Below are positions 1 to 41,961 of a stretch of DNA of 41,961 nucleotides, in pieces; the first letter of the stretch is position 1; each line of letters begins with the position of its first letter. Location: contig NZ_OEZH01000167.1 of NCBI RefSeq assembly GCF_900243075.1, positions 1 to 41,961 of the forward strand. The letters are read 5' to 3'. Origin of the DNA: Clostridioides difficile (GTDB lineage: Bacteria; Bacillota; Clostridia; Peptostreptococcales; Peptostreptococcaceae). The notes beneath the pieces are model-generated. The model ran no database searches and was not told where the DNA came from. It saw nothing but the letters and a program-made list of their open reading frames with translations. The position numbers were made by a program, and so were the translations under genes.

Positions 1-510
1 GTATGCTCTTTTCAACTTCTTCATCCTCTCTAATCTTTTTCTTGTATTTTCTTAATCCATATATGCGACAACTAAATATTTGTCTTATCCAAATCGAATG
101 AATCTATCTTTATGAGTTATAATAGTCGTATTTACCTCATTAGTCATACAACTATCAATTAGTTTATTCCATTTTTTACGATTATAATTTAGTCCACTTC
201 CATAATCTTCAATAACTTCATCTACTATTATTCCTTTAGCATTTGCATATTGTCTAAGAAACTCCACTTGATTTTTCAAATCATCTTTTTGATTAGAAGT
301 TGAAACTCTTGTATAAATAACAATTTTTCTATTCACTTGTTCTTTATGTATTCCTTTATATTCTAAATATTGTTCATAAGTGTAGTATCTTCTATCTGTT
401 GGAGTTCTAAAAGCCTTTAATTTCCCTTCAACATCCCAACGTTGCAGAGTTCTGACTGAAATATTAATTAACTCTGCAAACTCTTTTGGTTTATAGTTAT
501 TGTTTTTCAT
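1..510 (-). pseudogene. IS607-family serine transposase (TnpA), internally deleted
   Basis: The intact N-terminal part (510 down to 85, 141 residues) has a MerR-like winged helix (residues about 6-50, with RTLQRWDVEGKLKAFRT) followed by a serine-recombinase domain starting IYTRVST, whose Ser is the expected nucleophile. This order is that of IS607 TnpA, which is usually about 190-215 residues. Here the frame stops right after HKDRFIRFG. Reading the next bases in another frame gives FSCRIYGLRKYKKK and further charged residues to the window edge, which is the family C-terminus. So about 40 codons are missing and the frame is shifted. The start at 510 has AGAGGT upstream. A tnpB partner, if any, would lie beyond the left edge. 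The family call is confident; loss of activity is inferred from the deletion. Confidence 0.85.
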
Positions 511-715
511 ATAATTACCTCTTGACTATATTTTACTATAAATAACTATGTTTATCTATGTTTTTATTAACTAAAGATAACCTCCCTCTATTTAGTATAT
601 ATTTTTAATATGTACACATATTAAGTATATAAATTTATTTAATACTAAATAAGATTTTTTGATTACTTTGTGCTAAAATTAGGATGTAAATTCGTATCAT
701 CAAGTTAATTATAAA

Positions 716-799
716 GTCATTTTGACCTTAAGTCAATGGTTTTTATGTCATTTTGACTTTTAGCTTGCAACTATTTATATCTTAAAAAGTCTTTTTGAC
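716..799 (+). promoter_or_regulatory. Three operator-like repeats over the promoter of the XRE gene
   Basis: GTCATTTTGAC occurs at 716-726 and 747-757, and GTCTTTTTGAC at 789-799. The motif is a GTCA/TGAC inverted repeat. Centres are 31 and 42 bp apart, close to three and four helical turns. A promoter is readable as TTGACT (753-758) with TTATAT or TATATC at 775-781, so the second copy overlaps the -35 and the third lies near the transcript start. Autoregulation by the XRE protein is inferred. Confidence 0.6.
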
Positions 800-821
800 A
801 TTAATTGAATGGAGAGTGTTT

Positions 822-1241
822 ATGGATACTTTAGGAGAAAGAATTGTTTATTTGAGAAAAACAAAAAACCTTAAACAATATGAACTAGAAGAAATGTTAG
901 GCTGTGACAATTTGAGTAAATTTGAGAGAAATATTAGAAAACCAAATTATGAAATATTAAAATCTATAGCTGAGATATTTAATGTTTCAGTAGACTGGCT
1001 ATTAAATGGAGATAATCTATCACATAAATCAGATTTAATTTGCGATTCCTCCTCAAACTATCCACTTAATAGCATAAACTCTAATGAAATAAAGCTTTTA
1101 AACAACTTTAGAAAGTTAAATGATTATGATAAAGCCAAAATAGAAGGTATGATTGAATTAAAACTTCATGAATATGAAAAAGAGAAGGATTTAGGAAAAA
1201 TTGAGTATAACAAAAATAAAGATGAGAAAATAGATAAATAA
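822..1241 (+). CDS. XRE-family transcriptional regulator
   Basis: This 139-residue protein has an N-terminal lambda-repressor-like helix-turn-helix (residues about 5-62: LGERIVYLRKTKNLKQYELE, then NVSVDWLLNG) and a charged C-terminal tail that probably serves dimerisation. The ATG at 822 is chosen over the upstream ATG at 795 because GGAGAG sits a few bases before it and the fold begins immediately. The recognition helix lacks the usual Gln-Xaa3-Ser pattern and reads GCDNLSKFERN, so its DNA specificity may be atypical. It is alone, with no ImmA partner or phage genes beside it; the array of GTCA/TGAC repeats upstream is its most likely target. It may be a leftover of a mobile element or a free-standing regulator. 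Confidence 0.85.
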   Translation: MDTLGERIVYLRKTKNLKQYELEEMLGCDNLSKFERNIRKPNYEILKSIAEIFNVSVDWLLNGDNLSHKSDLICDSSSNYPLNSINSNEIKLLNNFRKLNDYDKAKIEGMIELKLHEYEKEKDLGKIEYNKNKDEKIDK

Positions 1242-1468
1242 TTTTTATGTTGCTTTTGATACGATTTTACATCATTTCTTTGTTCTAATATTTTTATTTC
1301 ATTTATTTTCTTTTTTATAATTTTATGATAAAATAATTAGTATATTTTGCTTTACTTGAATGTAATTATTTATACAAAAGTCAAACATAATATAAATGTA
1401 GTAAATTTTTAGTTTCAAGTAATATCTCGTTATTATAACTAAATATTTATTAAAATTAGGAGGATAAA

Positions 1469-1924
1469 ATGGGCTTAAGAGACAAATTCGCGCAATCATT
1501 TGCTAGATCAAAAACTATGAGTGGCCCTGAGAAAAAGGCTAATGAAATAATGGGTAAATTGCTTCTTAAGAAAGCTATATTACCTATCGTTTTAATGTTC
1601 GTGATAATAATCGCTGGAGCTATGCTTAAAATCAATTCTTGGGTTACACTTGGCATAAATTTAGTTATTGCTGTTGGTGCTTTCTTCTACATAAGAAATT
1701 CTAGTAAAAAGTATCAGAACTTTAAACCTTATGTTGGCAATTTGATTAGTTTAGAGAAAAAAGGTAAAAAAGAGTATGTTGCTATTATAAAACAAGGTAA
1801 GTTACCAGTTAAGTTACAAATAACTTATGGTGGTGAAGACCTTGAACATATTAAGAAAAATCAAATGGTTCAGATAAGTTATAATCCAGATGCTAAAATA
1901 GCTATTTTGGTTAATAGACAATAA
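1469..1924 (+). CDS. Small membrane protein with two helices, unknown function
   Basis: A 151-residue protein with a strong ribosome site (AGGAGG at 1460-1465). Residues 1-30 are basic and hydrophilic. Two adjacent hydrophobic segments follow (about 35-53, KKAILPIVLMFVIIIAGAML, and 58-75), forming a hairpin in the membrane. A soluble C-terminal half of about 75 residues rich in Lys and beta-prone stretches (VGNLISLEKKGKKEYVAII) would then face the cytoplasm. No catalytic motif is visible and I do not recognise the family. It is monocistronic and ends at a clear hairpin terminator shared with the opposite strand. It is unlikely to belong to the tailocin, since it runs the other way and lies beyond the last tail gene. 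Confidence 0.75.
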   Translation: MGLRDKFAQSFARSKTMSGPEKKANEIMGKLLLKKAILPIVLMFVIIIAGAMLKINSWVTLGINLVIAVGAFFYIRNSSKKYQNFKPYVGNLISLEKKGKKEYVAIIKQGKLPVKLQITYGGEDLEHIKKNQMVQISYNPDAKIAILVNRQ

Positions 1925-1931
1925 TTTAATA

Positions 1932-1993
1932 AAAAAAGGAGTTGTCTTAAAATTGATTTTTTCTAATCAGGTTTTAAGCTCAACTCCTTTTTG
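1932..1993. terminator. Bidirectional hairpin terminator
   Basis: AAAAAGGAGTTG and CAACTCCTTTTT form the outer stem, and TCTTAAAA with TTTTAAGC extends it inward. T-rich flanks on both sides fit termination of the plus-strand membrane gene and of minus-strand transcription from the holin side. Confidence 0.85.
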
Positions 1994-2036
1994 AATTTTT
2001 ATATGTTATTTTTTATTACTTTTTTTAATTAATGCC

Positions 2037-2135
2037 TTAAACTATAAAATACCTCTCAATCAAATAGTTCATTATATCCAATACTACTGTATCTTTTCCT
2101 AACAATATATAATCTGGTGCTACTGCTACTTTCAT
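2037..2135 (-). CDS. 32-residue ORF coupled to the holin-like gene
   Basis: Its ATG lies one base after the TAA of the holin-like gene (TAACATG), so it could be translated by re-initiation. The peptide begins MKVAVAPDYILLGKDTVV and ends YLIERYFIV. It has no membrane segment and no recognised domain. It may be a genuine small protein, or the N-terminal stub of a longer lost gene at the end of the tailocin operon, the place where related phages carry an endolysin. The bidirectional terminator follows about 45 bases downstream. Confidence 0.45.
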   Translation of the reverse strand: MKVAVAPDYILLGKDTVVLDIMNYLIERYFIV

Positions 2136-2136
2136 G

Positions 2137-2400
2137 TTATACACCTTCTTTTTGTAACATACCTTTTATATCAGTAACATCTTCCTTAATTTCCTCTACA
2201 TCTGTTTTCATTATTCCCATTTGAACAAGTATATTCTTATTTATTTCTTGTTGTTGTGTAGATAATTCTATAAAATTTTCTACAGTTTTTTTATACATGT
2301 CTCTATCTTCTTTTTTCTCCTGCATAGTATTTTTAAATAATAGAGCACATAGTATACCTATTGCCCCTAGACTACTCAATTCGGTTATTAATTTATCCAT
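2137..2400 (-). CDS. BhlA/UviB-type holin-like protein
   Basis: An 87-residue protein with one N-terminal membrane segment (about residues 8-24, LSSLGAIGILCALLFKN) followed by a strongly charged, probably coiled-coil cytoplasmic tail (EKKEDRDMYKKTVENF, then VEEIKEDVTDIKGML). This layout is typical of the BhlA/UviB family found beside bacteriocin and phage lysis genes. Its likely role is release of tailocin particles by disrupting the producer membrane. The start has GGAGG seven bases upstream. It is separated from the rest of the tail operon by a hairpin terminator, which suggests read-through or its own promoter. Holin function is inferred from family and position. Confidence 0.8.
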   Translation of the reverse strand: MDKLITELSSLGAIGILCALLFKNTMQEKKEDRDMYKKTVENFIELSTQQQEINKNILVQMGIMKTDVEEIKEDVTDIKGMLQKEGV

Positions 2401-2566
2401 TATGGCCTCCTATTGTCTAAATTTTTATACTTATAGCTTTAATTTTTGTTATATTCTTACATCATGCAATATTATATTTTCAATATTATCATTTTTATCT
2501 TTTGTATTTTAAATTGTAGGTGTAATTTATAGATTGAATAAATATATTTACAATTTTCTAATATAA

Positions 2567-2614
2567 CAAAAAATAAGTACAAGGCTTACTTATTAAAGTT
2601 AAGACCTTGTACTT
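2567..2614 (-). terminator. Terminator inside the tail locus, upstream of the holin-like gene
   Basis: On the minus strand AAGTACAAGG pairs with CCTTGTACTT around a 20-base loop and is followed by TATTTTTTG. It lies after the small gene ending at 2656 and before the holin-like gene, so it would cut or attenuate transcription into the lysis gene. Confidence 0.8.
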
Positions 2615-2655
2615 TACATAAAAAAAATAACTAGTATATAGTTATTCTAAATTTA

Positions 2656-3009
2656 CTATTCAACTGGTATTTCTAATTCTTTACATCTAATTCTAACTTG
2701 CTCTCTAATTACTGCTGGTACTTCTTCTATTGTTTTTTTACCTCTTAAAATTAAAGCTACATATACTTCTACCATTCCACTCTCACCTCCAGATTTTCTT
2801 ACACTAAAAGTGCTTATATTACTTGCTTCATTGACAGAACTTTGACTTAACAACATCTCATATATTTCTGCATTTGCTATAAAATTATTTGTTATATCAT
2901 CATCTTGCTTTACTTGACCTACACTTATGTCTGAAATATCTTTATACTGCATTTCTACTTTTATACCTTGTTTGATTTGTTCTATTTTATTCTTATCGAA
3001 TTTAAACAA
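2656..3009 (-). CDS. Small protein following the receptor-binding gene (possible accessory or chaperone)
   Basis: A 117-residue soluble protein starting with TTG after GGAGGTG. It opens with MFKFDKNKIEQIKQG and has a central Ser/Gly-rich stretch (SVRKSGGESGM) followed by a more ordered helix-rich end (VPAVIREQVRIRCKELEIPVE). I do not recognise a domain. It follows the giant receptor-binding gene by 16 bases, and in R-type tailocins the gene just after the fibre gene often encodes a fibre-assembly chaperone. That role is inference from position only; an XkdX-like minor tail protein is an alternative. It is the last gene before a terminator. Confidence 0.7.
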   Translation of the reverse strand: MFKFDKNKIEQIKQGIKVEMQYKDISDISVGQVKQDDDITNNFIANAEIYEMLLSQSSVNEASNISTFSVRKSGGESGMVEVYVALILRGKKTIEEVPAVIREQVRIRCKELEIPVE

Positions 3010-3025
3010 TTTTCACACCTCCATT

Positions 3026-6000
3026 TTAAGCTTGTGGCTCGTTGTTTTCAGCATCATATCTAAAAATCATAGATGGACGTTTTATAGCTGTCCATTTATC
3101 TCCTTTTTCTACTATGATTTTAGGCTGAGCACTTTTTATGTTGGCTTCTTCTAATTCATAGATTTCTTGGTAACTTGAGTCTGATTTTTTGATTTCAACT
3201 AGTTTCATGTCTTTGAATAAGTCAGATTTATTTATTTTTACTTGAACTTTAGTTTTATTTATTAATTGATATATCGGATTGTTTTCCATCATATCATCCT
3301 TTAATCCCTCATTTAATGTTACTATTAAATCAGTGTTATTTTCAGTAATGTTTATGATTGAATATACTTTATTGTTTATCATTAAAATAGAATCCTTTTT
3401 TACTTTAAGCCCTGTTTCTGATTTAAATATAAACATACTTGAATATAAATCGCCTGTAGGACTACTAGCTTTAATCAGTATCTTATTTTCTCCTAATACT
3501 ATTTTGTTTTGTGGTATCTCAAATATAATGCTATTTATTTCCAAATTAGTCTTAGTAGATATTAATTCATCATTTATAAACATTTCAAGTTTTTCTATAA
3601 CATTATTAGGGTCTTGTACTACAACTCTCACTTGAGATATTGATTTTTCAACTATTTCTATAGATGCTTTACTTGTATCTACTTTTGTTATCATGTATAT
3701 TGTATCATCTGAAAGCTCTATATCTAAAATATCATTTAAATGTTCAGGAACTGGTATTTTAGTAAATTCATATAAATCAGTAATTGATATAGATATTTTA
3801 TACATAGATTTATTTTTACCAGTTATCCATAGACTATTATCATTTTTAATTACTAGTATATGGTCATCATTGTGTGACTTAATTTCTTTAACATTAGTTA
3901 ATACTTTAGTAAAAGTTCTTATTATTTTATCTTTTTCACTTTCTCCTAGTCCAAACAATCCATTTGTATTATACCCTTGAGCGTACAACTCTCCCTCATT
4001 AGTTAAAACAAGTGTCATTGAGTTATATATACTTATATCTTTAGCAGAAGGTAATCCAGTAACCTTTTGTAACTCTCTTACATCATTATTGTGACCAACT
4101 CCCAATTGGTACTCAGTATTCTTTCCATATGACCATAGAGTATTATCTGTCTTAATAATATAGGAGTAGTTATCTCCACAAGCAACTTTTTTGACATCTG
4201 ATATATTTACTTCAGTAAGAGTTAATAATTCTATATCTTCAAGAGTTTGATTAATTTCTTTATATGAATTACTTCCTATTCCATATAACTTGCCATCCTT
4301 AGCAACAGCCAATGAATGTGTTTTTGATATATCAATATCAGATACCTCAAATGGCAATATTATTGAAGTATACTTAAAATTATCTTTAAATATGTTTTTA
4401 TAATTTATATACTTATTATTTGTTTTTATATACTTATCATTAAACATTACTAGCTTTTCATTTTTCTTATTAAAAACTATTTTATCTGATGTGTTATCTG
4501 TTTTAAAATATGAATGTAGGGAACCTTCAAGAGCTTCATTTTTATCATTATCATATCTATGGTGAATACCTAAATGATTATATCTGTTATCTCCTGTTGA
4601 AGAATAAAATTTTCCATATATATCTTTAATAAATATAGTATTGTAACTAGAAAATACAGTATCAACATCTTTCTTTATAGATACTTTATAATATGGAGCT
4701 GGTATATCCATATAATACTCCTCAGATATGCCATAATTATCTCTACCTGATGATATTAAATTGTTATTATTATCTATATAAAGTGTATTATTAGCTGTTA
4801 CAAAAACATCTTTAACATTTTCCACACTATTTGTATTGTTATTATTTGCTATACTTCCATATCCACTAAGACCTCCAACAAATAGTTTATTGTCATTTGT
4901 TAAAATGGCTGAAGTATATCCATTAACTACTATTTTTTTTGCATTTATAATATTATTAATTACTCGTATACCCTTTATATCATTAGTTTCTGTTGAAAAG
5001 AATACCCTCTCTTTTTTCCCTGTAGTATAAATCATATTGTCATTTGTTATAAAAAATGTAGCTTCACTTCCTGCTGTCACAACAGATTTTACATTCTCAA
5101 TATTTATTTTTGTAAATGTACTTATACTACTTTCAGTGAATCCAAAATATCCATTTACAAATCCACATACATAACATGTATTATCATTTTTGACAATGAT
5201 TGATACATCATTACATAGATATACATCTCTAACACCATTTATAGGTATACGTGTAAATATATTCCTACTTGTAGTATCACCCAATCCTAACTGTCCTTTT
5301 CCATTATTACCTGCTCCATATAAAAGACCATCATTAGTTAATAATAGAGATGTGTTTCCATATACAGCTACATATTTTACATTTTCAACATTTATTTTAG
5401 TAAATACATTTCTATTTACATTATCTCCTATTCCTAACTGACCAGAATTATTTAAACCAACAGCATAACAGGTATTATCATTTTTTATAGCAAATGCATG
5501 TTTACTATTGTCAGTAAATCTATTTACACTTATAGATTTTATATTATCAATATTTATTTTAGCAAATACCTTTCTATTTATCTCATCTCCCACTCCTAAT
5601 TGACCTACATCATTTAAACCAACACTGTAAAGCATATTATTATTAGTTAATAAATATGTAGACTTTGAATGGCTATATATTTCTTGTATATTAGAAGATA
5701 TTTCACTACTGCTATTCTTTTTATTGTAATTTATCTTATTATTTAAATTTAAACTACTATTAACTGATATACCATGCGTACCCTTAGAGTTATATCCACA
5801 TATAAATAAGCTCTTATCAGTTAATATTGCAAATCTAGTTTTATCTCTACTTAAATCATAAGGAGGTATAAATATATTTTTTATATTTTTCATTACCTTT
5901 TTACAGTTAGTTGCATTATATCCACCTTGTAAGTCTGATACATCTAGAGCTTTTGCACTTTCAGATATATTCCCAAAACCATATAGTGTATTAGAGGATA

Positions 6001-8347
6001 GATATAATAATGCTTTATATAAAAGTATAGCTTTGTCAGAGGTAATAGGACCTGAACTTATATTAGATGATGCAATATTACTAGATGATAGATTATTAAA
6101 GTAATTCCTTCCATATTGATGTATATAAGATGAACCTCCAGAAATAAGTAAATTGTCTGGATTATAGTTTGTTAAACTACTTGATGATTCCCCATAGTAC
6201 AAATAGGCAAAATTTGTAGAATAAGAAGATCGTGTACATCTTGTAGGATAATAGTTATATTTATGGTTTTCATTATATCCAGCATATGAAATTCCTTGAT
6301 TTTGAATTATATAACTTGAACCAGTTGGTTTTGTCCATGTAGTACCATGATATCCAGTTATAAAAGAACCGAAGTTTGTACAAAATATAACCACATACTC
6401 ATATATAATAATATTATTAATTTTGGTAATATCATTTTGGCAAGAAACTCTAGTATAGCTTTCTCCTCCTGGATTTATATAATACCAATAATCTAATAAT
6501 CTTAAATTTATACTACTTCCTTCATTATTTCCCAATCCAAATAAATAATTTGTATTTATACCAGTTGCATATACCTTTTTTTCATCGGCTACAATAAATG
6601 TTGCATTGTATGCACTATATGCATCTGTGACATTACTAACACCAATCTCAGTATATTGACTTATTAATGCATTACTAAGTCCATTAACATAGGTTGAGCT
6701 CTTTCCAGAAGTGTATATTTGCTTATTATTAGTTACAATTAATGAAAACCAGTTTGATAAATCAGTATTTATAACAACTTTTTTTATATTATCTATAGAT
6801 ATTTTCTTAAATATATCTGAATTAGAAGGAAGAACACCTGCTATTGAGTTACTATTTGGCCCAGAATAATAACAAGTATCATCATTTTTAATGTAGAATA
6901 TTCCTCCAGAAATATTTTTTGATGCTACTATAGACTTTACATTAGATATACTTAATTTTGTCAATTCATTTAATTGACTTGGTAAGTCAGAACCCATTCC
7001 TTTATATCTATTATTTCCTAGACCATATACATCTCCATTCCCTAAAATAACCATAGTACAATAAGGACTAAAAACGACATCTCTTACAGAATGTATATCT
7101 AGTGGAAGTTCAATATCCTTTATTTCCATTTCTTCTTTTAATAAAGTTAATTTATCCTCAGATTTAATTAAATTTATATAATTACTATAACTATATTTTT
7201 CACTATCCATTTTCTTAAATTCTACAATGTGCATATCATCAAAAAACGAACCTAATTGTCCATAAGTATTATCTCCTGTACAATATGAATCATTATTTGA
7301 ATCAATTAGTATACTATGTGATAAACCAATGAAAATACTCTTAGCTACAATATTTTTTAAATCTATAAATGAATTATCTATATTCTCAGAGTAATTTGCT
7401 ATACCCAACTGGTATATATCATTATTTCCAGCAACCTTCAAAGTACCTTTATTATCTATAAGCATAGTGTTACCATGACCACATGCAATAGTTTTTATAT
7501 TTACTTCTTCTATCTTAGTAAATAGTGATGATTGAAGTGCATTTCCAAAACATTTTTCCTTTCCACAACCATATATATCATTATTATACGTCATTAACAC
7601 AGTGTGTTCAGAACCACAAGCTATAGTCTTAACATCATTAATAGAAACTAAACTAAATAAATCTCTATTATTCTTATCTCCTAAACCTAGTTGACCTTGA
7701 TTATTAAAACCAGTAGAATAGCATTTATTGTCATTCTTTATTATAAAAGCTGATTTATTATATGAAAATACAGCCTTTACATTGTCAACATCTACTTTTA
7801 TAAATGTATTTACATTTGCAGATGCTCCATTAGTTCCTAGACCTAATTGACCATACAAATTATTTCCAGCAACATATAAAGTTCCATCATTGTATAAAAG
7901 ATATGTTGATTGAAGTCCACATGCAATATCCTTTACGCCTTTTATTTCTGGAACCTTCTCAAATGTAGAAACTGTTTTCCCTACTTTTTCTAATCCCAAT
8001 CCCATTTGACCATCTGTATTTATACCTGCGACAAGTAATTCTCCATCTGAAGTAAGTATAACTGCATGAGATTCTCCACATGCAACTTTTTTAATATTGG
8101 TAGATATATTTGGTATTTTCGTAAATAATTTTCTTGTTGTATTGTCTTCTCCCAATCCAAGTTGAAAGTTACTATTATCTCCACATCCATACAAGATATT
8201 ATTATTTTTTAGACCAAATGTATAGTTACAACATCCAGTAAAAAAATTAATAAAGTCATAATTATCATACCCTTCATCAAATTCATCAACTACCATATTT
8301 TTATCGCCAAAGAAATTACCTCTTTGAAGTAGTTTAGTTCTTTTCAT
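3026..8347 (-). CDS. Giant RCC1-repeat receptor-binding tail protein
   Basis: At 1773 residues this is the largest gene of the locus. It consists mainly of RCC1-like blades of about 50 residues, each with a G.N..GQLGLGD turn followed by FTKI..NVK.VA.G and a hydrophobic strand. I count roughly two dozen blades, the cleanest near residues 50-330, about 930-1120 and about 1385-1500. The stretch of about residues 640-800 is degenerate and rich in Tyr, Ser and Asn. From about residue 1540 the repeats give way to a different beta-rich module and a C-terminal tail ending RYDAENNEPQA. Several seven-bladed propellers in series are therefore likely. In diffocins the protein at this position is the roughly 200-kDa receptor-binding protein that sets strain range by binding the S-layer; length, position and repeats here agree. 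AGGAGG precedes the ATG. No signal peptide or enzyme motif is seen. Confidence 0.88.
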   Translation of the reverse strand: MKRTKLLQRGNFFGDKNMVVDEFDEGYDNYDFINFFTGCCNYTFGLKNNNILYGCGDNSNFQLGLGEDNTTRKLFTKIPNISTNIKKVACGESHAVILTSDGELLVAGINTDGQMGLGLEKVGKTVSTFEKVPEIKGVKDIACGLQSTYLLYNDGTLYVAGNNLYGQLGLGTNGASANVNTFIKVDVDNVKAVFSYNKSAFIIKNDNKCYSTGFNNQGQLGLGDKNNRDLFSLVSINDVKTIACGSEHTVLMTYNNDIYGCGKEKCFGNALQSSLFTKIEEVNIKTIACGHGNTMLIDNKGTLKVAGNNDIYQLGIANYSENIDNSFIDLKNIVAKSIFIGLSHSILIDSNNDSYCTGDNTYGQLGSFFDDMHIVEFKKMDSEKYSYSNYINLIKSEDKLTLLKEEMEIKDIELPLDIHSVRDVVFSPYCTMVILGNGDVYGLGNNRYKGMGSDLPSQLNELTKLSISNVKSIVASKNISGGIFYIKNDDTCYYSGPNSNSIAGVLPSNSDIFKKISIDNIKKVVINTDLSNWFSLIVTNNKQIYTSGKSSTYVNGLSNALISQYTEIGVSNVTDAYSAYNATFIVADEKKVYATGINTNYLFGLGNNEGSSINLRLLDYWYYINPGGESYTRVSCQNDITKINNIIIYEYVVIFCTNFGSFITGYHGTTWTKPTGSSYIIQNQGISYAGYNENHKYNYYPTRCTRSSYSTNFAYLYYGESSSSLTNYNPDNLLISGGSSYIHQYGRNYFNNLSSSNIASSNISSGPITSDKAILLYKALLYLSSNTLYGFGNISESAKALDVSDLQGGYNATNCKKVMKNIKNIFIPPYDLSRDKTRFAILTDKSLFICGYNSKGTHGISVNSSLNLNNKINYNKKNSSSEISSNIQEIYSHSKSTYLLTNNNMLYSVGLNDVGQLGVGDEINRKVFAKINIDNIKSISVNRFTDNSKHAFAIKNDNTCYAVGLNNSGQLGIGDNVNRNVFTKINVENVKYVAVYGNTSLLLTNDGLLYGAGNNGKGQLGLGDTTSRNIFTRIPINGVRDVYLCNDVSIIVKNDNTCYVCGFVNGYFGFTESSISTFTKINIENVKSVVTAGSEATFFITNDNMIYTTGKKERVFFSTETNDIKGIRVINNIINAKKIVVNGYTSAILTNDNKLFVGGLSGYGSIANNNNTNSVENVKDVFVTANNTLYIDNNNNLISSGRDNYGISEEYYMDIPAPYYKVSIKKDVDTVFSSYNTIFIKDIYGKFYSSTGDNRYNHLGIHHRYDNDKNEALEGSLHSYFKTDNTSDKIVFNKKNEKLVMFNDKYIKTNNKYINYKNIFKDNFKYTSIILPFEVSDIDISKTHSLAVAKDGKLYGIGSNSYKEINQTLEDIELLTLTEVNISDVKKVACGDNYSYIIKTDNTLWSYGKNTEYQLGVGHNNDVRELQKVTGLPSAKDISIYNSMTLVLTNEGELYAQGYNTNGLFGLGESEKDKIIRTFTKVLTNVKEIKSHNDDHILVIKNDNSLWITGKNKSMYKISISITDLYEFTKIPVPEHLNDILDIELSDDTIYMITKVDTSKASIEIVEKSISQVRVVVQDPNNVIEKLEMFINDELISTKTNLEINSIIFEIPQNKIVLGENKILIKASSPTGDLYSSMFIFKSETGLKVKKDSILMINNKVYSIINITENNTDLIVTLNEGLKDDMMENNPIYQLINKTKVQVKINKSDLFKDMKLVEIKKSDSSYQEIYELEEANIKSAQPKIIVEKGDKWTAIKRPSMIFRYDAENNEPQA

Positions 8348-8363
8348 TATAAAAACCTCCTAA

Positions 8364-9347
8364 TTATCTTATTTCATACGAATATTTATTTAAAGTTATA
8401 TCTGTCTGACCAATTGAATATGCCCTATTAGATTTTGTTTCAACAAAGTTATTATCCATTTCATGTATATATCTAACTCTATTTGCATTAAATGGTAGCA
8501 CCACATTTTTAAATGTAACACTACCAAGTTCTCCAGTTATACACTTTCTATTTAAATCTAACTTAAGGCCTTCTATAGCTATTATGTTTTTAGCATTAGT
8601 TAAGGTATCATACCAATATCCAGCTTCATCTACATCTATTTCTGACTCTAATTCTAAGTATATTAAGATATCTAATACTTTTTCAGATAATTTATTGTAA
8701 CTATTTTTTAATACAGATAGTTCAGTTTGTATTTGACCTCCTATTACATCATCAATAGATATATTTTTAATTTTTTCTACTACCTCATTTATAGCTCCTG
8801 ATAAGTTTTTAGCTTCTGTAGATAAGAGTTCTTCTCCAATTTTCACTTTTATTTCTTTTATATTCTTATCAAACTTATCATCTAAATCTTGAATATCCTT
8901 TTGAGTTACAAAAACCAATGTCGGGTCTACTTCTAATGTAACATTTGAAGTATTAGACAATTGTAAAATCATTTTTACAACTAAATCTTTAATACTACCA
9001 TCTTCAGCACGTGGCTTATACGTCTCTGGATACTTACCTATAGCTATTATATTATTCTCATTATCCAAAACAGCAGCTTCTCTTATCATAAATCCACCAA
9101 CTGTTCCTGGTAAAATAGTCTCTATAACTATCCAATTAGGATTTTTTTCATCAATTCTTAGAGAATTTATATTTCCTTCCCAAACTACATTCTTTAAAGC
9201 AGTTTGTTCCTCTGTTGGCTCATAATATTCTCCATTACTATCTCCAACTTGAAACTTGGTTAATCCAACAAGCTCTCCTAGTGCAGTTGCATTTGCTATT
9301 TTTTCTCTACCAATTTTGGTTAATATTATATAAAATTTTTCTTCCAA
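8364..9347 (-). CDS. Tail-fibre / tail-collar adaptor protein
   Basis: This 327-residue protein has the N-terminal domain of phage tail-collar fibre proteins (residues 1-150: FYIILTKIGREKIANA, then YYEPTEEQTALKN and GGFMIREAAVLDNENNIIAI). That domain attaches fibres to the baseplate in P2- and PBSX-like tails. The middle (about 155-240) is helical and probably trimeric coiled coil (DIQDLDDKFDKNIKEIKVKI), and the last 80 residues are beta-rich. It sits between the gpI-like gene, which it follows directly (stop and start one base apart), and the receptor-binding gene. It therefore most likely links the RCC1 protein to the baseplate. Domain assignment is confident; the bridging role is inference. 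Confidence 0.87.
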   Translation of the reverse strand: MEEKFYIILTKIGREKIANATALGELVGLTKFQVGDSNGEYYEPTEEQTALKNVVWEGNINSLRIDEKNPNWIVIETILPGTVGGFMIREAAVLDNENNIIAIGKYPETYKPRAEDGSIKDLVVKMILQLSNTSNVTLEVDPTLVFVTQKDIQDLDDKFDKNIKEIKVKIGEELLSTEAKNLSGAINEVVEKIKNISIDDVIGGQIQTELSVLKNSYNKLSEKVLDILIYLELESEIDVDEAGYWYDTLTNAKNIIAIEGLKLDLNRKCITGELGSVTFKNVVLPFNANRVRYIHEMDNNFVETKSNRAYSIGQTDITLNKYSYEIR

Positions 9348-10046
9348 TTATACCACCTCCGATTTAGGATAAACTACTACATTTTCTACACCTGTATCAT
9401 TTGCAATAGCTATATTAATCTTACAATTATTTTCAATGCATTTAATGCTTAAAGGATAAACCTTTATTTCTTCTCTACTTAACATTCCAGCTCCACAGTT
9501 TACAACAGCACTACATTTTATAATTGGTTCAAAGTATGGATGAACTTTTACCTCTTCACTACATACCATACCTCCACCACAATAGACCATACTTTTATCT
9601 AGTATTATTGGTTCTAAATAGTGTAATAAGTGAGCAGGTTTTACTCTTTCAATCATATCGCTACAATCTAAAAGAGTTTTATAGTCACAGTTATTTGCTA
9701 TAAAACTCAATACGAATGTAAATTCATCACTATAAACTTTTATATCTGTTTCTGATTTTGTATATGCCTCACATATACTTTTTATAACTTCAATAGTACT
9801 AGTACCTCTGCTTCTCATTTTAGCTTTTATATTGCTACGTCTTGTGTCAAAATCAAGTTCTTTTTTTTCAATGCAGAGTATATCTTCCCACATATCTAAT
9901 CCCCATGTTGCAGTGTCAACAAATAATTGCTTAAAGGTATCATCAATATCTTCTTTAAGAATATTTAATTCTGTATCGTATGCACCTTGTATCTCCTCTA
10001 CAATGTAATTTCTATCAAATGATGGTAGTTTATCAATTAGCTTCAT
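9348..10046 (-). CDS. Baseplate protein, gpI/YmfQ-like (DUF2313)
   Basis: A 232-residue protein whose first 150 residues fit the YmfQ/XkdT-type family of P2 gpI-like baseplate proteins: LPSFDRNYIVEEIQGAYDTE, then TWGLDMWEDILCIEK and RRSNIKAKMRSRGTSTIEVI. The C-terminal 80 residues carry two copies of a Cys-Gly-Gly/Ala-Gly-Met element followed by S.EE.KV.P (about residues 156-198) and a third degenerate copy. It starts inside the end of the gpJ gene (4-base overlap, ATGA type), which indicates translational coupling. It completes the wedge together with the gpJ-like protein and receives the fibre adaptor encoded next. Confidence 0.88.
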   Translation of the reverse strand: MKLIDKLPSFDRNYIVEEIQGAYDTELNILKEDIDDTFKQLFVDTATWGLDMWEDILCIEKKELDFDTRRSNIKAKMRSRGTSTIEVIKSICEAYTKSETDIKVYSDEFTFVLSFIANNCDYKTLLDCSDMIERVKPAHLLHYLEPIILDKSMVYCGGGMVCSEEVKVHPYFEPIIKCSAVVNCGAGMLSREEIKVYPLSIKCIENNCKINIAIANDTGVENVVVYPKSEVV

Positions 10047-11095
10047 TGATTTTCCACCTCACTAAAATTAACAGTTGTTACACTAGGTATTTTATCTTCA
10101 TTAATAGTTATATTGTCTGTACTTCCATTTATAAGTAGGTTACTTAAATCATGTACACCAGCAGTATTTATAAGTATTCCCATGACTTTTGTATAGATTA
10201 TCTCTCCTCTAATATCTCTAAAGTATTTATTTATACTTTCTAAGAAAGATTCTTTGACATTGTCTAATGTATATCCATCTTCTAGTTTCATTACTGCACT
10301 TATATTTATTTCTATTGGTAATGGTGTCACAACTGTTATAGTTGGTCCAATAGGCTTCTCTTCATCTATATGTTGCTGACACCTTTCAATCGTTTCTGTA
10401 TCAACGGCTTGATTATTTTTCCCAAATATCAAGACCTTAACTGTTCCTGGACCATCCCATCTTGGATAAACCTTAACATTATAGACTCCATCTACTTCCA
10501 AAGCCCATTCTTCATAGTGAACTTTATTTCCACTTGTAGCTTGATTCCTTTGGATTTTATAAAATCTTTCTTTTAGTTCTTCATCCGTCTCTATATCTGT
10601 ACCACCTTCAAAACTTCTTGTGTTAGTAATCTTTGTTACTCCAGATATATTATCAATTAGTTTAAATTCACAATTTGTAGGTAAATTATATTTCTTACCA
10701 ACTTCTAGAGCTTGAACTGGGCTATTGTCACCTTCTTCACTACCAATAGTTACATCTTTTATTACTACAAATAGTAAATCTCTATATGATATTACTGTGC
10801 CATTATTTATTACAGTTCCTTTCTCTCCAATAAATTCAACTTCTCCATTTGACTCTGTACCTAACTTTCTATATACACCAAATTCATTGACTCTTTTATC
10901 GAGAAACTGGTTATATGTGTCTTGTATAAAAGCCATTTTATGTATCTTAGAAAGTTCTAGATATATCTTCGAAAGTTCTAGATTATTTCCAGATACCATG
11001 TTGTTTAGAAAAGAACCTTCACCCTTATAAATATCAAGCTTAATATTTTCAAGAGTTCTATTTTTTATTACTTCATATGTCTGGTCACTATACAT
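10043..11095 (-). CDS. Baseplate J-like wedge protein (gp47/XkdT type)
   Basis: A 350-residue protein with hallmarks of the baseplate J family: an N-terminal helical region (YEVIKNRTLENIKLDIYKGE), a beta domain with IGEKGTVINNGTVISY, the signature FEGGTDIETDEELKERF near residue 165, and the downstream segment VYNVKVYPRWDGPGTVKVLI. These proteins form the wedges around the central hub of contractile tails and trigger sheath contraction. Length agrees with PBSX XkdT. Eight bases overlap with the preceding XkdS-like gene and four with the following gpI gene. Confidence 0.92.
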   Translation of the reverse strand: MYSDQTYEVIKNRTLENIKLDIYKGEGSFLNNMVSGNNLELSKIYLELSKIHKMAFIQDTYNQFLDKRVNEFGVYRKLGTESNGEVEFIGEKGTVINNGTVISYRDLLFVVIKDVTIGSEEGDNSPVQALEVGKKYNLPTNCEFKLIDNISGVTKITNTRSFEGGTDIETDEELKERFYKIQRNQATSGNKVHYEEWALEVDGVYNVKVYPRWDGPGTVKVLIFGKNNQAVDTETIERCQQHIDEEKPIGPTITVVTPLPIEINISAVMKLEDGYTLDNVKESFLESINKYFRDIRGEIIYTKVMGILINTAGVHDLSNLLINGSTDNITINEDKIPSVTTVNFSEVENQ

Positions 11096-11516
11096 TTATT
11101 TCCACCTCCCCATAGATAGTGGATACTTTTACATTTGCACTCAATATGTCTTTGTTAAAGTTAGCACTTTTTACATTTACTTCTAATATATATGGATTTA
11201 TTAGAAGGGCCTCTTTTATAAATCTACTAGCTTCACTTTCTGTAAGACCTTTTGTATATTTTTGTCCTATTAGTTCTGAAAGCTCTGTCCCATATTCTAA
11301 AGAGTATATCTCATGTTCATATCTATTTGTCTTTATACACTTGTATATCCAAACTTTTAAGGCCTCTTTTTTTTCAATTATTTTAAAGTCACCTTTTTCT
11401 AAAACAGGTTCATCTTTTTCAAAATCCCAGGCCACTTCACGAAAGATTGGCAATTCTTCCGTTTTAGGCAAGATATAATCTTCTGGGACACCTATAAAAG
11501 GAAATATTGTACTCAT
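11088..11516 (-). CDS. Baseplate protein, XkdS-like (DUF2634, gp25-like)
   Basis: This 142-residue protein matches the DUF2634/XkdS family: a proline-rich opening (FIGVPEDYILPKTEELPIFR), then WDFEKDEPVLEKGDFKI and the segment KVWIYKCIKTNRYEHEIYSLEYGTE is recognisable in part as the gp25-like lysozyme-fold region without catalytic residues. It joins sheath and wedge in contractile tails. Start and stop overlap both neighbours by a few bases, as in PBSX where XkdR, XkdS and XkdT are consecutive. Confidence 0.9.
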   Translation of the reverse strand: MSTIFPFIGVPEDYILPKTEELPIFREVAWDFEKDEPVLEKGDFKIIEKKEALKVWIYKCIKTNRYEHEIYSLEYGTELSELIGQKYTKGLTESEASRFIKEALLINPYILEVNVKSANFNKDILSANVKVSTIYGEVEINV

Positions 11517-11842
11517 TATAAGCTCACCAACTTACTTACAACAGCAAATTTCTCACCTATTCTAAACATTATTACCATATCTCCAGATTCAAAAGTATCT
11601 ATAAATGGATTTTTTACTTCATGTTTGTGTTCTTGATTGGTTTCTGTATCAAATGATTCTATCTGTCTATCAAACATCCAACTATCTATCAAAATATCTT
11701 CTTTTTCTAATATGATGTTATTTGTCTCTATTTTTAAATCTGGTAATTTACTTTTAATTTTTCCAATAAAAAAAGAAGGTTGATTATGATACTTTCCTTC
11801 TTCTCTTATTATTCCTATAAATTCATTTATTGGATTAGCCAT
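11516..11842 (-). CDS. Baseplate protein, XkdR-like (DUF2577)
   Basis: A 108-residue protein of the DUF2577 type found between the hub and XkdS in PBSX-like tails. Visible features are FIGKIKSKLPDLKIETNNII (an OB-like beta segment), KEDILIDSWMFDRQ, and the end GDMVIMFRIGEKFAVVSKLV. In related particles the protein belongs to the central spike or hub region. GGTGAT precedes the ATG. A His-containing stretch (ETNQEHKHEVKNPFID) resembles the metal-binding loop seen in spike-tip proteins, but that reading is tentative. Confidence 0.82.
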   Translation of the reverse strand: MANPINEFIGIIREEGKYHNQPSFFIGKIKSKLPDLKIETNNIILEKEDILIDSWMFDRQIESFDTETNQEHKHEVKNPFIDTFESGDMVIMFRIGEKFAVVSKLVSL

Positions 11843-11857
11843 TATATCACCATCCTT

Positions 11858-13603
11858 TTATAATACTCTCCTAGCTGTATTAAAATCTTTTCTACTACTT
11901 AATTTTCGTATTCTAACATTTTTTCCAGTTTCTGGAGCCTCGATAAATTCTCCATTTCCAATATAAAGTGCAACATGACTTATCGGATTTTTAAAAAATA
12001 TTAAATCTCCTGCTTGTAGATTATTTTTCTCTACTTTTTTACCTCTAGTTGCTTGTTGTCTTGATGTTCTTGGTAAACTAACATTAACTTTTTTAAAACA
12101 ATAGACCATTAAACCAGAACAGTCAAAACTACTTGGTCCATTTCCACCCCATTTATAAGGTTTACCTAGATGTTTTTTTGCTTCTGATATTACTATTTTA
12201 GCTTTATCAGATACATTACCAGAATAACCACCAATAATAATTTTTCCTTTTCTTCTTCCAAATTTACTAGCTTCTTCAACATTTCCAAATAAAATATCTA
12301 TGTGGTATGTTCCATTCTTTTCTATGGTTATTGCAGGTCCTACATCATTTACTTTATAGACTCCATCACGACCAGAAACTCCTGTAATTACCTGTATTTC
12401 ATCTCCATAGTTCAATAGAGGATGTTTATTTAAAAACTCTTTTGTATAATAAGTTTGCTCATATTTACCAACCATAGGAGCAGCACAAGTTTTTTTAGAT
12501 GGGTCAAGTTTTTTCTTTCTACAATCTGTATCTCCACCTTCTTCTTTTCTAGGACAGTAAGCTGTAAATTCTGCTGTAAACTCTTTTCCCCCTGTATAAC
12601 CTTCTCCTCCTAAATTACTTTCTTCCTTAGGTTCATCCTGTCCTGCTGATTTTTCATCCATAAGATTTTGAAAATTAAGTTCAAGTTCAATTTGATACTC
12701 TCCATTTTGCCAGGTATGCTTATCTGTATCTATATAAAATAGTCCTACAAGCTTTGTATAAGAATCTTTAACTTTTACCCCTCTACCAGTTATACAACTT
12801 ACATCTCCATAACCTTTAAGAGAACAGCTTTTTTCTATACCTTTAAACTCACTATCCACATCTACATCTTGATTCTCTTGTTGCTGAATTACTTTTTGCA
12901 TTATTACATTTACTTCTTTAAAAATTTCATTATCTATTTTTTCACTAATTTTACTTCCATACTGGTCTACTACTATTACCTTATTTTTTACATTTTCCAT
13001 ACTCTCTGAAAAGGTGGTATTTATAATATTAAATCCCTCTTCAAACATAACACTTAATGTAACAGTTCCTTTTTCAATAACATTAAACTTATCTAAATTG
13101 GCTTCTATCATATACTTTTTCTTTGTCTTTTTACTTGCCTCTGTATATGCACTCATTATCGTGTCATATCCATTTACTCCTATAAACATCTTTGTATACT
13201 TAACATTGGTCTTTACTATTGTTCCAACTGAAAGCCTATTTTCAGCAAATACTTGCTTTGCTATGTCTTCAACCAACTTATCTTTAAAGTTATATGACAC
13301 TTCACTTTGTGTAAGTAGAAACCCCATATCTTTAGATACAAAACTAATTTCATTACTGCTTGAATCTTTAGACCTATTAATTATCATTCCTCTAAAGAGT
13401 TCTTTCTCATCTACGTAGAAACAGACTGTACTAGCTATTGGTATATCGATTTGTTGAAAATTCACATCAAATGCTGATTGTATTATTGAAAACTCTAGTG
13501 TTCTTGATGGAGATTTATAATCACCTGACCATGATACCTTATCTACTATGTCAGTTATATCATATATACTTCCATTTTTTATGTGTACCCAAATCTTAAT
13601 AAT
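11858..13603 (-). CDS. Tail hub protein fused to 3D and NlpC/P60 wall-hydrolase domains, apparent ATT start
   Basis: The frame encodes 581 residues if read from an ATT at 13603. The first 280 residues fit the XkdQ hub family (IKNGSIYDITDIVDKVSWSG, later QYGSKISEKIDNEIFKEVNV). Next comes a 3D double-psi-barrel (about 345-450, TAEFTAYCPRKEEGGDTDCR to YHIDILFG). The C-terminus is an NlpC/P60 peptidase (about 465-581) with catalytic Cys in SSFDCSGLM and His in ISHVALYIGNG. The first ordinary start is a GTG at 13463-13465, but it would remove 46 residues that match the family N-terminus and it lacks a ribosome site. AGGTGA at 13615-13610 lies six bases before the ATT, and an in-frame TGA inside that site excludes any earlier start. 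The protein probably sits at the tube tip and cuts peptidoglycan during injection. Confidence 0.85.
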   Translation of the reverse strand: MIKIWVHIKNGSIYDITDIVDKVSWSGDYKSPSRTLEFSIIQSAFDVNFQQIDIPIASTVCFYVDEKELFRGMIINRSKDSSSNEISFVSKDMGFLLTQSEVSYNFKDKLVEDIAKQVFAENRLSVGTIVKTNVKYTKMFIGVNGYDTIMSAYTEASKKTKKKYMIEANLDKFNVIEKGTVTLSVMFEEGFNIINTTFSESMENVKNKVIVVDQYGSKISEKIDNEIFKEVNVIMQKVIQQQENQDVDVDSEFKGIEKSCSLKGYGDVSCITGRGVKVKDSYTKLVGLFYIDTDKHTWQNGEYQIELELNFQNLMDEKSAGQDEPKEESNLGGEGYTGGKEFTAEFTAYCPRKEEGGDTDCRKKKLDPSKKTCAAPMVGKYEQTYYTKEFLNKHPLLNYGDEIQVITGVSGRDGVYKVNDVGPAITIEKNGTYHIDILFGNVEEASKFGRRKGKIIIGGYSGNVSDKAKIVISEAKKHLGKPYKWGGNGPSSFDCSGLMVYCFKKVNVSLPRTSRQQATRGKKVEKNNLQAGDLIFFKNPISHVALYIGNGEFIEAPETGKNVRIRKLSSRKDFNTARRVL

Positions 13604-13671
13604 AAAAAATCACCTGCCTTTTCATTTAATTCTATCAGCAGTTATTTACAACTTATTCTCCATAATAGTTG

Positions 13672-14091
13672 TTATTTTGGAGTTACTTTTGGTATTTTTA
13701 TTCTTTTATACTCTTTTAAGTCTAATGTAAAATATACATCTCGAGTCCCATCTCTTTCTTCATAGTTAAAACCTTCAATTATGACCTCCATATTTATATT
13801 TGTTTCTGTAATTGTAAATCTTAGTATAAATCCTTCTCTCATCCATTTTTCAATCTTATTTACACAATCATATGGTGATGGAAAGCCTGTATAGTCACAG
13901 AAAGTATAGTCTTTATTTGGGAAAAAACTTGATATTGAAATGCTTTTAAGAGCTACACCTCCAAAAGTTGCTATTTCACCTATTTTGAGTATACTAGAAG
14001 AGTTTACAGCAGCTTTTCCATTAATACTAAAGGAAGATGGAAATATTGGAAATCTAAATCTATCTTCTGCTTGTCTAAGCCACATTTCCAT
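13672..14091 (-). CDS. XkdP-like tail protein lacking a LysM domain
   Basis: This 139-residue protein resembles the N-terminal domain of XkdP-type proteins (WLRQAEDRFRFPIFPSSFSI, SSILKIGEIATFGGVALKSI and FFPNKDYTFCDYTGFPSPYD). These lie between tape measure and hub and help assemble the hub. Full-length family members of 200 or more residues end with a LysM module; here the protein stops after KIPKVTPK, where the linker to LysM would begin. No LysM-like coding is visible in the 68 bases to the next gene. Its ATG shares a base with the tape-measure stop (TAATG). Either the LysM was lost or this is a naturally short form. Confidence 0.8.
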   Translation of the reverse strand: MEMWLRQAEDRFRFPIFPSSFSINGKAAVNSSSILKIGEIATFGGVALKSISISSFFPNKDYTFCDYTGFPSPYDCVNKIEKWMREGFILRFTITETNINMEVIIEGFNYEERDGTRDVYFTLDLKEYKRIKIPKVTPK

Positions 14092-16547
14092 TATAATACA
14101 CCTCCCAATTGCGCTATTTTTATACTTGAAACTAATTTTGATGTAACTTTTTCTATGTCAGCTTCTTCTCTAATTACTATTGTATCAGCTAACTTGGCTA
14201 TACTTATATTTCCACCATTTTTTCCACTTCTATATTGATTTGCTTCTTGTTTAGTTAGGACCATTTCACCCTCATGAAGCCTTGTTGGGTAATCATTATA
14301 AGGAATATAGTTTAATCCAAAGGCGTTTCCAAACAACGCATTTATATCAGGATTCGTACCTGAATCATGAGCTAATCCACTGTCCATTCCTCTTTCTTTA
14401 TATTGCTTTCTTCTTTCTGTAACATATTTGCCTATTTTAGCTGTTATAGGACTTTCATTTATAGACTTAACCATCTTTTTCCATAAATCGCAAATTAAAT
14501 TTATAAAATCAGATAAGTTTTTTAACGCATCAAGAAAAGAATCTAAAAGTGGCTCCAAAAACTTCCATGCCTCTTCTAAAATTGGACCTAATGTTTCCCA
14601 CACAGTTTTCCATACATTACCCATAGTTTCAATAAAGTAATTTATTTGTGGTGCATGTTCTCCTAAAAAAGTAAAAATTCTTGTGATAATAGGGCTAACA
14701 GCTTCAACTACAGGCCCGATTAATTGAAATGCTGTAGTTACTATTGTCCCAAATATACTTATTAATCCTTGTGCAATTGGTGATTTATTGTTTATACTAT
14801 CTAGTAAATTATTTACTAAGTTTACTACTGGAAGTAAGGAATCTATTAATGCTGTAAAATCAATATTTTGTAATAGTGTACTTCCTGCGTTAACAATTGC
14901 CTTTGGTGCATTCCCTATCATTCTTGCTGCATTATTTTCAAAATTCTCTTGCTTATTTTCAGCCATTATCTTACGCTTTTCAACTTCACTAGAAAGTCGA
15001 AATTGTGTAGCATCAGGAAGACCTTTTTTATTTTTCATGCTTCTAAACTGCATTTGTTCATCCTTATTAATAGTAACTCCCCTACCATTCACTACATTAC
15101 CTATCTTTTCAGCCATTCTTTTAGATACACCTGCTAAATTCCCTAATCCACTTTCTATAAAAGTTTTTATTTTCTTTAATCCTTGACCTAAAATATCATC
15201 GAAAGGTTTAACAATACTCTTCAAACCATTGTTAATGCTTGTTTGAGCTCCTGCTATTATACCTGGTATTGTATTACTCATTTCTTTGGCTAATCCCATC
15301 TGCTTTACACTTATACCTTCCAATGCTTCATCAAAAGTTTTATAATTTTCTCCTACTAGAGTATTAAGGGATTCCATATTTCCTTTTGCTGCACTTAAGA
15401 AAGCTGCTGATACATCTTGTTCACTACTTGTATTCATATTTAAAGCTCTAACATCCACCATAGCTTGAGTTATATCTTTTTCTTTTTTGCCACCAGTAAT
15501 ATTACTAATCATTTTAGCTTTAGTTCCCATTGCAACAACATCTTCAGGGTCAAAAGGCGTATCATTTGCCATACTTACTAAACTGTCATAATACTTATCA
15601 ACATCTTTTCGGCTAGTTTTTCCAGTATTTCTTTTCATTACACTTTCTAGAACAACTTTCTGATTTTGTTCCTGACCAAATAAGTCAACACCCTTTTTCA
15701 CAGCGACACCTATAGTAGCACCATTTGTCAAATCAGATATCTTCCCTTTTATTGAACCAAGTATTCCACTTGCCATATCCTTTACAGCTATTGCACCACT
15801 CCATACCTTACCTGCAAACAATCTCAATTTGGGAAATACTTTACTTATAATGCCACTTGCCATATCTTTTATAGCTATTACACCACTCCAAAAAGTATTT
15901 TTAAACAACATTAACTTAGGCAAAATTCTACCCATAGCACTGCTCACCATATCTTTAAGATTAATACTTCCTTGATAAGGACGTTTCTCCACTCGTTTTA
16001 ATTTTTCCAAGATACTACTTATCACTCTCTTAGTCATATCTTTTGCTTTTATTACAATCTTCCAAACCCTGCCACCAATCTTTTTTAAACTTCCAAGTAA
16101 TTTATTTTTAATTTTTTCTATTTCATCACTTTTAGCTTTAAATATTAATATAATCATAATATTTGAATTAAACTCATTTTTCTTTTGAATCAACTTATTA
16201 AAATAATTAATAATCATAGCTATAGTTATTGCTAGTCTCATAATACTTCCATTTAAACTTCCAATAACTCCTGAAACAGAATTTATGCTAGAACTTAATT
16301 TTGTCATAGTTGAACTTACACTGCTAGCAGTAGTCTGAACTTTTCTTAATGAGGAATTTAAACTGTTTACTCTACTACTTGCACTTCCAATAGAATTTTT
16401 TATGCTACTAGCCATCACATTAGTAGAAAGTGAAACAGCCACAGTTGCTCTCCTAAAATTATCAGTTACTGATATAATTTGATTCATTTTTGGTGTGTAA
16501 TTATCTGTAAGATACATATTTATACCTTCTTCTCTCACATTTCCCAC
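14091..16547 (-). CDS. Tail tape measure protein
   Basis: Read from the GTG at 16547 this is 818 residues. I prefer that start to the ATG at 16574 because GGAGGTGG lies eight bases upstream and the GTG overlaps the TAG ending the frameshift extension (TAGTG). N-terminal helices rich in Ser and Ala (residues about 30-110) lead to a hydrophobic segment (MRLAITIAMIINYF). Then come four imperfect repeats ending in I.(V/A)KDM.S.I, and later a hydrophobic stretch (LISIFGTIVTTAFQLIGPVV) and a C-terminal domain with YPTRLHEGEMVLTKQEANQY, a common tape-measure ending. Such proteins set tail length; at about 0.15 nm per residue 818 residues imply roughly 120 nm. Confidence 0.9.
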   Translation of the reverse strand: MGNVREEGINMYLTDNYTPKMNQIISVTDNFRRATVAVSLSTNVMASSIKNSIGSASSRVNSLNSSLRKVQTTASSVSSTMTKLSSSINSVSGVIGSLNGSIMRLAITIAMIINYFNKLIQKKNEFNSNIMIILIFKAKSDEIEKIKNKLLGSLKKIGGRVWKIVIKAKDMTKRVISSILEKLKRVEKRPYQGSINLKDMVSSAMGRILPKLMLFKNTFWSGVIAIKDMASGIISKVFPKLRLFAGKVWSGAIAVKDMASGILGSIKGKISDLTNGATIGVAVKKGVDLFGQEQNQKVVLESVMKRNTGKTSRKDVDKYYDSLVSMANDTPFDPEDVVAMGTKAKMISNITGGKKEKDITQAMVDVRALNMNTSSEQDVSAAFLSAAKGNMESLNTLVGENYKTFDEALEGISVKQMGLAKEMSNTIPGIIAGAQTSINNGLKSIVKPFDDILGQGLKKIKTFIESGLGNLAGVSKRMAEKIGNVVNGRGVTINKDEQMQFRSMKNKKGLPDATQFRLSSEVEKRKIMAENKQENFENNAARMIGNAPKAIVNAGSTLLQNIDFTALIDSLLPVVNLVNNLLDSINNKSPIAQGLISIFGTIVTTAFQLIGPVVEAVSPIITRIFTFLGEHAPQINYFIETMGNVWKTVWETLGPILEEAWKFLEPLLDSFLDALKNLSDFINLICDLWKKMVKSINESPITAKIGKYVTERRKQYKERGMDSGLAHDSGTNPDINALFGNAFGLNYIPYNDYPTRLHEGEMVLTKQEANQYRSGKNGGNISIAKLADTIVIREEADIEKVTSKLVSSIKIAQLGGVL

Positions 16548-16744
16548 TATATACCACCTCCTGTCAAAGGACACACTCCATATCCATGTTTCATCTTTTC
16601 AGCTTCTTCCTCAATTTCTAAGGCGAAAAAAGCTTCAATAAGCTTTAATTCGCCTTTATCCATTGCATAAAAAAGGGACGGTCTTATACCTTTTTTCTTC
16701 CAATAATAGTACATTATTGTAGTCTTGGTATCCGTCCCTATTAG
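16547..16744 (-). CDS. Tail assembly chaperone frameshift extension (-1 frame)
   Basis: A reading frame of 65 codons overlaps the end of the upstream chaperone gene and has no start of its own. It is entered by a -1 shift at the heptamer A_AAA_AAC (16750-16744) just before the zero-frame TAA. The product continues LIGTDTKTTIMYYYWKKKGI and ends with an acidic helix and CPLTGGGI. The Trp-Lys-Lys-Gly-Ile-Arg-Pro-Ser element resembles the extensions of tail chaperones in other phages with contractile tails. The long form would be 220 residues. The segment is followed by the tape measure gene at a TAGTG overlap, the expected gene order for the lambda G/GT arrangement. Confidence 0.85.
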   Translation of the reverse strand, partial: LIGTDTKTTIMYYYWKKKGIRPSLFYAMDKGELKLIEAFFALEIEEEAEKMKHGYGVCPLTGGGI

Positions 16745-16750
16745 TTTTTT
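16675..16750 (-). promoter_or_regulatory. Programmed -1 frameshift signal: slippery heptamer plus long-range stem
   Basis: A_AAA_AAC is at 16750-16744 in the correct zero frame (GTA AAA AAC TAA). After a five-base spacer, GGGACGG (16738-16732) can pair perfectly with CCGTCCC (16681-16675). Inside the 50-base loop CAATAAT and ATTATTG (16719-16701) form a second perfect 7-bp hairpin. The combination is a classic stimulator arrangement. Confidence 0.8.
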
Positions 16751-17187
16751 ACCTCTTCTATAACTGCATTTTTACCATAACCCATAACATCTTGAAGTAT
16801 TCTATATAAGTTGGTAATTTCACCTGGTAATAATAATTTTCTTGCCAATTCTTTTGGCGTTGGAGCCTTAAATTTATCCATTAGCTCCTTATTTTTAAAT
16901 AAAAGCTTTCCATCTAAATCACAGACACCTTCTATAATTGTAAGCATCTGCATTTCTGGTAAGTCTATATCCGTTTTCATATTTTCATCAATTTTAAGAC
17001 AAGTATTTTGTATCTCCTCATCTTTACTTATTGTTAAAGCTCTACACATTACTTTAAATTCCTGCCCAAATATAGTTGATAATCTCTTAAGTTCAACTAT
17101 AGTACTTGGTCTTTCTAAGTTTTCTGTATCTGCATTTAAAAGTAAATCTACTATGTTTATATTTTTTGATAATCCATTTTCACTCAT
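16741..17187 (-). CDS. Tail assembly chaperone, XkdN-like (zero-frame form)
   Basis: 148 residues from the ATG at 17187, chosen because AAGGAG lies eight bases upstream; an ATG at 17208 would add seven residues without a ribosome site. It shows the XkdN pattern: a short N-terminal strand (NIVDLLLNADTENLERPST), then VELKRLSTIFGQEFKVMCRA and a helical C-terminal half with KELARKLLLPGEITNLYRIL. These proteins coat the tape measure during tube assembly and are not part of the mature tail. The gene lies between tube and tape measure, and ends in the slippery site that gives the longer -1 form. Confidence 0.9.
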   Translation of the reverse strand: MSENGLSKNINIVDLLLNADTENLERPSTIVELKRLSTIFGQEFKVMCRALTISKDEEIQNTCLKIDENMKTDIDLPEMQMLTIIEGVCDLDGKLLFKNKELMDKFKAPTPKELARKLLLPGEITNLYRILQDVMGYGKNAVIEEVKN

Positions 17188-17300
17188 TATTATTTGCTCC
17201 TTTATCAATCAAATTCAATCAACTAACTTTTTTACTTATTAACTATCTGAATTTATTAAGTATATATTTATTAAATATCAGTATAAAACAAAATATAAAA

Positions 17301-17729
17301 CTAAATTATATCAAGAAAATCATACTCAGTAAATGTGAAAGGAGCCTCTATCTCTCCTTTTACGCCAACTTCCCAATCAGCTAAAGTTAAATCATCAAAC
17401 GCTATATTTTTTACTGCTATTCTTTCTGCTCCATAAGAATCTGGGTCATTTAATTTAGATATAGCAACAAATCTAGGTTCAGAACCTCTCTTTATCTTTT
17501 CTCCAATTAATTTGTGCATTCTTGAACTAACATGGTATAGAGTTATTGAACCTTTTCCTTTATATCCCATATACTTCGTATCAGTACCCATTTGACCTGC
17601 TATTATAATATCCTCTTTTGTAAATTCCATCTTTGCTTGAAACTTCTTTACCTCTGCTACTTTGTTTCCATCAAGCCAAAGTTCTCCCCAAGTACCACTC
17701 ATTACATTTCTAGCTTCCATATTTGCCAT
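17301..17729 (-). CDS. Tail tube protein, XkdM-like
   Basis: A 142-residue protein of the DUF2001/XkdM tube family: ARNVMSGTWGELWLDGNKVA at the start, then KFQAKMEFTKEDIIIAGQMG, DTKYMGYKGKGSITLYHVSS, and GEIEAPFTFTEYDFLD at the end. It polymerises as hexameric rings to form the inner tube that is driven through the target envelope. AGGAGG lies upstream. It follows the sheath gene by 13 bases, the usual sheath-tube order. About 110 bases separate it from the chaperone gene; I see no gene there. Confidence 0.94.
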   Translation of the reverse strand: MANMEARNVMSGTWGELWLDGNKVAEVKKFQAKMEFTKEDIIIAGQMGTDTKYMGYKGKGSITLYHVSSRMHKLIGEKIKRGSEPRFVAISKLNDPDSYGAERIAVKNIAFDDLTLADWEVGVKGEIEAPFTFTEYDFLDII

Positions 17730-17742
17730 ATTAATAATCCTC

Positions 17743-18807
17743 CTATATTTCTATTGATAAATCTATATCTTCCATAGCATCAAGTACTTTTATTTTTGCT
17801 TTTAAAAATACTTTAGAACCTGTGTTAGCTTCTTTTATTTCTTGTAATGTCATATAAGATAAATCTACTCCCTTTGATTTTAAATATGATTTTTGTGCTT
17901 CAAAATCTATTTCAACTGTAGAATTAGATTCTATAAGTGCAGATTTTTCTAATTCTTCTAAATAACTTTTTATAGCTACTATCAATAAACATTTGTTATC
18001 ATAACTGTTAGTAACCTTTCCTATATAGTCATCTATTATCACTTTTCTTATGTCACTATGTATAATATCTAAAGTGTCAACTATTTTTATTTTCTGGAAC
18101 ATTTCTCCTTTTTCTACTGTTAATTCAGTTAAAGAATTTACTCCTCTTGCAATTCTTATAGCACCAGCTTCCTTAATAAGTATAAGCTCCCCTTTATTAA
18201 CCCTTGATTCTGCATCAACTTTCGTCATCTTAGGTATATCAACTACATCACTAAGCTTAGTATAAGTCACTGATTGACTTAAAGGTGTTCCTGCTATAAT
18301 ACCAGCCATCCTACTTGTAAACTCATCAACACTATATTTCTTTTCTCCAACTAGTACATCTTCTGTAGTAAAATTAATTATACCTTCATGATTTCCTACA
18401 ACTTTTCCTAATACAGCCTTAACTTTCACTTTATCTACATCTCTAAGTTTAATTATCCAATTTTTTATAGCAGTCTTATCAGCTTCTACTGCTTTAGGCA
18501 TACATAGATAATTAAATTCCTTAGTCTCTAAAAAGTCCAGTGCAGTTTGAATATCTGCCTCTCCTTCTATTACATAAGCTAACAACTTATTTGGAGTATT
18601 AACATTTCCCATCAAAGCTAAATTTATATATTCTTTATTTTCAGCAGATAAATCAGCTGGTATATCCTCTTTTTCATGTACTTCATTAAGACCTAGTGCC
18701 TTAGTATCTTTAAGCACCATTGCAATTATTCCTCTAGCTGAACGTTCTTTAACAGTTGTAGCTAGCTCCTTAAATGATATGTTGATACTTGGTAATCCTA
18801 TAGCCAT
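17743..18807 (-). CDS. Contractile tail sheath protein, XkdK-like
   Basis: A 354-residue member of the phage sheath family: GLPSINISFKELATTVKERS at the N-terminus, VLKDTKALGLNEVHEKEDIP, the middle block FTSRMAGIIAGTPLSQSVTY, and the C-terminal polymerisation domain with RVNKGELILIKEAGAIRIAR and GVNSLTELT. The domain order is typical of the short R-type pyocin/PBSX sheath rather than the larger T4 form. Its presence makes this a contractile (R-type) particle. GGAGAG lies upstream, and the gene directly follows the terminator-like gene. Confidence 0.95.
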   Translation of the reverse strand: MAIGLPSINISFKELATTVKERSARGIIAMVLKDTKALGLNEVHEKEDIPADLSAENKEYINLALMGNVNTPNKLLAYVIEGEADIQTALDFLETKEFNYLCMPKAVEADKTAIKNWIIKLRDVDKVKVKAVLGKVVGNHEGIINFTTEDVLVGEKKYSVDEFTSRMAGIIAGTPLSQSVTYTKLSDVVDIPKMTKVDAESRVNKGELILIKEAGAIRIARGVNSLTELTVEKGEMFQKIKIVDTLDIIHSDIRKVIIDDYIGKVTNSYDNKCLLIVAIKSYLEELEKSALIESNSTVEIDFEAQKSYLKSKGVDLSYMTLQEIKEANTGSKVFLKAKIKVLDAMEDIDLSIEI

Positions 18808-18811
18808 ACTA

Positions 18812-19255
18812 TCACTCTCCTAAATTTAAATTAATTTCTTCCATATTTTCATATACGACTTCTTCTCCATATACACCATCAAGATAGTTTAATGTAATTG
18901 AAAAGTTCAATACATAAATTGACTCCTCTTTTTTTATACTTTGTTCTAATTTTGCTATACTTAATTTTCTGTCTTTTACCTTTATATTTCTGTTGAATAG
19001 CTTATTTAATTCGTCTGAGATTTCATACATTCTAATACTGTTTGATTGTGGTTTTGGTAAGTATTTTATAGAGATAACAATATCTTTGTTATTCGTATTT
19101 AACATTATGGGTGTACAAACAACTGACAGTATACTTACAAAAAAACAAGACCCTTCAGAGCCTTGCACACTTTCATCATCAATAAAAACACTTTCAGTAA
19201 AGTTTTTTTTGAGAATCTCAATAATTGTTTCTAATATTTCTTTGTATTTAAGCAA
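18812..19255 (-). CDS. Tail terminator/completion-like protein (DUF6838 type)
   Basis: 147 residues starting with TTG after GTGGTGAT. The sequence YKEILETIIEILKKNFTE at the start, followed by alternating beta strands (CFFVSILSV, NKDIVISIKYLPKPQSNS, YVLNFSITLNYLD), fits the family found immediately upstream of sheath genes in Clostridium phages. By position and fold it is expected to cap the tail. In a phage the cap meets the head; in a tailocin it closes the free end. It is the first structural gene after a 250-base control region. Confidence 0.75.
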   Translation of the reverse strand: MLKYKEILETIIEILKKNFTESVFIDDESVQGSEGSCFFVSILSVVCTPIMLNTNNKDIVISIKYLPKPQSNSIRMYEISDELNKLFNRNIKVKDRKLSIAKLEQSIKKEESIYVLNFSITLNYLDGVYGEEVVYENMEEINLNLGE

Positions 19256-19352
19256 ATAATCACCACTCTATCGCTAAATATTCTTGCTTAATCTGATAAT
19301 CTTACTATAAATGATATAAGTCATTTTTAAATAGACATCTCATTTATTCATG

Positions 19353-19394
19353 TCAAGTATCTTCTATATTTCTAGGTAATATCATTATTTTCAA
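19353..19394 (-). CDS. Thirteen-codon leader ORF with a very strong ribosome site
   Basis: AAGGAGGTGATAAA stands directly before TTG, opening MKIMILPRNIEDT and a stop. The peptide precedes the structural operon by about 100 bases. It could be a regulatory leader peptide, or the stub of a lost gene whose start signals remain. Nothing in its 13 residues points to a family. Confidence 0.4.
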   Translation of the reverse strand: MKIMILPRNIEDT

Positions 19395-19445
19395 TTTATC
19401 ACCTCCTTCAATATGGATTTCTTTCACAATAACATTATCTCACAT

Positions 19446-19489
19446 ATTTTATAGTCTATTGTTGCAATGGTGTATATAAAGTGTTGTAA
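19446..19489 (-). promoter_or_regulatory. Candidate activator-dependent late promoter of the tail operon
   Basis: On the minus strand two direct repeats, TTACAACA (19489-19482) and TTGCAACA (19467-19460), lie 22 bp apart and are followed six bases later by TATAAAAT (19453-19446). No -35 box sits at the right distance from this -10, which suits an activated promoter. The activator encoded just upstream is the obvious candidate binder. Confidence 0.45.
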
Positions 19490-19503
19490 AATTGTCCTAT
19501 TTT

Positions 19504-19944
19504 TTATAATATCTCACTCAATTTAAATATCATCTTTTTCTTTAAATTGTAGCATGATGTTCTATCTAAGTGCAGTTTCATAGATATATACGTCATATTG
19601 TTTTTTGTCTTACTATTATAAAAAAGATTAAAAAACTCCATTTCCATATCATTTAAACATGTTAGAGCATTTTCTATTTTTTCCTTTTCTATTTCTATAT
19701 CTTCTTTTTCCATTTTTAATTTTCTTAACCTTTCCTCTCTTTTTAACACCTCATTTTCCACAGAGGAATTTATATTATATGTGTTACTAGTCTTTTCTGT
19801 ATATACCATTGCTCCACATCCAGAGTATTCATTCTCACATCTTTTTATGTCCAAGTTAATATTCTTTATCTTTATATCCAAATACTTATAATTATGTAAT
19901 CTTTCATCTGTTTCTTTAAATAATATATCTTTTTTGTTTTCCAT
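19504..19944 (-). CDS. ArpU/RinA- or sigma-like activator of tail genes
   Basis: A 146-residue protein with a central charged coiled coil (about 60-105, LRKLKMEKEDIEIEKEKIEN) and a C-terminal helix-turn-helix (about 110-146, MEMEFFNLFYNSKTKNNMTY then LHLDRTSCYNLKKKMIFKLS). The C-terminal part resembles sigma region 4 and ArpU/RinA late regulators of Gram-positive phages. It is the first gene of the minus-strand locus, between the repressor switch and the structural genes. It is therefore probably the positive regulator that turns on the tail operon. GGAG lies upstream of the ATG. Family placement is by pattern only; DNA targets are not shown. Confidence 0.75.
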   Translation of the reverse strand: MENKKDILFKETDERLHNYKYLDIKIKNINLDIKRCENEYSGCGAMVYTEKTSNTYNINSSVENEVLKREERLRKLKMEKEDIEIEKEKIENALTCLNDMEMEFFNLFYNSKTKNNMTYISMKLHLDRTSCYNLKKKMIFKLSEIL

Positions 19945-20054
19945 AGTATTTCTCCTTTTTTATATGCTTATTATTAGCTTCAAATTTACAGTAATCCCTT
20001 TAATGCACAGTTTTTTACTAATCTCATAATTTTCAAGAACATATTGTTCTATAA

Positions 20055-20165
20055 TTATATAAAAAAAACTTCTTCTATATTTTGTTCTAAAATACTAGAA
20101 ATCTTCTTAGCCGTAAGAAGACCAGGATTTTTTATACCTCCATCATCATTAAGAATATTTTGTTC
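20055..20165 (-). pseudogene. Remnant of a second XRE (Cro-like) regulator, C-terminal half only
   Basis: A 36-residue open frame without a usable start reads IKNPGLLTAKKISSILEQNI then EEVFFI. This is the typical end of a short XRE helix-turn-helix protein (the NPSL..A.KIA..L...IE.IFF pattern). The DNA-binding N-terminal half is absent: the frame is closed by a TAA just upstream, and the preceding 100 bases hold promoter and operators. It lies in the leader of the minus-strand transcript, where a Cro gene would be expected opposite a CI-like repressor. Confidence 0.55.
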
Positions 20166-20177
20166 TTACATATTTAC

Positions 20178-20206
20178 ATTATATAGAATTATTTGTTCTT
20201 TATCAA
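20178..20206 (-). promoter_or_regulatory. Strong minus-strand promoter toward the activator and tail genes
   Basis: TTGATA (20206-20201) and TATAAT (20183-20178) are separated by exactly 17 bases, a near-consensus vegetative promoter. The 15-bp operator at 20185-20199 fills the spacer and another operator begins just downstream of the start site, so bound repressor would exclude RNA polymerase. Confidence 0.75.
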
Positions 20207-20296
20207 TACATTTTAGAAAAAAACATTCTTTTTGTGCTTTATTAGTTTTATTTTTTAGAACAATTTGTTATAATCTATACATAAGGAGGTTTTATA

Positions 20297-20617
20297 ATGT
20301 TTGCCAAAAGATTAAGAGAACTTAGAAAGGAATTTGGATTTACTCAAAGAGAACTCGGTGAAAAAGTAGGAGTTTCCCAAAGAGTCTTAGGGTACTATGA
20401 AACAGAAAACAGATTTCCTGATGAACACATTTTAAATAAGTTAGCTGATGTATTTAATGTATCAGTTGATTATCTTCTTGGAAGAACCTTAGTTAAGGAA
20501 AATATTGATACAGTAGCTGCACATAGAAAAAATCCACATGAAGAATTACCTGAAGAAGCACAAGAACAACTTAATGATTATATAGAATTTTTACTAAATA
20601 AATATAAAAAAAAATAA
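20297..20617 (+). CDS. XRE-family repressor of the tailocin switch (ImmR/Xre-like)
   Basis: 106 residues with a canonical helix-turn-helix (residues 3-58: KRLRELRKEFGFTQRELGEK, VGVSQRVLGYYETENRFPDE, then VFNVSVDYLLGRT) and a short helical tail (LPEEAQEQLNDYIEFLLNKY) as in ImmR and PBSX Xre. AAGGAGG lies upstream of the ATG, and TATAAT at 20269-20274 provides the -10. It is divergent from the tail locus, and an ImmA-like peptidase gene follows in the same direction. It most likely keeps the tailocin silent until the partner peptidase or a damage signal removes it. An operator over its own -10 suggests autorepression. Confidence 0.88.
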   Translation: MFAKRLRELRKEFGFTQRELGEKVGVSQRVLGYYETENRFPDEHILNKLADVFNVSVDYLLGRTLVKENIDTVAAHRKNPHEELPEEAQEQLNDYIEFLLNKYKKK

Positions 20618-20627
20618 ACCATATAAT

Positions 20628-20652
20628 GAGCAGTCTATTTTCCTGCTCTTTT
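20628..20652 (+). terminator. Weak terminator or attenuator between repressor and peptidase genes
   Basis: GAGCAG and CTGCTC form a 6-bp stem with a nine-base loop followed by TTTT. It would reduce, not abolish, read-through into the ImmA-like gene. Confidence 0.5.
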
Positions 20653-20698
20653 AATATAATTTCAAAGCAAACATACATTCTATTTTAGGGGGATTTTT

Positions 20699-21205
20699 AT
20701 GAATAATTTGGATAAGCTTTTTGAATTAGCTTCTCAAGAAGAGATAATAATTCATTATACCACTTATATTGCAGGTGATTTAGAAGGACTATATATAAAT
20801 AAACACGGTATAAAAATCATATCATTACTCAGTAATTTAAAACAAAATACCAGAAAACTTACATCCATCTTAGCTGAAGAACTTGGGCATCATTTTACTA
20901 GTCTTGGATACTACGTATCCTCTTATAATGATTATTATACAAAAATCATTATAGATAAGTGCGAAAATAAGGCCTTAAAATGGGCTTGTGAATTCTTAAT
21001 TACTGAAGAGGATATAGTAAGCATAATTAATTCTGGCATCACTTGCGTTTATGAAATGGCAGATATACTTAATGTAGATATTAATTTCTTTCAAAAAAGA
21101 TTGGAATTCTTATCATTAAAAAAACACTCTTTATCACTTGGAAATAATAAACATCTAATATTAACCAATTTACCATATTTCTACATATTTGATCCAATTT
21201 CATAA
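20699..21205 (+). CDS. ImmA/IrrE-like metallopeptidase domain protein
   Basis: 168 residues, with AGGGGG before the ATG. The protein follows the ImmA/IrrE (M78) pattern: an N-terminal helix, a beta hairpin with LEGLYINKHGIKIISLLSNL, then the metal-site helix TSILAEELGHHFTSLGYY and a second helix region (KALKWACEFLITEEDI) with later helices. The motif reads EELGH where HELGH is expected. The catalytic Glu and second His are kept, but the first zinc His is replaced by Glu. Homologues cleave a neighbouring XRE repressor to induce mobile elements; pairing with the repressor at 20297 fits that role. Activity with the altered motif is unproven. Confidence 0.82.
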   Translation: MNNLDKLFELASQEEIIIHYTTYIAGDLEGLYINKHGIKIISLLSNLKQNTRKLTSILAEELGHHFTSLGYYVSSYNDYYTKIIIDKCENKALKWACEFLITEEDIVSIINSGITCVYEMADILNVDINFFQKRLEFLSLKKHSLSLGNNKHLILTNLPYFYIFDPIS

Positions 21206-21368
21206 TAAAAATGGTAGTAGTTTTAATTGACTTAACAGTAAAATCTATATATTTTTTTTAACAAATTTTGGTTTCTATAAATTCAATATTAATATATAAT
21301 AATGATATCATACTATTTAAAATTCTAAAAACAAATACATGCTTTTGTTAAGAAAGGTTGTTTGATGA

Positions 21369-21785
21369 ATGTATAAAGAAAAGTTGTTTGATAATTATTT
21401 TAAGTTCTTAGCACTATTTTTTTGGCCAATAATGTGGTATAAGTGGATAGTAATTTCAAATGGTACTCTTGAAAATATGTTATTTACCACATATGCAATT
21501 ATTGCAATTGTTTTCATCATTTTATATTCAGCATCTATGATAAAATATAAAGACATTACACAAATAGATTTCTTTTACAGAATAAGTACTCTACTTGCTT
21601 TTATATTTACACTTTTTAGCTTTTTAATATACCCAAAGAGTTTATTTTTCTTGTACTTAAAGATTATTTTTACTGGAGTATACTTTTATTATTCAATAGT
21701 AAAAACCCTTAAATTTAAGCATGACGAAGGTGTAGTGGGTATTATGAGCTCACTTTTATTGATTGTAATAACTTTGTTCTACTAA
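21369..21785 (+). CDS. Multi-pass membrane protein of unknown function
   Basis: 138 residues with four probable membrane segments (about 12-30, 38-57, 72-88 with LLAFIFTLFSFLIYP, and 92-112) plus a hydrophobic C-terminus (GIMSSLLLIVITLFY). No charged catalytic motif is visible and I do not recognise the family. A ribosome site is weak (GAAAGG well upstream of the ATG), and TTG or internal starts are possible. It lies alone between the tailocin immunity-type genes and the foldase gene. Position next to the switch could hint at an immunity role but nothing in the sequence shows it. Confidence 0.6.
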   Translation: MYKEKLFDNYFKFLALFFWPIMWYKWIVISNGTLENMLFTTYAIIAIVFIILYSASMIKYKDITQIDFFYRISTLLAFIFTLFSFLIYPKSLFFLYLKIIFTGVYFYYSIVKTLKFKHDEGVVGIMSSLLLIVITLFY

Positions 21786-21906
21786 ATTTAATTCTATTTG
21801 ACTCAATATGACCTTAAATGTTAGACATCTACATTGTTTTCTGATATTATTTAAGATGGTAGTTTTTATATTAATAATGAAATACACTATGAAGGAGTTA
21901 ACTATT

Positions 21907-22662
21907 ATGGAAAAAAAAGTTTTAGTAACAGTTGGAGAAAAAGAGATAACTAATATTGATATTGAAAATGCATTAAAATCATTAGACCCTTATCAAGCTA
22001 TGCAATTCAAAACTGAAGAAGGAAAAAAACACTTATTAAATGATTTAGTAAATCAAGAATTATTCTTCTTAGATGCTAAAGAAGAAAAATTAGATGAGGA
22101 AGAAATATTTAAGTTAGAAATGAAAAAGATAGAAGAAAATGTATTAAAGCAATTTGCTATAAATAAAGTTTTATCTAGTGTTGATGTGACAGAAGATGAA
22201 AAAGTAAAATTCTTTGAAGCTAACAAAAGCTCTTTCTCTAAACCAGAAAGTGCAACTGCTAAGCATATATTAGTGGATAGTGATGAAAAAGCTAAAGAAA
22301 TACTTGCTCAAATAAAATCAGAAGAAATATCTTTTGAAGACGCAGCTCTTAAACATTCTTCTTGCCCATCTAAAGACATGGGTGGTGATTTAGGAACATT
22401 TGGTAGAGGACAAATGGTTCCTGAATTTGAAGAAGCTGTATTCTCTATGGCTAAAGGTGAAATAAGTGAACCAGTTAAAACTCAATTTGGATACCATATA
22501 ATAAAATTAGAAGACCTTCAAGAAAGCACAGAATCTACATTTGATGAAGTTAAAGCTGAAGTTGAAAAAAGTTTATTATATCAAAAACAAAATGAAGTTT
22601 ATGGCAAGAAAATAAACGCTCTTAATGCTAAATACGGAAACCTTGTAAAATATAACGATTAA
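21907..22662 (+). CDS. Parvulin-type peptidyl-prolyl isomerase without signal peptide
   Basis: 251 residues from the ATG at 21907, chosen because GAAGGAG lies nine bases upstream and the upstream 33 residues of the open frame look non-coding. Residues 1-110 form a SurA/PrsA-like helical chaperone part ([20 protein letters not shown] then [20 protein letters not shown]). Residues about 115-215 are the rotamase domain ([51 protein letters not shown]). PrsA proteins are lipoproteins; this one starts [13 protein letters not shown] and has neither signal nor lipobox, so it is probably cytoplasmic. A clear terminator follows. It has no visible link to the tailocin. Confidence 0.9.
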
Positions 22663-22683
22663 TCATAAAGTAATGTATAAAAA

Positions 22684-22725
22684 AAGCTGTCTTTTCACAA
22701 TATTTCTTGGAAAAGACAGCTTCTT
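22684..22725 (+). terminator. Rho-independent terminator of the foldase gene
   Basis: AAGCTGTCTTTTC pairs perfectly with GAAAAGACAGCTT (22710-22722) around a 13-base loop, followed by a TTCTTAT run. The A-rich left flank lets it work in both directions. Confidence 0.85.
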
Positions 22726-22814
22726 ATATTAAAGTTTAAATATTTAATTTCATATTATTATTCTTTTATTACAAAGAACTCTGGTTAAAAATTTGAAAAG
22801 TTTAAAGAAAATTT

Positions 22815-23243
22815 TTAATTATCGTTAGCTAAATTTTTATATCCACGTATTATCTCATAGCAGTAACCTATTACATCTCTTCTTTTTATTATCCCAATAA
22901 ATGTATCTTGGTCATCTATAACAGGAATAAAATTTTGATTTAAAGATTTTATAACTAAATCTTCAATATCTGCATTGATGGAAACAGGAGAATTATCCAT
23001 TTTTCTATTGATATCTGTCACTGGAACATCTTCCAATCCTTTTAAGTCCAGATTTAAGTCGTTTTTTAATGTCCATAAAAAATCACCTTCTGTTATAGTT
23101 CCAATATATTTACCATCCTTACTTATTATTGGAATTGCAGAGTATTTGTGATATTCCATTTTTTCTAGTGCTTGCCTTATAGTGTAGTCTTCATATATAT
23201 ATGCTACTTCACTTTTTGGTGTTAGAAAGAATAATATGTTCAT
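22815..23243 (-). CDS. CBS-domain pair protein
   Basis: 142 residues from the ATG at 23243, which has GGTGG upstream and starts the conserved part (MNILFFLTPKSEVAYIYEDY); the upstream ATG at 23285 lacks such a site. Two CBS modules fill the protein: residues about 12-65 (TIRQALEKMEYHKYSAIPII, DGKYIGTITEGDFLW) and about 75-130 (VSINADIEDLVIKSLNQNFI, FIGIIKRRDVIGYC). Stand-alone CBS pairs bind adenine nucleotides and act as energy or cyclic-nucleotide sensors on partner proteins. No partner is encoded beside it. It converges with the foldase gene. Confidence 0.88.
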   Translation of the reverse strand: MNILFFLTPKSEVAYIYEDYTIRQALEKMEYHKYSAIPIISKDGKYIGTITEGDFLWTLKNDLNLDLKGLEDVPVTDINRKMDNSPVSINADIEDLVIKSLNQNFIPVIDDQDTFIGIIKRRDVIGYCYEIIRGYKNLANDN

Positions 23244-23595
23244 TACACTAACCACCGTTACTGAAAACTTATAAATATTATTCAATACTTATAATGTTAC
23301 TTTTTTGCAGTAACTTTCTCCTTTCTTATTTTCTAAGTATTCTTAAATACTATACGCTGTAACAAGCGCTTTTCTTTTGGTCATTTTAATATCATTATGC
23401 TTTATTAATATTCTTATATGGTCTATCAGTATCACTTATTCTCTTTTTAGAAAAATCAACTAAAAATTAATTGACTTAAACTTAGCTATAATAATTTTAC
23501 TCTACACTATTAATTTTAACATATTTATCTTATTATTAATGATTTTATTTTAATAAATTTAATTTATTTTGCTATTAATTTTATTTACAAAAAAT
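23244..23595. other. AT-rich intergenic region
   Basis: No gene is evident. It holds the upstream region of the CBS gene on the minus strand, including an AAAGGAG box without a convincing start, and a small GC-richer inverted repeat (AGCGCTTGTTACAGCG, minus strand, around 23355-23370). Confidence 0.4.
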
Positions 23596-23622
23596 GAAAA
23601 AACCGCTAAACGATTAGCGGTT
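23596..23622 (-). terminator. Terminator of the cold-shock gene
   Basis: On the minus strand AACCGCTAA and TTAGCGGTT flank a four-base loop and are followed by TTTTTTCATTTTTTG, a strong terminator 40 bases after the stop codon of the cold-shock gene. Confidence 0.9.
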
Positions 23623-23665
23623 TATCTCTCATATTACTAGAACACTAATATATATGAATTTTTAA

Positions 23666-23866
23666 TTATAATCTAACTACGTTAGCAGCTTGAGGACCTT
23701 TAGCTCCATCTACTACTTCAAATTCAACACTTTGTCCTTCTTCTAATGTTTTGTATCCATCTCCAGTTATAGCTGAGAAATGTACGAAAACATCTCCTTC
23801 ACCTTCTACAGATATGAATCCAAATCCTTTTTCATTGTTAAACCATTTAACTACACCAGTTTTCAT
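23666..23866 (-). CDS. Cold-shock protein (CspA family)
   Basis: 66 residues, the standard length. It has the single OB-fold cold-shock domain: [20 protein letters not shown], with RNP1 KGFGFI and RNP2 DVFVHF, then a C-terminal strand [10 protein letters not shown]. It binds single-stranded RNA and prevents secondary structure, in the cytoplasm. AGGAGG precedes the ATG. The long untranslated stretch before it (to about 24040) and codon choice rich in abundant codons fit high expression. It is monocistronic with its own terminator. Confidence 0.97.
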
Positions 23867-24048
23867 TAATAAATCCTCCTAAAAAAACACAATTATTTAG
23901 CTACTCTTTTCTGTAACCTTAGTACTACTCTATCATATATAGCTATGTTTGTCAATTATTATTATTTTTATACATTAATAATCAATTTTTTTACTTTATA
24001 ATTTTAAATCACTATTATCTTTTATACTTTATTTTTCTTTATATTTTT

Positions 24049-25203
24049 TCAATAATTTATTTTTATTATATGAAATCTTATGGATTTATCACTCCATCCT
24101 AAATCCCAAGGAACCAACATTCTGTCAGTATTATGGCAAGTTACCAAAGGATAGCCTCTTGAGTCTAATCCTGTTACTGTCGAAACATGTGTTATTCTGC
24201 CCTTTTTCTCATAACCAACAAAATCTCCTGGACGTAGATTATAAGCTTGTTTGTATACTTCCTCATAAGAACCTTTAGCAATTAATGAACCTCTTCCACT
24301 ATACAGTGCATAATTTTTAAAAGCTTGTGCATTTACCCATGCTTTTGTACCTGCTCTTTCACTATAATTCCAGATTGAGTTCTTTTTGAATCTTCCACTT
24401 TCAAACATTATCTGCGATGCAAAGTTTGCACAATCTCCACCTTCTGGATTATAATCCCTATAGTTTGGATTAAATTTCATACCATGTTCTTCATCAGCTG
24501 CTGCTCCACAGTATTTATGTGCATAATCTATAGCCTTCTTTTGCTCATCTGTAAGCTGTAACTCTACACCATTTTGTTGACTAATATAGTTTCTTATATC
24601 ATCAGACTTTATGTTCTCTAAATTTAAAGAGTCTGCAAAAGGGTCTGTATACCACTCTTTAGTTATGACATATTGATTATCTATAATTTTTACATTTAGA
24701 TAATGATATGTACCTATTCTAAAGGCATTTTCTTTGTCTTTTTGGTTTTCATATGAATACTTATACTCAGTCGATACTGAACAGATTATACCATAAAGGT
24801 CTTTTTCTTTTTCCTTTATTTTTTTAATCTTAACTCTTGTCTTTATGTCCTTAAATTTTACACCTTGTTTACTAGACCAGTTTTCTAAATACTTCATCTT
24901 TTTTACTTCATTTTCATAAGCCCAAAGACCAAATTTTTTATCCGTCTCATAAAGACCTTTTAAAATATTTTCATTTTTCTCTAATATTGCCTTATTTCTG
25001 TAGTCAAATAAGTTTTCAAGCAATAGCTTATATTGGTCTTTTACATCATCACCTTCAACATTTGCAGATTCCATGACTTTTTCTTCCATATTTTTCATAC
25101 TTAAATCATTGATTAAAAATACACCTGCTGTAGTAGCTAAAGACAAAAATACAAATGCCATTATACCTTTGATGTACTTATTCTTATTTTTCAGTATTTT
25201 CAA
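24049..25203 (-). CDS. Membrane-anchored protein with putative amidase domain (Amidase_6)
   Basis: 384 residues from a TTG at 25203, preceded by GGGAGGTG; an ATG eight codons upstream (25227) lacks a ribosome site. A signal-anchor helix (about residues 13-32, IMAFVFLSLATTAGVFLIND) is followed by a roughly 200-residue extracytoplasmic region. The C-terminal domain (about 225-384) starts KAIDYAHKYCGAAADEEHGM and has Cys in GGDCANFASQIMFESG and His in GRITHVSTVTGLD. These match the Cys/His centre of the Amidase_6 family of NlpC/P60-like enzymes. It probably hydrolyses a cell-wall or envelope amide on the outer face. The substrate cannot be read from sequence. It stands alone. Confidence 0.85.
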   Translation of the reverse strand: MKILKNKNKYIKGIMAFVFLSLATTAGVFLINDLSMKNMEEKVMESANVEGDDVKDQYKLLLENLFDYRNKAILEKNENILKGLYETDKKFGLWAYENEVKKMKYLENWSSKQGVKFKDIKTRVKIKKIKEKEKDLYGIICSVSTEYKYSYENQKDKENAFRIGTYHYLNVKIIDNQYVITKEWYTDPFADSLNLENIKSDDIRNYISQQNGVELQLTDEQKKAIDYAHKYCGAAADEEHGMKFNPNYRDYNPEGGDCANFASQIMFESGRFKKNSIWNYSERAGTKAWVNAQAFKNYALYSGRGSLIAKGSYEEVYKQAYNLRPGDFVGYEKKGRITHVSTVTGLDSRGYPLVTCHNTDRMLVPWDLGWSDKSIRFHIIKINY

Positions 25204-25453
25204 AGCTACACCTCCCAAACAGTACACCTTACAAATGAAATTACAAAGAATATTCTGTCACATACAATAATTTTCATACTTAATAATTCTCTATTTTATT
25301 ATGTCCAATATTAAAAATTAATTGTATCGATACACTGTTTTTTTTACAATTTTTTATTTTATAATCTACTTTTTTCTTTTTTTTATAGTAATATATATGT
25401 ATATAAATATTTTGGTATCATTATAATTAATACATACTAATGGAGGGTTTTTT

Positions 25454-26275
25454 ATGCAAAAAAAAGTCGCAGCAATTAATGACTTATCTGGAATAGGAAA
25501 ATGTTCATTATCGGTTGCTATACCTATACTTTCAGCATTAAAGGTTCAATGTTGTCCATTTCCAACAGCTATACTTTCAAGTCAAACTGGTTATCCTGAA
25601 TTTACTTTTTTAGATTGTACTGATGAAATGGTAAAATATTCAAATGTTTGGAAAAATTTAAAAGTCAACTTTGATAGTATATATAGTGGTTTTTTAGGTT
25701 CAAAACACCAAATCGAAATAGTGGCTAATTTTATAAATGATTATCCCAATGCTTTTATCGTAGTTGACCCTGTTATGGGTGATAATGGAGTCATGTATCC
25801 AATATTCACAGAAGAAATGAGACAAGAAATTAAAGAATTAGTTAAACATTCAGATTTAACTACACCTAATTTAACAGAAGCTTGTTTCTTAACTGGAAAT
25901 GATTATACTAAAAGCGATTACAATAGAGATGAGCTTATATATATTGCAAAATCTGTATCTGATTTAGGTCCTAGCAAGGTCGTTATTACTGGTATATTAG
26001 AAGATGATAATATACTAAATTTGGCTTACGATAGAGAAAATGACCATGTATTCTTTACATCGGTTAAATACAATAATTGTTCTTATAGTGGAACTGGAGA
26101 TATATTCACATCTATACTTTGTGGCATGTTAGTAAATAAACATGATTTGGGAGTAGCGGTTAATACTGCAACAGATTTTATATATAAAACTATAAATTAC
26201 ACATCTCAATTTGATACTGATAGAAATGATGGAGTTATGTTTGAAAACTTTTTATCAGATTTAACTAGTATATAA
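25454..26275 (+). CDS. pdxK: Pyridoxal/pyridoxamine kinase (PfkB-like, vitamin B6 salvage)
   Basis: 273 residues, the usual length. It shows the ribokinase-superfamily layout: AAINDLSGIGKCSLSVAIPI near the N-terminus, where PdxY/PdxK bind pyridoxal, then VVDPVMGDNGVMYPIFTEEM, NLTEACFLTG, and the ATP/anion-hole element YSGTGDIFTSILCGML with the catalytic Asp. It phosphorylates pyridoxal, pyridoxamine or pyridoxine in the cytoplasm. GGAGGG precedes the ATG. It is a single-gene unit converging on cprK through a shared long hairpin. Specificity between PdxK- and PdxY-type kinases cannot be settled here. Confidence 0.9.
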   Translation: MQKKVAAINDLSGIGKCSLSVAIPILSALKVQCCPFPTAILSSQTGYPEFTFLDCTDEMVKYSNVWKNLKVNFDSIYSGFLGSKHQIEIVANFINDYPNAFIVVDPVMGDNGVMYPIFTEEMRQEIKELVKHSDLTTPNLTEACFLTGNDYTKSDYNRDELIYIAKSVSDLGPSKVVITGILEDDNILNLAYDRENDHVFFTSVKYNNCSYSGTGDIFTSILCGMLVNKHDLGVAVNTATDFIYKTINYTSQFDTDRNDGVMFENFLSDLTSI

Positions 26276-26288
26276 ATTTCAAAAAAAT

Positions 26289-26344
26289 TATCCATTTTAT
26301 AAATACCTATAAATCATAAAATTTAGGTATTTACAAAATGGATA
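26289..26344. terminator. Long bidirectional terminator between the pyridoxal kinase gene and cprK
   Basis: TATCCATTTTATAAATACCT and its partner at 26324-26344 form a 21-bp stem with one mismatch and a 14-base loop. A-rich and T-rich flanks serve both converging genes. Confidence 0.85.
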
Positions 26345-26351
26345 TTATTTA

Positions 26352-27740
26352 TTAAATCACTGGTACTTCAATTGTTACCATAGCACCACCAGTTTTTACA
26401 GAATTTTCAATATATAAAGTCCCATTATGTTTTTGTACAATATTATTTACAATATAAAGACCCATTCCATAATGAGATTTAGAATTTCTACTCAAATCTC
26501 CTGTGTAAAACTGTTCTGTAGCTTTTGACAAATCTGCTTTAGAAAAACCACTCCCACAATCTGTAATTACAAATTTTAAGTATTTATCACTTACTGATAA
26601 ACTTAGGTACAATTTACTCTGGCTTGGTGAATAATCTATAGCATTTGAAATTATATTCATAATAGCTCTGAATAATAATTCTCTATCTATAGTTATGTTT
26701 TTAGGCAAATTATCTTGTTTAGAAAACTCCACATCTAAGGTTTTGGTACTAGCTAATGCTTCTATTTGAACTAAAACATCTTTTATAAACTCATTGACAT
26801 TAATTACTTCTTTATTTAATATATAACCACTCTCTGTTTTTGATATGTCTATTAGAGTATTAATATATTTTTCTATTTGAGTGACACCCTTTGAGATATA
26901 TTCCATGTACTCTAATAACTCAGGATTTTCATTTATTTCAATTAATAGGTCAGTATTTCCATGTATAATAGTTAATGGTGTTTTTATATCATGTGCCAAT
27001 GCAGATATCTGTTCCTTTCTATTTTCTTCCAACATCCACTGTTTTTCTAAAGAATCTTTTAATGCCGACTTCATTTTATCCATAGAAAAAAGAACATTAT
27101 TAATTTCATAAATTTTACTAGATTCTACAACAAAATCTAAATCCTGTTGTTCTATTTTTTCTGTAGTATTTTTTAAAAACTCCATTTCAATATTAAATTT
27201 CTTTCCAAATAATTTTGATAATATAACAATTTCAATAAAAAATATTATACTAAAAATAATCATCCCCAACATCTCTGGTTTTGGTAAATGTGCTCTTAAA
27301 ACTGGAGAACTATACTCTGATACTAGTTTGTATTTTATTATAAAGACTTCATCTTTTTTAAAAAACTTTATATAACTTTCCAAATATGCATGCCTTTCTT
27401 CAATGTCTTTCATCAAATTCCATACTTCTTTTGATTCTTTTTTATTAAAGGTACCTGAAATTAAATCCCCATCTAAAGTATAAACCCCATACTCATATAT
27501 ATTTGGAATTATATCTTCAGTTACTTTTTCACTTGAAATAATCTTTTCTTTATATTTATTAAATTGTTTTTCTGCATAATTAGCTGGTAATATTGCACCT
27601 GATGATAATAGCCAAGAAAACAATAACATCAAAAGAAGTACAATTGAAATTGTCATAACAAAGAATAAAGACAAATACTTTATAAAAATAGTTCTTAATT
27701 TTTCAACTTTTTTGTTGTTAGATTTTTTACCTCCAAACAT
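26352..27740 (-). CDS. cprK: Sensor histidine kinase of the antimicrobial-peptide transporter locus (CprK)
   Basis: About 462 residues from the ATG at 27740; ATG 27749 and TTG 27758 are alternatives, all close behind GGAGG. Two membrane segments (about 20-48 and about 155-178) bracket a roughly 110-residue extracellular sensor. A dimerisation helix carries the phospho-acceptor His in SALAHDIKTPLTIIHGN, and an ATPase domain has the N box (NIISNAIDYS), DCGSGF and GMGLYIVNNI. It lies downstream of the transporter genes. In C. difficile this orphan kinase senses lantibiotic-like peptides and signals to a response regulator encoded elsewhere; indeed none is present here. Name rests on gene order plus family. 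Confidence 0.88.
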   Translation of the reverse strand: MFGGKKSNNKKVEKLRTIFIKYLSLFFVMTISIVLLLMLLFSWLLSSGAILPANYAEKQFNKYKEKIISSEKVTEDIIPNIYEYGVYTLDGDLISGTFNKKESKEVWNLMKDIEERHAYLESYIKFFKKDEVFIIKYKLVSEYSSPVLRAHLPKPEMLGMIIFSIIFFIEIVILSKLFGKKFNIEMEFLKNTTEKIEQQDLDFVVESSKIYEINNVLFSMDKMKSALKDSLEKQWMLEENRKEQISALAHDIKTPLTIIHGNTDLLIEINENPELLEYMEYISKGVTQIEKYINTLIDISKTESGYILNKEVINVNEFIKDVLVQIEALASTKTLDVEFSKQDNLPKNITIDRELLFRAIMNIISNAIDYSPSQSKLYLSLSVSDKYLKFVITDCGSGFSKADLSKATEQFYTGDLSRNSKSHYGMGLYIVNNIVQKHNGTLYIENSVKTGGAMVTIEVPVI

Positions 27741-27886
27741 TTGTACCATGTCCTCCAAATAGTTTAATTAATTCATAATTAATACCTAACCAGTTTTTTA
27801 TTTGATTATTTTATATCTTTTTATTGCTAAGTTATATTTTAACATAATAATATAAATATAATGTAAATAAACAGTCAATTTTTATT

Positions 27887-28645
27887 CTATTCTTCTGACT
27901 TTTTACCTTCCCATTTAGAAAACCAAATACATAAAATTACAAATGCTAAAATTGTTACAAAACCACACATTAAACCTGTTGATTGATATGCTTTTATTGA
28001 TTCAACCTTTATATATTCAACCGTTTTAGAGCTTGAAAAAGACGACCAAATAGTTATAAATCTAACACCCCATGCACAAGGAAAATACTGCCAAATACCA
28101 GAACCCAACCCAGTTAATAATAATGCTGAAAGTAACATTTCAGCTATACCTACTCCAATTGATGCTCCTTTTCCGAACCTTAAACTTAAGAATAAATGTA
28201 ATATGTATTCAAATAAATTACACCCAATTAAAATTAGAATTGAAATCATATAAAAGCTTGATGTAAAATAAGCCTCAGATATACCAAATTTAAAACCTAA
28301 TACAGAAACTAAGGTTGCTACAAAACCAAGACATACTAGGATTATATATTTACTTATAATAGTAAGATATTTTGGATTAGATGTTGTTAACATATGTTTA
28401 TAATTTCCTGCATAATATTCCTGTTCAACGAACATTGAACACACAATACCTGATAATAAAGGAAAAGCTATTGCTATAACTTGTAAATATGCTACTATCT
28501 TTAATATATTATCAGCTCCTGAAACCTTATAATACCATACATACAATCCCATCCCCATTAAAGCAATGCAAATGTGCATTAGTACTATAAAATTTCTCTT
28601 TAATTTTATTAAATCAGAACAAAATATTCTTATTAGTTGTCTCAT
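27887..28645 (-). CDS. cprC: Lantibiotic-type ABC transporter permease (CprC)
   Basis: 252 residues with six probable membrane helices (for example IVLMHICIALMGMGLYVWYY, ILKIVAYLQVIAIAFPLLSG and GFVTILAFVILCIWF). Its size and paired arrangement with a second permease are those of MutE/MutG or LanE/LanG-type exporters. It is translated right behind the other permease gene (one base between stop and start). With the ATPase it should expel cationic antimicrobial peptides from the membrane. The third helix block contains CSMFVEQEYYAGNYKHMLTT, a cytoplasmic coupling region typical of the family. About 140 bases with no gene separate it from cprK. Confidence 0.85.
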   Translation of the reverse strand: MRQLIRIFCSDLIKLKRNFIVLMHICIALMGMGLYVWYYKVSGADNILKIVAYLQVIAIAFPLLSGIVCSMFVEQEYYAGNYKHMLTTSNPKYLTIISKYIILVCLGFVATLVSVLGFKFGISEAYFTSSFYMISILILIGCNLFEYILHLFLSLRFGKGASIGVGIAEMLLSALLLTGLGSGIWQYFPCAWGVRFITIWSSFSSSKTVEYIKVESIKAYQSTGLMCGFVTILAFVILCIWFSKWEGKKSEE

Positions 28646-28646
28646 A

Positions 28647-29363
28647 TTACTTCACCTCTCTATTATTGAACCAAACCCTTGTAGCTAAAGCAAATAATGC
28701 AAATAAAACAACAGATATTAATACTCCTGGTAAAATAACACCATTATTTAAAAGTTCACTTCCCTCTGGTACAAGAAGCCCATTTGGCAGAATATGCAAT
28801 ACAACAGCCATTAATCTTGAAGGAATCGAATATGGAAATATATACCACATTCCTGTAGTTGAAAAAACAGAGACTCCAACAATAGTAAAGAACATATTTG
28901 TTAGAACTGTAACAAAAATACCAAATTTTGAAGCTAAAAACATACAAAGAGGAATCTGCCACATAAATAGTAAAATAATTAATATAGTTGCAATAATATT
29001 TTGACTTATTGAAATAGTTTCTTTATAGATTATCCCAACAAAAACTACACCTATTGCAGAAATAATTGATGCTATAAAACAACAAATAATACAGTAAATC
29101 ATTTTTCCAGTCCAAACGTCTTTCATTTCAATTGGCAATGGTAAAAGACCACGATATTTACTTTTTTCATCTTTTAATACTATTAAAGAACATATTAATG
29201 TTAATGCTCCTGGAAGAAATGTCGTATACCACCAGTTGAAAGCAGCATTTTGCCCTCCACCTAGTCCACAAAAAAGTATACAAAACACTGGAACTATCCA
29301 TATCAACTTCATTCCAAAAGTTCCTTTCATCTTTTGAAATTCCACTCTAATAAATCTTTCCAT
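28647..29363 (-). CDS. cprB: Lantibiotic-type ABC transporter permease (CprB)
   Basis: 238 residues, six predicted membrane helices (GMKLIWIVPVFCILFCGLGG, WWYTTFLPGALTLICSLIVL, IIATILIILLFMWQIPLCMF, VLISVVLFALFALATRVWF). It opens MERFIRVEFQKMKG and has a cytoplasmic loop LKDEKSKYRGLLPLPIEMKD after helix 2, the likely contact with the ATPase. It sits between ATPase and second permease with one-base gaps, so the three are one translationally coupled operon. Role: self-protection from host or bacterial cationic peptides. Confidence 0.86.
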   Translation of the reverse strand: MERFIRVEFQKMKGTFGMKLIWIVPVFCILFCGLGGGQNAAFNWWYTTFLPGALTLICSLIVLKDEKSKYRGLLPLPIEMKDVWTGKMIYCIICCFIASIISAIGVVFVGIIYKETISISQNIIATILIILLFMWQIPLCMFLASKFGIFVTVLTNMFFTIVGVSVFSTTGMWYIFPYSIPSRLMAVVLHILPNGLLVPEGSELLNNGVILPGVLISVVLFALFALATRVWFNNREVK

Positions 29364-29364
29364 A

Positions 29365-30072
29365 TTACTCCCCTCTCTTTCTATTTTCAGCTACAACTTT
29401 CATAAAAAGTTCTTCTAAGTTTTGTTCTTTTGATACTTCTCCTTGATAACCCATTACTCCATTAGAAATTATTCCGATTTCATCTACAACTTGTTCAACT
29501 TCAGACAAAATATGGCTTGATAAAATAACTGTAATTCCTTGTTTTGGAAAAGAACGAATCAATTCTCTAAGTTCTTCAATACCAATAGGGTCAAGACCAT
29601 TTGTAGGCTCATCTAAGATTAAAAGTTTTGGGTGATTTAATAATGCAATAGCAATACCAAGACGTTGCTTCATACCTAGAGAGAATTGACCTGAACGCTT
29701 TTTAAAAGTATCTCTTAAATCGACAGTCTCTAAAACTTCTTCAATGCGAGAGTCAGGAAGACCAAGTAAAGTAGTATGAACTTTTAAATTTTCTCTTGCT
29801 GTTAAATTCTCATATATAGCAGGAGACTCAATAAGAGAACCAATATTTGATAAATCCTTTCTAGTCCATCTATGTCCCTCAAACATTATTTTTCCTGAAG
29901 TTGGATTTAAAATCCCAGTTATCATTTTTAATAAAGTAGATTTCCCAGCTCCATTTGGTCCTAATAATCCATATATAGAATTAGGTTTAATTGCTAGTGA
30001 AATATTATCAACTGCCATCTGCTCCTTAAATTTTTTAGAAACTCCTTTTACCTCCAAAATATAATTACTCAT
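29365..30072 (-). CDS. cprA: Lantibiotic-type ABC transporter ATPase (CprA)
   Basis: 235 residues from the ATG at 30072, which has GAAAGGATG upstream; the ATG at 30096 lies too far ahead of the conserved YILEVKGVSKKF. All ABC motifs are present: Walker A GLLGPNGAGKSTLLKM, Q-loop region near ESPAIYENLTARENLKVH, signature FSLGMKQRLGIA, Walker B LLILDEPTNGLDP and the H-loop VILSSH. It powers the two permeases encoded next. It is the first gene of the transporter operon; promoter elements in the roughly 90 bases upstream are not clear to me. Confidence 0.92.
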   Translation of the reverse strand: MSNYILEVKGVSKKFKEQMAVDNISLAIKPNSIYGLLGPNGAGKSTLLKMITGILNPTSGKIMFEGHRWTRKDLSNIGSLIESPAIYENLTARENLKVHTTLLGLPDSRIEEVLETVDLRDTFKKRSGQFSLGMKQRLGIAIALLNHPKLLILDEPTNGLDPIGIEELRELIRSFPKQGITVILSSHILSEVEQVVDEIGIISNGVMGYQGEVSKEQNLEELFMKVVAENRKRGE

Positions 30073-30160
30073 AATTTTCATCCTTTCTTTTGTCAAACTT
30101 ATTTACAAGAATCATTCTAAATCATAAATATAAGGATTTTATAAGAATTAAAAAATTACA

Positions 30161-30190
30161 AAAAAAAGATGTGTTAAAAAACACATCTTT
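30161..30190 (-). terminator. Terminator behind the GerM-like gene
   Basis: AAAGATGTGTT and AACACATCTTT form a stem around AAAA with a poly-T tail on the minus strand, starting directly at the stop codon. It isolates this gene from the transporter operon in front of which it lies. Confidence 0.85.
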
Positions 30191-30191
30191 T

Positions 30192-30728
30192 TTATCTTAA
30201 TTCTATTAATTTTCCATTGTAGTATATCTCTACTTCTTCAATCCAAATACTATTATCTTCTTCTTGGATGACATTTTTAATAATATTATTTATAGTATAT
30301 ATTATATTTTGTTCATTCAAATAATCATCCTTCCAAGAAACTCTACTTTTTTCATCTGGTTCTATCAAGTTTATTTTAACAAGATTATCTTTTTCCTTAA
30401 CTTCTACTTCCATGTCTAAACCATTAAAATACTCCTTTGATAATGTGTCTAAGATTAATCGTAGTTTATCTTTAAGTGTACTTTCTTCATCAATCTGTAA
30501 GTACTTCACTATTTTCTCATCCTTTGAAATTATCTCTATGGGTATTTTAGTAGTCTTCTTAGAATTAATCATTTTACTAGTTGTTTCTTCTTTGACATCC
30601 TCATCCTTCTTTACAACTGCTGACTCTTTAGAATCAACTAGCTCAACTGCACTGATGCTATAATCCATACATGCTGTACTCAATAAAGTAGTAGCAATTA
30701 TTAAAAAACTTACTGCTATTTTATTCAT
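30192..30728 (-). CDS. Exported GerM-like (GerMN) protein, probable lipoprotein
   Basis: 178 residues with a signal sequence (MNKIAVSFLIIATTLLSTAC) whose end STAC is close to, but not a perfect, lipobox. A charged linker follows (KKDEDVKEETTSKM). The C-terminal part (about 75-178) resembles the GerMN domain: a strand, helix TLKDKLRLILDTLSKEYFNG, strands VEVKEKDNLVKINL, then a helix IYTINNIIKNVIQEED and a final strand ELY-like VEIYYNGKLIELR. GerM proteins function in sporulation and germination envelopes. The domain call is by pattern and moderate. It is monocistronic, with AGGAGAG upstream. Confidence 0.65.
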   Translation of the reverse strand: MNKIAVSFLIIATTLLSTACMDYSISAVELVDSKESAVVKKDEDVKEETTSKMINSKKTTKIPIEIISKDEKIVKYLQIDEESTLKDKLRLILDTLSKEYFNGLDMEVEVKEKDNLVKINLIEPDEKSRVSWKDDYLNEQNIIYTINNIIKNVIQEEDNSIWIEEVEIYYNGKLIELR

Positions 30729-30829
30729 AAGTATCCCTCTCCTAATTCTCTTTCGATACTTATTATACCATAGTATAGATTATATTTTTATACTTTTAGA
30801 GCAATTTATCAATTATTGCAGTAAATTAT

Positions 30830-31900
30830 TTACAGTTCTAGTCTATTTGTATTTATTTTTATAGTATACTCTTTCTCTAAATTCGACACATTTTTATTCA
30901 AAAGCCCTTTTATTTCCCTCATATTTCTATACTTGTTGCTATGTCCTTCACTATGTTCATAATCATATGAATCATTGTTATATTCTTCATCATTGTTGAA
31001 CTCTTCAATTACTTCTTTTGACTTTATATCACAATTAAATTTATACTTATTTACTGGTATATCAAGGCTTACCTTAGAATTTGGAACTTCTATATCCAGA
31101 TGCTTAGCAATTGGCATATTAGAATGTAAGTTAAATTCATTATCATAATTTGAACTTCTACCTATTTTCTCTTTTATATTTACATTTTCAGGTATATACT
31201 CTTCTATATTATTGATAAATACATCTTCATCATTTGGAGATATATCTAATGACTCTGATTCTATATTTACATTTTTAACACCTAAAATTGACTTTGTTGA
31301 CAAATGAAGATTGCTATTAGATATTAAGTTTAAGTTTTCTAGTCTATTTACTTTATTTTCTGTTATAGCTCTACTAAAACCTCCATAAGAAGTTTTATAT
31401 GTTATATTATTTGAAGCTACATTATCATATACAAATAAGTACGAACTTATACTTGATGCATTTATGTCTACATTATTTGGTACATATATTATAATTTCCC
31501 TATAATCATGTGAAAACATACTATTTATGGATGTATTTAGTAATTGGTCGAAATTTTTAATCCTTTTAATTTGATTTTCATATTTTCTTTCGCCTTTTAC
31601 AACTAAAGTCTTATCTTTTAAAGTTACACTGTATTTGTAAAATTCATTATTTCCTCTTGTTGTCACACGCACATCTTCACTTGAACTTTTCTTTATCGTA
31701 ACATTTATATTGTCAACAGATACATCTAACTTGTCAATATTTACTTTTTCTTGATAGAGTTTATTTTCTTTTTTAAATTCAGCTTCCTTTTCTAGCCCAA
31801 AGTTTATTAAGCTTGGCATAACTAAAATCCCTGACCATGTTGTCCCAATTATACCTATTACCAATAATACTGCAGCAAATATGGCAAGTTTCTTATTCAT
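30830..31900 (-). CDS. DUF4097-type beta-repeat envelope protein
   Basis: 356 residues from the ATG at 31900, chosen for GGAGA seven bases upstream; an ATG at 31924 is less likely. A single membrane anchor (LAIFAAVLLVIGIIGTTWSG) is followed by a long extracytoplasmic region with repeated short beta strands (VNIDKLDVSVDNINVTIKKS, VNRLENLNLISNSNLHLSTK), the pattern of DUF4097 adhesin-like beta-helices. A low-complexity Asp/Glu/Asn/Tyr run lies near residue 320. It overlaps the stop of the DUF1700 gene by eight bases. Proteins of this type follow PadR and DUF1700 genes in many Firmicutes and are thought to report envelope state; its ligand is unknown. Confidence 0.82.
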   Translation of the reverse strand: MNKKLAIFAAVLLVIGIIGTTWSGILVMPSLINFGLEKEAEFKKENKLYQEKVNIDKLDVSVDNINVTIKKSSSEDVRVTTRGNNEFYKYSVTLKDKTLVVKGERKYENQIKRIKNFDQLLNTSINSMFSHDYREIIIYVPNNVDINASSISSYLFVYDNVASNNITYKTSYGGFSRAITENKVNRLENLNLISNSNLHLSTKSILGVKNVNIESESLDISPNDEDVFINNIEEYIPENVNIKEKIGRSSNYDNEFNLHSNMPIAKHLDIEVPNSKVSLDIPVNKYKFNCDIKSKEVIEEFNNDEEYNNDSYDYEHSEGHSNKYRNMREIKGLLNKNVSNLEKEYTIKINTNRLEL

Positions 31901-32816
31901 GTTTATCTTCTCCTTTCTTATCATCTATATCTTCAAAGTCTTTATACATCGCTTCAAAATTTATACTATCATCATTATAGTCATCAGTTTCTTTGATACT
32001 GTCTTTTTTTATATTGTAGTAGTCATCACTAGATAAATCTTCATTAACATCTTTATTCAAATCTTCATCATTTAAAGTCTCTTTATTTCTTCTTTCCATC
32101 TTTTCATTTGCATTTATATAAATATTTTTTCTCTTTATCCAATTTATATAACTGCCTAGTAATTGCTTCCCTAGTTTTATAACGAACAACAAAATTTGCC
32201 ATGCAAGTATCTCAAGTCCTATAAATCCTATAGTTGCAAAGATACAAAACATCGTAACATCTGGAACCATTGATATAAATTTAATCACAAATGGAATTGA
32301 TATAACAAAAGCAATTAATGTACAAACTAATCCAATAGCAACTGATATAACAGCACATATAAATGCAAATGCTGGAACAATCAAGAATAAAGATAGTACT
32401 ACTAATAATACCTTTATAACTTGTCTAGACAAACCTCCAACACCCTCTTCTATACTTGGTGTAAGTTTATCATTTATATTTTCTTTTGATTTATTGTACT
32501 TTTCCTTAGCTTCATCTTTTAATACAGAATAACCCTTTTTCATATCTGATTTAAATTTACTAAATTTATCATTTAAAACATCTGTATTTATTATTTTTTC
32601 CTCTTCAATGTTTTTTTCCTTAGTCTGTAGAATAAGTTCTTTAGCTATAGATTTTGGTGAACCAAGTGATGCTATTATCTCCATATCACTCTTTCCCTCT
32701 ATAAGACCATCTACAAAATACTCTTCATAATCTCTCAATATATCATTAACTTCGCTCTCAGAAAAATCTTTTTTTAGATAATCCTTTAAAATTTCCAGAA
32801 ACTCAGTTTTATTCAA
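31893..32816 (-). CDS. DUF1700/HAAS-domain membrane protein
   Basis: 307 residues from a TTG at 32816, with GGGAGG eight bases upstream; an ATG two codons earlier sits too close to that site. The N-terminal 70 residues form the HAAS helical domain (TEFLEILKDYLKKDFSESEV, IIASLGSPKSIAKELILQTK). A charged linker leads to three or four membrane helices (about 140-225, VIKVLLVVLSLFLIVPAFAF, CTLIAFVISIPFVIKFI), then a hydrophilic acidic tail. It probably transmits an envelope signal together with the DUF4097 protein and PadR. It starts inside the end of the PadR gene and ends inside the start of the next, so the three are tightly coupled. Confidence 0.85.
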   Translation of the reverse strand: MNKTEFLEILKDYLKKDFSESEVNDILRDYEEYFVDGLIEGKSDMEIIASLGSPKSIAKELILQTKEKNIEEEKIINTDVLNDKFSKFKSDMKKGYSVLKDEAKEKYNKSKENINDKLTPSIEEGVGGLSRQVIKVLLVVLSLFLIVPAFAFICAVISVAIGLVCTLIAFVISIPFVIKFISMVPDVTMFCIFATIGFIGLEILAWQILLFVIKLGKQLLGSYINWIKRKNIYINANEKMERRNKETLNDEDLNKDVNEDLSSDDYYNIKKDSIKETDDYNDDSINFEAMYKDFEDIDDKKGEDKHE

Positions 32817-33141
32817 GTTCATTACCTCCCTCATCTTCACTTATTAAAATCTCAACAGCCTTTACAAATTCTCTCCACTCTTCCATCAGATTGGATAAAT
32901 TTTCTTTTCCTAGTGAAGTTATTTTATAGTATTTTCTAGCAGGACCCTCATTAGATTCTAGTATATATGTTTCGAAATACAAATCTTTTGTAAGTCTTCT
33001 TAGAATAGGATATATTGTTCCTTCATTTACATCTATCACTTTAGAGATGTTATGTACTATTTCATATCCATACATATCTTTCTTAGATATTAGTGCAAGT
33101 ACACAAATTTCTAAAACACCCTTTCTAAATTGTGTGTTCAT
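32809..33141 (-). CDS. PadR-family transcriptional regulator
   Basis: 110 residues from the ATG at 33141, with GGAG just upstream; an ATG three codons earlier abuts the AAAGG box. It has a winged helix of PadR type (NTQFRKGVLEICVLALISKK, DMYGYEIVHNISKVIDVNEG, TIYPILRRLTKDLYFE) and a short C-terminal dimerisation helix (LSNLMEEWREFVKAVEILIS). PadR proteins repress their own operon and respond to envelope or ligand signals. It is the first gene of a three-gene operon and is preceded by two ACACAGTAYTRTGT palindromes that are the likely targets. Confidence 0.92.
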   Translation of the reverse strand: MNTQFRKGVLEICVLALISKKDMYGYEIVHNISKVIDVNEGTIYPILRRLTKDLYFETYILESNEGPARKYYKITSLGKENLSNLMEEWREFVKAVEILISEDEGGNELE

Positions 33142-33163
33142 ATACTCCATCCTTTCTTTAAAT

Positions 33164-33233
33164 ACACAGTATTGTGTTTTACAAGGTACTATGTTAAAAC
33201 TTCTTATATTCTCATAATAACACAGTACTATGT
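33164..33233 (-). promoter_or_regulatory. PadR operator candidates
   Basis: ACACAGTATTGTGT (33164-33177) and ACACAGTACTATGT (33220-33233) are near-identical palindromes 56 bp apart, each followed by TTTAC. A half copy, GGTACTATGTTA, lies between them (33185-33196). They occupy the promoter region of the PadR operon. Confidence 0.65.
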
Positions 33234-33330
33234 TTTACACAATAGTTATTTTTAAATATTCCTGTTGATTAAATTCTTCCATAAATGTATAATACTCTAA
33301 TCAGATATATTTTATGAAAGTGGTGATAAA

Positions 33331-34461
33331 TTGACTAAAATGAAATATGATAAAACAATATTAATCTTAACTGCTCAATTTGGTGCTGGACATATAAGTG
33401 CCGCAAAAGCAGTCAAAGAATGTATTATTGAAAAATATAGCAACTATAATGTTGTTATACAAAACTTTATAAATGCAAGTATTCCAATGATGAACAAACC
33501 TATGGTAAAACTTTATGAAAACAATACAAAATATACTCCTGGATTATATAATTACTATTATTACTTTAAGAAATCGTTTGATTCAAGACATGATTTCTCT
33601 CATAAATTATATACACCTAAACTTTCTGAGTATATTGCTGATATAAATCCAGATTTGATTATCTCTACATTTCCACTAGCTGCTGCTTGTGTAAATAATT
33701 TTAAGATAAAAAACCCTGATATAAACATACCTACACTTACAGTTATAACAGATGTTGTAGATAGTATGGAATGGGTCTTTGAAAATACAGATTTGTATTT
33801 CGTTCCTTCTCCAGAAATAAAAAATAGATTTTTTCAAAAGGGAATAAATCCAAACGCTATAAAGGTTACTGGAGTTCCTGTGGATAAGAGATTTCAAATT
33901 GAAAGTAAAGAACTCTGTAGTGATAAATATAGATTATTACTTCTAGGAGGAGGAAGAGGTCTATTTGATATAGATGAGGATTTTATACATTGGATAGATG
34001 AATTCATTGAAGAACATATTGATTCTATAGAAATTACAATAGTTACTGGTAAAAATAAAAAATTATATGATAACCTAACTCATAAAAAACCTCTAAAAAA
34101 TATAAAAGTACTTGGATTTGTAAATGACATGTATAACCTAATAAGAGAATGTGACCTAATGCTAACTAAGCCTGGAGGAGCAACTATATTTGAAGCCATT
34201 CAATCACAAACTCCAGTACTCGTAAAAATGCCAAAAGTTGGACAAGAGATTGAAAATGCTAAATTTATAATAGATAAGGGACTTGGACTGATTTATAGCG
34301 ACGACCTAGACCTGAAAAACATATTTTATAAGTTAATATCAAATGAGTTTGATTCTATAATAAACTTTATGAAGAAAAATTTAGCAGAATTTAAAACAGT
34401 CATTCATCCAGATAAAATTGCTGATTATATATCAGAATTAATAGATAATCACTACAATTAG
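33331..34461 (+). CDS. Diacylglycerol glycosyltransferase-like protein (UgtP/MGDG-synthase type)
   Basis: 376 residues starting with TTG after GTGGTGAT. The N-terminal half fits the MGDG-synthase/UgtP acceptor domain, with the glycine-rich AQFGAGHISAAKAVKE and later NPDLIISTFPLAAACVNNFK. The C-terminal half is a GT-B donor domain with LLLLGGGRGLFDIDED, then CDLMLTKPGGATIFEAIQSQ, the nucleotide-sugar binding loop of GT28 enzymes. Related enzymes transfer glucose from UDP-glucose to diacylglycerol to make glycolipids and lipoteichoic-acid anchors at the membrane. Whether glucose or galactose is used cannot be told. It is monocistronic and ends at a strong terminator. Confidence 0.85.
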   Translation: MTKMKYDKTILILTAQFGAGHISAAKAVKECIIEKYSNYNVVIQNFINASIPMMNKPMVKLYENNTKYTPGLYNYYYYFKKSFDSRHDFSHKLYTPKLSEYIADINPDLIISTFPLAAACVNNFKIKNPDINIPTLTVITDVVDSMEWVFENTDLYFVPSPEIKNRFFQKGINPNAIKVTGVPVDKRFQIESKELCSDKYRLLLLGGGRGLFDIDEDFIHWIDEFIEEHIDSIEITIVTGKNKKLYDNLTHKKPLKNIKVLGFVNDMYNLIRECDLMLTKPGGATIFEAIQSQTPVLVKMPKVGQEIENAKFIIDKGLGLIYSDDLDLKNIFYKLISNEFDSIINFMKKNLAEFKTVIHPDKIADYISELIDNHYN

Positions 34462-34497
34462 ATTACACTATTATAAAACTTCAACCATAAAACTAAG

Positions 34498-34564
34498 GGC
34501 AATCAAGTATGCTTTTACATTTGAGAACTTACTCATAGGACTTAATCATACTTGATTGCCTTTG
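34498..34564. terminator. Bidirectional terminator with a 14-bp perfect stem
   Basis: GGCAATCAAGTATG (34498-34511) pairs with CATACTTGATTGCC (34547-34560) around a 35-base loop. It is followed by TTTGTC, and lies between the convergent glycosyltransferase and glutamine synthetase genes. Confidence 0.8.
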
Positions 34565-34591
34565 TCATATTAAAATCACATTATTGTTACC

Positions 34592-36490
34592 TTAGTATAT
34601 ATTTTTCTTGTATTGCATATACAGTTGTTGTATTTCTTCCATGCTTCTCTTTAACTCTATTTGTAAATCTGAAGCAGTCTGATAATCTTTGTTTTCTACA
34701 GCTTCTCTTACCCTAGTAAATAACGATTCTCTAGTTAAAGTATCCTTCATAATATTGAACTTTAAATCTGATATTGAGTTCCAAACTACTTCATCAAGTG
34801 CATCCATATTTTCTTTTGTGTGTATCTTGACAATACTTCTTATCTTTTGAATTCCAGCTTCTATTATTCTAGTTTTTAATTTTTTTTGCCACTTATCTAT
34901 AGCTCCAATCTTAAATGATTCTATTATACTATCCGTAAATACATCGCCTTGTTTTAAAGATTTTAATTTTGAAGCATATATTTCTAAGTTTTTCATATTT
35001 TCATAAACTGTAGCTGGTGGAATTCCAAATCTTGCATTTCTTTCTTCTAAATTATAATGTTCAAATACATCATTTTCATCTCTATATGCTCTATCTTTTT
35101 CTAAGTAGAAACTTTCTTCGCCTACATCTTTAGATAATTCTTTTTCAAGTTCCTTTGTACTAAGTCCACTCTTAGCTGCTGCTTTTATACCATCCAACAT
35201 CGTTTGATAACACCCTGCTATTACTAAATACGTATTAGATAGAGGACTTGGTGACCTTAACTCAAATCTTACAGTTTTTGGATTTTTCATATCTCTTATT
35301 AATCCAACAAGTACTGACCTATTTCTTGATGGAATCTCATAACTATGACCTAGAGATGTAACTATACATACAGGTGCCTCAAATCCAGGAACTAATCTAT
35401 TAAATCCATCATTAGAAGCTGTTACAATTGGGTTTAATACTTCATAATTGTAAAGAAGTCCCATAAGAGCTCCATATCCCAATTCACTTAGATAGTCTTC
35501 TTTTAAATCTTTTGGAGCAAATAGGTTTTTTATACTTCCATCCTTTAGTTTTGCACTTACTCCTACATGTGTATGTCCACCACTTCCTGCAACTCCATGA
35601 ATTGGTTTTGCTTTAAATGTAACTTCTAGTCCATGTGATGTAAATACATCTTCTATAACATCTCTTACCAATAATTCATTATCTGCTGCTTGTAATGGTG
35701 TAGAAAACTTCCAAGAAACTTCTAATTGCTCCATAGCGTGGTTTGTCTTTCCATCTATGCTAATAGAACTTTGTATCCCTCCAACCTCTTTGTGAGCCAT
35801 TTCAGGGTTTACACCTAGTTTTTGAAGTATAATTAAACTTTGCTCTAAGCAAGTTCTTATAATACCATGAGTTCTTTTCCAATATTGCTCTTTTAAACTT
35901 TGTGATACATATAACTTCTCCAAGTCAGCTTTATCCTCAGGAGTATTAACCCAGAACTCAAGCTCTGTAGCTGCTGTCAACATTATTTCTTCTATATCAT
36001 CTACTGAATCTATTCCTATATTATTTATTACATGTGGGTATTCTCTAAATACCTCAAACATTGATTTTTTGAAATACTTATCTGCTTTTTGAAGTACTCC
36101 TCTAGAACATACTTTTTTATTATCATGTATTAAAAATGCAGGTATCTTTAAGGTTCCAACAGGCAGACCTACTTCTTCATCTATATATTCCATATTATAA
36201 TCTACATACCAATGACAACTTTTATCTGGCATTAAGTCTACTTTTGCATTATTCAATGTAGCTATATTATAAAGCTCAACACTTGAACCATCAGTCTGTA
36301 TAGCTGATTCTAAAAATTTATCTATATCTTCTAAAAATAATTCTACAGGAATCTTTTCATCTGTCGCATTTCCCCCTAAGTCAACCCCCATTAAGGAAAC
36401 AAATCTTATATTTTTATTACTTTTTAGGATTTCTCTTATTTCTTCATTAGTATGTTTATCTTTCTCTATTACGTATAATAGACTATCCAT
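34592..36490 (-). CDS. glnA: Glutamine synthetase with C-terminal extension
   Basis: 632 residues, longer than bacterial GSI (about 440-470) and shorter than GSIII (about 700). The beta-grasp N-domain is recognisable (RFVSLMGVDLGGNATDEKIP). The catalytic barrel shows AATELEFWV (first metal Glu), KEVGGIQSSISIDG, GSGGHTHVGVSAKLKDGS (ammonium/metal site), SNDGFNRLVPGFEAP and SRNRSVLVGLIRDMKNPKTV with the ATP/Glu-binding Arg. From about residue 480 an additional helical region follows, ending in a coiled coil (LQIELKRSMEEIQQLYMQYK). The enzyme makes glutamine from glutamate and ammonia in the cytoplasm. It is a single-gene unit with its own promoter. Assignment to the synthetase family is firm, activity inferred. 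Confidence 0.88.
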   Translation of the reverse strand: MDSLLYVIEKDKHTNEEIREILKSNKNIRFVSLMGVDLGGNATDEKIPVELFLEDIDKFLESAIQTDGSSVELYNIATLNNAKVDLMPDKSCHWYVDYNMEYIDEEVGLPVGTLKIPAFLIHDNKKVCSRGVLQKADKYFKKSMFEVFREYPHVINNIGIDSVDDIEEIMLTAATELEFWVNTPEDKADLEKLYVSQSLKEQYWKRTHGIIRTCLEQSLIILQKLGVNPEMAHKEVGGIQSSISIDGKTNHAMEQLEVSWKFSTPLQAADNELLVRDVIEDVFTSHGLEVTFKAKPIHGVAGSGGHTHVGVSAKLKDGSIKNLFAPKDLKEDYLSELGYGALMGLLYNYEVLNPIVTASNDGFNRLVPGFEAPVCIVTSLGHSYEIPSRNRSVLVGLIRDMKNPKTVRFELRSPSPLSNTYLVIAGCYQTMLDGIKAAAKSGLSTKELEKELSKDVGEESFYLEKDRAYRDENDVFEHYNLEERNARFGIPPATVYENMKNLEIYASKLKSLKQGDVFTDSIIESFKIGAIDKWQKKLKTRIIEAGIQKIRSIVKIHTKENMDALDEVVWNSISDLKFNIMKDTLTRESLFTRVREAVENKDYQTASDLQIELKRSMEEIQQLYMQYKKNIY

Positions 36491-36618
36491 TTTTTCACTC
36501 TCCCATAATTTTTATGTAAATTTTATTTTGTTAAATACAAGATAAAATTCATTTTTCCTTACATTCATGAATTTTTCTTGCAAAATATTCGTATTTTATT
36601 CGTGTTTTTATTTATATT

Positions 36619-36647
36619 ATTATATATCAAGTACAAAAAGTTCGCAA
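36619..36647 (-). promoter_or_regulatory. Promoter of the glutamine synthetase gene
   Basis: On the minus strand TTGCGA (36647-36642) and TATAAT (36624-36619) are exactly 17 bases apart. Confidence 0.65.
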
Positions 36648-36728
36648 TATTTTTTATTGGAAAAAATATTATACATACAATAGTTTAACATTTTTATAAA
36701 TATAGGGTATACTAAAATAAAAGTATTT

Positions 36729-36757
36729 TTGTTTAAAAATTTAATTTTACTTATAAT
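36729..36757 (+). promoter_or_regulatory. Promoter of the DEDDh exonuclease gene
   Basis: TTGTTT (36729-36734) and TATAAT (36752-36757) are exactly 17 bases apart, about 50 bases before the start codon. Confidence 0.6.
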
Positions 36758-36805
36758 ATAATCTATAATAACAGCAATAATAAAAAAATTTAGGAGATAA
36801 ACTTT

Positions 36806-37582
36806 ATGGAATACATAATTTTCGATTTGGAATTTAATCAAGGATTTGATAAAAAACTCAATAAGACTATATCTAATGAAAAGTGTCCTTTTGAAATTAT
36901 ACAAATAGGAGCAATTAAATTGGATTCTAAATTCAATATAATTGATACGTTTAATAGCTATGTGAAACCTACAATCTATAAAGAAATACATCCTTTTATT
37001 AGTCGTATGACTAATATTAAAAACTCTGATTTTAATGATTCACCTACTTTTCCTGAAGTTTACAACAATTTCATAAAATTTATATCATCACAAGACCCTA
37101 TATTATGTGTCTGGGGAGCAGGAGATTTAAAGGAATTATACAGGAATATTAATTACCATAAGCTATCATCAAGCTCCTTACCTAAATCTTATATTAATAT
37201 ACAACAACATGCATCTAAATATTTCAATAACCCAGCAGGAAAAAGCATTGGACTACAAAATGCTATTTCTATATTGGAACTTGATGAAAAAATGTCTTAT
37301 CACAATGCTTTAAATGATGCATATTATACTGCCAAAGTTTTTATTAAGATATACAATCCAAGTATAGTACCAGATATATATCTTTATACGAGTATCAAAC
37401 CTAAAACTATAAGATATTCTAATAAAAAAAGAGTTGATTATGATAAGTTATTTGATGAGTTTAGGAAAATTTTAAATCGTGAATTGACTAAAGACGAGAA
37501 AAAAATCATTAACTTAGCTTATAACATGGGGAAAACGAATCAATTTACATTAGAAGATACTAAACAAAGAAAAAACAAATAA
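36806..37582 (+). CDS. DEDDh-type 3'-5' exonuclease (KapD/ERI-like)
   Basis: 258 residues with AGGAG before the ATG. The DEDDh residues are visible: Asp and Glu in YIIFDLEFNQGF, the second Asp in the segment LCVWGAGDLKELYRN, and the final His and Asp in MSYHNALNDAYYTAKVFIKI. The loop HPFISRMTNIKNSDF, usual in ERI/KapD-type enzymes, lies between. The C-terminal 50 residues are a helical extension (KLFDEFRKILNRELTKDEKK). It should trim RNA or DNA 3' ends in the cytoplasm; the substrate is not evident. KapD in bacilli affects sporulation. The gene converges on the exonuclease III gene. Confidence 0.88.
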   Translation: MEYIIFDLEFNQGFDKKLNKTISNEKCPFEIIQIGAIKLDSKFNIIDTFNSYVKPTIYKEIHPFISRMTNIKNSDFNDSPTFPEVYNNFIKFISSQDPILCVWGAGDLKELYRNINYHKLSSSSLPKSYINIQQHASKYFNNPAGKSIGLQNAISILELDEKMSYHNALNDAYYTAKVFIKIYNPSIVPDIYLYTSIKPKTIRYSNKKRVDYDKLFDEFRKILNRELTKDEKKIINLAYNMGKTNQFTLEDTKQRKNK

Positions 37583-37592
37583 AGTTTACCTA

Positions 37593-37661
37593 GGTTAAAA
37601 ATAGGCATGTAGATAAAAAAACAGTTAACTTTAAATTTATATCTACAGCCCAATTTTTACC
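37593..37661. terminator. Bidirectional imperfect hairpin terminator
   Basis: GGTTAAAAATAGGCATGTAG (37593 onward, continuing ATA) pairs with TATCTACAGCCCAATTTTTA (37640 onward, continuing CC) with a few bulges. It lies between two convergent exonuclease genes; the A7 run inside the loop gives a T-tract on the minus strand. Confidence 0.65.
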
Positions 37662-37672
37662 CTGATTAATCT

Positions 37673-38425
37673 TTATTTTATCTCTAATTCAACTGGACAA
37701 TGGTCTGAACCCAATACTTCAGTGTGTATATCTGCACTTACCAATCTATCTTCTAGCTTTTTAGATGCACAAAAATAATCTATTCTCCACCCTGCATTAT
37801 TTTTTCTTGCATTAAATCTATATGACCACCAACTATAGACACCTTCTTTGTCTGGATTAAAATATCTATAAGTATCTATAAATCCACTATCTAATAATTT
37901 AGAAAATTTCTCTCTTTCTTCTTTAGTAAAACCTGCATTTTTCATATTATTTTTAGGATTTTTTAAATCTATTTCTGTATGTGCAACATTCATATCTCCA
38001 CACACAATTACAGGCTTATGATTATCTAATTCGATTAAATAGTCTATAAAGTCATCTTCCCATCTAGTTCTATATTCTAGTCTCTTTAACTCAGATTGAG
38101 AATTTGGTGTATATACTGTAACAAAGTAAAAATCTTCAAACTCTAGAGTTATGACTCTACCTTCTTTATCATGTTCTTCTATATTTATTCCATACATTGC
38201 TTTTAAAGGCTCTTGTTTTGTAAATATAGCAGTACCTGAATAACCTTTTCTCTCAGCATAATTCCAGTATTGAAAATAGCCTGGTAAATCTAACTCTATT
38301 TGCCCTTCTTGTAATTTAGTTTCTTGTAAACAAAATATATCTGCATCTACTTCTTTGAAAAAGTCTAAAAATCCTTTCCCAACACAAGCTCTTATTCCAT
38401 TAACATTCCATGATATAAATTTCAT
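37673..38425 (-). CDS. Exodeoxyribonuclease III (AP endonuclease)
   Basis: 250 residues from the ATG at 38425, where MKFISWNVNGIRACVGKGFL begins and GAGGAG lies eight bases upstream; an ATG at 38440 adds five residues inside the ribosome site. All family motifs are present: the LQETKL metal Glu, YTPNSQ, GDMNVAHTEIDLKNPK (catalytic Asp and Asn), WRIDYFCAS, and the final SDHCPVELEI with the catalytic Asp-His. It incises abasic sites and removes 3' blocking groups in base excision repair. Length is typical for the ExoA/XthA class. Confidence 0.95.
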   Translation of the reverse strand: MKFISWNVNGIRACVGKGFLDFFKEVDADIFCLQETKLQEGQIELDLPGYFQYWNYAERKGYSGTAIFTKQEPLKAMYGINIEEHDKEGRVITLEFEDFYFVTVYTPNSQSELKRLEYRTRWEDDFIDYLIELDNHKPVIVCGDMNVAHTEIDLKNPKNNMKNAGFTKEEREKFSKLLDSGFIDTYRYFNPDKEGVYSWWSYRFNARKNNAGWRIDYFCASKKLEDRLVSADIHTEVLGSDHCPVELEIK

Positions 38426-38552
38426 ACTTATACTCCTCATCTAAACAGTAAATTTTTCATTTGTTTTTATTTTAACAATACTATACTATAATTTTATCTA
38501 AAAATTACTATTTCCTTAATACATTTTACTTAATACCTTAAAAATATATGTT

Positions 38553-39503
38553 TTAATCAATTTTTAATTTTTTTGTTAACTCTTCAGGGTTCATCGAAGA
38601 AACATACATGTTTGTTCCCAGCTCAAATCCTCCAAAATTATATTTTCTTGGGATTATGTGCATATGAACATTAAAATACGATTTTGTTTCAATCTTTGTT
38701 GGATGAGTGTGAATACATAAGTTAAATGGCATATATCCATTGATATTGTACAACTTCTTAAATAATTTTTCAAATATTGTAGAAAGTTCCTTTATATTAT
38801 TATCACTTAACTCATCAAACTTTATCTTATCTTTAAATATTATTCTTACTTCTCCACTATACTTAGTTGCATACGGTATAAGTACCAAAAAAGCTTCTCC
38901 ATTATAAACAACTCTTCTATTTAAATTTATTTCATTTTCTATTAAATCATCATATAAAGAGCTTTTATTGCTATCATAATACTCTTTTGAAACTAGCAAC
39001 TCATTTGTAATTTCAGGAGGGATAAAAGACATAGACAGTATTTGAGCATGTGGATGCATCAAAGATGCCCCTGCTTTTCTCAAGAAATTTTTAAAGATAC
39101 TAACATATTCTACATTGTCATCTTTCGACAAATCTCTAAATCTGTTTCTATACATAAAAAAAACATCTTCAAATTCTTTTTGACTCATGTTATAAAAACT
39201 ACGATTGTGTTTATCGCTCTCTATCATTACTTCATGAATACCATATACATCTTTTGCCATATCATCAATTATAGGAAATTTATTGTAGACAGATTTTACA
39301 AGCCATCCTTCTTTACCTTCTATTTCAAATAATGTATCAGTTGCATAAGCTTCATTTCCTTTACAAAATGGACACTCTTCATCGTATTCCTTAGTTTCTT
39401 CATCTTCATTTGGTATGTCTGCTGTATCTAAAGGTCTTTTTAACCTATCAGTAGCAAATATAACAACATCATTGGTAATTGGATCTATTCTTAATTCTTT
39501 CAT
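38553..39503 (-). CDS. galT: Galactose-1-phosphate uridylyltransferase-like protein (GalT)
   Basis: 316 residues from the ATG at 39503, preceded by AGAGGTG. It shows the GalT half-barrels: KELRIDPITNDVVIFATDRL, a CPFCKGNE zinc-type motif near residue 48, the active-site SLMHPHAQILSMSFIPPE with the His that carries the UMP intermediate, and later HTHPTKIETKSYFNVHMHII with a second His cluster. It exchanges UDP between glucose- and galactose-1-phosphate, feeding UDP-sugars. No galK or galE is next to it, so ADP-glucose or another sugar phosphate could be the substrate in vivo. Confidence 0.88.
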   Translation of the reverse strand: MKELRIDPITNDVVIFATDRLKRPLDTADIPNEDEETKEYDEECPFCKGNEAYATDTLFEIEGKEGWLVKSVYNKFPIIDDMAKDVYGIHEVMIESDKHNRSFYNMSQKEFEDVFFMYRNRFRDLSKDDNVEYVSIFKNFLRKAGASLMHPHAQILSMSFIPPEITNELLVSKEYYDSNKSSLYDDLIENEINLNRRVVYNGEAFLVLIPYATKYSGEVRIIFKDKIKFDELSDNNIKELSTIFEKLFKKLYNINGYMPFNLCIHTHPTKIETKSYFNVHMHIIPRKYNFGGFELGTNMYVSSMNPEELTKKLKID

Positions 39504-39886
39504 AATTAACACCTCTTAGTTAATAGCCTTTAATATAATTATATGATATTTATCGTATCTGTTAAATAAGTTTATAATATTTTTTATAATTTTACACATT
39601 TATTATTATATATTTTTGTCTACAGTTGAAAGATTATAACTAAAAATTACTATCAATATATCAGAATATTATCTTACCATAAATTAATTTGTGAATACAT
39701 AATTTATTGGCATAAACATAGCATTTTACTAGAACTTGTTAAAAGTTTATTTTAAAACTATATTAATTTTTTTTGATGATTTTTACCCATAAGTATGTTA
39801 TTATTATCTTGTAAAGATGTCTTGTATTCAAACATACAATTTACATAATACAATATACGTATTTAAATTAAATAGGGGGTATTAAA
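39504..39886. other. Intergenic control region of galT and the aminotransferase gene
   Basis: About 380 AT-rich bases without a gene. TGTAT and ATACA arms around CAAAC near 39830 form a small inverted repeat in front of the aminotransferase gene. No promoter of standard spacing stands out on the plus strand, although AGGGGG lies before the start codon at 39887. Confidence 0.4.
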
Positions 39887-41083
39887 ATGAATTATTCAAA
39901 CAGAGTTAGTGCAATGCAAGCCTCTCCAATCAGAAAACTTGTTCCATTTGCACAAGCAGCAAAAGATAAAGGAATCAAAGTATATCACTTAAACATCGGA
40001 CAACCAGATATAAAAACTCCTAAAGGTTTTTTTGATGCTGTTAAAAACTTTGATAGCGAAGTCTTAGAATATGCTACATCAGAAGGTATTCCAGAATTAT
40101 TAGAAGCACTTCAAAATTACTATAAAACTTATGATATGAATTTTGAAAAAGATGAGTTACTAGTAACTAATGGTGGTAGTGAAGCTTTACTTTTCACTAT
40201 GATGGCAGTTTGTGACCCAGGAGATAATCTATTAGTTCCAGAACCATTCTATACTAACTACAATGGATTTGGTCAATCTGTAAACGTAGAAGTTAATGCT
40301 GTTACAACAAAAGCAGAAAACGGTTTCCATCTTCCATCTAAAGAAGAAATCTTGTCTAAAGTAGATGATAAAACTAAAGCTATAATTCTTTCTAATCCAG
40401 GAAACCCAACTGGTGCAATTTATACAAAAGAAGAACTTAATATCTTAGCTGAAATAGCTAAAGAAAAAGATTTATGGATAATAGCAGACGAAGTTTATAG
40501 AGAGTTTGTCTATGATGGACTTGAATATACAAGCTGTGGTAACTTAGAGGGTGTACAGGATAGAGTTATAATAATAGACAGTGTTTCTAAGAGATACAGT
40601 GCTTGTGGTGCTAGAATTGGTTCTATCGCTTGTAAAAATAAAGGTCTTATCGCTCAAATACTTAAATTATGCCAAGGAAGACTTTGTGTTCCTACATTAG
40701 AGCAAATAGGAGCTGTTGAATTATATAAAACTCCTGTTTCTTACTTCAAAGAAGTTAATGAAGAATACAAAAAAAGAAGAGATGTATTATACAATGAATT
40801 AATGAAGGTTGAAGGTGTTATATGTAAAAAACCAACTGGTGCTTTCTATATAGTTGCTAAATTACCAGTTGAAAATGCAGAAGATTTCACAATCTGGATG
40901 TTAAAAGAATTCAACAAAGACAATGAAACAGTTATGGTTTGCCCTGCTGAAGGATTCTATGCTACTCCAGGTTTAGGACGTGATGAAATAAGATTAGCTT
41001 ACATCCTAAATGAAAAAGACCTTCATAGAGCTGCTACATTATTAAAAGAAGGTTTAGAGCAATATGTAGCTTTACAAAAATAA
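39887..41083 (+). CDS. Class I PLP-dependent aminotransferase (aspartate aminotransferase-like)
   Basis: 398 residues, the usual length. The fold-type I signature is complete: an N-terminal IRKLVPFAQAAKDKGIKVYH, cofactor loop TNGGSEALLFTMMAVCDPGD, the ILSNPGNPTGAIYTKEELN asparagine, ADEVYREFVYDG with the pyridine-binding Asp, and Lys in SVSKRYSACGARIGSI forming the Schiff base. A C-terminal Arg in AEGFYATPGLGRDEIRLAYI binds the substrate carboxylate. It transfers amino groups between amino acids and 2-oxoacids in the cytoplasm. Aspartate is the likely donor but an aromatic or other specificity is possible. It ends at a strong terminator shared with the MarR gene. Confidence 0.92.
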   Translation: MNYSNRVSAMQASPIRKLVPFAQAAKDKGIKVYHLNIGQPDIKTPKGFFDAVKNFDSEVLEYATSEGIPELLEALQNYYKTYDMNFEKDELLVTNGGSEALLFTMMAVCDPGDNLLVPEPFYTNYNGFGQSVNVEVNAVTTKAENGFHLPSKEEILSKVDDKTKAIILSNPGNPTGAIYTKEELNILAEIAKEKDLWIIADEVYREFVYDGLEYTSCGNLEGVQDRVIIIDSVSKRYSACGARIGSIACKNKGLIAQILKLCQGRLCVPTLEQIGAVELYKTPVSYFKEVNEEYKKRRDVLYNELMKVEGVICKKPTGAFYIVAKLPVENAEDFTIWMLKEFNKDNETVMVCPAEGFYATPGLGRDEIRLAYILNEKDLHRAATLLKEGLEQYVALQK

Positions 41084-41119
41084 TTTTTTAAAATTAATTT
41101 ATATAAATTTAACGATATA

Positions 41120-41164
41120 AAATATTCCCATTTCAACTAATATTTGAAATGGGAATATTTTTTC
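41120..41164. terminator. Bidirectional terminator
   Basis: AAATATTCCCATTTCAA (41120-41136) pairs perfectly with TTGAAATGGGAATATTT (41144-41160), followed by TTTT. It lies between two converging genes. Confidence 0.92.
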
Positions 41165-41616
41165 TATCTAAATTCTTCTTTATTCAATATATATTGAAGA
41201 GTATTTATCGCCTCTAGATATTTTCTTCTGTCTTCTTCTGTCAATTTAGAAAGCTTTTCTCCTAGACCATCACTCAACTTATCCATAAAATCAGATGCTA
41301 TCTTGTCCCCTTCTTCAGTAATGTCAATTAGATATTTTCTCCTATCAACTAAATCCCTTTTTCTTGTTACATACTTCTTATCAGTTAAATCATCAACCAT
41401 ACTAGTTAAACTGCCTTTTTCTATATTTAACTTAGAGCATAAATCAGTCATACTTATTACTCCATAATTTTTTATGAATACTAATGCTCTTAATTGTGTT
41501 TTATTTACATTATAGTCTGGTGCAAATTTTTTTAGGTCTTCTAAGTATAGGCTAGAATAAATCTTAGGAAATGTTTTTACTAGAAAACTTATGGTATCTT
41601 TTACTACATAGTTCAT
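41164..41616 (-). CDS. MarR-family transcriptional regulator
   Basis: 150 residues with GAGGTGAT before the ATG. It has the MarR winged helix (about residues 30-120): NKTQLRALVFIKNYGVISMT, DLCSKLNIEKGSLTSMVDDL, then the wing KKYVTRKRDLVDRRKYLIDI with the Asp-Arg-Arg signature and the helix TEEGDKIASDFMDKL. N- and C-terminal helices form the dimer interface. MarR proteins sense small phenolic ligands or oxidants. No divergent target gene lies inside the window; the gene beyond the right edge is a candidate. Confidence 0.93.
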   Translation of the reverse strand: MNYVVKDTISFLVKTFPKIYSSLYLEDLKKFAPDYNVNKTQLRALVFIKNYGVISMTDLCSKLNIEKGSLTSMVDDLTDKKYVTRKRDLVDRRKYLIDITEEGDKIASDFMDKLSDGLGEKLSKLTEEDRRKYLEAINTLQYILNKEEFR

Positions 41617-41813
41617 ACAATCACCTCGGTTGTTTTAAATTTGTTAATTTATCTAAATAACTTTATTTCAGTTTACATTAAAAATATTGCAAGTACAATA
41701 GTTTTTACCGAATGTTTAAATTTAATTAGTAATCTTATCATTTTTCTTATTTTTATTTATATTATCCATATTAAATACTATTTATATAGCTATTTTATTG
41801 AATTCATGGTATA

Positions 41814-41925
41814 GTAAGTAAGGAAGAACTCTTCACAGCGGTGAAGAGCAGACGCTAGCCCATTAAAATGGGGCTGTCGCATTAGCAAATTAAATTTGTT
41901 CTGTGAGAGCTCTTTTTTACTTACC
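41814..41925 (+). ncRNA. Candidate structured RNA or leader element of unknown class
   Basis: GTAAGTAA (41814-41821) can pair with TTACTTAC (41917-41924), closing a domain that contains three hairpins: CTCTTCAC/GTGAAGAG (41829-41848, loop AGCG), AGCCCAT/ATGGGGCT (41857-41875) and CAAATT/ATTTG (41886-41898). CTCTTCACAG can instead pair with CTGTGAGAG (41901-41909), competing with the first hairpin. A TTTTTT run follows (41913-41918). It is far more GC-rich than its flanks. I do not recognise the class; the strand is inferred from the position of the U-run. The 200 bases before it (41617-41813) hold no gene I can see. Confidence 0.5.
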
Positions 41926-41961
41926 TTAATAGGTATATTTTTAATTATTTTATATAAAGTT

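Follow-up and report, generated by a model that had tools for sequence, protein, structure and literature searches.

The window, the whole stretch of 41,961 nt of Clostridioides difficile DNA analysed here, carries a contractile tail gene cluster on its minus strand, where all features described below lie. The cluster encodes a terminator, sheath, tube, chaperone, tape measure, Dit-like protein (with a score under the Pfam cut-off) and a hub with an NlpC/P60 domain, together with a sheath initiator, baseplate J and a tail fibre. Among the 23 window frames scanned (up to 27758), no capsid, portal or terminase family was matched by name. Relatives of the chaperone bear the names of C. difficile (94–95% identity) and Metaclostridioides mangenotii (71–72%), and the cluster is therefore most naturally read as a tailocin of the diffocin type.

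The tail assembly chaperone lies between the genes for the tail tube and tape measure proteins, as judged from family matches in the window. Upstream are the sheath gene (17743–18807; phrog_1480, E 2e-147) and the adjoining tube gene (17301–17729; PF09393, E 3.1e-53). The 0-frame chaperone product, or G form (16741–17187), matches PF08890 (Phage_TAC_5) with E 1.5e-31 and 109.6 bits against a Pfam gathering score of 27, and the XkdN-like phrog_389 with E 7.7e-38. A profile built from 38 chaperone rows chosen for diversity (alignment A4) matches YqbN (3klu) with E 8.5e-34. A structure model of the chaperone likewise matches 3klu (E 2.9e-4) and the HK97 chaperone 2ob9 (E 1.1e-3), each with a Foldseek probability of 1.00. 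A Shine-Dalgarno-like AAAGGAG (17203–17197) suits the ATG at 17187, which gives 148 aa, and not the TTG at 17208.

The chaperone gene ends GTA AAA AAC TAA. It thus presents the slippery heptamer A_AAA_AAC (16744–16750) in the 0-frame phase, with the TAA stop (16741–16743) directly behind it and a five-base spacer, TAATA (16739–16743), between the heptamer and a downstream stem. In the −1 frame, a T-like extension of 65 codons plus TAG (16547–16744; phrog_2722, E 2.1e-25) stays open up to the start of the tape measure gene (14091–16547; phrog_991, E 5.1e-140). The G of this TAG (16549–16547) is the first base of the tape measure's likely start, a GTG at 16547 that would give 818 aa. A Shine-Dalgarno-like AGGAGG (16562–16557) for this GTG falls within the extension. 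The original prediction had described each of these elements (the in-frame heptamer just before TAA, the spacer and the 65 further codons to a TAGTG overlap), and all are as it stated. Its 220-residue long form assumed the TTG start; since the Shine-Dalgarno-like sequence favours ATG 17187, the extended product would be 213 residues.

Folding of the sequence behind the heptamer yields a hairpin of several tiers. The outer stem pairs GGGACGG (16732–16738), to which the fold adds A16739, with CCGTCCC (16675–16681); its seven base pairs close a 50-base loop, the long-range pairing originally proposed. Within this loop lies an inner hairpin, CAATAATG-TAC-TATTATTG (16701–16719), with arms at 16719–16712 and 16708–16701. 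It had been called perfect, but its last pair is G-U. Nor are there just two levels, as a 5-bp middle helix of ATACC (16727–16731) and GGTAT (16686–16690) is present besides. The fold of 16660–16760 has a free energy of −23 kcal/mol (z −3.49), and 1 of 200 shuffles is equally good. The fold also draws the slip site paired with a downstream T run, and it is possible that an A run in the loop and the downstream T run could form a pseudoknot.

PF08890 matches came from 27 of 71 genomes of the taxonomic family, from 51 of the 391 sampled across the class and from 51 of the 398 sampled across the phylum, and further searches supplied additional loci. The 194 loci entered gave 188 distinct ones after removal of five identical duplicates and one locus running off its contig. 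The survey left out a weak match in a 668-aa frame (G152:C8), the second piece of each of two split matches, loci at places already covered and an extension match lying where its contig ends (G422). Among the 188, four matches are disrupted or fragmentary and were retained unchanged. A_AAA_AAC stands directly before the stop in 153 of the 188 loci and one codon before it in 15. Other heptamers occur at the stop in a few loci (A_AAA_AAA in seven, A_AAA_AAG in two and A_AAA_AAT in one). Six loci have no heptamer within 6 nt of the stop, and in five of these an in-phase heptamer lies farther upstream: three have A_AAA_AAC 30 nt away, one has A_AAA_AAT at a distance of 12 nt and one, read by eye, has A_AAA_AAG at 54 nt. 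The original prediction had made its case depend on conservation of the heptamer among homologues; an in-phase A_AAA_AAN is kept in 183 of the 184 non-disrupted loci, L122 being the sole one that lacks it.

The combination of A_AAA_AAC with an immediate stop also predominates when close relatives are collapsed: clustering at 50% identity leaves 76 representatives, 66 of which have it, and clustering at 35% leaves 23, of which 18 have it. By comparison, it ends none of the 826 other ORFs (stop to stop, 100 codons or longer) taken from the same DNA. These controls are mechanical ORFs, not all of them genes, and number 842 less 16 that end this way and are by position chaperone copies. For comparison, PMC10885494 gives mean distances between slip site and stop of 26 nt (SEA-PHAGES) and 36 nt (Xu phages). 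One candidate pattern, that A_AAA_AAG appears at the stop only where tRNA-Lys(CUU) is missing, was rejected, as the two genomes with such a site, G073 and G267, both have tRNA-Lys CTT. An earlier, stricter pattern in the tRNA-Lys search matched one of eight genomes, and ARAGORN gave no tRNA at that match.

We compared the 90 nt after the heptamer in 176 loci (excluding two in which the DNA ended before the extension did) with shuffles that keep the −1 protein and its codons. The mean z is −1.93 against this null, which preserves codons and not dinucleotides. In 102 of the 176 loci at most 10 of 200 shuffles are as stable as the native sequence; the other 74 fail to beat their own shuffles at 0.05, and z exceeds 0 in 17. 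Averaging by cluster gives −1.96 over 76 clusters and −2.02 over 23. Control windows (50 shuffles each) give −0.31 (n 173) and −0.31 (n 173) upstream and −0.10 (n 138) at the extension end; the two upstream means also fall a little under 0. Among stems that begin 2–12 nt past the heptamer, the longest without interruption averages 8.45 bp, versus 6.56 in shuffles. Taken across these relatives, the comparisons indicate that RNA structure after the slip site is selected.

An outer stem appears in 32 of 37 loci chosen for folding, comprising 13 of 13 from the tailocin clade and 19 of 24 others; five of the latter (L051, L052, L067, L070 and L077) show none on folding. The long-range closing stem had been thought unusual, and these counts show that it is not peculiar to this locus. 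A long-range, multi-tier hairpin is the common form in this branch, for which alone we claim it, and not for the whole family. Compensatory change in the stem can be seen across chosen relatives: covariation of the outer stem in 18 distinct, hand-picked relatives, with a reference structure taken from one of them (L026), is 0.300 versus 0.164 in shuffles, and none of 500 shuffles reaches it. Slid registers attain at most 0.187, and 73.5% of cells are paired. Eight outer-stem pairs show double changes, a count that 25 of 500 shuffles reach. The underlying alignment (A1) holds 19 rows chosen by eye. Within the diffocin clade, by contrast, the stem hardly varies. Both sides change in one of 23 pairs (G-C to A-U, in L011 and L020), a count that 168 of 500 shuffles reach.

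In the relatives, conserved amino acids force some of this pairing, since protein-preserving shuffles still contain 167.4 canonical pairs against the observed 182 (maximum 181 in 400 shuffles). The stem is longer than 95% of its own shuffles in one of the 19 rows. The idea of one stem register common to all relatives was rejected; the diffocin arms lie 4 nt out of register with those of the prophage relatives, so that the pairs differ and the architecture is conserved.

The −1 extension behaves as a protein-coding sequence. Among 11 Clostridioides rows, variable sites fall 4/5/17 over the three −1 codon positions, 17 of 26 at the third, and the variable codons comprise 13 synonymous and 9 residue-changing ones. 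Uncorrected pN/pS lies at 0.06–0.15 for three of the pairs compared and at 0.21 for the one with L011, which is more distant. In 45 members chosen for diversity (alignment A3), the Leu-Ile at the extension start and Pro22 are each kept in at least 90%. Twenty-three of these 45 extensions match phrog_2722, and eight other PHROGs are matched by fewer members; several of the matching PHROGs have no function assigned. No Pfam family is matched by any of the 45. The extension is modelled as three helices (mean pLDDT 81, pTM 0.56), with block-average pLDDT of 89–92 over residues 11–50. A search of viral folds with this model returned none at E ≤0.001, the best being an uncharacterised phage protein at 0.036. 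The substitution pattern and conserved residues indicate that the extension is a real protein under protein-level constraint.

Together, the heptamer, its phase, the conserved extension and RNA structure, the gene order and the chaperone fold make it very probable that a programmed −1 ribosomal frameshift yields two tail assembly chaperones from this one gene, and the frameshift module of the original prediction stands on the same grounds. The signal probably makes some ribosomes read a hidden longer protein. Most ribosomes would terminate at TAA and release the 148-aa G form. The hairpin, starting 5 nt downstream, would hold up the ribosome while the slip site occupies its decoding sites, and a minority would slip one base back on A_AAA_AAC, read CTA in place of TAA and make a 213-aa G-T form ending on the tape measure start codon. 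Slippage itself, its rate and the division of labour between the two forms are inferred. If the roles follow those in lambda, the G form would cover the tape measure, and recruitment of the tail tube protein would fall to the scarcer G-T form. As the extended form ends on the tape measure start, the extension and the tape measure may be translationally coupled. Among the points against the frameshift is that A_AAA_AAC promotes slippage far less strongly in E. coli than A_AAA_AAG does, according to PMC5009743.

The more unusual feature of the module is the stop that abuts the slip site throughout the family, rather than the long-range stem. The earlier reader of this DNA had noted the stop behind the heptamer and missed its significance as the unusual feature. 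Whether the 0 frame stops at once is determined by the third base of the first −1 codon. This codon is CTN in 161 of 176 extensions, namely CTA in 111, CTG in 41, CTC in 8 and CTT in 1. From extension codon 3 on, CTN usage is CTT 217, CTG 188, CTC 91 and CTA 64, and over the rest of these chaperones and extensions no CTN codon is used more often than CTT.

One account of these figures is that the frameshift is real and the abutting stop incidental: the −1 frame needs Leu-Ile, and CTA or CTG simply yields a stop. We consider this a plausible, if not quite probable, explanation. Leu-Ile is indeed nearly invariant at the extension start, and 15 loci stop one codon later, from which we conclude that immediacy is not essential. 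Against it, CTT occurs once in 161 where ∼62 would be expected, and CTA and CTG together make up 152 of 161 against 45% (binomial 1.5e-41, with relatedness ignored). The bias also persists among the 23 representatives at 35% identity (CTA 14, CTG 3, CTC 2, CTT 0, other or missing 4). Constraint on the protein does not by itself account for this excess of CTA and CTG over CTN usage, and the immediate stop therefore looks selected, beyond codon usage.

The stop directly behind the slip site suggests, with less certainty than the frameshift itself, that the release factor and slippage would compete on the same ribosome and so help to set the G:G-T ratio. We tentatively raise, as a doubtful proposal, a family-wide stop-coupled (shifty-stop) −1 frameshift in which slippage follows translocation, when tRNA-Lys occupies the E site, tRNA-Asn the P site and the stop the A site. 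If this were true, the G:G-T ratio would depend on the speed of termination and not on the hairpin alone, which would link tail assembly to how active the release factor is. Stop-coupling would also explain how A_AAA_AAC, weak in E. coli, serves many Bacillota phages and tailocins.

Two further alternatives dispense with ribosomal slippage, and we regard each as very improbable. The extension might be a separate small gene translated by internal initiation, as the phrog_2722 match begins at a Met (extension residue 11) and a partial CDS within the extension is annotated in the records of four phages. Yet an in-frame ATG of any kind at codons 3–25 is present in 94 of 176 extensions, a Shine-Dalgarno-like stretch precedes an in-frame start at those codons in only 13 of 176, and the near-invariant Leu-Ile follows the heptamer at once and therefore precedes every such start. 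Slippage of RNA polymerase on the A run could also join the frames, and seven members do have a nine-A run and on average no excess RNA structure (z 0.44, 0.39, 0.40, 0.72, −0.68, 1.25 and −2.10), as would suit this mechanism in those members, but the window and most relatives have just six A and then C, and such slippage needs none of the conserved phase, the C at position 7, the abutting stop or the downstream structure.

A programmed −1 ribosomal frameshift here would add a conserved, predicted second product to a large tail chaperone family of contractile-tail phages and tailocins, diffocins among them. If the abutting stop takes part, the family would be a natural, much-replicated test case for termination versus −1 slippage in bacteria. 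Existing annotations mostly pass over it, as originally predicted. Of 44 matched phage records we checked 15 phages, one of which (HGP05) has a record without annotation. None of the 14 annotated phages describes a join across the slip site, and in four the only annotated portion is an internal one, entered as a hypothetical protein of its own. Thirteen of the 15 have A_AAA_AAC with an immediate stop, and in MismyG a single codon separates the two. The deposited sequence of EJ-1, a close relative of MismyG, carries one additional base and reads as an uninterrupted frame of 198 aa, through either a natural fusion or a sequence error.

Stops directly after a −1 heptamer, combined with long-range RNA structure, are a feature of luteovirus and dianthovirus frameshift sites. 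These are plant RNA viruses with other slip sequences and products, and no relation is implied. Closer at hand, the XkdN/YqbN chaperones of PBSX-like elements (PF08890; 3klu) share both sequence and fold with the window chaperone and are known by their 0-frame product. A term search of two cryoEM papers on diffocin (PMC11329794 and PMC13324602) did not return the word frameshift, and we found no frameshift described for an XkdN-family chaperone in the open-access literature searched. In phiCD508, the XkdN-like gp57 was not detected in virions by MS, according to PMC11948020, as expected of an assembly chaperone. A_AAA_AAC is reported at the G/GT-type site of haloarchaeal HCTV-2 (PMC5009743) and, as a possible site, in Paenibacillus larvae phage Dragolir (PMC6003738); what both share with the window module is the heptamer.

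The kind of system is known from lambda G/GT, and in the open-access literature searched we found no account of A_AAA_AAC abutting a stop as a cassette shared by a whole family, together with its long-range hairpin. The extension matched no named family in a comparison that did not include lambda T itself. As in lambda, whose product roles we take from PMC5009743, the gene lies between those for the tail tube and the tape measure, a short G form is followed by a −1 extension at a heptamer, and the chaperone fold is shared (via HK97). The PF08890 module differs from lambda G/GT in its A_AAA_AAC with the stop directly behind and in its long-range hairpin; distinctive here are the stereotyped slip site with its abutting stop and, in this branch, the multi-tier form of that hairpin.

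The outer stem that follows the slip site A_AAA_AAC in the tail chaperone gene is bordered directly on its 3′ side by a T run (window 16674-16669, minus strand), and its loop contains an A run (window 16696-16691, minus strand). The two runs could pair to form a pseudoknot. The T run could alternatively pair with the slip site itself (16750-16745), as it does in the computed fold of the window RNA.

Seven relatives (L069, L070, L071, L074, L077, L197, and L202) carry a nine-A run in place of A_AAA_AAC ahead of the stop at the chaperone/extension junction and, on average, lack excess RNA structure relative to protein-preserving shuffles. In these relatives, slippage by the polymerase may have replaced slippage by the ribosome. 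The deposited sequence of Streptococcus phage EJ-1 (602-1198) encodes chaperone and extension in a single frame, whereas its close relative MismyG (602-1006) contains the frameshift site; the EJ-1 arrangement would be either a natural fusion or a sequence error.

At the fibre end of the tail cluster, a 1773-aa protein (window 3026-8347) matches RCC1-like PHROGs (phrog_7220) and is perhaps the receptor-binding part. At the window edge, a gene (85-510) encodes a resolvase N-terminal domain fused to a MerR-like helix-turn-helix, the arrangement of IS607-type elements.
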